Notes under the pieces: generated by a model
What the model was told of the DNA's origin: nothing
The model's input: only the letters and a program-made list of their open reading frames with translations
Database searches by the model: none
Shown here: positions 1 to 56,899 of the stretch, one piece after another
Layout of the letters: every line of letters begins with the position of its first letter
Position numbering within the stretch: position 1 is the first letter of the stretch
DNA from: a virus
Strand: one strand, 5' to 3'
DNA: 56,899 nucleotides
Virus record (IMG/VR): IMGVR_UViG_3300020183_000087
Span: 1 to 56,899 of that record
Made by a program: the position numbers and the translations under genes

Positions 1-118
1 GTCGTTCCTCAATAGTATCCATACGATACTCATCAATTGCTTCTTTCTTTACTGAATAGGGGTCAATCGTAGCCATAGTTCCTTGTAGTGAATTTAGTAG
101 TGGTTCGTCAAATAACAT
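1..118 (-). CDS. Partial hypothetical protein, runs off the left edge
   Basis: The first 39 codons of a minus-strand gene start at the ATG complementary to 116-118 and continue past base 1. The visible part begins MLFDEPLL and includes ATIDPYSVKKEAI. No domain can be recognised. Its start lies two bases after the stop of the next gene upstream, as expected for a packed phage operon. Confidence 0.6.
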   Translation of the reverse strand, partial: MLFDEPLLNSLQGTMATIDPYSVKKEAIDEYRMDTIEER

Positions 119-120
119 AA

Positions 121-291
121 TCAGTGTGTCCTCAAAGTCCAGTGTTGAACATAAGTGAGCCAAGGTTCTTCTTTCTGTTCCATTGTAGCATACCAGTGCC
201 GTCCAAATTCATCCAGAGCATCAAGATGATGAACTCCGTGTTTATCAATCGCACGGGAGATATGCTTGAATGTTTGTGGTTTAGTAGTCAT
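121..291 (-). CDS. Small conserved-type hypothetical protein
   Basis: A 56-residue basic and aromatic protein (starts MTTKPQTFKHIS, ends HWTLRTH). The start at 291 was chosen over an upstream one because it forms an ATGA overlap with the stop of the preceding gene. No domain or function is recognised. It belongs to a run of six overlapping small genes between 1 and 1492. Confidence 0.65.
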   Translation of the reverse strand: MTTKPQTFKHISRAIDKHGVHHLDALDEFGRHWYATMEQKEEPWLTYVQHWTLRTH

Positions 292-527
292 ACGCCGTCC
301 CCTGTTTCCATCCATTGATGAAGTTGTGCCTCAATAATGGATTTGATTTGTAGCAGATCATCTAACCGTGCTTTTGCTTCATCATACTCTTCACAGAAGT
401 AATCAAATCGTGCTGTGTGATCTTCTTCATGAGCATAGTTTCCTTCCTCACGGATCTCCCATTCAATATCAGAACAACGTGCCCTGGTATCATCGATGAA
501 GTATTCTAGCGTATCAATCAAGCTCAT
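288..527 (-). CDS. Small acidic helical hypothetical protein
   Basis: A 79-residue, strongly acidic protein rich in E, D and A. It is probably all helical (YFCEEYDEAKARLDDLL) and may form a coiled coil. It overlaps the genes on both sides by four bases, which implies translational coupling. No catalytic motif is visible. Its function is unknown. Confidence 0.7.
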   Translation of the reverse strand: MSLIDTLEYFIDDTRARCSDIEWEIREEGNYAHEEDHTARFDYFCEEYDEAKARLDDLLQIKSIIEAQLHQWMETGDGV

Positions 528-706
528 TGATAATCCTCCTCGTCAAAAGTAAAGTATTCGTAGATAGAAGACATCACTGCCTCCTCAATGTGCTCTATTA
601 TAGCACCTTCAGTAGGATTCTCTACATGTTTGTGTGCTCGTGCATACCCACGACGCACACCTTCTTCAATCGCCATCTCAAGAATGACACGCATTTTAGG
701 TTTCAT
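524..706 (-). CDS. Small hypothetical protein of cyanophage type
   Basis: A 60-residue protein with a helical core (IEEGVRRGYARAHKH) and an acidic C-terminus ending FDEEDYQ. From memory, near-identical proteins occur in T4-like cyanophages without an assigned role. It overlaps its neighbours by four bases on each side. Confidence 0.7.
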   Translation of the reverse strand: MKPKMRVILEMAIEEGVRRGYARAHKHVENPTEGAIIEHIEEAVMSSIYEYFTFDEEDYQ

Positions 707-906
707 AATGCCTCAATTTCATCAGCAATTTGTAGCATTTCCTGTTTCCAGGCAGTAAATGGGTGACTGGGATTGTGTGGGAGGATTTGATGTGCCGTCT
801 CACGAATAAGGTGTGCGATAGCATATTTCCTATCATAGCAGTTTTTGTTTCTCATACTTGCCCACTTTCTATCATAGGACTTCATAATCTGCTGGGCTTT
901 AGTCAT
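703..906 (-). CDS. Small hypothetical protein
   Basis: A 67-residue protein starting MTKAQQIMKSYDRKW. An in-frame ATG lies 12 bases further upstream, but the start at 906 gives the ATGA overlap used throughout this operon. The middle is basic and the C-terminus is an acidic helix (EMLQIADEIEAL). No domain is recognised. Confidence 0.65.
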   Translation of the reverse strand: MTKAQQIMKSYDRKWASMRNKNCYDRKYAIAHLIRETAHQILPHNPSHPFTAWKQEMLQIADEIEAL

Positions 907-1103
907 AATACTTCCCATTCAGTTTCCCAATGGCAGTCTTCACTTACATTGACCCAGAAGAAGTATTTCTGGTTTTCACTAGCAAGAAACAACATACCAT
1001 CTCCTTTGTCTTGCTCAACAACACAGATAGGATTACCATCCATAGAGTTAGCAAGACGGTTCTTTGCCTTGCTAGATTTAGGTTTTACAGTGACTCTTCG
1101 CAT
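903..1103 (-). CDS. Small hypothetical protein, YFFWVN family (paralogue of 16888-17082)
   Basis: A 66-residue protein with a basic N-terminus (MRRVTVKPKSSKAK) and a C-terminal core with KYFFWVN followed by D.HW. The 64-residue gene at 16888-17082 has the same arrangement (CYFWVN, then DPNW), so the two look like paralogues of one small beta-rich family. It overlaps the end of the upstream gene by 19 bases. Function unknown. Confidence 0.65.
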   Translation of the reverse strand: MRRVTVKPKSSKAKNRLANSMDGNPICVVEQDKGDGMLFLASENQKYFFWVNVSEDCHWETEWEVL

Positions 1104-1492
1104 TGTTCCTCATCAGTCAGGACAGTTCCCATAGGACCTTTCTTAAGTCGTTCCCACTCTTCTTCTGCTTGCTGCATATCATCAAACTTCGTTTTTAGGT
1201 CTTCACCCAAAGTCAGTTCAAACTCATCAGCAACCTTACGCATATCTTCGTAACTTCTTTCCTCACTAAATGCAACACTACAAGCACCTTTCATAATGTT
1301 GATGTCATTATGACCCATTGCACGGGCAACAGTTGCGAAGAAACGAAACAGTTGATGAACATTAAGGTCTTCAGCAGGAACCTGAAAAGTATAATGCTCT
1401 TCAGGAAGCATACTAAGATCATATCCACTACTATAAGAAGTGGAAGTCCATTCAGTATCAAACTTAACCTTGAGAGTTGCTTTGTAAGTCAT
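1085..1492 (-). CDS. Conserved-type hypothetical protein
   Basis: A 135-residue protein. The first half looks beta-rich (MTYKATLKVKFDTEW) and the second half is helical and acidic (QQAEEEWERLKKG). It is the first gene behind a sigma70-like promoter at 1514-1541 and so probably heads the early operon that runs left to base 1. I do not recognise a functional domain. The reading frame and context are convincing. Confidence 0.75.
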   Translation of the reverse strand: MTYKATLKVKFDTEWTSTSYSSGYDLSMLPEEHYTFQVPAEDLNVHQLFRFFATVARAMGHNDINIMKGACSVAFSEERSYEDMRKVADEFELTLGEDLKTKFDDMQQAEEEWERLKKGPMGTVLTDEEQCEESL

Positions 1493-1513
1493 TGGTTTGT
1501 TGTGTATGAGAAT

Positions 1514-1541
1514 ATTATAGGGCAGGGTGGGGCAGAGTCAA
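1514..1541 (-). promoter_or_regulatory. Sigma70-like promoter
   Basis: On the minus strand, TTGACT (1536-1541) and TATAAT (1514-1519) are separated by 16 bases, 22 bases ahead of the ATG at 1492. The spacer is C-rich and sits in the only intergenic gap of this operon. It fits an early promoter read by host RNA polymerase. Confidence 0.65.
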
Positions 1542-1558
1542 GGGTGGGTGTGACAGTT

Positions 1559-1858
1559 TCAATACTGGTTTCTGGGAGATTCTTCATCTAATTTTTCCAA
1601 GTAACCAAAATTCCAAGTGCGTGAGAGAATATCAATATCAAATCCAAACTTATAAACCCAAAAAAGAATACTAAGAAGACCATTAGCTCCAGAACTAATT
1701 TGCAAATAAGGCCATCCAGCACTATCATTCCAACTTACAGACAATTGGATTAATGAATAGTTTTTAATGAACTTAGGAAAGTGTCTTCCAGTATTCAAAA
1801 TTTGAACATACCAGTCATGTCCAAAGTCAACTCTGTGCTTAAATTTAATTAGTTTCAT
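1559..1858 (-). CDS. Hypothetical protein
   Basis: A 99-residue protein starting MKLIKFKHRVDFG, rich in W, F and Y. The ATG at 1858 is preceded by GGAG at good spacing. A TTG 12 bases upstream is also possible. It overlaps the end of the upstream gene. The aromatic-rich C-terminus (DIDILSRTWNFGYLEKL) matches no family I know. Confidence 0.6.
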   Translation of the reverse strand: MKLIKFKHRVDFGHDWYVQILNTGRHFPKFIKNYSLIQLSVSWNDSAGWPYLQISSGANGLLSILFWVYKFGFDIDILSRTWNFGYLEKLDEESPRNQY

Positions 1859-2237
1859 CGTCTTCTCCAAATAAATTTACATCAACACCATCAGTAAGTT
1901 CTTTTAATCGTTCAAAAAAGTCCTCATCCAGTGGATAAACCTTCTCTTTACCAGTCTCAACGTCATCTGCAAGTTGCATCAAATGTTCAAGAAATGCTTT
2001 TGGATAAACCTCATCTTCACCAAGAGTAACCCAAAACCATTCATAACATTCAGTAAAAGGATCATCATCATGAAGAAGAGTATAATCCTTATAGTTGTCT
2101 GTCATAAGGTCACTCCAAATGCGGAATGCTCCACGAATGCTTTGCCAACCAGTCATCCAGCAGTGTCCAATCCAATACTCCCACCAATTCAGGGTGAGTC
2201 TCTTATTATCTGTTCCCAGTACTCTATTGGTGAACAT
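1845..2237 (-). CDS. Hypothetical protein with aromatic N-terminus
   Basis: A 130-residue protein. The N-terminal half carries many tryptophans (NWWEYWIGHCWMTGW). The C-terminal half is acidic and helical and ends FGEDDETN. The stop of its upstream neighbour lies directly before its start. No motif points to a function. Confidence 0.65.
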   Translation of the reverse strand: MFTNRVLGTDNKRLTLNWWEYWIGHCWMTGWQSIRGAFRIWSDLMTDNYKDYTLLHDDDPFTECYEWFWVTLGEDEVYPKAFLEHLMQLADDVETGKEKVYPLDEDFFERLKELTDGVDVNLFGEDDETN

Positions 2238-2639
2238 TCAATAACCTCTTGCTAGTTGAAATCGTTCTGTTTCTTGAACTACCTTCTCAATAATACCATA
2301 TCTAAAATATAATTGACAACTAGGCCAAGGTGAATATTTGGAATCCCACATAGCAGGATAAACCTCCACAACACCATAATGATAAACTGGTCTCACTTTA
2401 CCATGAATACCATTTGGAACCCATTTATAATTTAAATATAATCTTTTAGGATCATATTCATCATCACCCTCATTTATTTCTACAAAGTCGGCAGTATGAG
2501 AATCATCAATCAAAAACAATCTACCAACTGGATCAATCCAGTAATGATGCATTACACAATCTAGATCTTTTGTTTGTAATTCCTTTTGATAACCTGGACC
2601 AAGATCGTAAGAACTTTTAACTGTGTCAAACATTCCCAT
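2238..2639 (-). CDS. Conserved hypothetical protein, MGMFDTV family
   Basis: A 133-residue beta-rich protein starting MGMFDTVKSSYDLG, with WIDPVGRLFLID and KWVPNGIHGKV in the middle. From memory, proteins with this start recur in cyanophages and some bacteria without known function. AGGAG, eight bases before the ATG, lies inside the last codons of the upstream gene and supports the start. Confidence 0.75.
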   Translation of the reverse strand: MGMFDTVKSSYDLGPGYQKELQTKDLDCVMHHYWIDPVGRLFLIDDSHTADFVEINEGDDEYDPKRLYLNYKWVPNGIHGKVRPVYHYGVVEVYPAMWDSKYSPWPSCQLYFRYGIIEKVVQETERFQLARGY

Positions 2640-2641
2640 GA

Positions 2642-3130
2642 TTATTCTCCTATTTTTGGATCCTCATTTAAGTAATATCCTCTCCAATCTGCTACCCTAA
2701 TGCATTCATCAATATCCCATGCCAGTTTTTTATTTGCAGATGTAGAGTTACGTGCTTTATACACAATACCAGTCTTCATGTCAACAAAACAATGTGTTTT
2801 TGGAGTATCAGTATCAGTTAATTGTAAGATTCGATAATATTTTCTATTGTCATCATCTATAACAAAAGAACCAATATCCAAGTTATTATCAAGTTCTCTT
2901 CTTTTATACTTAATCTCTACTGTTTCACCCTCTTCCAACTCTCTTCTACTTAAAATATAACGAGTCTCTCTAAAATAGTCTTCAGTTAATCTAAGACAAA
3001 GCAGACCAGTTTTAAGGAGAATCGTGCTTTTAACACGTTCTTTTTCTTCCAGTCTGCTCTTATAATCCGACTCTATATCTTCCTTTGTTTTTACACCTTT
3101 GTTGTATAATTCAAGTAAATCAGAATCCAT
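2642..3130 (-). CDS. Hypothetical protein with N-terminal coiled coil
   Basis: A 162-residue protein. Residues 1-40 are charged and helical (DYKSRLEEKERVK). The rest looks beta-rich (GSFVIDDDNRKYYRI). No enzyme motif is visible. The AT-rich leader at 3131-3160 holds an imperfect inverted repeat around TATAGATAATATATC, possibly a promoter -10 region, but no good -35 box is seen. Confidence 0.65.
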   Translation of the reverse strand: MDSDLLELYNKGVKTKEDIESDYKSRLEEKERVKSTILLKTGLLCLRLTEDYFRETRYILSRRELEEGETVEIKYKRRELDNNLDIGSFVIDDDNRKYYRILQLTDTDTPKTHCFVDMKTGIVYKARNSTSANKKLAWDIDECIRVADWRGYYLNEDPKIGE

Positions 3131-3162
3131 TTTAGCTGAGATAAGATATATTATCTATAATC

Positions 3163-3327
3163 TTATGCTCCCATCTCCCTCATACTACGAACAAGATACT
3201 TAGTAAACTGCTCCATTTTTTCTGGGTGAACTGTTGCTGGATTGGTGTTAATTGCATCCCTAAGGGCGATCATCTCCTGCCATTCATCATCAGTGAGTTT
3301 GCTGCTTGAATTGGTGGAAATTGTCAT
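3163..3327 (-). CDS. Small hypothetical protein of cyanophage type
   Basis: A 54-residue protein starting MTISTNSSSKLTDDEW. An upstream in-frame ATG at 3366 exists, but the start at 3327 has GGAG at ribosome-binding distance. The core (PEKMEQFTKYLVRSMRE) is helical. From memory, similar short proteins are common in T4-like cyanophages. Role unknown. Confidence 0.65.
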   Translation of the reverse strand: MTISTNSSSKLTDDEWQEMIALRDAINTNPATVHPEKMEQFTKYLVRSMREMGA

Positions 3328-3423
3328 TATGGATTGCTCCTGTGAATTGTCAGCATATTCTAACATTATTTAATCATAAAGTGTGATTCCTTAATATTGT
3401 TTTTAGAGTGTTGTAACAAAACT

Positions 3424-3645
3424 TTACGAACCAAACGGACCCCAAGTTCCTTTGTCTCCCTCCGCTCTCTGTTCCAGTTTGTCCAAAAGACCATCAAAGC
3501 TCATGATATGGTCAATATCCAAAATCAGCTTTGAGATTGCGTTGCAAACCACAGGACGTTCCTGACGAGCAGCATAGGACAAAGCATTACGAAGAGAAGA
3601 TTCTGCTTCCTTCAGACTTGTTTCAACAGATTGAGACAGTGCCAT
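3424..3645 (-). CDS. Small helical hypothetical protein
   Basis: A 73-residue protein starting MALSQSVETSLKEAES and ending KGTWGPFGS. It is helical, with alanine- and leucine-rich heptads that suggest a small helical bundle. It sits directly behind the promoter at 3669-3697. No clear ribosome-binding site precedes the ATG. Function unknown. Confidence 0.7.
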   Translation of the reverse strand: MALSQSVETSLKEAESSLRNALSYAARQERPVVCNAISKLILDIDHIMSFDGLLDKLEQRAEGDKGTWGPFGS

Positions 3646-3668
3646 CGAATAAAATAACAACTATTGAC

Positions 3669-3697
3669 AATATACCAGCAAGCGCAATTGTTGTCAA
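3669..3697 (-). promoter_or_regulatory. Sigma70-like promoter
   Basis: TTGACA (3692-3697) and TATATT (3669-3674) on the minus strand are separated by exactly 17 bases. The -35 box overlaps the stop codon of the dioxygenase gene upstream. The ATG of the 73-residue gene lies 23 bases beyond the -10 box. Confidence 0.7.
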
Positions 3698-4848
3698 GTG
3701 AACCAGGTGACAATTGAGTATCGTGTTCCTTTAATAACAGGCATAACCTCATGAGGATACATGAAGTTGGATGGGAATACAACAACAGAACCTGGTCTTG
3801 TTCTAATTTGCATCTCTCTATCAAAGAATGCAAACTCACCACCAATATAATCATCATTCAAATTAAATGACATAGACACCGTTCTAGGTTGTGTCTTAAA
3901 GTTATCAGTGTGCTGAATATAATACCCACCCTCTTGATATCTTAAAAGGTCATATCCACTATCAGACTGTAAAAAACAATCAGGAAAGTCTGCAATATAC
4001 TTTTTTGCAGCAAGTGCAGATTTATTAAAAAGAATATCATCTATTCTCTTTCTAATATCTTGATTGGCATCAATTACATGACCCAGAGATATATTAATAA
4101 TATCACAATTTCTGACTGAAGTATTTTGATTACCACTCACACCAATTTCTGACGTTCTCCACTCCACTGCATTCTTATATTCTCCTATGATGAAGTCACA
4201 TTCTTCTTTTGTAAGAATATCATCATAGATTTTAATATAACTTGCAACTCTATTCAAACTTTTAGACACAGTAACTTTATTCTCAACTGATTTAATAGTA
4301 TCATTGGTTATTTTGCGGTCTTTATCAAAGTAACTAGCAAAATAAGGTCCACGACTTCTTACATAATGTAAGAACACCTGATTACAATATGTTCCTTTGA
4401 ATGGTTCTCTCCAATGAAGACCTTCCATACCCAAGTAAAGCATTGCATCACCTGGATTTAAAACTACCTCTTTCTTTATCTTTTTAGGAGTCTCAATCCA
4501 TATTGCCCATGGTTCATCGCAATCTAAATTAACAGTCAATGATATCTCACACTGACACTTATCAACATGAGGCTTTAATTCATTGCCATGTTGATATATT
4601 CTTGCATAAGAATATGTTGGAACCACAGTCTCTCCAATTAACTGAGATACTGTGGTTGTTTTTTCACACAACAATTCAACAAAAGAAATGTGATCATACT
4701 TACTTTTACAATCAGATACTTGAGGATCTTCTTTTAGATCATAAGTATCTGCATATTGTTTAAAATCTTCTGCTAATTGCTTTGCTTTGTCTGATGATAT
4801 AAAGTTAGGAACAACCAGATAGTTGTCTTCAAATAATTTAGAAATCAT
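3694..4848 (-). CDS. Tandem 2-oxoglutarate/Fe(II) dioxygenase (two domains)
   Basis: A 384-residue protein with two oxygenase domains in a row. The C-terminal one (about 200-384) has the full prolyl-4-hydroxylase pattern: H313-x-D315 (YIQHTDN), distal H366 and R376 in KGTRYSIV. The N-terminal one (about 1-165) has H94-x-D96 and H145, but where the 2OG-binding arginine is expected it reads KGTYCNQVF, so it may bind the co-substrate differently or be inactive. Families like this hydroxylate proteins or small molecules. The start forms an ATGA overlap with the gene upstream. The position near tail genes would allow a role in virion protein hydroxylation, but that is inference. Confidence 0.8.
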   Translation of the reverse strand: MISKLFEDNYLVVPNFISSDKAKQLAEDFKQYADTYDLKEDPQVSDCKSKYDHISFVELLCEKTTTVSQLIGETVVPTYSYARIYQHGNELKPHVDKCQCEISLTVNLDCDEPWAIWIETPKKIKKEVVLNPGDAMLYLGMEGLHWREPFKGTYCNQVFLHYVRSRGPYFASYFDKDRKITNDTIKSVENKVTVSKSLNRVASYIKIYDDILTKEECDFIIGEYKNAVEWRTSEIGVSGNQNTSVRNCDIINISLGHVIDANQDIRKRIDDILFNKSALAAKKYIADFPDCFLQSDSGYDLLRYQEGGYYIQHTDNFKTQPRTVSMSFNLNDDYIGGEFAFFDREMQIRTRPGSVVVFPSNFMYPHEVMPVIKGTRYSIVTWFT

Positions 4849-5645
4849 TTAGCAGCGGAATCCTCCTCATTTTCAACTTCTTCAATCAGTTCTTCAATTT
4901 CATTTACAACTTGCTCAGTTGGATCTTCCTCAAACAACAGTTCAAGATTAAACTCACTATCCAATACACTTAAATCAATGTTGTTAAAGTTTTCAATAAC
5001 ATTTCGATTGCCCAAATCTGGATTGCTCAATAACATTTCTTCAGATATGGTTGTATCATCAAAGAATGATTCGTCAATAGACTCATCAAACAGCGATGGA
5101 TCAACATTACCATCAAAGATAGTTAAATTATCATATCCCGCTTCAACTTGGAATGCATTCTTACTTTCCTCAATATTATCCTGCATCACACCAGCGGAAT
5201 AGAACAGATTCTCGTGAGATTCTGCAACTCTTTGATGCACTTTTTGCATCTGAGCATCATGATCTTCTTTGATAGTTTCAATCGTCTTCTCATGACGTTG
5301 TTGCATCTTTTCCATCTGCTCTTCCAGTTCTCTCATAGCATCCTGCCATGAAATTGCTTTTCTAGCGTCTTCCTCTTCTTTCTTCCTTTTAGTATCCATT
5401 TGACGCTCATATTCAGCATCAAAATGATTTACATACTTTTGAACATCAGCAAGAGTGCATGGAGTGTTTGGAACAGGAGAATCATATTCAATCCATCCAT
5501 CACCATCCTCAGTCCCATTATCTTTCCATTGAATAGCCCAAAGATGTTCTATATCTGCAAATGGCCAATTATTTTCATCGAAGAAAATACCTATGCCATC
5601 AATACCAATGTATCGATCCTGTTCAATTAATGTAAATTTTTTCAT
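4845..5645 (-). CDS. Coiled-coil phage protein, probably structural
   Basis: A 266-residue protein. The N-terminal 80 residues look like a small beta domain with FFDENNWPFADIEHLWAIQW. A long charged coiled coil follows (about 85-150, with RELEEQMEKMQQRHEK). The C-terminus is very acidic with repeated D/E, L and F. It sits between two tail-fibre-like proteins and an oxygenase, and overlaps both neighbours by four bases. It may be a tail accessory protein or a chaperone for the collar-like fibres. Confidence 0.65.
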   Translation of the reverse strand: MKKFTLIEQDRYIGIDGIGIFFDENNWPFADIEHLWAIQWKDNGTEDGDGWIEYDSPVPNTPCTLADVQKYVNHFDAEYERQMDTKRKKEEEDARKAISWQDAMRELEEQMEKMQQRHEKTIETIKEDHDAQMQKVHQRVAESHENLFYSAGVMQDNIEESKNAFQVEAGYDNLTIFDGNVDPSLFDESIDESFFDDTTISEEMLLSNPDLGNRNVIENFNNIDLSVLDSEFNLELLFEEDPTEQVVNEIEELIEEVENEEDSAAK

Positions 5646-5977
5646 TCTTCTGTTACCTCTTGAACGTTAGCAGTTAGAACTTTATTCTCTCTTGCATGTT
5701 GCAGCATTTGAGCAGCAGCGGACAAAACATTAATATTACTTTCATTTGCTTTTACCATCTCATTTCTAAACGATTCTACCGCTGCACCAGTCGAACGTTG
5801 TTGTTGAGAATTTTCAATCATTAACATTGGTAACCAATTAATAGCACATGCCCATTCATCCACTGGTTCACCTGTATTTGGATTAGTTCCTCTAATTTGG
5901 GTATACCAAGAGCATTCAAGACCTTTACAATCGGATTGAATAAGAGGACAAAAGTTTCCAGGTTTGATTTGAGCCAT
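5642..5977 (-). CDS. Four-cysteine hypothetical protein
   Basis: A 111-residue protein with four N-terminal cysteines (NFCPLIQSDCKGLEC and EWACAIN) that could hold a metal, and a helical glutamine-rich C-terminus. It is the first gene of a three-gene unit with the coiled-coil and dioxygenase genes. A late-type promoter box lies 33 bases ahead. From memory, a similar protein is common in cyanophages. Function unknown. Confidence 0.7.
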   Translation of the reverse strand: MAQIKPGNFCPLIQSDCKGLECSWYTQIRGTNPNTGEPVDEWACAINWLPMLMIENSQQQRSTGAAVESFRNEMVKANESNINVLSAAAQMLQHARENKVLTANVQEVTEE

Positions 5978-6009
5978 GATTAAATCAAAATAGTAATTGT
6001 ATTATAACA

Positions 6010-6016
6010 TATTTAG
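6010..6016 (-). promoter_or_regulatory. T4-like late promoter box CTAAATA
   Basis: CTAAATA reads on the minus strand 33 bases before the ATG at 5977 and is followed by TTATAAT. The box resembles the T4 late promoter consensus (TATAAATA) and its cyanophage variant. A weak TTGCTC/TATAAT pair with 16-base spacing also fits here, so the site could be read in two phases. Confidence 0.5.
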
Positions 6017-6588
6017 TTTAATGAGCAAATGATGGTGTCTATGTATTGCACCGACAAATCCAATCCAAAAGTTCTTGTCTCATTCATGGTTGCAGATCCA
6101 CTAAAGGGGTGTGTATGAGAACCACCACCAGTGTTTTCTATCATTTGACCTGTAGCTGTACTACCAAAAACAAGTCTACCACCAGTATTACTAAAAGGTG
6201 TAGCACCAGATCCTCCTGGTGATCCAGTGAGTCCAAAGTGAACGTGATCTGGTAATTGGGATAAAGATAATGTTGTATCGCCAACGTTTTGTCCAAGTCC
6301 AGAGACAACTTGAACTGGAAATGTATTATTAACATTTACAGATAAATTACCAGCTGCTGATGACAACACTGTTGTAAAATTTGTTGTTCCTCCAGATCCA
6401 CCACCTGTTCCAGAAACAACCCTTAATGCTTTATTATTTTGAGTAGCAATTTTAGTCCATCCCGTTGGTGCTGCCGACTGATAAAAGACTTTTACAGTAC
6501 CAGCAGGATACAACCAATAAAAACTATTAATAGAATTTGCAGTATCTGCAATATCAAACAAAATGCCAGTAGAAGTTAGTCTTGCCAT
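6013..6588 (-). CDS. Tail-collar-like fibre protein, copy 1
   Basis: A 191-residue protein with the layout of phage tail-collar or short fibre proteins. AGTVKVFYQSAAPTGWTK near residue 30 is the collar signature. Glycine/serine/threonine-rich loops follow, then GDTTLSLSQLPDHVH, and the C-terminus ends DTIICSLN. It is a clear paralogue of the next gene (6590-7153), with the same order of motifs and a similar end. It is probably an adhesin tip or collar of the tail fibres. Confidence 0.75.
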   Translation of the reverse strand: MARLTSTGILFDIADTANSINSFYWLYPAGTVKVFYQSAAPTGWTKIATQNNKALRVVSGTGGGSGGTTNFTTVLSSAAGNLSVNVNNTFPVQVVSGLGQNVGDTTLSLSQLPDHVHFGLTGSPGGSGATPFSNTGGRLVFGSTATGQMIENTGGGSHTHPFSGSATMNETRTFGLDLSVQYIDTIICSLN

Positions 6589-6589
6589 A

Positions 6590-7153
6590 TTAATTAAAAG
6601 AGCAGAGAATAACGTCGATATACTGTAGTCTCAGGTCAATTGTTCCACTACCAGTTGCAGTAAAATTTATATTACCACTGAATGGGTGATTATGTGATCC
6701 TCCAATTCCCCCAGGAGACACAACTCCACCAGTATTATTTGTTCCACTTACCAAAAAACTAGATCCTCCACTAGCAGCATTTGCGCTTCCACCAGTAAGA
6801 GAGTTATGAGTATGATTCGGTATTTGTGAAGTTGTTAATGTTGTATCTCCAACAGTTCCACTAACAGGAACATTTGCATTAAAATTAACACTAACTGGAG
6901 AAGTGCTACTTGGAAATACTGTACTAAATGATAATCCACCAGCACCAGATACTCCACCAAATCCAAAATCACCACCAGTTCCAGACACAACTCTCAGTGC
7001 TTTATCATTATGAGTGGTAACTTGTGTCCATCCAGTTGGTGCTGAGGATTGAAAAAATACCGATACTGTTCCTTGTGCCAAAACTCCATACTTTGAATTT
7101 AATGAAGTTCCGTCATCAAAGGTTAAACCAGTAGCGGTTAATGTTGCTGCCAT
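6590..7153 (-). CDS. Tail-collar-like fibre protein, copy 2
   Basis: A 187-residue paralogue of the gene that follows it, sharing VFFQSSAPTGWTQVTTHND, GDTTLTTSQIPNHTH and the ending DVILCSFN. The glycine/serine loops between these anchors differ, which suggests a conserved scaffold with variable surface loops for host binding. Late-promoter boxes lie directly upstream at 7171-7188. Confidence 0.75.
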   Translation of the reverse strand: MAATLTATGLTFDDGTSLNSKYGVLAQGTVSVFFQSSAPTGWTQVTTHNDKALRVVSGTGGDFGFGGVSGAGGLSFSTVFPSSTSPVSVNFNANVPVSGTVGDTTLTTSQIPNHTHNSLTGGSANAASGGSSFLVSGTNNTGGVVSPGGIGGSHNHPFSGNINFTATGSGTIDLRLQYIDVILCSFN

Positions 7154-7170
7154 CTTACAATAATATTTCT

Positions 7171-7188
7171 TTTATTTACTTATTTATC
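7171..7188 (-). promoter_or_regulatory. Tandem T4-like late promoter boxes
   Basis: On the minus strand GATAAATA (7181-7188) is followed closely by GTAAATA, 20-30 bases before the ATG at 7153. The first matches the NATAAATA late consensus. It overlaps the stop of the AbrB-like gene upstream and would drive the two collar-like fibre genes. Confidence 0.5.
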
Positions 7189-7482
7189 CTTTATCCAAAA
7201 TCCATCTGCAGTCATTGTCCAACCCTCAGCAATCATATCATCATAAGTCATTGGAGGAAGTTTTTTCATAATAAATGAACCATCTCCATTGTCAACCCAT
7301 TCTACATTGTCACCCTCTTTTAAGTTGGCAGCATCAAGCAGATCATCTGGGAGACTAATAAAATATTCTTCATGAACCTTCTCAACTTCTAAAGTCCAGG
7401 TCTTTTTAGGTTCAGATGCCTGATTAAATTCTCTTTCTCTAATAGTCTCTCCTTTATCAGGAGACTCATAAATTTTTGTCAT
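7180..7482 (-). CDS. AbrB/SpoVT-like DNA-binding protein
   Basis: A 100-residue protein. Residues 30-75 have the swapped-hairpin AbrB pattern: EEYFISLPDDLLDAANL, then KEGDNVEWVDNGDGSFIM, as in MazE-type antitoxins and AbrB regulators. A short C-terminal part follows (YDDMIAEGWTMTADG). No toxin gene is adjacent, so a regulatory role is more likely than an antitoxin role. The fold assignment is reasonably firm; the target is unknown. Confidence 0.65.
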   Translation of the reverse strand: MTKIYESPDKGETIREREFNQASEPKKTWTLEVEKVHEEYFISLPDDLLDAANLKEGDNVEWVDNGDGSFIMKKLPPMTYDDMIAEGWTMTADGFWIKDK

Positions 7483-7484
7483 GA

Positions 7485-7598
7485 TTACTTGTAAATAAAA
7501 GGATCTTCTTTACTTAATTGCTTGGCCAATTTTTTACTTTTTTGATTTTCAAGATATTCTACAAATGTATTGAATATCTTCTTAACATATTTAATCAT
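7485..7598 (-). CDS. Very small basic protein
   Basis: A 37-residue lysine-rich protein starting MIKYVKKIFNTFVEY and ending SKEDPFIYK. The ATG overlaps the stop of the SGNH gene in ATGA form, and the stop falls three bases before the next ATG, which supports it as a real gene. It is probably a single amphipathic helix. Function unknown. Confidence 0.55.
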   Translation of the reverse strand: MIKYVKKIFNTFVEYLENQKSKKLAKQLSKEDPFIYK

Positions 7599-8371
7599 AA
7601 ACTGAAGGTGTTGTAAATCTTTTGTGCGATTAATTTGTTGGATTCAATACCAGGATGACTCATGTCCCTAGCATAATCCTCGGGTATAGGATGAAACAAA
7701 TCACATCCTAATATTTTTGATGTTGTTGGAAATAATGAAAATTCATAATATTGACTCTTATTTTCCCATAAATTCCTAATTAACTCAACATTTACAAGAT
7801 TAAAAGGAACCAAATGATCTACAAGTTTAGTATTATCACAATCAAGTTTTAATTCTACATGATTTCTTTGATACATCAAATATCTTGTAATACCTGGCAT
7901 CCCATAAATGACACATTTTGGAGAACCATACTTTTTATAAAGCATTAAAGAATTATGTAAGGCAAATTGTATAGATGACCCACCCATTCCCAAATTAATT
8001 ACAGGTGTTTTACAAAGTTTTTCTAAGACTGCAGGTATTGTATGTGAATCATCCACACCAGTCCCAAAGATATATGAGCAACCAAAAATAACTATAGAAT
8101 CTTTCCAATTAATATCTTTAAATTCCTTCGCTCTATACCCATGCGAATTAAGAGTATATTTTATTTGATTGCGTCGATAATACCAATTTAATGGTTGTAT
8201 TTTTAAATTATTTTGATAATTATTATAATCATCTGATCCAAAAAAATCCCAAGATCCAGATATATCATCACCTTTCCATTTGAATTGTTCAAAATTTTGA
8301 ACTGTTATGTTTGGAAGAGGAATAAAATCAGAAGAATTGATAGATCTTATGATATTGGGATTAACCTTCAC
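7595..8371 (-). CDS. SGNH/GDSL-like hydrolase, copy 1 (altered block I)
   Basis: A 258-residue protein. Block I reads IVIFGCSYIFGTGVDD at about residues 93-108, where the usual GDS is GCS, so the nucleophile serine is kept but aspartate is replaced by cysteine. INLGMGGSS follows (block II-like glycine and serine). Near the end, ARDMSHPG supplies the D-x-x-H of block V. The family contains esterases and acyl hydrolases that often act on polysaccharide acyl groups. It is a paralogue of 9353-10135 and belongs to the same accessory island. Confidence 0.65.
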   Translation of the reverse strand: MKVNPNIIRSINSSDFIPLPNITVQNFEQFKWKGDDISGSWDFFGSDDYNNYQNNLKIQPLNWYYRRNQIKYTLNSHGYRAKEFKDINWKDSIVIFGCSYIFGTGVDDSHTIPAVLEKLCKTPVINLGMGGSSIQFALHNSLMLYKKYGSPKCVIYGMPGITRYLMYQRNHVELKLDCDNTKLVDHLVPFNLVNVELIRNLWENKSQYYEFSLFPTTSKILGCDLFHPIPEDYARDMSHPGIESNKLIAQKIYNTFSL

Positions 8372-8541
8372 TGTTCTTTAGCGTATTGCTTTTTTGCTCT
8401 TTTAAGTTCTTTTAATTCTGCCTTAATTTCTTTATATGCAGATTGACCATCAATTTTACCACCCATTTCCATAGCAATGATAACATCAACACGAGTTCCG
8501 AAATGAGCAAGTGCTTTTTCAAAATCATCAAGTTCGTACAT
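8368..8541 (-). CDS. Small hypothetical protein
   Basis: A 57-residue protein starting MYELDDFEKALAHFG and ending with a lysine-rich helix (ELKELKRAKKQYAKEQ). It overlaps the SGNH gene as ATGA and the upstream gene by one base (TAATG). The tight fit on both sides is the main evidence for it. Function unknown. Confidence 0.7.
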   Translation of the reverse strand: MYELDDFEKALAHFGTRVDVIIAMEMGGKIDGQSAYKEIKAELKELKRAKKQYAKEQ

Positions 8542-8807
8542 TACTTGTCTCCCAAAGAATAATCATTCATACTATATATTGGTGGGCAATGAGCATCGAT
8601 TTGTGCTTGAAGTCTATTCTCCATCTCATAGAGAGCATTTGTTGTCTCTACGTTTTCCCGTTCAAGTCTCTCCAATCTTGTTTCCAAAGACTGGATAAGG
8701 TCAAGTAAAGTAAACTTACTTCCAACAAAGTTGTCAGCACAATCTACAATCACTTTCTTCTCTTTGTCTGATGCAAAGAACCAGTCAACAAATCTTTTAA
8801 TCATCAT
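8541..8807 (-). CDS. Small coiled-coil protein
   Basis: An 88-residue protein. The N-terminal 30 residues contain IKRFVDWFFASDKEKK. Residues 33-72 form a clear leucine-heptad coiled coil (LLDLIQSLETRLERLE). The end is short and polar. It may be an oligomerising accessory protein. The start overlaps the upstream gene by four bases. Confidence 0.7.
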   Translation of the reverse strand: MMIKRFVDWFFASDKEKKVIVDCADNFVGSKFTLLDLIQSLETRLERLERENVETTNALYEMENRLQAQIDAHCPPIYSMNDYSLGDK

Positions 8808-8971
8808 AAAACACCTACCGATTTTAAATAACGTCTATATGCAGCGAATCTACCTAAAGATGGTTGCCCAACAACGTTTAATTGATGACATATCTCACAA
8901 TACATCAACCACTCATACCAAGGAGTTGTTGGGTCTAATTCATGATATGGATATTCTTTAGAGTTTTCCAT
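8804..8971 (-). CDS. Small hypothetical protein with CxxC
   Basis: A 55-residue protein starting MENSKEYPYHELDP. It has a single C-x-x-C (MYCEICHQLN) and a basic C-terminal half (GRFAAYRRYLKS). The ATG follows directly after the TAG of the 47-residue reading frame upstream, and its stop overlaps the next ATG. Function unknown. Confidence 0.7.
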   Translation of the reverse strand: MENSKEYPYHELDPTTPWYEWLMYCEICHQLNVVGQPSLGRFAAYRRYLKSVGVL

Positions 8972-9115
8972 CTACATTACCTTCATAGGTTTTGGTCTAA
9001 GACCAACCTTCCTGCCGTCCTTTAAGATAAAAACGGGTTCCTGATATACATGACTTTTCAGTGAGAGCCGTGATAAGTCCGTTACCTTCTTTGTCTGTTG
9101 AATACCAGAGTCCAT
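8972..9115 (-). CDS. Possible overlapping small gene (alternate frame)
   Basis: A 47-residue frame (MDSGIQQTKKVTDLS to GLRPKPMKVM) lies mostly inside the 57-residue gene at 8997-9170, in another frame of the same strand. Its TAG is followed without a gap by the ATG of the next gene, the same spacing seen across the operon. The second half (EPVFILKDGRKVGLRPK) reads like a real small beta protein. It could be a true overlapping gene or the result of programmed frameshifting. Confidence 0.45.
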   Translation of the reverse strand: MDSGIQQTKKVTDLSRLSLKSHVYQEPVFILKDGRKVGLRPKPMKVM

Positions 9116-9170
9116 ATTTTTTTGAATCAACGTAAAAGCAATCATCAATCAACTTCTTATCTTCTGTCAT
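8997..9170 (-). CDS. Small hypothetical protein
   Basis: A 57-residue protein starting MTEDKKLIDDCFYVDS and ending KGRQEGWS. Its ATG overlaps the stop of the upstream gene by two bases. It reads as a small alpha/beta protein with YGLWYSTDKEGNG. It leaves 25 bases before the next gene, which the overlapping 47-residue frame fills. Function unknown. Confidence 0.65.
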   Translation of the reverse strand: MTEDKKLIDDCFYVDSKKYGLWYSTDKEGNGLITALTEKSCISGTRFYLKGRQEGWS

Positions 9171-9316
9171 TTCTTTACAGGCTTTGGTTTCAGAACTTTA
9201 TTCTCATTTACCTGAGTTACAGTATTATGAAGTTGCTTTAATGCTTCAATTGTTTCTGGAGTCTCTTCCCAACTCCAATCATTTGAATTTTTGTCAGAAA
9301 ATGTGCGGATTGCCAT
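9167..9316 (-). CDS. Small hypothetical protein
   Basis: A 49-residue protein starting MAIRTFSDKNSNDWSW and ending LKPKPVKK. GAGGA lies at good distance before the ATG at 9316. The middle is helical (PETIEALKQLHNTVTQ). It heads the run of small genes from 9316 down to 8368. No function is recognised. Confidence 0.65.
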   Translation of the reverse strand: MAIRTFSDKNSNDWSWEETPETIEALKQLHNTVTQVNENKVLKPKPVKK

Positions 9317-9352
9317 GTCCTCTATAGCATCTCTTATTATGATAACACAGAA

Positions 9353-10135
9353 TCACCCAATCTGCAACCCAGCAATTACCTTTTCTGCGGCAAATTGATT
9401 TGTCTTCTCTCCTGGATGTGCGGAATAATATCCAGACTTTTGCTTCCTCATATCTCTGGCAAAATCAATTTGATTTACAAAATTACATTGTAAAATCTGA
9501 GCGGTATCTGGGAATAAACTTAGTTCAAAATAATTAGTCCTATTCTTCCACATTTCTCTAAATGCTATGGCATTTAATTTTAATTGGATTATCGCATTAT
9601 CCTTGTTTTCATTCCAATAATAACCAATTTTAAATCGATCATAATTCCAATTACCACAGTTCATAACTCTATCATTGGTGTAATATGGTAGTCTATATGG
9701 AGAGGTCCACAAACTTACAATTGCTCTTGGTGTTGGATATGATTCACTTAATAATGCAGCATTATGAAGAGTATATAGTGAAGACGACCCTGCAGCACCC
9801 AAATTAACTACAGGAATATTAAGTGCTTTCTGTATTTTATAGCATAATGTATCTTCCTCAGGCAACCCAACACCAAAAACGCAAGAATCTCCAAAAACTA
9901 CAATCGATTTTGCCCAATTAATTTTATCAAATTCTTTTGTTCGATAACCAGCACTGTTAATATTATATTCAACGGTTTTTGTCCTAAATCTCCACTCTTT
10001 TGGAAGTTCTTTTAAATTTTTTTGATATAATACTTCACTATCTTGATCAAACCACTTGCAAACTCCAACAAGTAATTCTTTATTTGGAAGTAATAATTTA
10101 TTATCAATTCTTTCAGTTAATTTTAATATTGTCAT
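9353..10135 (-). CDS. SGNH/GDSL-like hydrolase, copy 2
   Basis: A 260-residue paralogue of 7595-8371 that keeps the canonical block I (IVVFGDSCVFGVGLPE, about residues 82-97). NLGAAGSSS follows as block II. The C-terminal FARDM and YSAHPGEK carry the aspartate and histidine, with a longer spacing than in copy 1. Proteins like this deacylate or bind glycans. The ATG overlaps the stop of the carbamoyltransferase gene (ATGA), so the two are translated together, pointing to a shared pathway. Confidence 0.7.
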   Translation of the reverse strand: MTILKLTERIDNKLLLPNKELLVGVCKWFDQDSEVLYQKNLKELPKEWRFRTKTVEYNINSAGYRTKEFDKINWAKSIVVFGDSCVFGVGLPEEDTLCYKIQKALNIPVVNLGAAGSSSLYTLHNAALLSESYPTPRAIVSLWTSPYRLPYYTNDRVMNCGNWNYDRFKIGYYWNENKDNAIIQLKLNAIAFREMWKNRTNYFELSLFPDTAQILQCNFVNQIDFARDMRKQKSGYYSAHPGEKTNQFAAEKVIAGLQIG

Positions 10136-11556
10136 GAAAATATTTGAATATTGTAAAGTCTAGACCACTTATCACAATCTATTTCATCATTTAGTATTGG
10201 TTGTCCTTTAATATTTAAACTAGTATTCAATAGCATAGGATGTCCAGTTTTTTCCTTCCACTGATATAAAAGATTATAAAGTCTAGGAGCATCACTTTTT
10301 TTAACAGTCTGCAATCGACTTGTCCCATCAACATGCACGATCCCAGGAAACTTTTCTGGATACTTACATCTAACAGCATGTTGCATAAATGGACTCTCCA
10401 CTAAATCATGATGCATATCAAAATAAGTATTTGCAAACTCTATTGGAACAACTGGAGAGAATGGTCTATAAGATTCTCTATTTTTTATCTTATTAACCTT
10501 ATCTTTTATATTTGGATCCGTTGGATCTGCAATAAGACTTCTTGCTCCCAATGCCCTTGGTCCAAATTCTGCTCGACCTCGCGCAAGACCACAAACTTTA
10601 TGTTCATACAAATAATTTACTATTTGAATATTTGTATGCTTATGTGGCAAATAATATCCAAGATATGGAGTAAATTTGATATGTTTCTTTTTATGTGCTA
10701 ACACTGCACCAATCGCAGAACCACTATCTCCAGGTGCTGGCATTATCCACACGTTCTTAAAGTGGTTATATGCATGTCGATTAGCAACACAATTTAAAGC
10801 ACATCCACCCATCAATACAAGATTATTAGTATGAACTAATTTTTTAGTCAATCTCAATGCATTATTAAAAAGTATTTCATATACTTCTTGAGTAGCAGCT
10901 GCAATATCTTCTTTAGATTCTTCTGGTCTCCAATTCTTACATCCACGATGTAAATTGACCTTACATTTAAAATCATCAGTTATAAAATCATCAAAGATAG
11001 CATCTTTTAACTTGCTCTTATCACCTAAAGCAGATAATGCCATTAAGATATATTCTTCTTCATTAGGTTTTAATCCGCATCTTTGAGTCATTGCAGAATA
11101 TAATAAACCAATACTATTTGGATATTTTAATTCATATTTTAACTTTAAGTCTTTACCAGATGCTTCCCAAATTGTAAGTGTTTGGAATTCACCAATAGCA
11201 TCAATAACAAGAACAGCAGCATGTTTAAATTTACTGGTAAAATAACCACCACATGCATGTGTATAGTGGTGGTTAAAGAATTTATGTTCACATTCGTAAT
11301 ATCTCTCAAAATTATTAACAAATGGTCCTTGACCAGCATAAATTTGCCTCATCCTCTTTTTTAGAGGATTCTCATACCAGCAGATTAATTCTGGTTTTCC
11401 ATATCTCAAAGCATAATTTAACAATGAGTCCGATATATATGGGTCATTTTTAATTTTACTAAATCGTTCACTCTCACTGGCGAATACCAATTTGTCTTTT
11501 ACAAATACTGACATAGCAGCATTATGACTATTAGATGATATTCCCCATGTTATCAT
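10132..11556 (-). CDS. NodU/CmcH-family carbamoyltransferase
   Basis: A 474-residue carbamoyltransferase. It has the HSP70-like N-terminal opening WGISSNSHNAAMSV, the HHYTHACGGYF histidine motif, VLVIDAIGE, and GGCALNCVANR, which together form the carbamoyl-adenylate domain. The C-terminal YrdC-like part has GRAEFGPRALGARS. The family moves a carbamoyl group from carbamoyl phosphate (with ATP) to a hydroxyl on a sugar or small molecule. It is shorter than many relatives but all main motifs are present. It overlaps a radical SAM gene upstream and an SGNH gene downstream, which suggests one modification pathway. Confidence 0.88.
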   Translation of the reverse strand: MITWGISSNSHNAAMSVFVKDKLVFASESERFSKIKNDPYISDSLLNYALRYGKPELICWYENPLKKRMRQIYAGQGPFVNNFERYYECEHKFFNHHYTHACGGYFTSKFKHAAVLVIDAIGEFQTLTIWEASGKDLKLKYELKYPNSIGLLYSAMTQRCGLKPNEEEYILMALSALGDKSKLKDAIFDDFITDDFKCKVNLHRGCKNWRPEESKEDIAAATQEVYEILFNNALRLTKKLVHTNNLVLMGGCALNCVANRHAYNHFKNVWIMPAPGDSGSAIGAVLAHKKKHIKFTPYLGYYLPHKHTNIQIVNYLYEHKVCGLARGRAEFGPRALGARSLIADPTDPNIKDKVNKIKNRESYRPFSPVVPIEFANTYFDMHHDLVESPFMQHAVRCKYPEKFPGIVHVDGTSRLQTVKKSDAPRLYNLLYQWKEKTGHPMLLNTSLNIKGQPILNDEIDCDKWSRLYNIQIFS

Positions 11557-12382
11557 ATCTTTTCTCCCAATAACTTACTGGTAGTGTTGGATCTTCTTTT
11601 ACAAAATTTTTAACCTTATTTGCGGGACACATTGAACAATATGATTCATCTTCTCTACCTAAAAATTCTTCCAATTCATCGTCTGTGCAACTTACATCTA
11701 ATGGAGCATATTTTAAATATGGTTCCCATTTAGCACTAAGATTATATTTTTTAGATTGCATTGGCAAATATGCTAATGCTGGGCACTTCCAAAGTTTATT
11801 TTCATGCAACTGAATAGCATGTTTAGAGATACAAATTTCCCAACTTTTACGAGAATTATTATCCTCGTAAGGAATCATGTTTGAACCGAACCCTTTATAT
11901 TGTGGAGTCCAATGTTCGTTAGTATAATCCCAAAATTCAACATGAACTCCAAGATCATGCTTCCACTGTTTGGCAAGATTATATCCCGTTTTAAACTTTT
12001 TTACGTAGTCCTTATGTGTTGTACTATGAATTGATATTGCAAGATTAGTTTGAGTCGCAATCAAAGCTTTTGGTAACTTGGGATGTAAGTGCAAAAAACT
12101 AGCATTTGAAACTAAATCAATTTGAGTATATGGATCTGGATATATCATCCTCACCAAATATACAAGATCGACCAATTCTTTATTAAGAGTTGGTTCTCCA
12201 CCAAGTATAACAAATGTTTTAGGTTTGACTCTTTGACCCCAAATATATAGCCATTCTTTTGCAGTTTCTAGATTTAGTGTGCCAGAGTGTCCATGATTAG
12301 AGTAATGAGAGCATCCCTCACATGAAAAATTACATGCATGAGTAACATGCAGTTCTATCTGTTTGGTATCAAACTGTTTCAT
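11531..12382 (-). CDS. Radical SAM protein, copy 1
   Basis: A 283-residue radical SAM enzyme. C17-x3-C21-x2-C24 (HACNFSCEGC) binds the main iron-sulphur cluster, and LGGEP at 60-64 contacts SAM. Five more cysteines near the end (about 184, 200, 232, 249, 252, including KLWKCPAL and YCSMCPA) resemble a SPASM/twitch region for a second cluster. The substrate is unknown; SPASM enzymes often modify peptides or sugars. It is clearly paralogous to 15023-15841 and overlaps the carbamoyltransferase by 26 bases. Confidence 0.88.
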   Translation of the reverse strand: MKQFDTKQIELHVTHACNFSCEGCSHYSNHGHSGTLNLETAKEWLYIWGQRVKPKTFVILGGEPTLNKELVDLVYLVRMIYPDPYTQIDLVSNASFLHLHPKLPKALIATQTNLAISIHSTTHKDYVKKFKTGYNLAKQWKHDLGVHVEFWDYTNEHWTPQYKGFGSNMIPYEDNNSRKSWEICISKHAIQLHENKLWKCPALAYLPMQSKKYNLSAKWEPYLKYAPLDVSCTDDELEEFLGREDESYCSMCPANKVKNFVKEDPTLPVSYWEKRYDNMGNII

Positions 12383-12911
12383 CTTTAGGATGAGAATGAT
12401 AATTAAAATTAATTAATAAGCGTGTGGTTGAATTTGTACACGTAGTTGCAGTGTGTTTTAAATTACAATCGAATTTGCAGAATCTATTTGCAACACTTTT
12501 AACTTTTGTTCCATTTTCAAACAAAGTATATCCATCATTTGAATTTATATAATAAATTCCTGTTGTTAAATGTCCCCTAAAATCACAGTGAAATCCATTA
12601 GTAAAAACCTTTAGTTGTTCAGTCATTATCATACAATTTGCCTTAATTCTAGCAATTGCTGACATGTTTTCTTTTTGTATAATGGGTCGCATCAAATCAA
12701 AAGATGGACTTAAAATAGTATGTGAGGCAAAAATTAATTGTGTAAAGTGAAACCAATTATCTTCATCACCCAACATACTACATCCAGGGAAAAAAGTCCA
12801 TGTACAAGAATTTGCGGTATCTCCCTTATCTAAGGCACCAGTAAAGTAATCATAAATTAATTGATGTTCTCTTTTGTGGAGATAATTATCAATAACTTCT
12901 ATATTATTCAT
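12369..12911 (-). CDS. 2OG/Fe(II) dioxygenase-like protein
   Basis: A 180-residue protein with the double-stranded beta-helix oxygenase pattern: H-x-D in GFHCDFRGHLTTG, a strand with TTGIYYINSNDG, and a distal histidine in LKHTATT followed by an arginine (TTRLLINF) at the right distance. The ATG at 12911 was preferred to the TTG just before it. Both neighbours overlap. It lies directly upstream of the first radical SAM gene. Substrate unknown. Confidence 0.72.
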   Translation of the reverse strand: MNNIEVIDNYLHKREHQLIYDYFTGALDKGDTANSCTWTFFPGCSMLGDEDNWFHFTQLIFASHTILSPSFDLMRPIIQKENMSAIARIKANCMIMTEQLKVFTNGFHCDFRGHLTTGIYYINSNDGYTLFENGTKVKSVANRFCKFDCNLKHTATTCTNSTTRLLINFNYHSHPKDETV

Positions 12912-13455
12912 CAATGTATCCTGTCTCTTTTAACATCTCTACTGCTTCATCAAAAGACTTATAAAGAATTTGTAAACAAATTGCTTTACGATCAGGGAGT
13001 CCTGCTTCCATAGGATAGACCGAGTGTGGTTTAGATACATCAAGGAGATATGCATCTCCAGGGTGTGCCATAAATCTTACAGATTTTTTTAGATGACCTT
13101 CATGGAAGATTGCACCATCTGTTTGATTTGCAATTTTAGTTGTGGACGCTTCCTCTTGTGGATAATAAAATTGAGTTACACATCTATCTGTCTTAATATA
13201 AAAGTTGATGATTGCCTCAATGTTACTATCAGTATGAGGAGGAATCTTATAATTCAATTCCATCAAAGATAGTGTGCAGTTGTCCCTATAAGATTCTGGA
13301 ATTACCTCAAGAAGACCGCTTTCATCTTTAGTGTTGATATATGAATATTTAATTCCAGCAAATCCAAATGGAGTATCCATTCCATATTCAATTTTTTTAC
13401 CAGTTTTAAGATAGGAACCTACAAAAAATTGTCTATTTAATTTACGAAAAAACAT
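12904..13455 (-). CDS. 2OG/Fe(II) dioxygenase-like protein
   Basis: A 183-residue protein. H-x-D is in IPPHTDSN, the distal histidine is in SKPHSVYPM, and an arginine follows in PDRKAICLQI. HPGDAYLLDV is the usual strand before the distal histidine. It resembles the aspartyl/asparaginyl-hydroxylase and P4H group and is complete in length. It is translationally coupled to the next oxygenase by an overlap of eight bases. Confidence 0.72.
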   Translation of the reverse strand: MFFRKLNRQFFVGSYLKTGKKIEYGMDTPFGFAGIKYSYINTKDESGLLEVIPESYRDNCTLSLMELNYKIPPHTDSNIEAIINFYIKTDRCVTQFYYPQEEASTTKIANQTDGAIFHEGHLKKSVRFMAHPGDAYLLDVSKPHSVYPMEAGLPDRKAICLQILYKSFDEAVEMLKETGYIDE

Positions 13456-13465
13456 TTAAAATCTC

Positions 13466-13945
13466 CTAGTCAGCGTAAGAATATTCTTTCCATTCAGGCA
13501 CGTTACAATTTGCCAAATCAAATGCAACTTTATTCCAAGGTGCTCGTGGTTGACGAACTAATCTCATATTAGTATGTTCTAATAGTCTATTCCCCTTTTT
13601 AGTATTGCATGTAGAACATGCAACAACTAAATTTTCCCAATTATCCTCACCACCTTTACTACGGGGAAGAACATGATCTATAGTTAATCTATGCGTTGAT
13701 CCACAATATTGGCAGGTATTACGATCTCTTTTATAAATCATTGATCTTGATGGTCGGCACCTGGCAGCATAATTAATCGGGACTTTAATATAACTCAGTA
13801 ATCTAATTACTCTTTCAGATATGACTTGAACCTTTTCCTTTAAAACTAAAATAACCGCCCTCTTCCAATTAGTAAAATTGATTGGTTCATAACTTGAATT
13901 GAGAACAAGAATAGTTTGGTTTGGTTTAATCTTTAAATGTTCCAT
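13466..13945 (-). CDS. HNH endonuclease, cyanobacterial type
   Basis: A 159-residue protein. It starts with VLVLNSSYEPINFTNWKRA, the opening typical of a family found widely in cyanobacteria. The HNH core has C-x-x-C (NTCQYCGS), LTIDHVLPRSKGG with the catalytic histidine, NWENLV, and a second C-x-x-C (ACSTCNTKKG). It stands alone, not inside an intron, and no neighbouring gene is interrupted. It is probably a DNA-processing nuclease taken from a host, or a free-standing homing-type element. Confidence 0.82.
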   Translation of the reverse strand: MEHLKIKPNQTILVLNSSYEPINFTNWKRAVILVLKEKVQVISERVIRLLSYIKVPINYAARCRPSRSMIYKRDRNTCQYCGSTHRLTIDHVLPRSKGGEDNWENLVVACSTCNTKKGNRLLEHTNMRLVRQPRAPWNKVAFDLANCNVPEWKEYSYAD

Positions 13946-13947
13946 AC

Positions 13948-14142
13948 TTAGTCATAAACATTTTGCTCTTGCTGTATTCTGTCTAAGTGATGATAAATTG
14001 TCTCCTTAGAATATTGAAATTCATCAAATCTTTTTGGATTATACTTTTCCATCTTATGAAGCATATTGATCCAATCATATCGTTTATCAACAACCCAACC
14101 ATAACGACGTTCGTCGTGCATAATATCAAAAATAGAAAGCAT
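13948..14142 (-). CDS. Small hypothetical protein
   Basis: A 64-residue protein starting MLSIFDIMHDERRYGW and ending QQEQNVYD, rich in charged and aromatic residues. The ATG at 14142 was preferred to the TTG nine bases upstream. It ends two bases before the HNH gene starts. No domain is recognised. Confidence 0.65.
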   Translation of the reverse strand: MLSIFDIMHDERRYGWVVDKRYDWINMLHKMEKYNPKRFDEFQYSKETIYHHLDRIQQEQNVYD

Positions 14143-14162
14143 CAGAACCAATACTAATTATA

Positions 14163-14396
14163 TCACCTCATCATTCTATCTGATAAATCTAAATTATGCA
14201 ATATCTCGTTGATGGTTCCCTTACAATCTTTGTTAATTTCCATTACTTCAGACTTTTTTCTTTGCCATCTGATTTCGGGTATGATTGTGGGATGTTGTTT
14301 TAACCATAGATAATCATCTTCGGTCAACTCAGATATTTTCCCCTTATTGATTTTAGTCAAAATACTTGCGTATTGTATTTTATCTGCTGCGTTCAT
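14163..14396 (-). CDS. Small hypothetical protein
   Basis: A 77-residue helical, charged protein (starts MNAADKIQYASILTK). It has ELTEDDYLWLKQHPTIIP in the first half and a basic segment RWQRKKSEV. It overlaps the oxygenase-like gene upstream by 17 bases. Function unknown. Confidence 0.65.
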   Translation of the reverse strand: MNAADKIQYASILTKINKGKISELTEDDYLWLKQHPTIIPEIRWQRKKSEVMEINKDCKGTINEILHNLDLSDRMMR

Positions 14397-15033
14397 ATGC
14401 TTTTAACTTTGATGGGTGCATAAAATCAACCACAATAACACAACGATAATACTTTTGTGCAACCACTGGTGGTGGCATCACTGGTTGGTGATTTATATGA
14501 GAATGATGAATCAAAAGAGAATTCTCATCACCAGGAATAATTATCTCTCTATCCTTGTTTTCTATTAAAGTTCCATATATTCTGGATGGATTCTTAAGAT
14601 AATATATCATACCCAAATCAAAGTGCTCATGACTGTGACTATTCCCATAATTGATGTATAACTCGTGAGTATAATTCTCTTCACTCACTCCCTTCATTCT
14701 CTTCGCCCAGTATGATTGAACATGATATTCTTTGATCCTGGGATTGTTGGTTATCTCCGCATAGTTATACAAATGAGACTTAACTAATTTAAAAAAATTA
14801 GTCCAACTAGTCTTATACCATAATTTTCGATCTTGAAGTCTATTTGTTGCTTCTACACTGGAATCCCACTTATCATCACATACTTCAAGTTCATTATCAA
14901 TCTCTTTTAATAAATTAGATTGATCATATTTACTTAGCATATTATAAGCCCTGTAAATTGTATTGCCACAGAAATCAAAGTGCTCTACGTTTCGGGGATC
15001 TTCTGGATATTCCACAAACTCTTCAGGTATCAT
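14380..15033 (-). CDS. Cupin/2OG oxygenase-like protein
   Basis: A 217-residue protein. The second half has a histidine cluster (NSHSHEHFDLGMIYYL), then a strand pair with REIIIPGDENSLLIHHSH and a late arginine in KYYRCVIVV. This resembles the 2OG-oxygenase group of cyanophages in which H-x-x-x-D sits before a YYL strand. The N-terminal 100 residues are helical and unlike the family core. The assignment is weaker than for its neighbours. It overlaps the second radical SAM gene by 11 bases. Confidence 0.55.
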   Translation of the reverse strand: MIPEEFVEYPEDPRNVEHFDFCGNTIYRAYNMLSKYDQSNLLKEIDNELEVCDDKWDSSVEATNRLQDRKLWYKTSWTNFFKLVKSHLYNYAEITNNPRIKEYHVQSYWAKRMKGVSEENYTHELYINYGNSHSHEHFDLGMIYYLKNPSRIYGTLIENKDREIIIPGDENSLLIHHSHINHQPVMPPPVVAQKYYRCVIVVDFMHPSKLKAYERSR

Positions 15034-15841
15034 ACAACTTTTTCCAATGACTTAGAGGTAGGAGAGGATTCTCAGGAGTAAAGTATTCTTCTTTTGCGGG
15101 GCACATTGAACAAAAAGATTCTTCCTTTTTAGTGAAAAATTGCTTTAGTTCATCTTTACTACAGGTATGATCTAAAGGAACATATTTTAAATATGGATCC
15201 CATTTTTCAGACAAATTATACTTTTGTGCCTGCATTGGTAAGTATGCAAGTGCTGGACACTTCCAAAGTTTTCCCTCATGTAATTGAACACACAATTTAG
15301 AGACACAGCACTTCCAACTGGATTTCGGATCATTGTCTTCAAATGGTTCCATTTTATCACCGAAACCCTTATATTGCCTAATCCAATGTATAATTGATGG
15401 TCGTATTTCTACAGGAGCACCTTTTGTAATCCACTCTTTCATTAACGCATATACAGACTCAAATTTTTCTCTGTATTGAAGATCACCATCAGAGTGAACA
15501 GATACTCCGAGAATAGTATTTGTTCTCTTTAAAGCCTTCCACAAATGTGGATGTTTATGTAAATGAAATCCATTAGAAATAACTTCTGTATAAGAGTTAG
15601 GCCACATCTCCCTAGCAAGATATACGAATTCCGTCAGATCTGGATGTAATGCTGGTTCGCCACCCATTAAAGTAAATCTCATCGGAAGAATTTTATCATT
15701 CCAATTACTCATCCACTTTGCAGCTTCCTCTAAAGTAATAGATCCAGAGTGCCCCTGATTCATATAATGTGTACATCCCTCACAAGTTAAATTGCAAGAG
15801 TGAGTAACATGTAATTGTATCTCGTGAGGTACTTTTAACAT
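15023..15841 (-). CDS. Radical SAM protein, copy 2
   Basis: A 272-residue paralogue of 11531-12382. C16-x3-C20-x2-C23 (HSCNLTCEGC) is followed by MGGEP at 59-63. C-terminal cysteines at about 177, 178, 183, 194, 226, 243 and 246 (GKLWKCPALAYLP, FCSMCPAKE) again suggest a second cluster. Shared stretches include QYKGFG, LWKCPALAYLPMQ and CSMCPA. The two copies differ mostly in the middle, where substrate contacts are expected, so they may act on different positions of one substrate. Confidence 0.88.
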   Translation of the reverse strand: MLKVPHEIQLHVTHSCNLTCEGCTHYMNQGHSGSITLEEAAKWMSNWNDKILPMRFTLMGGEPALHPDLTEFVYLAREMWPNSYTEVISNGFHLHKHPHLWKALKRTNTILGVSVHSDGDLQYREKFESVYALMKEWITKGAPVEIRPSIIHWIRQYKGFGDKMEPFEDNDPKSSWKCCVSKLCVQLHEGKLWKCPALAYLPMQAQKYNLSEKWDPYLKYVPLDHTCSKDELKQFFTKKEESFCSMCPAKEEYFTPENPLLPLSHWKKLYDT

Positions 15842-15842
15842 A

Positions 15843-16019
15843 TCAATTAAATTCTTCTATTCTTCGTTTATCCAAATATGTAAGTATTTCTTGTCTCCAA
15901 TCCATCAACTCATAATAACACTGTTGCTCATGAGCAACTTCACGCAACTCATGATCTGGTTTTAAGACGCTTTCATAAAAAAGATTAAATGCATCGCGTC
16001 TTTTTTGTTGTTTTTCCAT
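15843..16019 (-). CDS. Small hypothetical protein
   Basis: A 58-residue helical protein starting MEKQQKRRDAFNLFYES and ending DKRRIEEFN. The TGA is one base from the ATG of the radical SAM gene downstream. The tight junction and an open frame of good composition support it. Function unknown. Confidence 0.65.
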   Translation of the reverse strand: MEKQQKRRDAFNLFYESVLKPDHELREVAHEQQCYYELMDWRQEILTYLDKRRIEEFN

Positions 16020-16025
16020 AATTTT

Positions 16026-16508
16026 TTAGTTAATTTTTAATCCACCAACAAGAACTCTTTTAGATTTAGAGTATGCTGCTGAATGTGGTATGTTTGAAGG
16101 AAATAGCAATACTTTATTTCTTTCAGGAGTAACTTTATATTCACCTTCAGTTGTATGAAGGATGGTTTCTCCATCATTACAAGAATTCAAGTAAAGTATA
16201 AAACTATAATCTTCATTATGATCATGTTTATGTACGTGCATTCTACCACCATTTTCGTAATTAATCATATGAACGTAAAAATACTTTAATTGTCTATTTG
16301 AAAAATCCTCACATAACAAACGAAGTTTATCAATATAGTTATAAAAGATTTCCGTATCAATATAATTCAAAAGATTTAAAGTATAAAAACAGTTTCCAAT
16401 CAAAGAACTCTGCTTCTCATCTCTAAAAACTTCTGGATAATTAGAAACAAATTCAAGTAGAAGATTAAAGTAATTACTTACTTCATCCTCTACTAAAAAT
16501 TCATTCAT
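16026..16508 (-). CDS. Cupin/2OG oxygenase-like protein
   Basis: A 160-residue protein. The C-terminal half reads MHVHKHDHNEDYSFILYL, GETILHTTEG, then VLLFPSNIPHSAAY and KRVLVGGLKI, which matches the short 2OG oxygenases of cyanophages with clustered histidines, a distal histidine and a late arginine. The ATG at 16508 overlaps the stop of the upstream gene, so it was preferred to one 81 bases further out. Substrate unknown. Confidence 0.65.
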   Translation of the reverse strand: MNEFLVEDEVSNYFNLLLEFVSNYPEVFRDEKQSSLIGNCFYTLNLLNYIDTEIFYNYIDKLRLLCEDFSNRQLKYFYVHMINYENGGRMHVHKHDHNEDYSFILYLNSCNDGETILHTTEGEYKVTPERNKVLLFPSNIPHSAAYSKSKRVLVGGLKIN

Positions 16509-16686
16509 CTTCAACTTGATCAAACTCTTCAATTGCTGATACTGGAACCTCGTGCTCATTGGCAACAAGATACCAATGTTCTCCATCACGAACTCCCAAA
16601 TATTTCATTTGTTCTTCATCAAAATACTTTTCGCGCATTGCTGCTTGAATCTTTAGATGTATCAGTTCAGATTGTGAAATTTTCAT
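16501..16686 (-). CDS. Small hypothetical protein
   Basis: A 61-residue protein starting MKISQSELIHLKIQ and ending EFDQVEDE. The start at 16686 lies 20 bases inside the end of the upstream gene; two other in-frame starts further out would increase the overlap. The middle reads YLGVRDGEHWYLVANEHE. Function unknown. Confidence 0.6.
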   Translation of the reverse strand: MKISQSELIHLKIQAAMREKYFDEEQMKYLGVRDGEHWYLVANEHEVPVSAIEEFDQVEDE

Positions 16687-16891
16687 CAGCATAAACCTCT
16701 TTATATTTTTCAATCAGACGATCTCTCATATCATGATATGGAGTTACTGCCATATCATATTCATCCCCAAAGTTCCAATCTTCAGCATATCTGATTGCAC
16801 AGATAGCAGCTTGAATCATCGTCTTGAGTCCTTCTTTGTCAACTGTAATTTTAACCAGAGCAGTTGGATCTGAGATTGGTTCCATTTTCAT
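16667..16891 (-). CDS. Small hypothetical protein
   Basis: A 74-residue protein starting MKMEPISDPTALVKI. The middle is helical (MIQAAICAIRYAEDW). It overlaps the upstream gene as ATGA. No motif indicates a function. Confidence 0.65.
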   Translation of the reverse strand: MKMEPISDPTALVKITVDKEGLKTMIQAAICAIRYAEDWNFGDEYDMAVTPYHDMRDRLIEKYKEVYADENFTI

Positions 16892-17082
16892 TTTTCGATC
16901 CTCCAGTTTGGATCAGATACTTTATTTACCCAAAAATAGCACGTTTTATTCAAAGATTCAACATAGTAGCGATCATCATCTTCATTTTTAACTCTGCAAG
17001 AATGGAACCGTAGCATATCAAGAGTAAACTGAGATTTTGCTTCCTTACTGATTGGAGATAAGCAAATAAATTTTGTTTTCAT
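16888..17082 (-). CDS. Small hypothetical protein, CYFWVN family (paralogue of 903-1103)
   Basis: A 64-residue protein with a basic start (MKTKFICLSPISKEAK), then RYYVESLNKTCYFWVN and DPNWRIEK. The same order of features occurs in the gene at 903-1103. It overlaps both neighbours as ATGA. Function unknown. Confidence 0.65.
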   Translation of the reverse strand: MKTKFICLSPISKEAKSQFTLDMLRFHSCRVKNEDDDRYYVESLNKTCYFWVNKVSDPNWRIEK

Positions 17083-17252
17083 TTTACAAATACCGTTCCA
17101 GATTGAGGTTGTGTTCGATGTTTTTTAATATAATTGTGTGCAGATTGAACAGTTCTACAAACATCCAATTGCTGCCCATTGTAAATAATCATCAATTGAT
17201 TGCCAAATGGAACAGCAGCGTATCCATCGTCAGTAATAAATCCTTCTTTCAT
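17079..17252 (-). CDS. Small hypothetical protein
   Basis: A 57-residue, probably beta-rich protein starting MKEGFITDDGYAAVPFG, with QLMIIYNGQQLDVC and a basic tail. It overlaps the stop of the helicase gene and the ATG of the next gene, each by four bases. Position and composition support it. Confidence 0.7.
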   Translation of the reverse strand: MKEGFITDDGYAAVPFGNQLMIIYNGQQLDVCRTVQSAHNYIKKHRTQPQSGTVFVK

Positions 17253-18487
17253 CGTTTAATAGTAGCAATAGCAGGTTGACCTTCAACAAACACGGTGTCC
17301 ACAACGTTTTGTAGACGCTTGACCGTGGCAATACCCACGTTGCTGTAAACAGGAACATGGACAAGACCAAAGGACTTAGTGTAATCCTGGAGTTTACCAG
17401 GAGTAAGAGTGCCTTGTTGAATACGCTTTACGTCATCAAGATGAAGACGAATAACACGACCAACAGACTGACACATCTCAATGACGTTCATCTGACGCAT
17501 AAGCACCAGAGAAGTCAAACCAGGGACAGAGATACCTTCACTCAGAATAGAATAGTGCAGAACAATGAACTTTTTGTCAGGGTCAGCACCAAACTCTTTG
17601 ATGAGTTGGAAGAAGTGCTCACGAGTAATCTTCTGATCATTCAAGAATGCACCATGCTTGCTGGTGATCCAAAGGAGATCATATCCCATGGACTGAACTT
17701 CCTTCATGAAGTCAGTCTCAGCAAGCATACGGATCATCACCTTGGTGTTAGGAGCAGCAATCAGAACCTTCTCCATGTGGTCTTCATTGTAAATAGTGTC
17801 CAGAAGGGTCATACAGTCCCTCTCTGCTGCTTCCTCGCCCTTCAGACGGATGCTGCCAACGTTGATGGCATTGATCTTGGGAGGAAGAATGGAACCGTTA
17901 TTAACCAGGCGTGGAGCAGGAACATTGTAGATAATGCCACCATACACATCAGTGTCGTTCATTCCAGGTTTGGAAGCAGTGGCAGAATACTTAGGAGTAG
18001 CAGTGAAGAAATAACTGCGGTTAGCAGCAGAAGAGAAATACTTGACGAAAGGATAAAAACTTTTTTTGACTGAATTGTGCGCTTCATCATAGTAAATCGT
18101 ATCTACAGCAATGTTTGCCTCCTGAATGCGATGCAAAGACTGATAGGTAGTAAAGATCAACTTGTTACCTTTGGTGTGATAGCACCAGGAGAAGATTTGA
18201 TTTGGTTTAGTCGTTGTAAAATAGGGAAGATCGGCATTAGAGTGAACATGCATAATCGATGCATTAGTAATATGCTCAGCAAACTCGGCAGACAACTGAC
18301 GAGCGAGCATCAACCTAGGTGCAACGACCACGATAGTCTTATCGCCAGACATGAACTGACGAACAGCATCCATGATCGCCACCAGGGACTTACCACCGCC
18401 AGTGGGGATTACGATCATCCCCTTGAGGATGCGCTCCATGATGGCAAGTGCTTCGGACTGGTGAGGACGGAGTTGCATGGGTGTCAT
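17249..18487 (-). CDS. SF2 DNA helicase
   Basis: A 412-residue superfamily 2 helicase. LRPHQSEAL is the Q-like entry motif, VIPTGGGKS is Walker A (about 27-34), IYYDEAHNS is motif II, and YFFTATP is motif III. HYSILSEGISVPGL and QSVGRVIRLH are motifs V and VI. It resembles UvsW- and RadD-type helicases but lacks the N-terminal domain of T4 UvsW, so no symbol is given. The ATG at 18487 has no clear ribosome-binding site; TATAAT lies at 18500-18505 without a good -35 box. The gene looks richer in G+C than its neighbours. It follows a methyltransferase-like gene and may act with it. Confidence 0.82.
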   Translation of the reverse strand: MTPMQLRPHQSEALAIMERILKGMIVIPTGGGKSLVAIMDAVRQFMSGDKTIVVVAPRLMLARQLSAEFAEHITNASIMHVHSNADLPYFTTTKPNQIFSWCYHTKGNKLIFTTYQSLHRIQEANIAVDTIYYDEAHNSVKKSFYPFVKYFSSAANRSYFFTATPKYSATASKPGMNDTDVYGGIIYNVPAPRLVNNGSILPPKINAINVGSIRLKGEEAAERDCMTLLDTIYNEDHMEKVLIAAPNTKVMIRMLAETDFMKEVQSMGYDLLWITSKHGAFLNDQKITREHFFQLIKEFGADPDKKFIVLHYSILSEGISVPGLTSLVLMRQMNVIEMCQSVGRVIRLHLDDVKRIQQGTLTPGKLQDYTKSFGLVHVPVYSNVGIATVKRLQNVVDTVFVEGQPAIATIKR

Positions 18488-18539
18488 AACGATAGGAATA
18501 TTATACAGCAAAAATTACCGACCAACCTCTGATGAGTGG

Positions 18540-18956
18540 TCAGTTCAAGAATTGGTCAATGGTGATTGGGCCCATTGTACCATCAAATCGATAATGATAC
18601 TCAAGGGCATTATAGCACACATAATGCGGGTGATCTGTTGGAACGTCAAGTCTACGACACAACTCTTTATGATTGTCTTCCATCAACTCCACAGCATATA
18701 ACATATTATCGACAATATGTTGCTCTGAATGATACTTCCTAAGAGCTTTAAGTAGTTGAATTAAGAAGTTACCATCTCCAGCACAGTTATCAATAAAAGT
18801 AGAATTTGGATTCCTAAGAACTTCTTCTGGTATCTCAGCAATCATTTTATCAATCAACTCAGGAGGAGTAAAAACCTCCTGAGTCTTCTTAATCCGTTCG
18901 TCAGATCTATCTAATTTAGATCCATAAAGTTTATTGTGTTTATTTTTAGAGGACAT
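18540..18956 (-). CDS. N6-adenine methyltransferase-like protein, lacks NPPY
   Basis: A 138-residue protein. QEVFTPPELIDKMI matches the start of N6-adenine methyltransferases, FIDNCAGDGNFLIQLL is a good SAM-binding motif I, and YAVELMEDN is motif II. The chain stops before any NPPY catalytic motif, so on its own it is probably not a methyltransferase. It may be a SAM-binding remnant or a partner of the 1055-residue protein, whose gene overlaps it by 11 bases upstream. Confidence 0.7.
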   Translation of the reverse strand: MSSKNKHNKLYGSKLDRSDERIKKTQEVFTPPELIDKMIAEIPEEVLRNPNSTFIDNCAGDGNFLIQLLKALRKYHSEQHIVDNMLYAVELMEDNHKELCRRLDVPTDHPHYVCYNALEYHYRFDGTMGPITIDQFLN

Positions 18957-21900
18957 TAATACGCTTCAGATAATCAACTTCTTCTCCAGTAAACCCAAAC
19001 TGTTCAGACAGATTATTATAGTCTGTAATTTCAGGCACTTCACCATTTTTAATGGCAGCAGTGAATCCAGTGGTTTTTTTATAATTATCAATATAAAATT
19101 GAATGATTTTAAGATCAAAGATTTTGCTTAGACGATTTCCTTCTTCTTCAGAAGGGATAGGGCACCAACAATTAAGCATACCTACATGTCCATTAGAGAT
19201 AAAAATACCTCCTTTCTTATAAGTGGAGGAGAATGGAACAATAAATTTCAATATATCCCCAGTTGTAGGAACTATATCAGTCCTCGCTATTTTTTTAGAA
19301 GTGTGAAATACTTCATATTTTCCGTCAGGGGTATGGTCTTCTTTGGCGATTGCTTGACCCATCTTCAAAGGAATCCGAGGATGATTTGAATTAGCAATTT
19401 TTAGAAGAATAGATTTTTTAAGAACATCATCACCAAACATAGGAACTCCATCACGAAGATCCCATTCAAACGTACCTTCTTTAGTAATTACAGTAGTTTT
19501 ACCTTGATAAGGTTCATTGACAAGATGCCAACGACAAATAGATACTTTTTCAGTAAAATAATCATCTGCAGTATAATCAATCAGTTTAAGATTATAAACC
19601 GTAGAGAAGAGTTTAAGAAACTTTTTAAACTCTCCAGTGATGCCAAGAACAGAAGCAGGAGTTACCTCACACAGATCTCCACCAGGAGCAAGCAACTCAA
19701 GGTGTTGTTTAACAATTTTAGGCCAGAGTTTATTGTTCTTTGCCTTAGCGGCAGGATCATTATATGGGGGATTAGCAAGAATAGTAGTAAATTTCATATT
19801 CGGATGAGAATCAACCACTTTTACACGATTATCAATATATTTTACACGATTTCGATGACTATCGCAACTCTCCCAAACAGTAAGATCCTGAGAATCAATT
19901 CCACGCTCAAGAAGACGGGCAGTATGAGATCCGCTGGGATCACCAAACATATAAGTTTGAGACAAATCCTTACAGTCATCAATCATAGAATCCAAAAGAT
20001 TTGTGGGGATATGCTTTTGAGTTTGTGAAGATACTGAAAATTCATTAATTGTATTAGATACAGAATCCCTCATACTTGTTTGAATGATATTAGAAACAAC
20101 ACCAATACGACGAGTAAGAGTTTGAACAATATGCGAATTTTGGCGAACGACTTCTTCTAAAATACCTTCATAATCACCAGTAACAAAAGGATAAATTTCA
20201 GAACCAATCACATCATTAATTGAATACACGTTTTGTCCATTACGGATAATGTAGAAAATAGTCAAAGGAATAGACTCAAGTAATGCCTTGACGGTTTGTT
20301 TCTTCAACTCATCAAAATCATCAATCTTTTTTACCCGTTCAATCTCCCGAACAATACAACTCTTGTTATTAGCACCTTGATCATTGAGTTGCGATTCCTT
20401 CATCATGGTAGTAATAGCAGACTTAATCTTCAAATTAAAATCATTAAGTTTAGTAAAATCCAAAGATTCCAGGATGCTAGTAATAGTAGAAATAGTTACT
20501 TCAGTGTCTGCAGAGAGGGCATCTTGAAGCATCTCTTTGGAAAGCAGTTGAAATCCATTGTTCCATTCATGAATATTAGTAAAATCAACCACGCTATATT
20601 GTGAAAGCGTTGGATTATTGTCACATGCAAGTTGAAAAGCCTCATGAATTACACGAAGACAACGTTGAGCATCAAAATCAATTACCCACCAATCATGGTC
20701 ACCAGAACCACCACGAAAGGCAAACTGAGTCCAGAACTCAATTGAATCTCCTCCACGACAATTAATAACAGTATCAATTTTTTTCGCGGTTAAACCAAGA
20801 ACATTTGCAGATTGTGTAAGAATTAATGCTTTAGAATGTTCTTTCAAAAAACGATTGATATCATCTGGTCCATTTGTAGTATCGGATGTAACAACCAGAG
20901 CGGGGTAATAACAATTTACCAATTCTTGGAAAGCGTGACATGCTTTAACATTAGGCATTGCCATCATATGATAGGTTCCTTTAAAAAGACGTTCTCCAAT
21001 GCGAATCTCCCGTTGAGGACCAAAATAATTATGAATAAACTCACGAACAAGAGACTCATAAAGGAACTTATCATCTTTCATGATAAAGATATTTTTCATC
21101 GCATCAGGATCATCACCAAACAATTCTTTATATGCAGAAGTTTGATATTTTGCAAAAGCAACATTCATTTTAGGACGTGGACGTTCAAATACTCCTTTTT
21201 GACTATCAAGTTGTTCATCAAAATAAGTATAAACAAACTTCTGGTCATCTTCAGGGAACATCCAAGAAACTTTATGAGCAGTACCAGAGATGTAACAAGT
21301 ACGAGTATTAAGTGTATCACGAACCTTTATAAATTGAGAGGCGGTTCCACCAACATGACACTCATCAAAAGCAAGATAATCAACATTAGAAATCTTATCA
21401 AGACGCTTAATAATACTTTGAACTGTTCCCCAAAGAACAATATTAACATCGCGCTTCATCCAATATTCAAGTTGAACTTCCCAAGAAAGATCTTTAACAG
21501 AAATATACTTGATTGTAGGAAAGAACCGCTTAGAATCTTTCTTCCAAGATTCCTCAGGAGACTTTTGACGCGAACAAATTACCGAAAGTTTATAATTACT
21601 ATCTACAATGTGCTTTAAAACCATCACTGATTTGCCAGCACGACATTTAGCAAAAAGAAGAAACTCTAGATATTTCTTTTGCTTCCATGCATTGGAAATT
21701 TTTTTCAAAAATTCATTCTGAAAAGGAAATGGGTTAAATATTTCATACTTTTGTACTTTATTAGAGAAGAATTTTTCTTGAACCATCTGAACAATCATAT
21801 CAAGAGTATAAAGTTCAGGATCAAACTCAAAGGTCTCACTATTAGGACCGCCAAGCCTTTTAATTCCAGGAAGAGTATCAAAAAAAGAATGGATTACCTT

Positions 21901-22113
21901 ATCATGACCACGGTCTTTACCATCTTTACGTGTTGATACCTTTTCCCACCATCCACATTGAACATATGCATCCTTGGTTTGAGCAAGAGTTTGCTTTGCT
22001 TTACCATAGTCACTGTCTTTATGGCGTTGTTCATAACTAAATTGAGTTTGACCACAATTAAATGAATTAACGCCGCTCTTAAGAGTGTCAATATAAATGT
22101 TGACCAGAGCCAT
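18946..22113 (-). CDS. Large fused helicase-methyltransferase, restriction-modification-like
   Basis: A 1055-residue multidomain protein. Residues about 1-100 resemble a GIY-YIG/T5orf172-like nuclease (NIYIDTL, NCGQT, R30, VIHSFF, SETFEF), tentatively. Residues about 150-500 form an SF2 motor: AKCRAGKS (155-162), FDECH (249-253), YISGTAHK and FWTQFAFRGG. A helical stretch (520-710) follows. An N6-adenine methyltransferase comes next, with FGDPSGSHTA (723-732) and LANPPYND (779-786). The last 180 residues may recognise DNA. This order (nuclease, motor, linker, methyltransferase, target domain) is that of single-chain Type ISP-like restriction enzymes. A promoter lies just upstream. Confidence 0.75.
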   Translation of the reverse strand: MALVNIYIDTLKSGVNSFNCGQTQFSYEQRHKDSDYGKAKQTLAQTKDAYVQCGWWEKVSTRKDGKDRGHDKVIHSFFDTLPGIKRLGGPNSETFEFDPELYTLDMIVQMVQEKFFSNKVQKYEIFNPFPFQNEFLKKISNAWKQKKYLEFLLFAKCRAGKSVMVLKHIVDSNYKLSVICSRQKSPEESWKKDSKRFFPTIKYISVKDLSWEVQLEYWMKRDVNIVLWGTVQSIIKRLDKISNVDYLAFDECHVGGTASQFIKVRDTLNTRTCYISGTAHKVSWMFPEDDQKFVYTYFDEQLDSQKGVFERPRPKMNVAFAKYQTSAYKELFGDDPDAMKNIFIMKDDKFLYESLVREFIHNYFGPQREIRIGERLFKGTYHMMAMPNVKACHAFQELVNCYYPALVVTSDTTNGPDDINRFLKEHSKALILTQSANVLGLTAKKIDTVINCRGGDSIEFWTQFAFRGGSGDHDWWVIDFDAQRCLRVIHEAFQLACDNNPTLSQYSVVDFTNIHEWNNGFQLLSKEMLQDALSADTEVTISTITSILESLDFTKLNDFNLKIKSAITTMMKESQLNDQGANNKSCIVREIERVKKIDDFDELKKQTVKALLESIPLTIFYIIRNGQNVYSINDVIGSEIYPFVTGDYEGILEEVVRQNSHIVQTLTRRIGVVSNIIQTSMRDSVSNTINEFSVSSQTQKHIPTNLLDSMIDDCKDLSQTYMFGDPSGSHTARLLERGIDSQDLTVWESCDSHRNRVKYIDNRVKVVDSHPNMKFTTILANPPYNDPAAKAKNNKLWPKIVKQHLELLAPGGDLCEVTPASVLGITGEFKKFLKLFSTVYNLKLIDYTADDYFTEKVSICRWHLVNEPYQGKTTVITKEGTFEWDLRDGVPMFGDDVLKKSILLKIANSNHPRIPLKMGQAIAKEDHTPDGKYEVFHTSKKIARTDIVPTTGDILKFIVPFSSTYKKGGIFISNGHVGMLNCWCPIPSEEEGNRLSKIFDLKIIQFYIDNYKKTTGFTAAIKNGEVPEITDYNNLSEQFGFTGEEVDYLKRINVL

Positions 22114-22141
22114 GAATAGTATGCTTGTGAACTACTCAAGT

Positions 22142-22172
22142 ATTATACACCATAAAAAAGGGGGGTTGTCAA
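22142..22172 (-). promoter_or_regulatory. Promoter overlapping a terminator hairpin
   Basis: TATAAT (22142-22147) lies 29 bases before the ATG at 22113. TTGACA (22167-22172) is 19 bases upstream of it; reading TGACAA instead gives 18. The -35 box lies in the middle of the terminator palindrome of the tail-fibre gene. The spacing is longer than ideal, so strength is uncertain. Confidence 0.5.
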
Positions 22173-22180
22173 CCCCCCGT
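22154..22180 (-). terminator. Intrinsic terminator after the long tail fibre
   Basis: On the minus strand, GGGGGGTT pairs with AACCCCCC around a three-base loop (22160-22178), followed by TTTTTT (22154-22159). It begins eight bases past the stop of the tail-fibre gene. The centre of the hairpin is TTGACA, which may also serve as a promoter box. Confidence 0.8.
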
Positions 22181-22185
22181 CCAAT

Positions 22186-25100
22186 TCAAAGATTGTCCAG
22201 TCGTTCTTTGAGTTCGTTGATTTGCTGCTGCTGCTCCTTAATGGCTTCAATCAGAACCGCAACCATATTCTGGTATGCAACAGATTTAGTGCCATTAGGA
22301 CCCTCATGCACCAGTTCTGGTAGGACCTTTTCAACTTCTTGTGCAATAACCCCAATCTCACGTTCAGTTTGACCAATACGGTTAAAGTATACACCTCTGA
22401 GATCAAGCACTTTGCTAAGTGCATTACTAATACCAACAATATTCTCCTTAAGTTTCTCATCAGAGTTTGCAGTAACTGTACCAGAGAACGTAGCATTACC
22501 AGCATTGTTGATCCTTAGTCTCTCTTGTGGTGCAGAAGGACCAGAACCCTGTGTACCAAAGATAAGAGCAAATTGACCTGAAGTTCCTTCAGATGCACCC
22601 TTGATGTATCCACGCTCTCCATCGTTACCAACATCTCTACCCTCAAACTTCAATCCACCATAGAAATATGATGCATTGAGAGCAAGGTCAGTTTGCTGGA
22701 ATCTTAGATAATTACCATTAACATCACCAGTTGTATCAGCATTAGTTGTAATCAGAACATCATTTTGGAATGTTGAGATACCAATTACCTTTAAGGTATT
22801 AAGATTAACTTGTTGGTTAAACGTGCTGATACCAGTATTAACTAGGAATCCATTGGTAATGTTCCAAGTTAATGATTGTGCCCTAAACTCAACGTTATTC
22901 TCAAATAATGTTGGACCAGCAACATAAAGAGAATATCCAACTTTTGCTTGAGTGGTCTCAATACCCACATTTGTAATTGTGGAAATACCAACACCATCAA
23001 ATACCCAAACGTCAGACACGTTGAATAGACCAGATCCATCTCCCTGGAATGTTCCACTCCACAGACCAACATAATAGTTGTCTGGTTCAGATTGAATAGG
23101 TCCAAATTTCTTCCAAGCATTATCATTAGTATAAACCCATCCAAGTTCTCCACCAGATGGTGGCTCTGCATCAAATACAACGTTACCAACGTTACCAGCA
23201 ATTGCTGGTGTTGCAATTCCAATTGTGTATTCTCTAGCAATAATTTGATCACCTTGGACAAGCAAACTGTTTGCTTCAACAGAATCATTAATTGTTACTT
23301 TTTCATTGAATACTGCTGGACCATTAAATTCTGAGACAATATTATTGTCTTTGCCACCATCAACTTTAAGACCTCTGCTAACAGTTAATTGTTCAGTTAA
23401 ATCAACATCAAAACCAATAGCTTCACTATTACTGGTGAGGTCTTCACCTCTTACCGTTGGAATTGGGGCATTGGTAATTAAATCCTGACCAGTTGCACCA
23501 CTAGTAAACTTGGTTACTGTATAAGCATTACCCTTATCATCGAGTCCATTATAGAATGGAGTTCCACCATTATCAGATACAGACTGAGATAGAATTCTCT
23601 CAACACTTCTAAATTGTCTATCTTGTCTTTCTGGTAATGCCGTTGAGTAGTTACCAGGTCCAAAACCAAGATATTCAAAGGTATGTCCAGATGCACGAAT
23701 GATAGAGTTTCTTCTAAATTCTACTGGTTTGAATCTAACTTTTCTAACAACCGCACCAACAACATGAGTTTGCTTCTGAGTTCCAAATAATCCACGGAAG
23801 ACATCAATTGCAGTATTAGAAGTGATAGAATCACTAATACGCATAATCTCATTATCTACAATTAAATAATCACCAAGATCCCAACCCATGTGAGTTGCAT
23901 TAGTTACCGTTAAGGTATTAATGGTAGGATCAGTTAAAGCAACATTTAATGTTGTCGTAATACCAGCATATTGATAAACAAGTCTTGAAGATGATGCTTC
24001 ATCTGCAAAATCTATTGCACTGTTCTGAGCAGTAAATCCAATTGGGTAAACTAATCCAGATCCAGAAGCAATTGCTGTTGTTGTACCTACGCCAACATTT
24101 ACTGCAAAACTTGTTACATTATAAACTTCCGAAATAGTAAATTCACCATTATAAATTCCTTGATTAAATCCACCGAATTTAATTCTATTTCCAACTAAGT
24201 ATCCATGAGATTTGTTTGTAATTACACTAGCAATACCAGTAACATTATTATATGTAAGTGAGGAAATTCCTATAGACTCTCCAGTAACATAAGCAGTTAC
24301 ATCAGATAAAACAGTGGCATTTACATTGCTAAGACCATTGGTATTAATTCCAGTAATTTCTTGTATGCCAGTATACTGATACCTAGCGTAAATGGTTGAC
24401 GATGACGATACTTGTATATTTTCATCATCACCTGTTGCAATACTTTGAATTCTGTAAACATTATTATAATCAGTAAATCTACTATCACGAATACCATCAA
24501 TTTTAATTACGTCACCAACACTATTATGAATATTGAGTACGGTAACATATCCTGGGACCCACCCAGCAGTAGTAGCAACACCGACAACGGATAAAGTATT
24601 ACCAATACCAAATGCAGAACCACCTTCTACAATTTTAATTGCTGATATTGATCCAGCAGAATCAATTTCGATGTTTGCAGTTGCATATTTACCAGCGGTA
24701 GATCCAGCAAATCCAACAAGTCTTGCGTTGTATAGGGTTTGAATACTTCCAGACCCATCACCATAATTTGATCCAGCACTAGTAATTCCAACTCTTGTGA
24801 TAAAGTTTAAACCATGATCTTTTTGAGTTCTAATAGTATGTGCTGTTCCAGAACTTGATTGAATTTCAACAATTCCAAATCCAACAACAAAATCACGAAT
24901 ATTTTTATTAATAACCTCTTTAGTAATACTATTTTGTGGATTATTAATTTCTGTCAGACCCAGTGGTGATGGAAGAGCAAATGTTCTGGTTTGGTCTGGA
25001 TCAGAATCTGGATTATCTCTATCAAGTTGTGGATATAGATTTTTGACTGGTTGAGAGAATCTAAGATTTTGGAATGGTGCAACTTGTGGTGATGATGATG

Positions 25101-28005
25101 AATCAAGGAGTGTTAGGTGATAAACACCATCTTTTGCATTTGGAACATATTCCTGAACTGTTTCCTTTCTATAAATGTAGAAGGTATTATTAAATTCTTT
25201 TCTTTCATACCTCGGAAGGTTTGTATTTCTTTGATCAATATTATTGGCAAACAAACCTGGGTTTGTTGTCATTCCAACGGTAAATTCTCTTCTATGAGAT
25301 CTAGATACAACAGTATAGACTCCATTATATCCAGTATTAGCTAAACCAACAGTATTTGCGGTCGATACAACGTTAAAGATTTGAACCTTAGATCCAACTG
25401 ACAGTTCATGTGGGACTTCAGTTGTAAAAGATGCTAATCCAACATTACCATCCCAATTTGCATTAGAAATAAATCTAGGATTCCTTAACTCAGAGGTATT
25501 TGATAAAACTACTGGAGCAATACTCTTAAATTTAGCAATCTCAGGATTAGTGAATCCAGAAGTAGTGCCAGATTCTTGCATGATAAATGCATCCTCTGGA
25601 GGTCTGCCAAGAACGGTAGAATCTCTTGGAATAACATATCTGACTTTATAAATTCTATCCTCAAGAGATCTGTTGTCAGGAGTTCTAGTAATAAATGTTT
25701 TTGGAGTTGCCCTACCTAAAGATGCGGTTCCCAATCCAACAATCGTGCTGTAGATTGAATTATTGCTAGCACTTACTGTAATAAACCATTGACCAATAGT
25801 ACTATCATATTGGATGGGGTGTCCAACATCTCCAGACTTTTTATCAGATACTCTAGACTCAATTTGAAGAATACCACCCTTACTATTAACAGTAATGGCA
25901 GACAAACTTACAGTATCATTAAAGGTTTGTGCTAATTTAATTTGATCAGTATTAATTCCCGAAGTGATTGCATAATAAACTTGATTATGTCTTAATCCAT
26001 CAGGAAGTTCACCATCATCACTCAAAATACGAACTGATTCACCATTAATAAATTGGTGTGGTTCAGTTGCGGTAAATATATTGGATGTAATACTATTAAT
26101 ACCAATAGCTGTTCTACCTACTGTAGATAATTTGGTGGCAGTTACCTCATAATTCCCAGTTCCTTGGGTATTTGGCATTACAATGACTGCTTCTTTAGTC
26201 ACACCAACGTTACCAATGTTGATGACGACTTTTAACTTGTCTTGGTGTTTTGCGCCAATTCGATAACCTTCTAATACAGACTTAGGAGGAATATTTCCGT
26301 TAAACTCGTTATATAAGTAAAGTCTTGAAGTATTACCTACCGAAATAGTTTTTTCAACGTCGATAGGAGCAAACTCAATTGTTACCTCATTATTTTCAAC
26401 TCGTTGTGGGGGTAAGATGTGAGTAAGATATCCAGTATCATCTCTTGGGAAAGCATCATTTCTGAATCCTCTACAAACAAGTGCCCTTGCACCAAAGTTT
26501 GAGTTAGAGTTTGTAATAGAATGGTCTCCACCAGATTCTGCAACAAAGTGATTTGCATAACCAATGGCAAACACAGATACCAACTGCAAGAAGGCATCGT
26601 TTGATGCTTTAATGTGAAAGTTTTCGTATGCTGGTTTGTATACTGCAGAAGAATTGGTATGAAGGTTTGCAATAGCAGTAGAATCCTCATAAACGCCAGA
26701 CACTGCATTATATTTTACAAATGCATTATCGTCCTTCTGTAAACCAATGCCAGTAAACTGAGCAACAACCATGGATTTAAATCCATCAGCTTTGCTACCA
26801 TCAGCATGAAGTCCACACATTCCGTAGACGGAACGTAGGGAACAGTTGAAGATATATGGAGAAGCAGAAGTAACGCTATCAACGACAATATTAAGAGTTG
26901 GTGCTCCAGATACAATTGCAGGAAGGGGATTTGAAGGAGCAGAGGATACTTCGTAAGTAATTCTGGTTGAACTTTCTACCGTTTTAATAACAAATGATCC
27001 ATTATAACCGCCACTAGGAATACCCTCAATTCTAATTGGAGTATCTACATCTAGTCCACCAACAGATTCAACAATATCAACAGTAATTTTTTTACTTGAG
27101 ACTGAACCATCTCCAGCCCTAATACTGGAAATTCCTACGTTTTGACCCTTAGAACCAACGATTCTAAATTCATCAATCTTTGATTGAACATCAAGAGAAG
27201 CACTTGGAAAGTCTGGACTAATATCTCTTCCACTAGAAGGACCATAAACTAATCCAATTTTTTGATAGTAAATATCAAGATCAGTTCTGGTTGTATTATA
27301 ATTTAAATAAGTATCGTTAAATTTTACAGGATTAACGCCATCAGCATACTCAAAACAGGTTAACTTATGGTGAGAGAAGTTAGGAACAAACTTTGATGTT
27401 CCATAATCTTTATATACGTTTGAGTTTGGATCTGCATCAAAGAAGGTAAACTGATAGAAGTAACAAGTACCAGTTACACGGAATAAACAAGTAGAATCAA
27501 CAGTATTATCTAAAGGACTTGGAACAAATCTTGGGCGAATCTTTGTTTTACGAAGATCCATACCAACGATTGATGTACCACGGGGAATGATAACTCCACC
27601 GTAGACAGAGTTCATCTTATAAAGATCATTTTCTGGCGAGTCAATATCAAAATCAGAATTTAAAGTAAATTCTGTAAGGTCATTAGAAGTTGCACCACCT
27701 CTAGTTAACCAGTTATTACCAGAGATTGGTGCATTATGTATTGGTATCCATCCTGGTCTATTATCGATGATATGTTCACCAGGATAAACAATGATAGTTG
27801 TTCTACTAAATCTATCATTATCAAATCCTTTTTGATATGAAAATCTTGCTGCTTCAATCAGCGCCCTTTGAATTGTTTTAAAAGGTCTAACTAATGAGTT
27901 ACCTTGGTTTTCAATACTATCTGTAGAGTCTATACAGGAGGGATCGACGTATAGAATATCGCCTCTACTATTCTTCAAAAAATTATCTAAGCGACTAAGA
28001 CCCAT
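22186..28005 (-). CDS. Long tail fibre with S74 chaperone domain
   Basis: A 1939-residue virion protein. The N-terminus (DNFLKNSRGDILYVDPS, then RPFKTIQRALIEAARF and TTIIVYPGEH) resembles large cyanophage structural proteins with a pectin-lyase-like beta-helix. The long middle is beta-rich, made of repeated short strands. The last about 105 residues are a Peptidase_S74 intramolecular chaperone: SDEKLKENI, VIAQEVEKVLPELV, then a coiled coil (EQQQQINELKERLDNL). Such domains trimerise, fold the fibre and cut themselves off at the serine. It is the host-binding fibre or a fibre base. A late box lies upstream and a strong terminator downstream. Confidence 0.85.
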   Translation of the reverse strand: MGLSRLDNFLKNSRGDILYVDPSCIDSTDSIENQGNSLVRPFKTIQRALIEAARFSYQKGFDNDRFSRTTIIVYPGEHIIDNRPGWIPIHNAPISGNNWLTRGGATSNDLTEFTLNSDFDIDSPENDLYKMNSVYGGVIIPRGTSIVGMDLRKTKIRPRFVPSPLDNTVDSTCLFRVTGTCYFYQFTFFDADPNSNVYKDYGTSKFVPNFSHHKLTCFEYADGVNPVKFNDTYLNYNTTRTDLDIYYQKIGLVYGPSSGRDISPDFPSASLDVQSKIDEFRIVGSKGQNVGISSIRAGDGSVSSKKITVDIVESVGGLDVDTPIRIEGIPSGGYNGSFVIKTVESSTRITYEVSSAPSNPLPAIVSGAPTLNIVVDSVTSASPYIFNCSLRSVYGMCGLHADGSKADGFKSMVVAQFTGIGLQKDDNAFVKYNAVSGVYEDSTAIANLHTNSSAVYKPAYENFHIKASNDAFLQLVSVFAIGYANHFVAESGGDHSITNSNSNFGARALVCRGFRNDAFPRDDTGYLTHILPPQRVENNEVTIEFAPIDVEKTISVGNTSRLYLYNEFNGNIPPKSVLEGYRIGAKHQDKLKVVINIGNVGVTKEAVIVMPNTQGTGNYEVTATKLSTVGRTAIGINSITSNIFTATEPHQFINGESVRILSDDGELPDGLRHNQVYYAITSGINTDQIKLAQTFNDTVSLSAITVNSKGGILQIESRVSDKKSGDVGHPIQYDSTIGQWFITVSASNNSIYSTIVGLGTASLGRATPKTFITRTPDNRSLEDRIYKVRYVIPRDSTVLGRPPEDAFIMQESGTTSGFTNPEIAKFKSIAPVVLSNTSELRNPRFISNANWDGNVGLASFTTEVPHELSVGSKVQIFNVVSTANTVGLANTGYNGVYTVVSRSHRREFTVGMTTNPGLFANNIDQRNTNLPRYERKEFNNTFYIYRKETVQEYVPNAKDGVYHLTLLDSSSSPQVAPFQNLRFSQPVKNLYPQLDRDNPDSDPDQTRTFALPSPLGLTEINNPQNSITKEVINKNIRDFVVGFGIVEIQSSSGTAHTIRTQKDHGLNFITRVGITSAGSNYGDGSGSIQTLYNARLVGFAGSTAGKYATANIEIDSAGSISAIKIVEGGSAFGIGNTLSVVGVATTAGWVPGYVTVLNIHNSVGDVIKIDGIRDSRFTDYNNVYRIQSIATGDDENIQVSSSSTIYARYQYTGIQEITGINTNGLSNVNATVLSDVTAYVTGESIGISSLTYNNVTGIASVITNKSHGYLVGNRIKFGGFNQGIYNGEFTISEVYNVTSFAVNVGVGTTTAIASGSGLVYPIGFTAQNSAIDFADEASSSRLVYQYAGITTTLNVALTDPTINTLTVTNATHMGWDLGDYLIVDNEIMRISDSITSNTAIDVFRGLFGTQKQTHVVGAVVRKVRFKPVEFRRNSIIRASGHTFEYLGFGPGNYSTALPERQDRQFRSVERILSQSVSDNGGTPFYNGLDDKGNAYTVTKFTSGATGQDLITNAPIPTVRGEDLTSNSEAIGFDVDLTEQLTVSRGLKVDGGKDNNIVSEFNGPAVFNEKVTINDSVEANSLLVQGDQIIAREYTIGIATPAIAGNVGNVVFDAEPPSGGELGWVYTNDNAWKKFGPIQSEPDNYYVGLWSGTFQGDGSGLFNVSDVWVFDGVGISTITNVGIETTQAKVGYSLYVAGPTLFENNVEFRAQSLTWNITNGFLVNTGISTFNQQVNLNTLKVIGISTFQNDVLITTNADTTGDVNGNYLRFQQTDLALNASYFYGGLKFEGRDVGNDGERGYIKGASEGTSGQFALIFGTQGSGPSAPQERLRINNAGNATFSGTVTANSDEKLKENIVGISNALSKVLDLRGVYFNRIGQTEREIGVIAQEVEKVLPELVHEGPNGTKSVAYQNMVAVLIEAIKEQQQQINELKERLDNL

Positions 28006-28032
28006 TTTATTACTCTAGGATGGCTATTATGA

Positions 28033-28043
28033 TTTATTTATTC
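28033..28043 (-). promoter_or_regulatory. T4-like late promoter box
   Basis: AATAAATAAAT reads on the minus strand 28-38 bases before the ATG of the tail fibre at 28005. It fits the NATAAATA late consensus and the expected late expression of a structural gene. Confidence 0.5.
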
Positions 28044-28067
28044 ATACTAAAAACCATAATCAGAGGT

Positions 28068-28232
28068 TTATTTTCCTGCCAAAATATATTCTACAGTATT
28101 TGCAACATCCTTCATAGCATCTCTAAGATCTGGTCTTTGTCCCGATTCCTGCTTTATAATTGGTCTTGAATCATCGCATAATATCCATCTCCATTGCTGC
28201 ATTTCTTTACAATACCACAGATTAATTTTCAT
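28068..28232 (-). CDS. Small conserved-type hypothetical protein
   Basis: A 54-residue protein starting MKINLWYCKEMQQWRW, with LCDDSRPIIKQESG and a helical end (DVANTVEYILAGK). It overlaps the end of the H-x-G oxygenase gene by 11 bases. From memory, near relatives occur in many T4-like cyanophages. Function unknown. Confidence 0.7.
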   Translation of the reverse strand: MKINLWYCKEMQQWRWILCDDSRPIIKQESGQRPDLRDAMKDVANTVEYILAGK

Positions 28233-29328
28233 TTACAGGACTACTCCAATCGTTAGTAAAAGATCTAAGATACTCTATTTTTTCTAGCATTTCTTGACTA
28301 TCAAGAACAAATTCTTCATTAGCAAAATGAAGTTTGCAGTTGTATTCTAATGCAAGATTCATTATATAGGATCTCCTGAATTTGTCATCTGGTAAAGAGA
28401 AAATACTAAACAAAATGATATGGTCCAGATTAGTATACTTTATAGAATACTCCAAGAATGAGTGATTTCTTCCTTCATTATCTCCAGTTTGATGTGGGAA
28501 CTTATATCCCATTCTAGAGCAATATTCTCTAACGGTTAATGTTTGAAAATATAAGTCAATATATTTGGTTTTAAATCCCTCATACTCAGCATAAGTTATA
28601 ACATTTTCATGTGGAAGAATCTCAACTTTACGGGATTGAATATCAGTATCATGTAACCGTCTAAAATATGCTCCTGGCCATTTTCTATGTGGTTGACCAT
28701 CTCTCAATAACAACCTAACGTCAATACTCATTCTGGTTTTACCAGTTCTATTTGGAATTCCACCATGAATATTCTCTTGAGTAAAAAGTAAGAATGTCCC
28801 TGGAGACATGCTTACTGGATAACATTCTTGAGCACAGACTTCTTCTAATTTTTCATGAGACCATTTTTCCTCCTCAGATCTACGAGTAATTTCCCTACTC
28901 TTATCAATTCCAATAATCTGAAGTGAATTAGTATCAAAAGTTTCTGTAAAAGGCAACCAAACAGTTCTCAATCCAAGTCCATTACCAACCCATCTACCTT
29001 GATGGAATGGGAGAACTGTTCCATTCTTATCTTGGTCTGGAATTGTTGCTCTGATGTTACCAAACTTTTGTATAAGAATATCTGTATCTAATTGAGGAAC
29101 GACATACTCCTCCACCATTTTATCAAACAACACATAAAAATCAGTATCAACAAGATCTTTAGTTAGATGTTTTACTAGTTCACCAACAGAATGTGAAGGA
29201 ACATGTTCATGAAGGTATTGAAGTTCTTTTACTTCTGGATAATACTTTTGAACTAAAGACAATAAAATATCCCCAAAAGGATATTTGTTCATATCATATT
29301 GGTTATGTGTAGCATCAAATATACTCAT
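28222..29328 (-). CDS. 2OG/Fe(II) oxygenase-like protein with H-x-G motif, fused to a second domain
   Basis: A 368-residue protein. Residues 1-210 have the phytanoyl-hydroxylase-like core: VLPFHQGRWVGNG (H109, G111), TVWLPFTETFDTNSL, then TFLLFTQENIHGG (H188) and TGKTRMSIDVR (R199). At the iron site H-x-D has become H-x-G, the change that marks radical halogenases such as SyrB2 (H-x-A) and WelO5 or BesD (H-x-G), where chloride takes the place of the aspartate. Residues 240-345 (LTVREYCSRMGYKF, ILFSIFSLPDD) resemble a small family found beside such oxygenases in sporadic carbohydrate clusters. It could also be a catalytically dead oxygenase. Confidence 0.68.
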   Translation of the reverse strand: MSIFDATHNQYDMNKYPFGDILLSLVQKYYPEVKELQYLHEHVPSHSVGELVKHLTKDLVDTDFYVLFDKMVEEYVVPQLDTDILIQKFGNIRATIPDQDKNGTVLPFHQGRWVGNGLGLRTVWLPFTETFDTNSLQIIGIDKSREITRRSEEEKWSHEKLEEVCAQECYPVSMSPGTFLLFTQENIHGGIPNRTGKTRMSIDVRLLLRDGQPHRKWPGAYFRRLHDTDIQSRKVEILPHENVITYAEYEGFKTKYIDLYFQTLTVREYCSRMGYKFPHQTGDNEGRNHSFLEYSIKYTNLDHIILFSIFSLPDDKFRRSYIMNLALEYNCKLHFANEEFVLDSQEMLEKIEYLRSFTNDWSSPVNEN

Positions 29329-29344
29329 ATCTATCTTTACTCTA

Positions 29345-29416
29345 AGCCCCCGACTGGATTTGAACCAGCGACCAACGGTTTACAAAACCGTTGCTCTACC
29401 ACTGAGCTACAAGGGC
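29345..29416 (-). tRNA. tRNA-Thr (TGT)
   Basis: A 72-base tRNA. The acceptor stem GCCCTTG/CGGGGGC pairs with two G-U pairs, the D arm is normal, the anticodon stem is ACGGT/ACCGT with loop TTTGTAA (anticodon TGT), and the T loop is TTCAAAT. No CCA is encoded. It follows two small genes and the other tRNAs. Confidence 0.92.
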
Positions 29417-29417
29417 A

Positions 29418-29705
29418 TTAATAATCGTCTAATTCTGCTAAAACTTCTGGATTTTCTAACTCCATCTCAAAGAAGCATGGATGTGCTTCTTCCATTATTA
29501 AATATGCAGATGACCTGAATAAGTCTTCTGCAGTATATATGCGGTTATTGTTAGCTTCAATAACAACAGATGGATCTGCTTCTTCTTCTTCGGTTAAATC
29601 ATCCCATGTAAACGGTATAGAATTAACGAAGTACATCACAACAACGTTTTTTATACTCTTTTCTGGAGAATGCCAACAATAAGCTTTGGTGAGTCTAAGC
29701 TTCAT
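29418..29705 (-). CDS. Hypothetical protein
   Basis: A 95-residue protein starting MKLRLTKAYCWHSPEK, with a very acidic middle (DDLTEEEEADPSVVIE) and an acidic end. It ends two bases before tRNA-Thr starts. A late-type box lies 19-25 bases upstream. No domain is recognised. Confidence 0.65.
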   Translation of the reverse strand: MKLRLTKAYCWHSPEKSIKNVVVMYFVNSIPFTWDDLTEEEEADPSVVIEANNNRIYTAEDLFRSSAYLIMEEAHPCFFEMELENPEVLAELDDY

Positions 29706-29723
29706 TCTCTACACCTTTTTTTA

Positions 29724-29730
29724 TATTTAG
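29724..29730 (-). promoter_or_regulatory. T4-like late promoter box CTAAATA
   Basis: CTAAATA on the minus strand, followed by TAAAAAAAGG and the ATG at 29705. It sits in the only gap between tRNA-Leu and the 95-residue gene. Confidence 0.45.
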
Positions 29731-29779
29731 TTTAAGGAAGGCGGAGAGTTATACTCAATCCCTTTATTATTCCTTCCAG

Positions 29780-29862
29780 TAGGGCGAGGGGGACTTGAAC
29801 CCCCACAGGCAATGCCCGACAGATTTTAAGTCTGGTGTGTCTACCGATTCCACCACCGCCCC
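29780..29862 (-). tRNA. tRNA-Leu (TAA)
   Basis: An 83-base class II tRNA. The acceptor stem is GGGGCGG/TCGCCCT with G-U pairs at both ends, the anticodon loop is CTTAAAA (anticodon TAA), the variable arm is long, and the T arm is GGGGG-TTCAAGT-CCCCC. tRNA-Leu(TAA) suits the AT-rich codon use of these phages. Confidence 0.93.
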
Positions 29863-29876
29863 ATAAGAACTTACTC

Positions 29877-30074
29877 TTAGTAAGTAGGTGGATGATACTT
29901 CAAATATTCCCTAAAAGTCATTTTCATTTCTTTTTGGGTCATTCCACAGTGTTTTGCTGCGGCAGGAAGTGTCATCATACAATTAAAAAGACCTTGGTTT
30001 GCTTCCTTGACATTCTCTGGAGTTGTCTTTACAGGCATTTTAATCAGGTCAGAATAAAGAGGTTTTTTTATCAT
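29877..30074 (-). CDS. Small hypothetical protein
   Basis: A 65-residue protein starting MIKKPLYSDLIKMPVK, with a helical core (AAAKHCGMTQKEMKMTF) that resembles a helix-turn-helix and ends FREYLKYHPPTY. It lies between two tRNA genes and is probably on the same transcript. A small DNA-binding role is possible but unproven. Confidence 0.65.
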   Translation of the reverse strand: MIKKPLYSDLIKMPVKTTPENVKEANQGLFNCMMTLPAAAKHCGMTQKEMKMTFREYLKYHPPTY

Positions 30075-30108
30075 GGTTATTTAATTTGCAAATCCCCAGT
30101 AAAGGGGA

Positions 30109-30179
30109 AGCGAATGACGGGGATCGAACCCGTGACACCAACTTGGAAGGATGGGATGTTACCGCTACACCACATTCGC
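30109..30179 (-). tRNA. tRNA-Gly (TCC)
   Basis: A 71-base tRNA. The acceptor stem GCGAATG/CATTCGC is perfect, the anticodon loop is CTTCCAA (anticodon TCC), and the T loop is TTCGATC. The anticodon stem CCATC/GTTGG has one T-T mismatch at the fourth pair. It is the first tRNA behind the strong promoter at 30246-30274. Confidence 0.9.
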
Positions 30180-30245
30180 GTGTGGGGTAATCAGAGAGAA
30201 GATCTAGGCTGAGACTTGGGCGACCCCTCAACTGATTACTCATAT

Positions 30246-30274
30246 ATTATACGAAGTTGCTTCTGGGTTGTCAA
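30246..30274 (-). promoter_or_regulatory. Consensus sigma70 promoter for the tRNA cluster
   Basis: TTGACA (30269-30274) and TATAAT (30246-30251) on the minus strand are 17 bases apart, a full match to the bacterial consensus. The -35 box lies at the centre of GGGTTGACAACCC, the same palindrome core as at 22160. It lies between the stop at 30283 and tRNA-Gly at 30179. Confidence 0.8.
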
Positions 30275-30282
30275 CCCCCCCC

Positions 30283-31035
30283 CTACCAAGGTCCCCCATA
30301 AGCAGGGTTTGATGAGATTCCAATTGCTTCTTCAATATCAACAAGTTTTTCAATATTCTCTTGCTTTTGTCGGTTAAGTCCCCACACCTGCAATTCATAA
30401 TCACCCTTTACTTCTTGTGCTGCGGTTGATGCTGTTGCTTGACTACCAGCGGTAGACCATGTTGAATTATATTGATTGATTAAAGAACTTACATTTACTG
30501 CTGGTCCAGTAATATCAAATACTTTACCAATTTCAGATCCACTAGATTGGAACAGTCTAGTGCTAACCCCAGCACCAAGGTTGGAGCTTGTCAGGACAAC
30601 AAATCCTTCTCCAATAAATGGAAAATCTGAACTATAATCTCCTCCAGATACTTTGGGATAATCATACACTCTTGCCTGATCTGATGTTAAGGTCCCATAT
30701 GCAATAATAACAGTTCCCAAACCAGAAATTCCAAGACTTGCTCCAGTAGCAGTTGCAACTCCAGATACTATACTCCCATATTGAGAGGTTATATTTGAAG
30801 TGCTAGCACCATATCTTGTAGTTGTTAATCCAGTATTTCCACCAATAGCAATAATCTGACTCTTTAAACTATTTGCGGAATTTATACTAGTAAGTGTTTG
30901 ACTTGTCGCTTCCCTAGCAGGACCAGTAAATGAATCCCTCAAAGAACTAGCTATAGCAATTCTTGGTGGTAATTTTTGTTGTTGAAGCAGATACATCTGT
31001 CGATCTGCTTGCAACCTATCTATTACAATTCCCAT
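30283..31035 (-). CDS. Probable virion structural protein
   Basis: A 250-residue protein rich in G, S, T and A (GNTGLTTTRYGASTSN, ATGASLGISGLGTVI), with a charged helical end (NRQKQENIEKLVDIEEA). Low-complexity beta-rich composition and a late-type promoter box point to a structural role. I do not recognise a domain. Confidence 0.6.
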   Translation of the reverse strand: MGIVIDRLQADRQMYLLQQQKLPPRIAIASSLRDSFTGPAREATSQTLTSINSANSLKSQIIAIGGNTGLTTTRYGASTSNITSQYGSIVSGVATATGASLGISGLGTVIIAYGTLTSDQARVYDYPKVSGGDYSSDFPFIGEGFVVLTSSNLGAGVSTRLFQSSGSEIGKVFDITGPAVNVSSLINQYNSTWSTAGSQATASTAAQEVKGDYELQVWGLNRQKQENIEKLVDIEEAIGISSNPAYGGPW

Positions 31036-31057
31036 AAATCATTATATGTGTTTTTTA

Positions 31058-31065
31058 TATTTATT
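31058..31065 (-). promoter_or_regulatory. T4-like late promoter box
   Basis: AATAAATA on the minus strand, followed by TAAAAAAC, 23 bases before the ATG at 31035. The same bases form the leader of the plus-strand gene that starts at 31066, so two divergent genes share this short gap. Confidence 0.5.
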
Positions 31066-31806
31066 GTGAAAATTGCTCTATTATTAACTGGATACATGAG
31101 GAATTGGGAAGACCACTTCTCAAATATCCAGGAAAATATTATAAAAAAATATAACGCCGACGTTTATATCAGTTCATATAGTTACTCAGAACTTTACATG
31201 GGTTCTGGAATAATACAAATTGACACTAAAAAAGTCATAGAGGCATATAAACCAAAAGAATATCTTTTTAGAGATGTAGAGACATTGCCGCCATTTAACT
31301 TTAAAGATGATGGATTAGAAATTAGTGGTAGAGAATGGTCTTACAGAATATTAAGACAATGGTATACAAATTATCTCGGATTACGATTATTCGATCCTAG
31401 AGATTATAATACTGTCATTAAATGTAGATCCGATTTTTCAATTAGAAATTTTAAATTACAATTAGATCAAGATCTGGTTTTACCAGTATGGAAGGTTCAT
31501 CCAGGTCCATGTAATCCAGAAGACTCTTATGTGGATTATTTTGCACATGGAAATGGATATTGGATGAAGAAATATCTCAAATTATATGAACGAACAAAAG
31601 AGATGCACGATAATGATTGGGGTGATGTCTCGCTAGGAGAGACTCTAATCAAATCATACATTGATAGGTATATTGGTTCCGAACATATCACATTAGATTA
31701 TGATATGGATTGGAAAATGAGAGATGAACCTTGGATGTCTGAGGTTCAAAGCATTTATAAAAAATATGATCCTATTAAAGTTGTAACCACTGAGAAGGGT
31801 GAGTAG
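31066..31806 (+). CDS. Glycosyltransferase-like protein, isolated plus-strand gene
   Basis: A 246-residue protein starting at GTG (31066), reading KIALLLTGYMRNWEDHFS, a Rossmann-like beginning shared with small proteins in surface polysaccharide clusters. KYNADVYISSYS and TVIKCRSDFSI follow (the latter looks like a sugar-nucleotide or metal D-x-D-like region), then a C-terminal helical part. No alternative ATG fits the conserved start. It is the only plus-strand gene between 1 and 46183, with a minus-strand gene on each side and a 32-base overlap at its 3' end. This hints at later acquisition. Confidence 0.6.
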   Translation: MKIALLLTGYMRNWEDHFSNIQENIIKKYNADVYISSYSYSELYMGSGIIQIDTKKVIEAYKPKEYLFRDVETLPPFNFKDDGLEISGREWSYRILRQWYTNYLGLRLFDPRDYNTVIKCRSDFSIRNFKLQLDQDLVLPVWKVHPGPCNPEDSYVDYFAHGNGYWMKKYLKLYERTKEMHDNDWGDVSLGETLIKSYIDRYIGSEHITLDYDMDWKMRDEPWMSEVQSIYKKYDPIKVVTTEKGE

Positions 31807-32449
31807 ATCCTTGATGGTAGTCTGGATTAAATGGATTTAAAGTAACTCTAATGTCTCCAGGAATAACCAGTCTTTCTTCTTTTCTTTCAGCAAACTTTTG
31901 AGTAAAATGTCCAGTTTTACTCGGAAAAATTAAAACACTACCCTCAATAGGAGTAATACTATAAACATTACAATTATATCGGTTATACCCAGTAATTAAA
32001 TTCTTTTGAATTGCTTCAGTAAACATATCACCAACACATTCATTGGGATTTTTTTCTTGGGCAATACAAAACTTATCGGATGTCTCACCTGTACTTACAT
32101 AATAAACAAAACTCAGATCTGAAGCGTTATGATTGTGCGGTTTTACTGATGGGGTTTCATCATCTTTGTGATAACCAACCCAGGATTTAATGATATGATA
32201 ATCTAATTTTGAGTGATCAACACTCAAATAATCAAAGTAATTATCAACATGAGTCCGAAGTTCTTGAAAGAATGGTTTGCATGACTCTTTTTGGTGTGCA
32301 AAAATTCTTCCAGAATATTCTGGACTCTCGTTCTGATACCCATCAAACCAATAGTCACGAAGTTCATCAAGATGATTTTTGATTTGTTCATGACACTCCA
32401 CCATCCCCTGGTAAACAATCAGAGGGAACGCTTCATGTACTCGGTGCAT
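31775..32449 (-). CDS. 2OG/Fe(II) oxygenase-like protein
   Basis: A 224-residue protein. VKPHNHNASDLSFVYYVS carries the first metal histidine and acid, SVLIFPSKTGHFTQKF the distal histidine, and EERLVIPGDIRV the arginine that would hold 2OG. This is the short dioxygenase type that recurs in cyanophages. The ATG at 32449 overlaps the stop of the upstream tail gene (TGATG), so it is expressed with tail-tip genes. Hydroxylating a virion protein would fit, but the substrate is unknown. Confidence 0.72.
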   Translation of the reverse strand: MHRVHEAFPLIVYQGMVECHEQIKNHLDELRDYWFDGYQNESPEYSGRIFAHQKESCKPFFQELRTHVDNYFDYLSVDHSKLDYHIIKSWVGYHKDDETPSVKPHNHNASDLSFVYYVSTGETSDKFCIAQEKNPNECVGDMFTEAIQKNLITGYNRYNCNVYSITPIEGSVLIFPSKTGHFTQKFAERKEERLVIPGDIRVTLNPFNPDYHQGSTHPSQWLQL

Positions 32450-33099
32450 CACTTACCGTTGATATTATATTCCCTATTATCTCCTGGATAGTCTGCTGGT
32501 GTCAAGCCCTGATATTCAGAAATATTCTTTGAGGTATCAATACGTTCACCATAAACCACATAATCGCAGTTAATAGCAGTTCCCGCATTATTCTTAACGT
32601 AAATTTTATCACCCCATTCAATACGATCTACAAATAATTCTTGCCAATGTCCATTTGGAGTGAGATTGATAACAAGAGTCTCCATATCAACAAAGTCTTT
32701 CCAATAATCTGGAAGTTGAATATAGGACTGCTCTACCAATTTACCCTTTAGATACACATCTGCAGTTGGTCCTTCTAAACAAATATATCTAAGACGATGG
32801 TCTTTTTTAGTGGGATGCTGAATATCAAATGACTTTTTGGCATCCCAAATAGCAGATTTTGCATTCAAAGATCCAACCACAGCGGTTTTAACATCTTGTG
32901 CTTGAACAAGTGCATCTGCCTTAAGATTACCAACCTTAACATTATAGTGAATCCAAGGAGTACATGCTTCTGCTGGATAATCAGGATCTCCTGTAGTTGA
33001 TTTTAAAATATAATCAAACTTAGCAGAAAAAGGTCCAGTAATACCCTCATCAAGACAGGTACTTTTATTAGTAAAATCTGCTACAAAAATATCTGCCAT
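32449..33099 (-). CDS. Tail-tip/fibre protein with HPTK-type domain, copy 2
   Basis: A 216-residue protein. The C-terminal 130 residues match the next gene upstream closely: KKSFDIQHPTKKDHRLRY, LEGPTADVYLKGKL, LPDYWKDFV, INCDYVVYGERID and GLTPADYPGDN. The N-terminal third differs. The shared domain is a beta-rich fibre tip found in cyanophage tail proteins. It is probably an adhesin. Confidence 0.7.
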   Translation of the reverse strand: MADIFVADFTNKSTCLDEGITGPFSAKFDYILKSTTGDPDYPAEACTPWIHYNVKVGNLKADALVQAQDVKTAVVGSLNAKSAIWDAKKSFDIQHPTKKDHRLRYICLEGPTADVYLKGKLVEQSYIQLPDYWKDFVDMETLVINLTPNGHWQELFVDRIEWGDKIYVKNNAGTAINCDYVVYGERIDTSKNISEYQGLTPADYPGDNREYNINGK

Positions 33100-33101
33100 A
33101 A

Positions 33102-33875
33102 TTAAATCCTCTTGGTATCATAATGAAATCCAGATACAGAATATTCATCATTATTGCCAGGATAATCTGCTGGTGTTGACCCTTCATATTCTGGAATCAA
33201 CTTTTCTCCGTCTTTACGCTCACCAAAAACATGATAATGACAATTTATCGGTGTAGATGCATGAAGGTATACTTTATTATCTGAGATTTCTCTAACAATA
33301 ATATTTTGATGCGTTCCTACTGGAGTAATTGAGACTGTAATACTATTAGAATCTACCAACTCTCTCCAGTATTCTGGAAGTTCAATTATGCTTTTATTTT
33401 GTAATTTACCCCTTATGTATACATCATTAGATGGCCCTTCTGGGCAAGTATGACGTAATCTCCAACCATCTTTTGTTGGGTGAGGAATATCAAAATTCTT
33501 TTTAGCGGAAAGGATATGTCCACCACAACGGGACATGACTTCACCTTGAGTAATTAGATTACCACCAACATTTACATTATTATTTGTATCAATAACTCCC
33601 AAAAATGCTGATGGTCCATCAACAGCTATTGAATAAGGATTATTGATTCCAGTGCATAATGCTCCAGGAATTAAAGGAGGAATTATTACATCTGAGTTCT
33701 CAAGTGGACCAACCATCAATGTGGCAGTAAGAAATGGTGGAATTGAACCAAAAATTCCTGGTCCTTCACAATAAAATCCACCTCTAGTTTGCAAGGGTCC
33801 TTTACCCAAAACTAAACTAGGATCACCACTACCACAATAAAAAGTCTTTTTTATCTCTAAATCAGGAACCTTCAT
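33102..33875 (-). CDS. Tail-tip/fibre protein with HPTK-type domain, copy 1
   Basis: A 257-residue protein. The C-terminal domain (KKNFDIPHPTKDGWRLRH, PEGPSNDVYIRGKL, LPEYWRELV, INCHYHVFGERKD, STPADYPGNN) is shared with its downstream neighbour. The N-terminal 100 residues look beta-structured (TRGGFYCEGPGIFGS). It starts as an ATGA overlap with the spike gene upstream. It is probably a host-contact protein of the tail tip. Confidence 0.7.
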   Translation of the reverse strand: MKVPDLEIKKTFYCGSGDPSLVLGKGPLQTRGGFYCEGPGIFGSIPPFLTATLMVGPLENSDVIIPPLIPGALCTGINNPYSIAVDGPSAFLGVIDTNNNVNVGGNLITQGEVMSRCGGHILSAKKNFDIPHPTKDGWRLRHTCPEGPSNDVYIRGKLQNKSIIELPEYWRELVDSNSITVSITPVGTHQNIIVREISDNKVYLHASTPINCHYHVFGERKDGEKLIPEYEGSTPADYPGNNDEYSVSGFHYDTKRI

Positions 33876-34462
33876 CCTAAAATTCCTCCAGTTTTTTGTT
33901 GTGATTCAAATTTTGAGATCCCTTTAGATGGTTTCAAGGTTGTACAAGAATCAGCACAATCAATTAGTCCACCATAAAAATTAAGAGATCCGTTTCCTAC
34001 TAATTCAAGTATCCCAGAGCATAAAAATTTGGCAACAGAATCAACATTTGCTTCAAAATTCTTTGTTGTCAACTTAATTTTTTCATTACCCTCAATGTTG
34101 ACATATCCTGTTTTATTACCACTTCCATTGGCAAGAATGTCAATCATTTTTGCCTCTAATCTAATTCTGCCCAAAGGGGCAGATATTGAAATGTCACCAT
34201 CGGAAGATCTTAACATAAATCCCATATTATCTACGGGTTTCATTCCACAATGTATCTGATAAACGCCTGGACAACGATTAATCGTACTGCCCTTCATTTT
34301 ACCAGAAGATCCAAACATCAAATATTGTTCACATGGCATTCCATGTGGACCATTTCTTAATAAAACCCCTGCATAAGTATTATTAAGATTAACATGACCC
34401 AATTTTAAATGTCCGTAATTACTGCCCAGTTCTACTGGGTTATGGAGTTTTGGTTTTCCCAT
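33872..34462 (-). CDS. Beta-helical spike-like protein
   Basis: A 196-residue protein with regular short strands in its middle part: DGDISISAPLGRIRLEAK, then KTGYVNIEGNEKIKLTTK, resembling the triple-stranded beta-helix at the end of T4 gp5 and other membrane-piercing spikes. A perfect AGGAGGAG lies before the ATG. It follows the gp5-like gene, so the spike may be built from two proteins here. Confidence 0.65.
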   Translation of the reverse strand: MGKPKLHNPVELGSNYGHLKLGHVNLNNTYAGVLLRNGPHGMPCEQYLMFGSSGKMKGSTINRCPGVYQIHCGMKPVDNMGFMLRSSDGDISISAPLGRIRLEAKMIDILANGSGNKTGYVNIEGNEKIKLTTKNFEANVDSVAKFLCSGILELVGNGSLNFYGGLIDCADSCTTLKPSKGISKFESQQKTGGILG

Positions 34463-34475
34463 TAGTCAACTCCTC

Positions 34476-37253
34476 CTAGGGGTAACCATAATAAGATGGT
34501 GGAGATGGTGGTGGAGATGGTGGTGGAGATGGTGGTGGAGCTGGTGGTGGAGCTGGTGGTGGAGCTGGTGGTGGAGTTGGTGGTGTTGGTGTAGGGGTTG
34601 GCATAGGGGTTGGTGTAGGCGTTGGTGAAGGGGTTGGGGTAGGAGTTGGTGAAGGAGTTGGGGTAGGAGTTGGGGTAGGAGTTGGTGTAGGGGTTGGTGA
34701 AGGAGTTAGTGTAGGGGTTGGTGAAGGAGTTGGTGTAGGGGTTGGTGAAGGAATTACCATTGATGTTGGTGTTGGTGTTGGTATCGGCGTGGATGTAAAA
34801 TCATCGATGGTCGCTATGGCAGTTTTTGATATTAATGACGTTCCAGTAGTGGATTGTGAAGGAGTATCGGGAGTACCTACACAATCTACGATTCTAATAA
34901 CTTTAAACTTATCTTCATCAGTTAATTCACCTTCGGTATCATCACCAATTCTCCGCACACAAAAAACTGGAGCAATAATTGCATTATAACCTGTTTCAGA
35001 TTTAATGTAAACTTCTGGTCTTTCTGTAAACCCATTACCAGAATTTATAATTCTAAGAGAAGCCACTGTACCAAAAGGTCCAAATTTTACTTCAACCTCA
35101 GCACCACCAAGATTGGGTTCAATAACAACTTGATCCCCTTCAGAATAGTTTAACCCATAATTGTCAATATACAAATCACACAAATATAGTAAAGCAGGAT
35201 AACTACCAATATTAATTACTGGGAATGCATCGAATTCAGTTGCACCATTTACCCCTGTTCCAGGTATTCTAGTTATTCCCCTAACATTAGCAATTTGATC
35301 TTGAATTGGTTGATTAGCATCATTATCAGGACCAAATCCTGGAGTAACATTACCCCCTGGTCCAATTACAGGCAATCCACCCTCTAAAACTTGACGATCT
35401 TCGGGTCTAATTACAGTATCACCAGGGCGCTGAGGAATTTCTGCTCCTGGTGGATATTGTTCCCAGCGTCCATCTGGAGTTCTAATAACAGTATTTTCTG
35501 CTGGAGCCCAAACTCTGCCATCTCCACCCAAATCACCATTTGGTCTTGTTGGATAATCACCTCCAGGACTTTCTATTACAACCTGTCGAACTTGTTGAGT
35601 TGGCAATCCAGTATCTGGATCTGTCCCACCATCTGGTTCCATAATTGCAATTGGATTAACACCCGACCCCTTACCACAATTATCAGATATATCAACAAAA
35701 GGAGCTCTGGTATATCCAGCGCCTCTAGCAATAATATCTACACCCAAAATATCTCCAGCAGCACTTACAATTGCATTACCTCTCGCTCCACTTCCACCAC
35801 CGCCACCCCAAAAAGTAACTTGTGGAGGACCACAAAAAACAGGACCAATATTACAACCATTAGTTGCACTAATAGCACTATTAATTAAGTTACTAAAATC
35901 TACTGCAGCGGCAACTGTATCAATTAATCCAGAAGCACTTCCAACAAGACCCAACGCTTGATCCGCAACTCCTTTAGCGGAATTTATAATCGAATCAATA
36001 TCAAAAATTGCTGATGGTTTTCCACCTTCAAAAATATTCCATTCTTTTGTTTCTGGACATTCTTGATCTTCCTCACAAGCAAAAAACCCAGCAAGTGCTT
36101 TTAAAATATTTAAAATAGAACCTGCAAGACTAAACACACCACCAATCAATCCAGATACTGAACTAATGATTGCATCAATTGCTCCAGCAATTCTTCCTAT
36201 GGTATTGCCCAAAAGGTCTGCAATAAAATTTGCGACTGCACAAGCTGGAACATTGATGTAACGATCAAACATCTGACTAAGAAAATTACCAACCATTTTG
36301 AAAAGATTTTGGATCAACTTGTTAAACAAACAAGTAATCAACTCCATTAAAGCATCATGACCAACTTTTGCTTTATCTCTGTCTGGAGGATTTATAAGCT
36401 CATATAATTTTTTTGTCTGTTTGTTTATTTCTTCTTCAATATGTTTACGAATTTCTTTAAATACCCATTTAATTCCTTGAGTAATAAAGTCTTGTGCTTT
36501 TTGAGTTTTTTCTTGAATCCATTTTTGCTTGTCACCAATCCAACCTTGAGCAGCAGTTTCCCATTCATTTAATTGTTTTTGTGCCTTTTCAATTTGCTGA
36601 ATTAACTCCTGCATTGACTTCATAATTCCATTTAATGGAACCTTTTCACATTCAGTTGGGGAACCAATACCAAAAAGATATTCTTGCATAAGGGATTTAT
36701 CGGATACCCCCCAAAGATTCATTAAATTTCCACCCTCTAAAGGATATTTGTAAGTGCTACTTAACGAAACATTAAATCCAGCAATGTAGTCTCTAAAAGT
36801 ATATCCACTGGATATCTCAAACCCAGTTTTTTGGGTTCGTGGTAAAGCAACATGTTCATTAGTGGGATATACCCCCGTAAGTATTGGACCAGTCTTACGC
36901 ACAGGATCGGACCAAAATCCATAAACTCTAGATCCTTGCGTTGGACCACCAATCAAAACGGCTCCACCGTGGCCAGACATAGGACTTAAACACACTTCTA
37001 CATCTGGAAGTTTTTCATCTGGAAGTAAATCTTTAACTGGATGAATATCATCTATCCTAACTTTAACATGTGTGCCCCAATTACCTCTTGCACAAACTTG
37101 AGGGTTTGCTGTTCCCTCCTCTTGTTCATTTGTAGACCAACTTTCTCTTGGGGCAACTGTTCCCCTCCATCTAATATAATCCATTGCTGGATCATCAATA
37201 ATATTATATGGTACGTTATGAAAATCGCTTGCAGTTAATTTTATATCTGACAT
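34476..37253 (-). CDS. 5: gp5-like baseplate hub/spike protein with long P/T/S tail
   Basis: A 925-residue protein. The first 130 residues resemble the OB-fold of gp5-type hub proteins ([42 protein letters not shown]). A helical stretch (about 205-320) and a hydrophobic region (about 340-395, [17 protein letters not shown]) follow. Two GxGY-type repeats ([30 protein letters not shown]) come next, and the last about 100 residues are almost only P, T, S and A. No lysozyme domain is visible; the hydrolase role seems to lie in the 1041-residue protein upstream. Long proline tails are uncommon in baseplate hubs. Confidence 0.65.
34495..34790 (-). repeat. Low-complexity P/T/S-A coding repeat
   Basis: A tandem repeat in the 3' end of the gp5-like gene. 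Six- and twelve-base units encode Thr-Pro, Ser-Pro and then Pro-Pro-Ala and Pro-Pro-Ser runs. Units vary at the third position, so the repeat is not freshly duplicated. It may change length by slippage. Confidence 0.85.
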
Positions 37254-37257
37254 CTAT

Positions 37258-37470
37258 TCAATCATCGTAAACTTTACATTCTGATGCACTTGGATGAGAA
37301 TCGCAAAACAACTCTAAAGATGTTGGATCATGATTATCTTCAGGATGACGTATCTGATAAGATTCCAAATCCCTCAATTCTTCTTCAGTATGACGACGCA
37401 TCTGTGGGGAAATCGTTGGATCATCAAGAATTCGTTTGTCATTATCAATATGTTGTTGAATGTTATCCAT
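37258..37470 (-). CDS. cp12: CP12-like Calvin-cycle inhibitor
   Basis: A 70-residue protein. Its end reads LELFCDSHPSASECKVYDD: two cysteines eight residues apart followed by K-V-Y-D-D, the signature of the CP12 C-terminal loop that binds GAPDH and phosphoribulokinase. The N-terminal part (QQHIDNDKRILDD, EEELRDLESYQIRHPED) matches what I recall of short marine cyanobacterial and cyanophage CP12 proteins. CP12 shuts down carbon fixation in the dark; phage copies are thought to redirect flux to the pentose phosphate pathway. It sits unusually between two baseplate genes. Confidence 0.8.
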   Translation of the reverse strand: MDNIQQHIDNDKRILDDPTISPQMRRHTEEELRDLESYQIRHPEDNHDPTSLELFCDSHPSASECKVYDD

Positions 37471-37479
37471 GGAATTAAC

Positions 37480-38775
37480 CTACTTTGGTTTTCTGCCGTA
37501 AGAATCTCTAATTAAAATCATTTTAGTCATACATTGTTTAGGTGTCAAATGATGGCAAATATCCTGTATGATATATATACCACTTAATTCCTTATTGGCA
37601 ATAATTTCTTTCTTAGAAGATTGCTCTGGAAAATCACAATGAACCAGTTGTCCTGCTCTTAAAGACAAATCTCCAACAACTGCAATTTCAACAGATAAAT
37701 TAAATATTTTATTATATGTCATTGCAGATTGAATTAAAATATCTGCAGGTTTTAAATTCTCTTCAGTCTTTTTCTCCAGTTGCCTACCTCTATTACCTGG
37801 AGCAACTTGTCCCGTATCTTTCCTATAAGTAAATCTTTTACTTAAATCGCCGTAGACATTAAAATCTGGGGATATTTTAGGTAATTCTTGTCCACCTCTT
37901 GGTTTTTGTTCTTCACTCTTTACTTCTTTTGCTTTGGGAGTATAAACTTGATTATATGGATCATATGCTGTTAGTCTTCCACCATATGTTCCAGCATTTA
38001 GATTTGTTTTAACATCTATTGTTTTTATAGACCTGTAACTAATAATTTTTGAATCATATCCAGATGGTAGTAAAGTACTATTATTGTAAATAAATGATTT
38101 TTTAGGAGATCCTTCAAATAATTTATCAATTGATTTAAAATTAAATCCATCATAAGTTTCAAAAAGAAAATATCCAGCAGAAGACTTCGATCCCACTGGA
38201 ATTGCTAATGTTGCTATTTCTGCACAAAACTCAAATGCTGGTTTACCAGAACCATAGAGACCGATCTGATTTGATGTTTGATCTCTAATAATCTTCTTTT
38301 TAGTTTTTAAAACTTCTTTTAAAATAATACTAACAGACTGAGATAATTCACCATCAAATTTTTGATAAACTTCACACTTTAAAAAATCACTTGCTAAATC
38401 CTCCATTGAGCAAAGGTCTATCGTATAAAGAACAGTCTCTGATGATGAAATAACATTTTCAATTTTACTAATATAAAGTGCATTACTACCAGCAAATTTT
38501 AATTTATTATTATTATTATCTTCAAAACTTAATTCAACTTTTTCAAATCCAGATAATTTTAATTTATATAAAACTGCAATATCATTTCCCGCAGTACTAT
38601 GACCTGTCTCTAAAATTATCAACCTAAACCGCACAGATGTATCCAAAACACTTTCAAAATAAGAGAGATCTTGAATTAATGCCGATATATCTTGAGAACC
38701 GCCACCCCTATTAGAGGTAACAACACACTTTGTTATATTGCCAGATAATCCTTTTGTATTTGCGGTTGCTGCCAT
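37480..38775 (-). CDS. 27: gp27-like baseplate hub protein
   Basis: A 431-residue protein. Beta-rich N-terminal part (FESVLDTSVRFRLIILET, KLSGFEKVELSFED), a middle part with LSQSVSIILKEVLKTKK, and a C-terminal strand-rich domain (DLSLRAGQLVHCDFPEQ, GIYIIQDICHHLTPKQ). This layout and its place between the hydrolase gene and the gp5-like gene match the T4 gp27 hub, which clamps the spike. The link is by position and fold pattern more than by sequence identity. Confidence 0.6.
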   Translation of the reverse strand: MAATANTKGLSGNITKCVVTSNRGGGSQDISALIQDLSYFESVLDTSVRFRLIILETGHSTAGNDIAVLYKLKLSGFEKVELSFEDNNNNKLKFAGSNALYISKIENVISSSETVLYTIDLCSMEDLASDFLKCEVYQKFDGELSQSVSIILKEVLKTKKKIIRDQTSNQIGLYGSGKPAFEFCAEIATLAIPVGSKSSAGYFLFETYDGFNFKSIDKLFEGSPKKSFIYNNSTLLPSGYDSKIISYRSIKTIDVKTNLNAGTYGGRLTAYDPYNQVYTPKAKEVKSEEQKPRGGQELPKISPDFNVYGDLSKRFTYRKDTGQVAPGNRGRQLEKKTEENLKPADILIQSAMTYNKIFNLSVEIAVVGDLSLRAGQLVHCDFPEQSSKKEIIANKELSGIYIIQDICHHLTPKQCMTKMILIRDSYGRKPK

Positions 38776-38797
38776 TTTTAGAACTTATATTTACTAT

Positions 38798-41700
38798 TTA
38801 ACCAACTTCAACAATCAAAACACGATCAACACCATTATCATATGATGTACGTTGACTTAATGATGCAACATCTTGAGATCTTCCTGATCTACCTGTTGAT
38901 GGTGCTAATGAAGCACTACCTCCTGTTATCCACTTACCTCCAGTCCACGTATAATACTGACCATCTGCTGCTCGCTTGGTTTCTCCTTCCGTTTTACCGA
39001 TTCCCAGTCCAAATCCCTTAACTGCTGCTCTAAGACTTGTATTTTTAGTATTTGTTACAGTAATTGCTTGTCCAGATCCTAAGAAACCACTACCCAATTT
39101 AACAAATTGACCATCTCTATATACCACCCCTTTGTTTTGAGTATTTGCTGCAGTTGTCGTAGGTCTTGCTGCTGGTTTTGGTGCTACTGATTTCAAATAA
39201 TTAGTCGGATCTATGGCAGTCCCAGTTGCACTACCCATACGTCTTTCTAAGTGTAAGTGTGTTCTACTACCAGGACCTGGATAACGAGGATCTTTCCATA
39301 GTTTTACTAGTGCTATTACCTGCCCCTTCTTAACTTTATCACCGATCTTTACTTTACTAATAACATGTCCATATACCATTACATTTCCATCTGCATGTTG
39401 AACAACAACTCCATCGCCATGTGTGCCAAAATTTGGATAGATATCAACTACCTTACCATCTTCTAATGCAGTAACCTTAGAATTTGGATCAACACCAATA
39501 TCAATTCCCTGATGATTCGTAGAAGCTCCAGGAATACCAGTATTCCTAAATCCAAATCCACTTGTTAGTTGAGGATTTCCCTCTGGTAATACAGCTTTGA
39601 ATTGGGCACTAGTTAATGTACTTGGTTTTGGTGCTTTAGAACTTTGCAATACAGACATGACCTTATTAGTCCAGTTGGGATCTGTATTGTACTGTCCAGG
39701 TCCACCATGTAATCCTTGTCGTATACTTTCAATAACTTCTCTATCATCTTTTCCCTTATAAGATTGTTTCCAACGATCAACGTGTGCTTTAACGCCTTCT
39801 TCAAGGTCATTATAGACTGCATGTTGGTGTCCGTCCTTACCAATTACAAATCCTTTTGGACCTCTTCCTTGTTGACCAAAAGGATTTGTTTTTCCACTTG
39901 CAAAATATACACTATCAGGATTTGCCAACCACCCACTTTCAAGCATAGCAATTGCAGCAGTTACTGATGGATTGGGCGATTTAACTTTTTCAGCAATTTT
40001 TCTAATTTTTTCAAATGCTGCTTGTTGATCTGCATCCAAAGGTGCCCCACCACCACCACCATAAGGATCATTAAATGGTCTATCACCGTATTTAATAATA
40101 GATGCTAAAGAACCTAAACTTCCAATATCTTTATCCAAGGCTTTTTCTATGCCTCGCATAAATCCCGCCATCTGTTCATTTTTTCTTCTTATCTTTACAT
40201 CTCTACGCAAAACTTCTCCACCACCAGCAAGTGCTTGGAATGATTTTGTAATATCAGCACCAGCAGCGTCTGGATATTCAGATACCATTGACATTAAAGA
40301 AGCAAAACTTTTAGCAATGTCCTTTTTAGTTGACTTAGATGGTTTTTGCCCCAACACGTAATCAACACCCAATGACATAATTTTAGCCATAATAGAACTT
40401 CCAGATCTCTTTAGACGTTCTGAAGTGGCAAGTAAAGTTGAAAGGGGTTTTTGTTTTACATCTTTTGTTCCATACAAATCTTGAATGGATTTAGCACCAC
40501 TTGATTGACCAACACTAACTTTACTAATCTTTAATTTTTTAATACGAAGTGGTTTTGGTTTCTTTTTCTTTGCAGTTTTACCTGGGTCTCTACCAGTTCT
40601 TTGTTTAATTTTTCCACCTGAAGATCTTCCTTCAATCTTTCCTTGTTTTGAGTTTGCCAAAACATTATAAAGACTTACTCCAATTTGATCTCCAATTAAT
40701 CCTCCTATTAATCCACCAATCGTAGCTCCTGCAGCACCCGCAAGAAGGTTGCCAATAACTGGAACTACAGATCCAGCAATACCACCAATAGTACCTCCTA
40801 CCCATGCACCAAGAGCCTGTCCAACTCCAGCACCAACTGCTCCTGCTGCTGCTTTACCTAAAGGTTCTTCAAAAACAAAACGACGAATACTAAAATCAAT
40901 TATAGGTCCTACAATTGGGATTCTACCCGCAATTCTACCAACATTTTTACCAGCAACTTTGGCTGGCACACCAGTGGCGGTGTTGTTCTTGATCGAGACC
41001 AGTTTGCGGGTCTTGATGTCAGAGGCGAAGACCAATCCTTGAGCAGGTCTAGGCGGTTGTCCGTTTAATCTTCTTAAGTTTCTATTACCAAATCTATCAG
41101 AATATTGGCGATCACCAAATCTTCTTTGGTATCTTCGTTGTGCGGTATCACTAACTCTTCTACCAGATCGATCAAACCCTCTTCTTTGTGGTCCTTGGAA
41201 TCTTCTATCTCTAAGTGGATCTTGTCCACCCATTGTTGCCATTCCCGCAATAATTGCGAGATTCATAAATTTAGTAAAGGTGCTTGTAAATTCACTAAAC
41301 TTCTTTTCACCATCATCACCAAACAATTCTTTAACTTTAGACTGAGCACCATCTACAATTTTATATCCAAGATCTATGGCAAAGACAAATTTATCAAACA
41401 TTCCTTTGACAAAATCTTCAATAAACGCCGTAACTGGTTTGACATAATCCAAAAATTTCATCAATTTTGGCAACAGTTTGAATATCTGCATGACCAAAAA
41501 ACCAGTAAAAACCGTTCCTAAAAATTGTTTTATTCGATCAATAAAACTCATTCCAGGAATAGGAATCTTTGGCATTCCTATTCTTTTTTTATCCTTCTTT
41601 TCTAACTTGTCTTCTTGTGCCTTTCTTTTTTTATTCTCATCCTCCTTTCTACTAAGTTGAATTTTTTTAACATTAATCTTAATTGTCTTTTTAAGAATAT

Positions 41701-41923
41701 CCTCAATCTTAACAACCTTCTCACGAATAACTTTAATATCTTCAAGTACTTGTTGCTCAGGATCACTTAAATCATCCTCTTGAATTTGCTCAGATAGATC
41801 TACAGTTTGTTTATATTCTGTATTTTTAACAGGAACCAAAAACATTTTTGGTTGTGCAACAAGAGCACCACCGCCACTATTACTTGAAGAATTTAATAGT
41901 TTTTTGGGATCAATCAATGCCAT
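38798..41923 (-). CDS. Tail hub/tape-measure-like protein with two cell-wall hydrolase domains
   Basis: A 1041-residue protein. Charged coiled coil (about 55-115, DIKVIREKVVKIEDI), a hydrophobic segment (FLGTVFTGFLVMQIFKLL), arginine-rich and glycine-rich middle parts including a membrane-like run (AVGAGVGQALGAWVGG). Then a glucosaminidase-like domain (AAIAMLESGW, NPFGQQGRGPKGF) and an M23 peptidase: HQGIDIGVDP and THLHLERRM supply the zinc H-x3-D and H-x-H. The tail proteins of such phages inject DNA and cut the wall; the two enzymes fit that job. It replaces the lysozyme of T4 gp5. Confidence 0.8.
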   Translation of the reverse strand: MALIDPKKLLNSSSNSGGGALVAQPKMFLVPVKNTEYKQTVDLSEQIQEDDLSDPEQQVLEDIKVIREKVVKIEDILKKTIKINVKKIQLSRKEDENKKRKAQEDKLEKKDKKRIGMPKIPIPGMSFIDRIKQFLGTVFTGFLVMQIFKLLPKLMKFLDYVKPVTAFIEDFVKGMFDKFVFAIDLGYKIVDGAQSKVKELFGDDGEKKFSEFTSTFTKFMNLAIIAGMATMGGQDPLRDRRFQGPQRRGFDRSGRRVSDTAQRRYQRRFGDRQYSDRFGNRNLRRLNGQPPRPAQGLVFASDIKTRKLVSIKNNTATGVPAKVAGKNVGRIAGRIPIVGPIIDFSIRRFVFEEPLGKAAAGAVGAGVGQALGAWVGGTIGGIAGSVVPVIGNLLAGAAGATIGGLIGGLIGDQIGVSLYNVLANSKQGKIEGRSSGGKIKQRTGRDPGKTAKKKKPKPLRIKKLKISKVSVGQSSGAKSIQDLYGTKDVKQKPLSTLLATSERLKRSGSSIMAKIMSLGVDYVLGQKPSKSTKKDIAKSFASLMSMVSEYPDAAGADITKSFQALAGGGEVLRRDVKIRRKNEQMAGFMRGIEKALDKDIGSLGSLASIIKYGDRPFNDPYGGGGGAPLDADQQAAFEKIRKIAEKVKSPNPSVTAAIAMLESGWLANPDSVYFASGKTNPFGQQGRGPKGFVIGKDGHQHAVYNDLEEGVKAHVDRWKQSYKGKDDREVIESIRQGLHGGPGQYNTDPNWTNKVMSVLQSSKAPKPSTLTSAQFKAVLPEGNPQLTSGFGFRNTGIPGASTNHQGIDIGVDPNSKVTALEDGKVVDIYPNFGTHGDGVVVQHADGNVMVYGHVISKVKIGDKVKKGQVIALVKLWKDPRYPGPGSRTHLHLERRMGSATGTAIDPTNYLKSVAPKPAARPTTTAANTQNKGVVYRDGQFVKLGSGFLGSGQAITVTNTKNTSLRAAVKGFGLGIGKTEGETKRAADGQYYTWTGGKWITGGSASLAPSTGRSGRSQDVASLSQRTSYDNGVDRVLIVEVG

Positions 41924-41924
41924 T

Positions 41925-44297
41925 TTATGCTACACCCTTTATCCCATAAATTGCTAAATTTTTACTACGAGATCTGCTACTATAAGCAACATCAAAACTA
42001 GTATCAATATCTCTTTGACCCACACTCTGTTGACCTTTAACATTTGTCTTGTTCTTAATCGTTGTAGCAGTTATCTCAACCTTTCTTACTGGAGGAGAGA
42101 TGTTTGATGCCACTGTCATATTCCTCTTGGGAAGAACATTTGATTGTGGTTGCATAACAGCAGGATGCCTATTAAACATCGTATCATAACCATCTGATTC
42201 CTGCCCAAGCTGTTTCATAGCACGAATTTGTGCTTGTATCCTTTTTTGTATAATTCCATTATTCTGTCTGACATTTGAACCCATAAAGGATCCACTTTGA
42301 ACTGGTCTTGGTTTTGGGACGCTTACTTGAACAGGATCATAAGGACTCCAATCTCGGATAAAACTTGACTTAGATTTTTGATTATATCGTTGAACCTCAG
42401 GTTGAGAGAACTGTTGTCCAGTAATTTGCGGTAATCTAATTCTATTAAGATTCATTCCAAGGAATTTATTCTGATATCCCATATCAGTATACCTTGGTGC
42501 CATTACACTACCAGTTCCTGGTAATCCAAGATTACCTAAAGCATTCAATCCCTTACCAATAAGCCCACCACCATAAGCAAGTTGAACGTTATTTGTGTTG
42601 ATAAATTTAGGGGCGTTAGTTCCCCCATGTTTTTTATTTAATTTTTTCAGTCGATCTATTCCAAGTTCTTGTGCTGCACCAGGAACAAGAACAAATTCTT
42701 TTGGTCTTAATGCAGTAAGTTGAGTATCTCTTCCTGCTCCAGCAACAGTAACACCAGTCTCTTTAGTTATTTCACCGTCACCACCATAAGGTGTAACCAT
42801 TTGCTCACCACCGCCAGCAAACCCTTTTATTAATCCACCACCACTTGCTCCCTGAAGAGATCCAGTTGGAGATGCAGGTCTAAGGTTACCCGTACTTGGC
42901 ATTTTATCTGCCATCGTATCGGTCCCCTGCACCGATAGTGCTTTTCCTCTATCTACTTTTGACTGTTGATCTGCTTGAATACCTGCTGCTTTACGCTGTC
43001 CTGTAACCTCATTTGCAAGAAGTGCAGTTCCACCTATTGCTAAAGCACCAGCAACATAGGGATTTTTCCTTATAAAATTCAACAGCATAGGAATTCCCTT
43101 CCTTGCCATTGTAATTGTTAATTTAGTTAAAGTACCTAGAACTGTTCTAATTAATGCACCAGCAGAAGTTCCAAATAGTAAAAACGCAGCAAGTAACGCA
43201 GGCCACCAATCTTTTATAAACCTAAAAATTGTATCTACTTTCTTTTTATTTGCTGGATCTGCAAACCACTGAAATAACTTTAGTACTAAATGCCCGACAA
43301 GAACAGTTGTTAAGAATTTAATGATTCTATCTAAAAGACTTTGGACTGGAGATAACATCTTTTTGGCAAGTGCCAGAACTGCCTTCCCACCTTTTTCTAA
43401 AAGATTCTCTTTATCTTGTCTCTTTTTACCTTCTTTTAATCTCCTATCTTTCTCCAACTCCTTTTTAATCATGGAGATTTGTTGAGTCATTAAATCAGCA
43501 ATTGACTCAACAGTTTTTCTAATTGCAGCAATATCATCCGCAATTGCTGCAAGACCAACTAACTTTTTATCACCCTCTTCTTTTTCTGGGAACGCTACTT
43601 TTTGTGCAACAAAAAATGATCCTGTTCTAATTGCTAAAGGTCCACCACCAAATCCTTCGGTATTTACACTCTTTCTTTTAATTCTAAATCTACCAACCTT
43701 ACCCTTTACTCTCTTCCATTCATTTGTTAGCAATTCTGCTTCTTCAGTAGGAATACTAGTGCCAGACATTCTAGCAGCAGCCATTCTCTCCCTTAAAAGA
43801 GACATGTATGTTGCATAATCTATATCAAAAACATTATCAAGTCCTAAAAGTTTTAGGATACGTTCATCAACATCTTCATCAACAAGATCTTCTTCACTAA
43901 CACCCTCATATAATTTCTCTTTACCTGGTGGTTCTTGTTGTGAACTATCATCAGTAGGAACCAATGCTCCTTTATCTTTTTCCTTTGGGAGGTCTTTTTT
44001 AGTTCCTGAATTTTCTACATAATATTCCCACAAATATACAATATAGTTGTTAAAAGACTCCCATTCTTTTGGGTTTTGGGGTCTAGCGTGAGTTGGTGAT
44101 GGATAATCTTTTGTTGAATTATCCCAAGCACTTAAAAAGATATCTTTAACTCTATCAGCATTTACATTATAAGTATTTGCAATCAAGAATTTAGCAAACT
44201 CCATTCTTTCAGCAAGAATGGATCTCCAGAGTCCACGCTTTGCTTGAACAGAAGAGTAAGATATAAACTTTTCTACATACTTGGGTTTATCCGCCAT
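41925..44297 (-). CDS. Tail tape-measure/hub-like membrane protein
   Basis: A 790-residue protein. N-terminal globular part, a charged acidic linker (about 100-150), a coiled coil (MIKKELEKDRRLKEGKKR), then hydrophobic segments near residues 335-430 (FLTTVLVGHLVLKLFQWF, WWPALLAAFLLFGTSAG, YVAGALAIGGTALLA). The first hydrophobic part resembles the matching segment of the next gene (DRIKQFLGTVFTGFLV), so both may derive from one tape-measure-like ancestor. The rest is low-complexity. It probably sits inside the tail tube and enters the host membrane. Confidence 0.6.
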   Translation of the reverse strand: MADKPKYVEKFISYSSVQAKRGLWRSILAERMEFAKFLIANTYNVNADRVKDIFLSAWDNSTKDYPSPTHARPQNPKEWESFNNYIVYLWEYYVENSGTKKDLPKEKDKGALVPTDDSSQQEPPGKEKLYEGVSEEDLVDEDVDERILKLLGLDNVFDIDYATYMSLLRERMAAARMSGTSIPTEEAELLTNEWKRVKGKVGRFRIKRKSVNTEGFGGGPLAIRTGSFFVAQKVAFPEKEEGDKKLVGLAAIADDIAAIRKTVESIADLMTQQISMIKKELEKDRRLKEGKKRQDKENLLEKGGKAVLALAKKMLSPVQSLLDRIIKFLTTVLVGHLVLKLFQWFADPANKKKVDTIFRFIKDWWPALLAAFLLFGTSAGALIRTVLGTLTKLTITMARKGIPMLLNFIRKNPYVAGALAIGGTALLANEVTGQRKAAGIQADQQSKVDRGKALSVQGTDTMADKMPSTGNLRPASPTGSLQGASGGGLIKGFAGGGEQMVTPYGGDGEITKETGVTVAGAGRDTQLTALRPKEFVLVPGAAQELGIDRLKKLNKKHGGTNAPKFINTNNVQLAYGGGLIGKGLNALGNLGLPGTGSVMAPRYTDMGYQNKFLGMNLNRIRLPQITGQQFSQPEVQRYNQKSKSSFIRDWSPYDPVQVSVPKPRPVQSGSFMGSNVRQNNGIIQKRIQAQIRAMKQLGQESDGYDTMFNRHPAVMQPQSNVLPKRNMTVASNISPPVRKVEITATTIKNKTNVKGQQSVGQRDIDTSFDVAYSSRSRSKNLAIYGIKGVA

Positions 44298-44454
44298 TTT
44301 GTTGTTGCTTTAATTTCTCTTCTTCTAAATGAGCCTTCAACAGAGCAACATATATATCTCGCTCCCATGGTATTAGATTTTCAATTTCAGTTAATGAATA
44401 TTTATGATACTGTATCAAAGCAAAATTCAATTTATAATAATTCTCTAAGTCCAT
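44287..44454 (-). CDS. 51: gp51-like baseplate hub assembly protein
   Basis: A 55-residue protein starting MDLENYYKLNFALIQY, with SLTEIENLIPWERDIYVALL and a basic tail. Small proteins of this kind directly after gp26 are listed as gp51, a catalyst of hub assembly, in T4-like phages. Its TAA overlaps the ATG of the 790-residue gene (ATGGCGGATAA). Confidence 0.7.
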   Translation of the reverse strand: MDLENYYKLNFALIQYHKYSLTEIENLIPWERDIYVALLKAHLEEEKLKQQQNGG

Positions 44455-44465
44455 GTGAGAGAGGG

Positions 44466-45185
44466 CTATGCGAAAAAACTTGAGAGTCCCTCCAGAACAA
44501 CAGTGCTTTCAACCCCAGTCTTAGGATTCTTAACTTTAATTTCGTGAGACAATTTTGGCATAGTCTCAAAAAATTTCTCAATTTGTTTGAATTGAGATGA
44601 ATTCATTTGATCCAGAAATTCAACAACTTCTTTTTTAGTTATATCTGAAGTTGCCCAAGATTCTTCTTCAGTATAAATTTGATCGATACATGTAGCAATA
44701 AGATCAAAAGATTGTTCGACTGTTCCACCAGAAGCAAAGTCAAAATTGTTTTTAATAAACTGATCAAGAGATGGATATTTCATTTCCATCATGATACTAT
44801 CATCAACTTTGATCTGCTTATTGTGATCATCATTTTTCTTAACACCGATGTCATCGATGTTAATTTTAACTGGCACTAAAGTTTCTTCATCATCTGGACA
44901 AATAACATTAACCTCCAGATCTTCTCCTACAGACTTTCCTCTAATGTTAAGGAATAGATATTCAATATCAAATGTAGGAAGTTCTTCTACTTTAATGCTT
45001 TTTGTTAAGACACAATTTTTAATTACCGTTTTGATTGCAGTAGTAATTTGTTTTGTGTCTTCACTTTCTAAGGCAAGAACAAGAAGTTTTTCTTCTCTTA
45101 CCAAAAAAGGTCTATATTGAATTGGTTTTCCAGTTGATGGCAATTCAAGTTCATATGTTGGCGTAGATATCTTAGGTAAAGGCAT
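44466..45185 (-). CDS. 26: gp26-like baseplate hub protein
   Basis: A 239-residue protein starting MPLPKISTPTYELELPS, followed by YRPFLVREEKLLVLALES and FLNIRGKSVGEDLEV. This opening is characteristic of T4 gp26-type hub subunits in cyanophages, and the C-terminal QFKQIEKFFETMPKLSH agrees. A late-promoter box lies upstream. It is the first gene of the hub operon. Confidence 0.82.
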   Translation of the reverse strand: MPLPKISTPTYELELPSTGKPIQYRPFLVREEKLLVLALESEDTKQITTAIKTVIKNCVLTKSIKVEELPTFDIEYLFLNIRGKSVGEDLEVNVICPDDEETLVPVKINIDDIGVKKNDDHNKQIKVDDSIMMEMKYPSLDQFIKNNFDFASGGTVEQSFDLIATCIDQIYTEEESWATSDITKKEVVEFLDQMNSSQFKQIEKFFETMPKLSHEIKVKNPKTGVESTVVLEGLSSFFA

Positions 45186-45213
45186 GATATTCTGATATAG
45201 GTTTCAGTGTGAT

Positions 45214-45220
45214 TATTTAG
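45214..45220 (-). promoter_or_regulatory. T4-like late promoter box CTAAATA
   Basis: CTAAATA on the minus strand, followed by ATCACACTG, 29 bases before the ATG at 45185. It lies a few bases past the stop of the gp54-like gene and should drive the hub operon from gp26 on. Confidence 0.55.
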
Positions 45221-45223
45221 TTC

Positions 45224-46141
45224 TTAATTGTTTAACGTTTGTCCAAGAATTCTTTCAAGTGATTGTCTACCAATTTCATTTGCAACTGAGGATCTAGAAG
45301 TTCCCTCTAATGCTCTCACTCCAAGTGGACTTCTAGCTAAACTTGCCACTGCGGCAGCACCTCTTATTCTATCCAATTCTTGCTGAGAATATCTCCAACT
45401 AGCACGGGTATTACTTTGATTTGGGGCAGTAGTGGTTGGCAATGGAACTGCGGGAGCATTTGGATTTCTTGAACTTGAGTTTGATGTGCCACTAAGAATA
45501 GTTGTATCAATATAATAACGAGTATATGTAAATGAAACAGTAACTTTTAATAAATCAGACTGGTCATAAGATACTGGCACAGAATTAATTGCTTTTGGAT
45601 AAGCACCAGCAAAATTGTAAATTAAAAGTGGCACTGCTCCAGTAAATCCAGATCCAAGATTTTTTTCAAACTTTGTAACAGACATTGTTGTTTGATACTC
45701 TTTTGGATATCTTACTCTAGAATAAAAATTTGGTTGATTAATGTTTTTTCCTTTTTGCTCATTAGTAATAAATCTCAACCAAGCATCAAAAAATCTAATC
45801 TGGTGGTAATTACTGTTTTGCGTCACTAAAAAAGTAAAGTCTATAGTATCATCATATAATCTACGATATGCATGTTTCTCGGTAACTCCAGTATAATCCA
45901 TAGTCTCTATGGTGGCAAGACTAGATCCAGGAAGAGAAGCTTCAAGACAAGTTAATTCCATTAATTCTTTATCATAACTTAATCCAAACTCATCATTAAA
46001 ATATTTTGTTAACGGAATACCCTTGTCTGGTACTGGAGGAGGTTCTATAATAACAGAGTAAATTGAAGTTAGAGCAGGATTAAGAATCCTACTCTTCAAT
46101 GTATTCATCGTAACTCCAGAAGATATTGGAGGAGTTGACAT
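45224..46141 (-). CDS. 54: gp54-like baseplate-tail tube initiator
   Basis: A 305-residue protein with a tail-tube-like core (YSVIIEPPPVPDKG, ELTCLEASLPGSSL, DDTIDFTFLVTQNS, FFDAWLRFITNEQKG). This fold is shared by gp19 and gp54 of T4. The C-terminal 90 residues are low-complexity (NSSSRNPNAPAVPLP). It faces gp4 across a shared promoter gap and lies two genes from gp48. Confidence 0.68.
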   Translation of the reverse strand: MSTPPISSGVTMNTLKSRILNPALTSIYSVIIEPPPVPDKGIPLTKYFNDEFGLSYDKELMELTCLEASLPGSSLATIETMDYTGVTEKHAYRRLYDDTIDFTFLVTQNSNYHQIRFFDAWLRFITNEQKGKNINQPNFYSRVRYPKEYQTTMSVTKFEKNLGSGFTGAVPLLIYNFAGAYPKAINSVPVSYDQSDLLKVTVSFTYTRYYIDTTILSGTSNSSSRNPNAPAVPLPTTTAPNQSNTRASWRYSQQELDRIRGAAAVASLARSPLGVRALEGTSRSSVANEIGRQSLERILGQTLNN

Positions 46142-46148
46142 CTAAATA
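46142..46148 (+). promoter_or_regulatory. Late promoter box in the divergent gap
   Basis: CTAAATA on the plus strand 34 bases before the ATG at 46183, followed by TTTATATTATATG. The gap (46142-46182) separates the minus-strand gp54-like gene from the plus-strand gp4 operon. Confidence 0.5.
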
Positions 46149-46182
46149 AAGTTAACTGTTTATATTATATGTAGTATACTTA

Positions 46183-46626
46183 ATGAACGAAAGTATAAAA
46201 AGTAAGTATAGACCATCTTATCCACAAAAATATAAAGGTAATCCCAATAATATTATTTGTAGAAGCAGTTGGGAGAGAAAATTTTGTGCTTGGTGTGACC
46301 TAAATGAGAATATAATTGAGTGGGCAAGTGAAGAATTTTATATCCCCTACATATCTCCATTAGACAAAAAAATTCACAGGTATTTTCCAGATTTTATTAT
46401 AAAAGTAAAAGAATCTACTGGTCAACTTAAAACTTATGTTATTGAAGTAAAACCAAGAAGACAAACTTTACCACCAACAAGAAAGTCAAGAGTTACAAAA
46501 TCTTTTATCTACGAAGCAAAAACTTATGAAGTCAATAAAGCAAAATGGAGAGCTGCTGAAGAATGGTGTAAGGATAGAAGATTAGAATTTAAAATCATCA
46601 CAGAAGACGAACTAGGAATCAAGTAA
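46183..46626 (+). CDS. 4: gp4-like head completion nuclease
   Basis: A 147-residue protein starting with YRPSYPQKYKGNPNN, then SWERKFCAWCDLNENIIEW, DFIIKVKE and TYVIEVKPRRQTLPP, which is the T4 gp4 (also gp50) pattern. The D...E-x-K residues form a nuclease-like active site. The protein finishes heads before tail joining. Its length (T4 about 150) is normal. Its stop overlaps the next start by one base (TAATG). Confidence 0.85.
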   Translation: MNESIKSKYRPSYPQKYKGNPNNIICRSSWERKFCAWCDLNENIIEWASEEFYIPYISPLDKKIHRYFPDFIIKVKESTGQLKTYVIEVKPRRQTLPPTRKSRVTKSFIYEAKTYEVNKAKWRAAEEWCKDRRLEFKIITEDELGIK

Positions 46627-47273
46627 TGGCGAAAAAAACTCTCTTTGAGGAATTAAAAGAAGAGGTAGACGCAGAGGAAGGTAGATCTCCATTTTTTTAT
46701 AGGAGAGCATATCGTAGATTGACACGACAATATTTGAGTAATCCAAAAAAGTTTATACTTGATGAAAAAAGAGATTCTGCACAAGAAGATCCTGATGACC
46801 AAGATGAGAATTTATTAAGAAGAGTTCCTAGGCAGGGACATATTTACATGTTTGAATATGCTCCACCATTTAAAAAGGATGTAAAAATATTTGACCCATT
46901 TCCATTGGTCTATGTCATTTCTTTTGATGGTAGATCTTTTACTGGTTGCAACTTACATTACATTCATCCAATCAAAAGAAAGATAGTCCTTGAGAATTTA
47001 AAAGAAGGTAAATTAACATTGCCTTATAGTTCCATATCTAAATATATAATAAGTCAAATTGATGGACTTCTTTTAGATATTGCATTTAGTGAGTGGTCTG
47101 TTGCCGCCAACTTGCCAATTGAAGGATTTGTTTCTATTATAAATGGTGAGCAAAAAGATTTAATGTTAGAAGACATTTGGAAGCAAACAAACAAATCGTT
47201 TAGACGGATGTTGAGAGGATCCAGAATATACAAAGGATATGGTCAAAAAGACCAAGATTTTAAAGGAACTTAA
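46626..47273 (+). CDS. Conserved-type protein of the tail-assembly operon
   Basis: A 215-residue protein with FEELKEEVDAEEG at the start, YMFEYAPPFKKDVKIFD and PLVYVISFDG, and a basic end. Its position between gp4 and gp48 is that of an uncharacterised protein in cyanophages. No domain is recognised; the acidic-to-basic layout suggests a structural or assembly role. Confidence 0.6.
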   Translation: MAKKTLFEELKEEVDAEEGRSPFFYRRAYRRLTRQYLSNPKKFILDEKRDSAQEDPDDQDENLLRRVPRQGHIYMFEYAPPFKKDVKIFDPFPLVYVISFDGRSFTGCNLHYIHPIKRKIVLENLKEGKLTLPYSSISKYIISQIDGLLLDIAFSEWSVAANLPIEGFVSIINGEQKDLMLEDIWKQTNKSFRRMLRGSRIYKGYGQKDQDFKGT

Positions 47274-47276
47274 CCA

Positions 47277-48728
47277 ATGTCAGCGCAAACAGTAACAGGT
47301 AGTCAAATATCAAATATACCCACAAATCTTCGGGCAGCAAGTTGGTGGGTTAGTGGTACACAAATAGGAACAGGAGGAAATACAAATGTTCGGGTTAGAA
47401 CGGCCACTGCGCCAGGAAATGGGTTAACATATGCTTTTGCAGTAGACCCACAAGGCAATTTGGATTATAACAGGATTATAGCAACAAGAAGAGCTGATAC
47501 TGGTGTTTGGGAACCCACACCTTATGCTAGTACAATCGGAACAGCGTTTGCAGATAGCATAGCAAACAGTGGTAGTATTTTGAATGCTTTTAATGCAGGA
47601 ACAAACCAAGCAGTGGGTGCTGGGCTGGCGGCAGCGGGATCACCATCAGGCCCTAATGCAATAGCAAGTGTTTTAACGGGGGGTGTTCAAGGGGGAAGGT
47701 TCGCAGATCAACTGGGTGTTAGATCACCAGGGGCAGCGCCGCAGTCTGGGAGAACTGGAGGAGACGCGGACGTAACTGGAACTCGTAATCAAGTAAGAGA
47801 TACAATAAACAGTCTTAGCACTACCGCTTTATCCATAATAGGAGAACCTGCTAAAGCAAGGGAGGCAGCTGTTGCTGGACTGAGATACCCAGAAGAATTT
47901 AAACTAGACAGTGGTATGGATTATGTTCAATTCTCATCTAAGACATACGGCAACAAAAATATTAACACAACCACTTTCACAACTGGAGACAGGTCTAGCA
48001 AAAATGCTAAAACAGAAGAATTCGTAATTTTACCAATTCAATCGTCTATAAGTGATGCAAATACAGTTGGATGGAATGAAGAGACTTTTAATCCAGCCCA
48101 AATAATTGGAGCAAATTTAGCAATAGCTGGAATTTCTCAGGGTGTTGGAGGATTTGTTGGTAGTCTTCAAGAAGCTCTTAAAAAGGCTGGTAACCCAGCA
48201 CTTCAAGGTTCAGTAGAAAAAGCAATCATTGCATACTTTACTGAACAAGCAATAGGAACACAAGTTTTATCAAAAGTATCAGGAGCAGTATTTAATCCAA
48301 ATACTGAGTTATTGTTTCAGGGTCCTCAACTTAGATCCTTTAGTTTTACTTTTAAACTAACTCCTAGATCAGAGATTGAGTCTGAAATTGTTAGACAAAT
48401 TATTGGATTTTTTAAACGCAATATGTCCCCGCAAACAGAAAAAAGTGGATTGTATTTAAAAGCACCTAAAATTTTTCAAATTGATTATTTCCACAAGGGA
48501 AAAAAAGATCATCCTGGTATAGGTTTGATTAAAGATTGTGCTCTTCAGTCATGTAATGTTGATTACACTCCTGATGGGAGTTACATGTCATTTGAAAATG
48601 GTGCAATGGTCTCTTATAATTTGTCACTACAATTCATGGAATTAGAGCCCATATATGCAAAAGATTATGATGAAGAAACTGGAAAGGTTGGCAACAAAGA
48701 CGCTAAGAATCACCTAATAGGTTATTAA
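47277..48728 (+). CDS. 48: gp48-like baseplate tail tube cap
   Basis: A 483-residue protein. The low-complexity N-terminal half is rich in G, A and T. The C-terminal half holds the conserved core: RSFSFTFKLTPRSEIE, IIGFFKRNMSPQ, ENGAMVSYNLSLQFMELEPI. This matches gp48 tube caps of T4-like cyanophages and fits its place before gp53. It ends four bases before the gp53 start. Confidence 0.82.
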   Translation: MSAQTVTGSQISNIPTNLRAASWWVSGTQIGTGGNTNVRVRTATAPGNGLTYAFAVDPQGNLDYNRIIATRRADTGVWEPTPYASTIGTAFADSIANSGSILNAFNAGTNQAVGAGLAAAGSPSGPNAIASVLTGGVQGGRFADQLGVRSPGAAPQSGRTGGDADVTGTRNQVRDTINSLSTTALSIIGEPAKAREAAVAGLRYPEEFKLDSGMDYVQFSSKTYGNKNINTTTFTTGDRSSKNAKTEEFVILPIQSSISDANTVGWNEETFNPAQIIGANLAIAGISQGVGGFVGSLQEALKKAGNPALQGSVEKAIIAYFTEQAIGTQVLSKVSGAVFNPNTELLFQGPQLRSFSFTFKLTPRSEIESEIVRQIIGFFKRNMSPQTEKSGLYLKAPKIFQIDYFHKGKKDHPGIGLIKDCALQSCNVDYTPDGSYMSFENGAMVSYNLSLQFMELEPIYAKDYDEETGKVGNKDAKNHLIGY

Positions 48729-48732
48729 AGAA

Positions 48733-51114
48733 ATGCCCAGAGAATATTTTAAACAGGTTCCCAATTTTGAATATGCCGCGTTTGGTATAGAAAGAAATTC
48801 TATATCAGATTATACTACTGTAAAAAATCTTTTCAAGAGAGCTAAGATAAGAGAAGATATTTTTCAAAATATTTCTTATTTTCAAAAATATACAATTCAG
48901 GGCGATGAAAGACCAGACCAAGTAGCTGATTTGTTTTATGACGACCCAACACTAGATTGGTTGGTATTAACCGCAAATAATATCAATAATGTTTATGATG
49001 AATGGCCAAAAACTCAGTATGCTTTTAATGAACACCTTTTACAAAAATATGGAAGTTATGAGAATTTATATTCAGGAATACATCATTACGAAACCACAGA
49101 AGTTGTAACAAGAGCAGGATACATTATTGTAGAAGGTGGTAAAGAAGTCAATGAAGGATTTTTTAAGGCTCCAGAATATGAAATAGAATTAGACCCAAAT
49201 GTTGAATTACCAAAAATTATTCCTGGTATTTTTGCAGCAGGAACAGCATCTGTTAATCCTGTATCTGGAACCGTTACTCAATTAGTATTAACAGGTCCTG
49301 GAGCAGGATATACTGGCATTGGGTCTGTGACAATCACACCACCACCAAATCCAAGAAAAGGAATAGTAGATGTAGCACTCAATGTTCCCCCAGATGAAAG
49401 AGAAGTTGGAGCAATCACAATCATAGATGCTGGAACTGGATATACATTCCAACCAACAATCACATTTAGTGATCCTCCACCAACAATCACTGCACAACTA
49501 ACACCAGTTATTAGTGTTGGTGGATCGATAACTTCCATGACAATCACAAATCAGGGAGATGGATACACATTTACTCCAACAATCACAATAGATCCACCAC
49601 CTGATGTTATTAGTAGTGCATTATTCATTACAGATTCTAATTTTACCGTAGAATCTGGATTTGAAGGATTCTTTATGGATGCACTAGGTATAAGAGTATA
49701 TACATGCCATGGAGCAAGCACTTATACTAGTGGTGTGATTGAACATTATGAGTTATCATCACCTTACAATATAACAAGTGGAACTCAAATTGCAACACGC
49801 ACATTAAACTTTGGCGGTGTATCTTTCATATACTTAACTGGTATTGAATTTAAACCAGATGGAACAAGAATGTATGTTTCTGGTTTAACAGGATCTGGAT
49901 TTAAGATTGCACAATATGATCTATCGACAGACTGGGATATTAGCACCGCAACAGTAGCAGGTGCAATCAGTATGCCAGCATCCTCTGGTATAAGGATGCA
50001 AGATGATGGATTTTATCTTTACATTGTTGACATTCAAGATCCAGATACAATTAAAAAATACGAATTACTGACTGAATGGAATATAACAACTTTAAGACCT
50101 CTTCCATCCCAACAAGCTAATATACAATCATTAACTGGAGAAACTTCAGTCCGTGGTTTTGCCTTTAAAGATGATGGAACAAAACTCTATGTCTCTGGAA
50201 CAGATACCAGACAAATGCACGTATTAGAATTAGGTGCAAATTGGGACTTAGATAGTTTTACTTTGCTAGGTTCTCGTAATATTCAAACAGATAGTGGAGA
50301 CACTATTCCAATGGATGCTTATGCAAATCCATCTGAAACCTTCTTTATCGTTGGTGGATCTAGCAATAGAAAATTATATCGCTACAGTACAGACATTACT
50401 GCTACTGCAACAGCAACTGTTGGAGTAGGAACTACAACATCAGAAAAGATTGTTAGTATAACAATCACAAAGGCAGGTGCGGGTTATACTGCAACCAATC
50501 CACCAAACATTTATATTCAACCGCCAATCCCACATAGAACGGCAACTGGATACGTATTAATCAACAATGGTGGAGTTTCTGATGTTGTCATGGTAGACCG
50601 TGGTTATAATTACAGAACTCCTCCAACTGCTGTAATTGAAAATCCACTTCCACCAATTACAGCAACTGGAGACGTAAAAACAGAAAATGGTAAAGTAATT
50701 GAGTTAACTCTCAGAAATCCTGGTAGAGGATATAACAGTCCTCCAGATCTTATTTTTAGTAAGCCTGGTAATTTATATGAACCTCAAGTTAATGAAGTTT
50801 TTGAAAGAAATGGGCAAGAATGGAAGTATGATGGATTTAATTGGAGAAAAAGAATTAGTTATGGTACAGTTTATTTTGATACTAGAGCAGCAGAAATTTT
50901 AGAGATTAGTGGTAGAGAATCTTGTGTTCCAGTAACAAACTTTCAATATGAAGAACGTGTTGAAAATGAAAAAAGAAATATTTACGTACTAAAACCAGAT
51001 TACTTGACCATCGTTTTAGATGATATTGAAAATATTATGGAATACAAAGAAGGTTCTGAACAGTATGTGTCCAGAACCCTTAAGAAAGGAGATAATCCTC
51101 GTTTATATGATTAA
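48733..51114 (+). CDS. 53: gp53-like baseplate wedge, enlarged by insertions
   Basis: A 793-residue protein, about four times the length of T4 gp53 (about 196). The two ends are gp53: FKQVPNFEYAAFGIERNS and DDPTLDWLVLTANNINN at the start, EVFERNGQEWKYDGFNW and TIVLDDIENIMEYKEGS at the end. Between them lie GxGY-type repeats (GPGAGYTGIG, DAGTGYTFQP, NQGDGYTFTP, KAGAGYTATN, NPGRGYNSPP) and a central block of about 260 residues with propeller-like blades (FKPDGTRMYVSG, FKDDGTKLYVSG). The insert may form a beta-propeller on the baseplate surface. Confidence 0.82.
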   Translation: MPREYFKQVPNFEYAAFGIERNSISDYTTVKNLFKRAKIREDIFQNISYFQKYTIQGDERPDQVADLFYDDPTLDWLVLTANNINNVYDEWPKTQYAFNEHLLQKYGSYENLYSGIHHYETTEVVTRAGYIIVEGGKEVNEGFFKAPEYEIELDPNVELPKIIPGIFAAGTASVNPVSGTVTQLVLTGPGAGYTGIGSVTITPPPNPRKGIVDVALNVPPDEREVGAITIIDAGTGYTFQPTITFSDPPPTITAQLTPVISVGGSITSMTITNQGDGYTFTPTITIDPPPDVISSALFITDSNFTVESGFEGFFMDALGIRVYTCHGASTYTSGVIEHYELSSPYNITSGTQIATRTLNFGGVSFIYLTGIEFKPDGTRMYVSGLTGSGFKIAQYDLSTDWDISTATVAGAISMPASSGIRMQDDGFYLYIVDIQDPDTIKKYELLTEWNITTLRPLPSQQANIQSLTGETSVRGFAFKDDGTKLYVSGTDTRQMHVLELGANWDLDSFTLLGSRNIQTDSGDTIPMDAYANPSETFFIVGGSSNRKLYRYSTDITATATATVGVGTTTSEKIVSITITKAGAGYTATNPPNIYIQPPIPHRTATGYVLINNGGVSDVVMVDRGYNYRTPPTAVIENPLPPITATGDVKTENGKVIELTLRNPGRGYNSPPDLIFSKPGNLYEPQVNEVFERNGQEWKYDGFNWRKRISYGTVYFDTRAAEILEISGRESCVPVTNFQYEERVENEKRNIYVLKPDYLTIVLDDIENIMEYKEGSEQYVSRTLKKGDNPRLYD

Positions 51115-52062
51115 TTAACTTTCAGCAAGACGCTGGAAGTAACTAAGAGCATCATCATCTTCATCATCAGAAGATTTTGAGGAACTCAACGATTCAAGTT
51201 GAGCACTCAGATCGTCAGGAAGTTGACTTTCTTGAGTTTGACGAGAACTAAAGTCTGGTTTAAAGGAACCACGGGTGGTATCCTCCTCTTCATACTCATC
51301 AGGGTCTTGATACTTAGGAGTTCCTTTTTTACCAAGAACATAGTCAAGACGCTTTTGAAGTTCTTCATAAGTTTTAAACTCAGAAGCAGCAACCAGATTT
51401 TGAAGAGAATATTCTGTCTTCCATACACCCTCTAGTGCATCATCATCCTTAAGAAGAGGTGCTTGACGATCAAACTCAGATTTGTCGTAATTCCAATAAC
51501 CATCAACCTTACGAATCTTCAGTTTGAAGTTGGCACCTTGCCAGAAGTCGAAGGGATTGATGGGTTCTTCATCTTCAAATTCTGGTTGCATTGCTGCCAT
51601 AACCTTGTCAAAGATTTTAGCACCATACTTGAAGAGGAATACTTTACCCTCATTAGCGGGATTTGCGGGGTCCTTTACAACATAGATGTTGGAATAGTAA
51701 GACAGTTTACGCTTCTGCTTACGGACAGTTTCTTTGTCCTTTTCGTTGCCACTATTCCAGAGTCCACGGTTATATTCAGACACTGGATCCTTTTGACCAA
51801 TGGTAGTCAGAGAGTTCTCGATATACCAACCACCAGGACCTTGGAATCCATGAGAATACATTTTTACCCAAGGAAGGTCTTCTCCTTCAGGAGCGGGGAG
51901 AAAACGAATAACTGCATAACCATTACCAGTTTTATCCATTTCTGGTTTCCAAAGACGCTCATCAGCACCATTAGAACCAGTGTTCATCTTCTCAACTTCT
52001 TTTACCAGTTTTTGAGTAAGAGAACCAAGTGAAGACTGTTTTTTAAGATCTGCGAAAGACAT
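51115..52062 (-). CDS. 32: Single-stranded DNA-binding protein gp32
   Basis: A 315-residue gp32. The start MSFADLKKQSSLGSLTQK is the N-terminal LAST-like polymerising part. The OB-fold core has RFLPAPEGEDLPWVKMYSHGF, TVRKQKRKLSYYSNIYVVKD and FLFKYGAKIFDKV. The acidic end (SLSSSKSSDDEDDDAL) binds partner proteins. It coats ssDNA in replication and recombination. The ATG at 52062 has GAGGT before it; an in-frame start further out lacks one. Its stop abuts that of gp53. Promoter and leader hairpin lie upstream. Confidence 0.92.
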   Translation of the reverse strand: MSFADLKKQSSLGSLTQKLVKEVEKMNTGSNGADERLWKPEMDKTGNGYAVIRFLPAPEGEDLPWVKMYSHGFQGPGGWYIENSLTTIGQKDPVSEYNRGLWNSGNEKDKETVRKQKRKLSYYSNIYVVKDPANPANEGKVFLFKYGAKIFDKVMAAMQPEFEDEEPINPFDFWQGANFKLKIRKVDGYWNYDKSEFDRQAPLLKDDDALEGVWKTEYSLQNLVAASEFKTYEELQKRLDYVLGKKGTPKYQDPDEYEEEDTTRGSFKPDFSSRQTQESQLPDDLSAQLESLSSSKSSDDEDDDALSYFQRLAES

Positions 52063-52097
52063 TAGATTACCTCGTATTTTTGAGATTCGGCTTGTGT

Positions 52098-52125
52098 GTG
52101 TCCTTTGGGGACTTGCGGTGGACAC
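52098..52125 (-). promoter_or_regulatory. Hairpin in the gp32 leader
   Basis: GTGTCC (52120-52125) pairs with GGACAC (52098-52103) around a 16-base loop, 5-10 bases after the expected transcript start. The loop contains GCAAGTCCCC, one arm of a ten-base inverted repeat whose other arm lies in the promoter spacer. T4 controls gp32 through a leader pseudoknot, so a regulatory role is plausible. Confidence 0.5.
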
Positions 52126-52130
52126 TTACC

Positions 52131-52159
52131 AGTATAGTGCAAGTCCCCTAGTACGTCAA
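52131..52159 (-). promoter_or_regulatory. Sigma70-like promoter of gp32
   Basis: TTGACG (52154-52159) and TATACT (52131-52136) on the minus strand, 17 bases apart. It overlaps the end of the upstream gene. The spacer holds GGGGACTTGC, repeated inverted at 52107-52116. Confidence 0.72.
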
Positions 52160-52494
52160 CCTTCTATTTTATTGACCTGATCCTTCATTTGTTGGATCAA
52201 CTTTTCCATATTTGAGAAGATGATGTTCATATCCATTCCCTCTGGAAGTCCCATCATCATTGCAGACTTAGATATATTTTCTTTCATCTTTTTTGCCTCT
52301 GGATCATCCGACAGAGACAATCTTGTATACAATACTTTTTGCTTTTCAAGTAAATCTTGGAGTACATTTACATGTTCAAGTTTTCCTTCTCGATCCATCT
52401 TAAAAAACTTAAACATGTTTTCATATAGTTTTTCCTGAAGTTCGTTAATATGTGCTATTTCAGAACGAACGACTTCAGAATCAAAAAAACTCAT
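52156..52494 (-). CDS. Conserved-type helical protein between gp59 and gp32
   Basis: A 112-residue protein starting MSFFDSEVVRSEIAHINEL. It is all helical, with VLYTRLSLSDDPEAKKMKE and a C-terminal coiled coil. From memory, it is a standard cyanophage gene at this position. Function unknown. The ATG at 52494 overlaps the gp59 stop (ATGA), which suggests a replication-linked role. Confidence 0.75.
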   Translation of the reverse strand: MSFFDSEVVRSEIAHINELQEKLYENMFKFFKMDREGKLEHVNVLQDLLEKQKVLYTRLSLSDDPEAKKMKENISKSAMMMGLPEGMDMNIIFSNMEKLIQQMKDQVNKIEG

Positions 52495-53078
52495 AATACA
52501 CACTCCTTTAAAATTTTTTTGAATTTGAATATATCAATATTTAGGAAGGAATTGTATTTTTTGATATTTTTTGAGACTAGTTGCCAAACTGGGTCTATCA
52601 ATTTCTTATCAAAATCATTCCCGAACAGGAATATTCTATCATATATGACTATGGTTTCTATGCTAATTTTACCGTTCAGGAACTTTTTAAGTAACGGTGG
52701 ATGACCCTTTGAACAGTCAAAAACTTCTTCAAATTTATGTTCTGTGAATAACTCTGTAGTCTCTTCTTTAAAGATATACGCCAAAGATTCCTTTTTCTTC
52801 TTCCAATCGTTATATACAGATTCACCTTCTCTAATTATTTGACCAATCCAAAGAGAATCTGCATCTCCAGAAGAAACAAAGTTAGCAACAAAGAAGTCAA
52901 CAATCTCTTTATCGTTTTTTTGTCTACCTAACTTTTCAAACCAATACCGATCCTTCCTTTTATAAAAGGCTTGCAGGGAGGCACGAGTTTTACCACAATA
53001 CTTATGATAATCGTAATTATCTTTTGTAAAATGATTTTTTAACGCAAGATATGTTTTATATACATCAAACGGGGTCAT
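52491..53078 (-). CDS. 59: gp59-like helicase loader
   Basis: A 195-residue protein starting MTPFDVYKTYLALKNHFT, with YDYHKYCGKTRASLQ, RYWFEKLGRQKNDKEIVDF and NFVSSGDADSLWIGQI. This is the gp59 family that loads the gp41 helicase on gp32-coated DNA. The protein is all helical and basic near the start. No ribosome-binding site is visible before the ATG, and the frame stays open for 31 more codons upstream. It belongs to the gp33-gp59-gp32 group. Confidence 0.85.
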   Translation of the reverse strand: MTPFDVYKTYLALKNHFTKDNYDYHKYCGKTRASLQAFYKRKDRYWFEKLGRQKNDKEIVDFFVANFVSSGDADSLWIGQIIREGESVYNDWKKKKESLAYIFKEETTELFTEHKFEEVFDCSKGHPPLLKKFLNGKISIETIVIYDRIFLFGNDFDKKLIDPVWQLVSKNIKKYNSFLNIDIFKFKKILKECVL

Positions 53079-53139
53079 AATTTTGGAAGGGGGGTTTTTC
53101 AGAATTTTCCCCGCGATAATTTTTCCGACTTTTTCGTAA

Positions 53140-53409
53140 TTAAAAAACCAATTTCGCTCTGGAAGTCCTTTTTAAGAAGTTTAATTCCATTGCATCATAC
53201 TTAATCTTCTCCTTCAATGGTTTTGATATAAGTTTCGGAACGGATTCTAAATCGATACTATTTTTTTCGCAGAAGTGAATGATGGCATCGATGTAATTCA
53301 TATCTTTGTTATTTTTAACTAGAACCTCAATCTCTTGAGCAAATTTTGTCGGGCAAAAAAACTTCTTTTCTAATACCCTCTCAAACTCGTCTTCTAGTTT
53401 AACTGGCAT
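53140..53409 (-). CDS. 33: gp33-like late transcription accessory protein
   Basis: An 89-residue protein. KFAQEIEVLVKN, YIDAIIHFCEKNSID and LKEKIKYDAMELNFLKR match short proteins listed as gp33 in T4-like cyanophages. gp33 bridges host RNA polymerase and the sliding clamp for late transcription. The ATG at 53409 was chosen from the likely homologue start; it lies ten bases inside the end of the upstream gene. It lies beside gp59 as in T4. Confidence 0.7.
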   Translation of the reverse strand: MPVKLEDEFERVLEKKFFCPTKFAQEIEVLVKNNKDMNYIDAIIHFCEKNSIDLESVPKLISKPLKEKIKYDAMELNFLKRTSRAKLVF

Positions 53410-54076
53410 AGCTTTCCAATTTGTAGTTAAGAAACTCTCTAGTGTATTCCATGAGTAGTTTAATGTATTTTGATTTGTCATACTCTTCATAAACAACGCA
53501 TTCTCCATTTTCACATGCCATAATAATGACAAGTTTTTTTACTTGTAATCCTGTTAGTTCATACAGCATACATCCATATGCCATACACTGTACAAAATAA
53601 TGTTCAATCCACTCTACTGGTTTAGGTTTTTTTGATGTTTTGAAATCAATGATAGCAAGTTCTCCATCAAATTCAGCAATACAGTCTACGGTTCCAGCGA
53701 TTCCTAGAACCTTACTATACATTGAACCTTCAAGTGCATGAATATTATTTATTCTTTTTAAATCTGGCAGTGCAATTTTAAACAAGAAATCTGACAAAGG
53801 TTGAACTTTAGGAAGTTCTTCATTCTTAAGATGATATTCAACAAGAGTGTGCATATCAGTGCCACGACTTGTTGCTTGTCGTGTAATTTTATCTGCTTCT
53901 GCTTCACCAATCCTTTTACGCCAGTTTGCAAAAAACTGACGATTTTTGTGACTAGTAACTGATGTAATAGAAACTAATTTGAGTAGTTCATTTACATCAG
54001 GGACAAGATAATATCGAACACCATCTATAGTCTCCCTCTTGAGTTGAGGGAGATTCAAATCAACGTGAGTAAACAT
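53399..54076 (-). CDS. PD-(D/E)XK exonuclease-like protein
   Basis: A 225-residue nuclease. GIAGTVDCIAEFDGELAIIDFKTSKKP has the D and D-x-K pair of the RecB/Cas4-type core, followed by FVQCMAYGCMLYEL, where the glutamine is the QxxxY helix. HTLVEYHL near residue 75 holds the histidine motif. Cyanophages commonly carry it beside PhoH. It may process DNA ends or degrade host DNA. The start at 54076 forms TGATG with the PhoH stop. Confidence 0.82.
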   Translation of the reverse strand: MFTHVDLNLPQLKRETIDGVRYYLVPDVNELLKLVSITSVTSHKNRQFFANWRKRIGEAEADKITRQATSRGTDMHTLVEYHLKNEELPKVQPLSDFLFKIALPDLKRINNIHALEGSMYSKVLGIAGTVDCIAEFDGELAIIDFKTSKKPKPVEWIEHYFVQCMAYGCMLYELTGLQVKKLVIIMACENGECVVYEEYDKSKYIKLLMEYTREFLNYKLESYAS

Positions 54077-54834
54077 CAAAATCCTAATTCATGTTTTGCA
54101 ATTAAGTATTCCTTGCAGAGACCAGAACGAACAATATCATCAAGACCAAACTCAATAATATCAAACGATGGCATGACTCTAAGAATTTTCATAAAGTCGA
54201 TGATACCATTTCTCTCATTAGTTTTTTGCAAATCTGATTGAGTTGCATCACCACAGAAACAAATCTTGGTATTCTCACCAGCTCTTGTAATTATACTATC
54301 AAGTTCATGAAAGTTCAAGTTTTGGAATTCATCTACGATAATAATTGCTCTATCTAAAGTAGTTCCTCTTAGGAATGATGTAGACCAAAAACTAATTGTC
54401 CCTTGAGTTTTAAGATTACCATACAACATCTCAAACTCAGCGTCTGTTGCCATTTGGAACATGTATTTAACCATGTTCTTATATGGAATTTGATAGATAT
54501 CTGCTTTGTCTTCGTGTGTTCCAGGGAGGAACCCAATTTCTCTGGTAGCAACAAGAGATCTGACGATATAAATTTTTTCAAAAGGAGTGTTCTCTGATAA
54601 AACATCTTTTAATGCATTATATAAAGTGATAAATGTTTTACCTGTGCCCGCCGCACCGTATGCAACAATATTTTTTTCTTGATCATAAGAATCAAACAAT
54701 CTTGTTTGATTATCAGTTAAAGGATCAATCTCAAGTAAAAAATCTAAATTAACTGGTTTCTTCCTTTTCATTTGTTTAGTAGTCATACCAACACCGATTG
54801 GTTGAAACTCAGTTCTTCTCTTTCTGCTTGCCAT
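54076..54834 (-). CDS. phoH: PhoH-like ATPase
   Basis: A 252-residue PhoH-type ATPase. GAAGTGKT at 60-67 is Walker A, AIIIVDEFQN is Walker B, and IVRSLVATREIGFLPG and CFCGDATQSDL are the family's further motifs. Very widespread in marine phages; the role is unproven, with links to RNA handling or phosphate stress proposed. The N-terminal basic part (ASRKRRTEFQ) is usual. Confidence 0.92.
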   Translation of the reverse strand: MASRKRRTEFQPIGVGMTTKQMKRKKPVNLDFLLEIDPLTDNQTRLFDSYDQEKNIVAYGAAGTGKTFITLYNALKDVLSENTPFEKIYIVRSLVATREIGFLPGTHEDKADIYQIPYKNMVKYMFQMATDAEFEMLYGNLKTQGTISFWSTSFLRGTTLDRAIIIVDEFQNLNFHELDSIITRAGENTKICFCGDATQSDLQKTNERNGIIDFMKILRVMPSFDIIEFGLDDIVRSGLCKEYLIAKHELGF

Positions 54835-54837
54835 AAG

Positions 54838-55080
54838 TTAAATCTTCTTGACTGTTGACTTTGGTGCTTTTGATGCGCGTTCTAGGACTTCATTCCATCC
54901 TGGTTTAGATTTGATCAGTTTGTCCTTCCACTCACCAAGCTCAGCGGCAGCAGCACAACCTTCAGACCAATCTCTCTGCCATTCAGGATTATCCACATAC
55001 CACTGTTGGATATCATGAACACTCATCTCAATAACTTTTTTCTCACCAGTCTCTTTATGGATAATAGGATAAATTGCCAT
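54838..55080 (-). CDS. Small conserved-type hypothetical protein
   Basis: An 80-residue protein starting MAIYPIIHKETGEKKV. SVHDIQQWYVDNPEWQRDW follows and it ends with a basic tail. Proteins of this type appear between thyX and phoH in cyanophages, from memory. A late-type box precedes it. Function unknown. Confidence 0.75.
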   Translation of the reverse strand: MAIYPIIHKETGEKKVIEMSVHDIQQWYVDNPEWQRDWSEGCAAAAELGEWKDKLIKSKPGWNEVLERASKAPKSTVKKI

Positions 55081-55102
55081 AACTTTTATAATAAAGATAA
55101 AT

Positions 55103-55110
55103 TATTTATT
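55103..55110 (-). promoter_or_regulatory. T4-like late promoter box
   Basis: AATAAATA on the minus strand, followed by ATTTATC, about 23 bases before the ATG at 55080. It overlaps the stop of thyX. Confidence 0.45.
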
Positions 55111-55822
55111 GGATAATGATGGATGGAGCATCAACACACTCAGGACAGTTCTCTGGTTCCCATCCAAGTGCTTTAGCAATATCAGGGAACTGACAGATAA
55201 AGACGCACCGCGCTGCCTCTGCAATGTCCATATGCTCCTTCTGAGTGCCGTGAGCAGACCTAAGATCGATATAATGTATCCATGACCTGACTGATCCCTT
55301 CATGTAAATTCTTGTTGGAGTTGCCAATGGGAGCACAAACCTTGCACATTCCTTTGCCACACCCTTCTCAAGCATTTTATCGTAGAGACGTTGTGCCTCT
55401 TCAAAGTGCTGCTCAATCATTCCCTCAAACTTTTCTCTTGTACGCTCATCCAAATCATTAGTTGAGTTCTGACGGTTCTTCTCATCCTGTCTACGAAGTT
55501 CAGGAACCTCAGGAAGTTCAGTCAGAAGTTTTGTGTCAGCATATCGTTGTGAAAATTCTTGAAATACGAAGGACCTATGACGAAGCACTTGAGCTGCCAG
55601 TCCTCTAGTGGTGTTAATCTCAAGGGTCATATCTGCTTGTTCAAAGATAGACCAATGGTTTTGTTTAATACAATACCGAAGAAGTCCTGCAGCAGTATCA
55701 AACTTAAGTTGGTTATTTGGATTACTTACACGAGCAGTATATGTAATCACTTCCTGTGCTGATTTCCCTGCAAGTTCTCCTGCACCTTGAGTGACAGAAA
55801 TCAGTTTAACAATACTAGACAT
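55106..55822 (-). CDS. thyX: Flavin-dependent thymidylate synthase ThyX
   Basis: A 238-residue ThyX. The signature RHRSFVFQEFSQRYA lies at 81-95, and RSWIHYIDLRSAHGTQKE near 180 is the second conserved block (the arginine and glutamine that bind dUMP). It makes dTMP from dUMP with FAD and methylene-tetrahydrofolate, supporting phage DNA synthesis. Length is as expected. It ends before a late-type promoter box and follows an oxygenase-like gene without a gap. Confidence 0.95.
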   Translation of the reverse strand: MSSIVKLISVTQGAGELAGKSAQEVITYTARVSNPNNQLKFDTAAGLLRYCIKQNHWSIFEQADMTLEINTTRGLAAQVLRHRSFVFQEFSQRYADTKLLTELPEVPELRRQDEKNRQNSTNDLDERTREKFEGMIEQHFEEAQRLYDKMLEKGVAKECARFVLPLATPTRIYMKGSVRSWIHYIDLRSAHGTQKEHMDIAEAARCVFICQFPDIAKALGWEPENCPECVDAPSIIIQ

Positions 55823-56398
55823 TTAAATCTCCAAATAATTTTTAAAAACTTCTAATGCAGAATCCCAATGTATAAACTGACCTGCTTGATTAAGTGGAAC
55901 AAAACACAGTGTCCATCTACCATATGGTGTAGGGTTATTTGTTCCGTGTAAAACACCAACGTTAACTAAACTAGGTCGGTTTGTATTTGCTTCATACAAC
56001 AGTTCACAATCTTCTTCATTTGCCCAAAGATTATCATGATACTCATCAGTGCTACCCTGATAACCATTTAGTTGCATTCGTTTAGTTTTATCAGACTTCC
56101 ACCATTGTATCACACCTTCTTCAGGTCCCCAAGTCATATTAATCTTGGCATGATTTGTGTAGTGTCCATGATCAGTATGAATAGGAATCTTAGAGAATGG
56201 TGGTGTGTAAAAAACTTCTTTAAGATGAAGAATCAATCCAAGATCACTAAACAATTCTTCCATTGGATAGAATGGATAATCATTGATATAAAAATGCCTG
56301 ATTTGATTACCTTGTTCCCTAAACAAAGGAAGCGGTCCAATAGTAAAAGGTAAGTTAAGGTATCGATGATAAGTATTAATAGCAGTATCCATCATCAT
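55823..56398 (-). CDS. 2OG/Fe(II) dioxygenase-like protein
   Basis: A 191-residue protein. SKIPIHTDHGHY gives H-x-D, NVGVLHGTNN the distal histidine, and PYGRWTLCFVPL the arginine ten residues later. The strand with HAKINMTWGPE fits the aspartyl-hydroxylase-like group. It ends directly before thyX, as part of the nucleotide block. Three ATG codons in a row (56392-56398) make the exact start uncertain. Confidence 0.72.
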   Translation of the reverse strand: MMMDTAINTYHRYLNLPFTIGPLPLFREQGNQIRHFYINDYPFYPMEELFSDLGLILHLKEVFYTPPFSKIPIHTDHGHYTNHAKINMTWGPEEGVIQWWKSDKTKRMQLNGYQGSTDEYHDNLWANEEDCELLYEANTNRPSLVNVGVLHGTNNPTPYGRWTLCFVPLNQAGQFIHWDSALEVFKNYLEI

Positions 56399-56540
56399 CC
56401 TCAAAAACTTCATCGTAATCAGTTATTTTTTCGTCGTACTCTTGCATATAACTTTCGGTATCGGAAAAAACTTCAGATTCTATTTCCGAAACAAGTTGTT
56501 TAAGATCACGGATCAATACCTTTAGTCTGTCTCTATCCAT
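56376..56540 (-). CDS. Small acidic hypothetical protein
   Basis: A 54-residue protein starting MDRDRLKVLIRDLKQL and ending FEDDDGYCY, acidic and helical. GAGG lies before the ATG at 56540. It is the first gene behind the composite terminator/promoter at 56564-56601. Function unknown. Confidence 0.7.
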   Translation of the reverse strand: MDRDRLKVLIRDLKQLVSEIESEVFSDTESYMQEYDEKITDYDEVFEDDDGYCY

Positions 56541-56563
56541 TTTTATCAACCTCAACAAAGGTA

Positions 56564-56592
56564 ATTATAGACAAAAAAAGGGGAGGGGTCAA
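56564..56592 (-). promoter_or_regulatory. Sigma70-like promoter inside a terminator
   Basis: TTGACC (56587-56592) and TATAAT (56564-56569) on the minus strand, with a 17-base spacer that contains the T-run of the terminator. It would drive the oxygenase-thyX-phoH block. Confidence 0.65.
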
Positions 56593-56601
56593 GTCCCTCC
56601 C
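56573..56601 (-). terminator. Intrinsic terminator
   Basis: On the minus strand GGGAGGG (56595-56601) pairs with CCCTCCC (56581-56587) around a seven-base loop, followed by TTTTTTT (56573-56579). It follows the gene at 56607-56780. The loop and second arm carry the -35 box of the next promoter. Confidence 0.8.
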
Positions 56602-56606
56602 TCTTA

Positions 56607-56780
56607 TTAATTAATTAGCATATGTTTACACAGTTTTTTACAAGTTTGTTGATTATCATCACATTCAATTAAACAATTAAAATAATCATTGACCAAATCA
56701 TTTTGCTCATTACATCGATCTAGCGTATCCTCAAAATTTTTCCATCCAGCCAGTTGATTGTAAGAAATTAAATTGTGCAT
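56607..56780 (-). CDS. Small cysteine-containing hypothetical protein
   Basis: A 57-residue protein starting MHNLISYNQLAGWKNF, with cysteines in DRCNEQND, CLIECDD, TCKKLCKHM that could form disulphides or bind metal. GGAGGT lies at ideal distance before the ATG at 56780. An in-frame start further out has no such site. Function unknown. Confidence 0.7.
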   Translation of the reverse strand: MHNLISYNQLAGWKNFEDTLDRCNEQNDLVNDYFNCLIECDDNQQTCKKLCKHMLIN

Positions 56781-56829
56781 AATAACCTCCATGCACAAAG
56801 AACAACATGATAAAGAAGTTTTCTTTCAT
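56731..56829 (-). CDS. Possible leader peptide overlapping the next gene
   Basis: A 32-residue frame (MKENFFIMLFFVHGGYY onward) with a strong site (AGAGGTGA) before its ATG. It is hydrophobic at the start, like a small membrane or leader peptide. It runs into the next gene in another frame, so its ribosomes would pass over that gene's ribosome-binding site. Evidence is the site only. Confidence 0.35.
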   Translation of the reverse strand: MKENFFIMLFFVHGGYYAQFNFLQSTGWMEKF

Positions 56830-56899
56830 CTAAATCACCTCTTAATTCTACTACTATGTAGGACAATTGTGTTGATTTTCTGATATTACGCAATAAAAA

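Follow-up and report, generated by a model that had tools for sequence, protein, structure and literature searches.

T4 gp53, a baseplate wedge protein, carries a LysM domain according to the available portion of PMC10966104. As described in the available portion of PMC3004832, it is present in six copies and builds, with gp6 and gp25, the upper portion of the dome that surrounds the hub; it binds after gp6 and then triggers the joining of the wedges. Virion propellers have been described in other proteins. The receptor-binding protein Gp45 of phi11 has a propeller of five blades whose cavity could accommodate GlcNAc, occurs as six trimers per baseplate and has the glutaminyl cyclase 3NOL as its best DALI match, and receptor roles have been proposed for both PhiKZ gp131C (seven-bladed) and PRD1 P2 (distorted five-bladed), all according to the available portion of PMC4901313.

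We consider here a gene in the IMG/VR virus record IMGVR_UViG_3300020183_000087, of which the whole stretch analysed, 56,899 nucleotides long, is called the window below. An earlier note on this DNA had read the gene as a gp53 of about four times normal length, its two intact ends separated by a propeller-type core with flanking GxGY-type repeats, and had placed the insert on the baseplate rim, where it could bind a host surface or serve to protect the plate. We are highly confident that the architecture is indeed one of gp53 ends, GxGY arms and a nested five-bladed propeller. What the propeller does is a more delicate question, for which we propose, tentatively, a role in adhesion.

Identity and surroundings of the long gp53

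The open reading frame runs from 48733 to 51114 on the plus strand, ATG through stop, and codes for 793 amino acids; these coordinates, like the strand and the frame, are exact. The product is a T4-type baseplate wedge protein gp53, as Pfam, PHROG and gene order all indicate. PF11246 matches residues 11-108 (E 4.8e-08; 33.3 bits, the cut-off being 21), phrog_232 ("baseplate wedge subunit") matches over two stretches (E 5.4e-55), both gp53 ends lie on one chain, and the gene sits in a neighbourhood of virion genes. The N- and C-terminal ends can be aligned with gp53s devoid of the insert, so that the reading of two gp53 ends around an insert stands; a profile of such insert-free gp53s gives an hhalign E of 2.1e-14 against T4 gp53, a value from a single pair forced end to end and with moderate per-residue confidence. 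The fourfold length is correct when measured against T4 gp53 (196 aa) and becomes 3.1 to 3.7 times against the short class of 215-255 aa. A chance repeat or an assembly error is ruled out by the full-length frame being open across many contigs. The gene and its neighbours are as follows.

46183..46626, + strand: gp4 head closure protein with a TnsA-like endonuclease domain (phrog_218, PF08722)
46626..47273, + strand: gp2 DNA end protector (phrog_429)
47277..48728, + strand: gp48 tail tube cap, directly upstream of gp53 (PF11091, phrog_230)
48733..51114, + strand: gp53 with large insert, 793 aa (ORF, PF11246, phrog_232)
51115..52125, - strand: gp32 single-strand DNA-binding protein, directly downstream of gp53 and convergent with it (PF08804)

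This order, with gp4, gp2 and gp48 upstream and gp32 downstream, is also that of the phages S-SCSM2R and S-H9-2, in both of which one small ORF separates gp53 from gp32. Because the ten matches listed for the gp32 of the window, which belong to Synechococcus phages and two marine single-cell virus records, are 71-78% identical to it (76% for S-SM2), the virus is probably a cyanophage. Two further observations concern the surroundings. The gp48 gene (47277-48728) diverges much faster than its neighbours: against locus L011 its product is 42% identical, as compared with 83% for the gp53 N core and 96% for gp4. Elsewhere in the window (18946-22113), a 1055-aa protein has phrog_22930, of unknown function, as its best match; its other PHROG matches are helicase-like and methyltransferase-like, and a match to Eco57I lies below threshold.

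Architecture of the insert

The insert comprises about 570 residues nested in gp53: the chain exits the gp53 core after residue ~142, passes through three GxGY units, the predicted propeller and three more GxGY units, and then enters the core again. The parts are listed here with the evidence for each.

48733..49158, + strand: gp53 N-terminal core, residues 1-142 (33-108 match the solved wedge protein 9F4A, 12-108 T4 gp53 5HX2)
49171..49611, + strand: first GxGY arm, residues 147-293, three units at 190, 234 and 275 (motif positions)
49612..50400, + strand: five-bladed propeller, residues 294-556 (blade HMM, model, fold matches)
49621..49635, + strand: strand 297-301, read as the N-terminal closing strand of blade 5 (DSSP strand; assignment inferred from order)
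49660..49803, + strand: blade 1, residues 310-357 (model strands; weak HMM match, E 0.64)
49831..49971, + strand: blade 2, residues 367-413, FKPDGTRMYVSG (HMM E 4.1e-18, model strands)
49981..50121, + strand: blade 3, residues 417-463 (HMM E 2.4e-04, model strands)
50149..50280, + strand: blade 4, residues 473-516, FKDDGTKLYVSG (HMM E 3.3e-07, model strands)
50308..50388, + strand: blade 5, three strands, residues 526-552 (model strands; no match to the blade HMM)
50401..50787, + strand: second GxGY arm, residues 557-685, three units at 582, 624 and 664 (model, motif positions)
50788..50862, + strand: short WxYDGxxW segment, residues 686-710 (alignment)
50863..51111, + strand: gp53 C-terminal core, residues about 711-793 (matches in insert-free gp53s; pLDDT below 50 from 769)

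The AlphaFold2 model of the window gp53, built from a 41-row alignment, has a mean pLDDT of 84.3; stretches within residues 1-31 and 769-793 fall below 50, and the insert scores 82-96 per ten-residue block, except for 69 at 561-570. With a pTM of 0.51 the arrangement of the domains relative to each other is not fixed by the model. DSSP assigns 20 strands across residues 297-552 (297-301 plus 19 more), which we read, from strand order, as five blades of four antiparallel strands, the last of them completed by the N-terminal closing strand. When the model was compared with 967 chains by VIA-align, solved propellers matched over the whole domain. The best was the C-terminal domain of YjiK (3QQZ; Z 19.9, residues 292-553, 228 aligned of 243), accompanied by the glutaminyl cyclases 3MBR (Z 19.7, 222 of 236) and 3NOL (Z 18.9), both over residues 290-555, and 2IWA (Z 18.2). 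We take these four to be five-bladed propellers. Further down that list come NHL domains (Z 16-17.9) and the designed, presumably six-bladed Pizza6 (Z 16-17.4), and for this reason the number of blades rests on the strands and the homologues, not on Z. In the Foldseek tables for the whole model, hits to the propeller and large-rmsd alignments predominate. One BFVD entry, A0A6J5SCA5 (970 aa), bears the name baseplate wedge subunit; its match to the model has an E of 2.1e-17, and it is possibly a second propeller-bearing wedge protein.

We built a blade HMM on 46 pieces taken from other loci, two of which are gp53 relatives; it detects four blades in the window gp53, the best at E 4.1e-18 and the first at only 0.64; the fifth was not detected by this HMM and is present as model strands. 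The two blade motifs quoted in the earlier note, those of blades 2 and 4, are there and form a 45-nt direct repeat, 78% alike. Its propeller-type core is thus borne out by HMM matches, by full-length relatives and by the strands of five blades in a model that, as it had proposed to check, has propeller geometry. Among 101 closed non-gp53 ORFs with the propeller, a set that includes near-copies and 8 ORFs that supplied seed pieces for the HMM, the raw count is a multiple of five blades in 78 (52 with 5, 23 with 10 and 3 with 15), and a strict count of hits of at least 28 aa gives such a multiple in 42. By profile, the best solved relative of the propeller is the surface-layer propeller 1L0Q (E 9.3e-08), which we take to be an archaeal YVTN propeller of seven blades, unlike that of the window gp53. 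A single-sequence search of solved structures found no propeller relative for the window gp53, and the Lactonase/YVTN families (PF10282, TIGR02276) gave no match to it with Pfam scanned to E 10 and NCBIfam to E 1, settings at which weak hits may be filtered.

The GxGY-type repeats do flank the propeller, three units on each side, at residues 190, 234, 275, 582, 624 (GYNY) and 664. Their spacings are 44, 41, 307, 42 and 40, and the 307 becomes 44 once the 263 residues of the propeller are subtracted; the propeller therefore sits in register within an array of six units. The first arm has a pLDDT of 82-94 within the full model and a mean of 42 when folded alone, which fits two arms completing each other, the shallower alignment (21 rows against 41) being also a factor. 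The two arms probably lie against each other and form a single stalk. The PHROG families to which GxGY-type stretches show matches are those of head, connector and baseplate proteins. In the window itself, a gp5-like hub/lysozyme ORF (34476-37253) matches GxGY-bearing PHROG families around its residues 450-580.

Distribution, ancestry and conservation

Our sample of gp53s comprises 175 stop-ended ORFs, of which 134 are unique; it was drawn from three named phages and from loci that four viral-contig scans had yielded. The propeller is found in 42 of the 134, a fraction that is not a prevalence, the sample being biased by its queries (it comes from best-hit lists, for one of which the propeller was the query). 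These 42 proteins are 710-795 aa long, two of them (L056 and L113) being cut at the N end. Without the propeller there are 51 unique gp53s of 215-255 aa, 13 of 272-280, 22 of 329-341, 3 of 376-398, 2 of 488-490 and one of 675. The comparison with other phages that the earlier note had suggested thus finds the insert in only part of the relatives; an insert common to all gp53s is ruled out by the gp53s that lack it. In a phage collection, 552 records have the gp53 N end and 11 have the propeller anywhere (E at most 1e-3); among these 11 the annotated gp53 holds the propeller only in S-SCSM2R, and LR756508, which carries no annotation, could hold another case. The insert is a lineage trait.

Propeller-bearing gp53s sit on two separate backbones. 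A tree of the N and C cores (84 rows, 30 with the propeller) requires two changes, forced by starred branches, and a tree of the N core (111 rows, 31 with the propeller) also gives two, with a p-AU of 0.032 for one clade, in an alignment of few columns and with long branches, among them the propeller rows L001 and L112. For the former, a C-core motif filter removed 37 of the 134 sequences, including S-H9-2 and six propeller gp53s (L026, L101, L107, L044, L112 and L253), L056 was then removed, and near-copies of at least 95% were collapsed, from 96 to 84; for the latter, L056 and L113 were removed and the remaining 132 collapsed to 111. Such counts of changes do not separate gain from loss. Between the two backbone clades (30 and 11 sequences) identity is 43% in the N core, 31% in the propeller and 35% in the C core, and since core and insert have diverged together the event must be old. 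A single origin of the propeller in gp53 is disfavoured; its history could be one of two separate gains with related donors, of an insert transferred as a whole, or of a single gain after which it was lost several times.

The insert site shows other peculiarities. The gp53s of S-H9-2 (675 aa) and of locus L288 (488 aa) have a different domain there, jelly-roll-like by eye. In the class of 272-280 aa, judged from four of its 13 unique members (L266, L259, L301 and L299), an early stop is followed, some 20-45 codons downstream and in another frame, by the C core, so that gp53 seems to be split into two genes near this site.

The propeller is under purifying selection and is not hypervariable. 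Six comparisons (Nei-Gojobori) give dN/dS values of 0.05-0.21 for the propeller and 0.06-0.16 for the N core, ratios that are rough, as dS exceeds 1 in several of them; one C-core value of 1.21 rests on a dS of 0.03. Over 31 sequences, mean entropy is 1.04 in the propeller versus 0.81 and 0.94 in the gp53 ends, with the minimum in blade 2 and strands A4-B4. Against locus L011 the propeller is 93% identical, more than the N core (83%) and gp48 (42%), and at more distant loci it falls below the N core (60 against 65% in L021, 43 against 65% in L046). The idea of a hypervariable receptor-binding tip is unsupported by such ratios and by an entropy like that of the core; the rapid divergence of the tip that is common in receptor-binding proteins, without defining them, was not seen in the gp53 propeller.

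Homologous propellers occur in quite different proteins. Tail-fibre-like ends are present on two of the five phage proteins tested, and in L173, the one protein tested from SAR11, the propeller is followed by an autotransporter beta-barrel (PF03797, E 1.3e-26). PF10282 is matched by six of seven other propeller proteins, namely five of six phage-type ones and the SAR11 one. Several SAR11 (Pelagibacteraceae) loci, L173 and L182 among them, have ORFs of ~720 aa with the same propeller toward the N end. Viral loci such as L125 and L147 have stand-alone ORFs of ten blades, spaced by ~51 residues, perhaps two five-bladed propellers in tandem, and in S-SKS1 (L334, HQ633071 134230-134817) a propeller-coding stretch is without an annotated gene in the record.

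Possible roles of the propeller and comparison with known systems

We think that the propeller may serve in adhesion, as an accessory module with a conserved ligand on the host surface, a reading to which we give a probability of about 0.45. The ligand would probably be a glycan or another common part of the host envelope, the stalk of packed GxGY arms would hold the propeller clear of the wedge, and the propeller would help to seat the baseplate, host range being still set by the tail fibres. By analogy with T4, and because T4 has six gp53, there would be six exposed propellers per baseplate. We prefer adhesion to a structural, an enzymatic or a passenger role on account of the parallel with phi11 Gp45 and of the propellers in tail-fibre-like and SAR11 autotransporter proteins. 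The lack of hypervariability weighs against it: the low dN/dS speaks against an arms race over host range and would fit a structural part just as well. So does position, as the rim location of the earlier note is not supported by PMC3004832, where T4 gp53 lies in the inner ring, in the upper dome around the hub; an insert of ~570 residues would have to leave a T4-type inner ring.

It is quite possible, and in our judgement somewhat less probable than adhesion, that the propeller is a clamp or spacer which braces neighbouring wedges, the first sheath ring or the base of a fibre, and which has no host ligand. Purifying selection equal to that on the core and the divergence in step of core and insert between the two clades are what one would expect of such a part, T4 gp53 is itself an assembly protein whose binding joins the wedges (PMC3004832, available portion), and the wedge protein gp31 of phage A-1(L) has an insertion domain in contact with the hub or holding the long tail fibre (PMC10966104, available portion). 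However, gp53 evidently works without the insert in its relatives (the 51 short proteins among the 134), a different domain occupies the site in S-H9-2 and L288, and homologues of the propeller turn up in proteins of a very different kind. A catalytic propeller that cleaves or modifies a surface polymer, in the manner of a lactonase, cyclase or glycosidase, seems improbable to us: glutaminyl cyclases and GH43 enzymes are among the fold matches, and an alignment of 10 sequences, one from the second clade, has E311 and R421 among its invariant residues, but identity to the matched enzymes is 9-14% and a Pfam scan of the window gp53 taken to E 10 brings up no propeller enzyme. Finally, the presence of the propeller on two backbones could suggest a neutral or selfish cassette, spread by recombination and tolerated; we give this very little credence, since dN/dS indicates purifying selection and full-length inserts are found at many loci.

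A large stalked propeller in what is in T4 an inner part of the injection machine may be a new place where some cyanophage-like lineages touch the host. Relatives carry a different domain, or none, where the cyanophage-like gp53 holds its propeller. One may go further and suppose that gp53, taken as a pure assembly protein, offers between residues ~142 and ~711 a place where interchangeable "stalk plus tip" cassettes can dock on the inner baseplate, both in T4-like cyanophages and in related phages. In some lineages it would then be a further organ of host contact in addition to the tail fibres, and the propeller tip would belong to a family of five-bladed adhesins also displayed by bacteria such as SAR11; we regard this broader proposal as rather unlikely in its entirety.

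Among the papers listed on gp53 and cyanophage baseplates, on propellers in phage baseplates and tails, on S-SCSM2R and on SAR11 autotransporter propellers, we found no description of a propeller or other insert in gp53. A relative in a cultured phage is the gp53 of S-SCSM2R (PQ898602, 780 aa; host Synechococcus WH7803), which has the same domain order along its whole length at 29.6% identity, but belongs to the other backbone clade and is annotated only as baseplate wedge protein 53. The gp53 of S-H9-2 (MW147367, 675 aa) carries at this site a central domain flanked on either side by GxGY-type units, two of them strict and the others recognised with a looser motif; this central domain has no propeller match and looks by eye like a jelly-roll. 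T4 gp53 (PDB 5HX2, 5IV5; PF11246) resembles the window protein in the sequence of its N core and in the adjoining genes 2 and 4, and differs in having 196 aa and no insert. The closest functional parallel is phi11 Gp45, whose best match 3NOL comes third in the gp53 propeller's own fold list; as far as the available portion of its description goes, Gp45 is however a separate trimeric receptor-binding protein of a phage with a Gram-positive host and not an insert in a wedge core, and PhiKZ gp131C and PRD1 P2 are likewise other proteins with another blade form. What was already known is thus gp53 itself, and propellers on the baseplate proteins of other phages; what seems to be new, as far as the papers listed go, is a stalked propeller nested in gp53.
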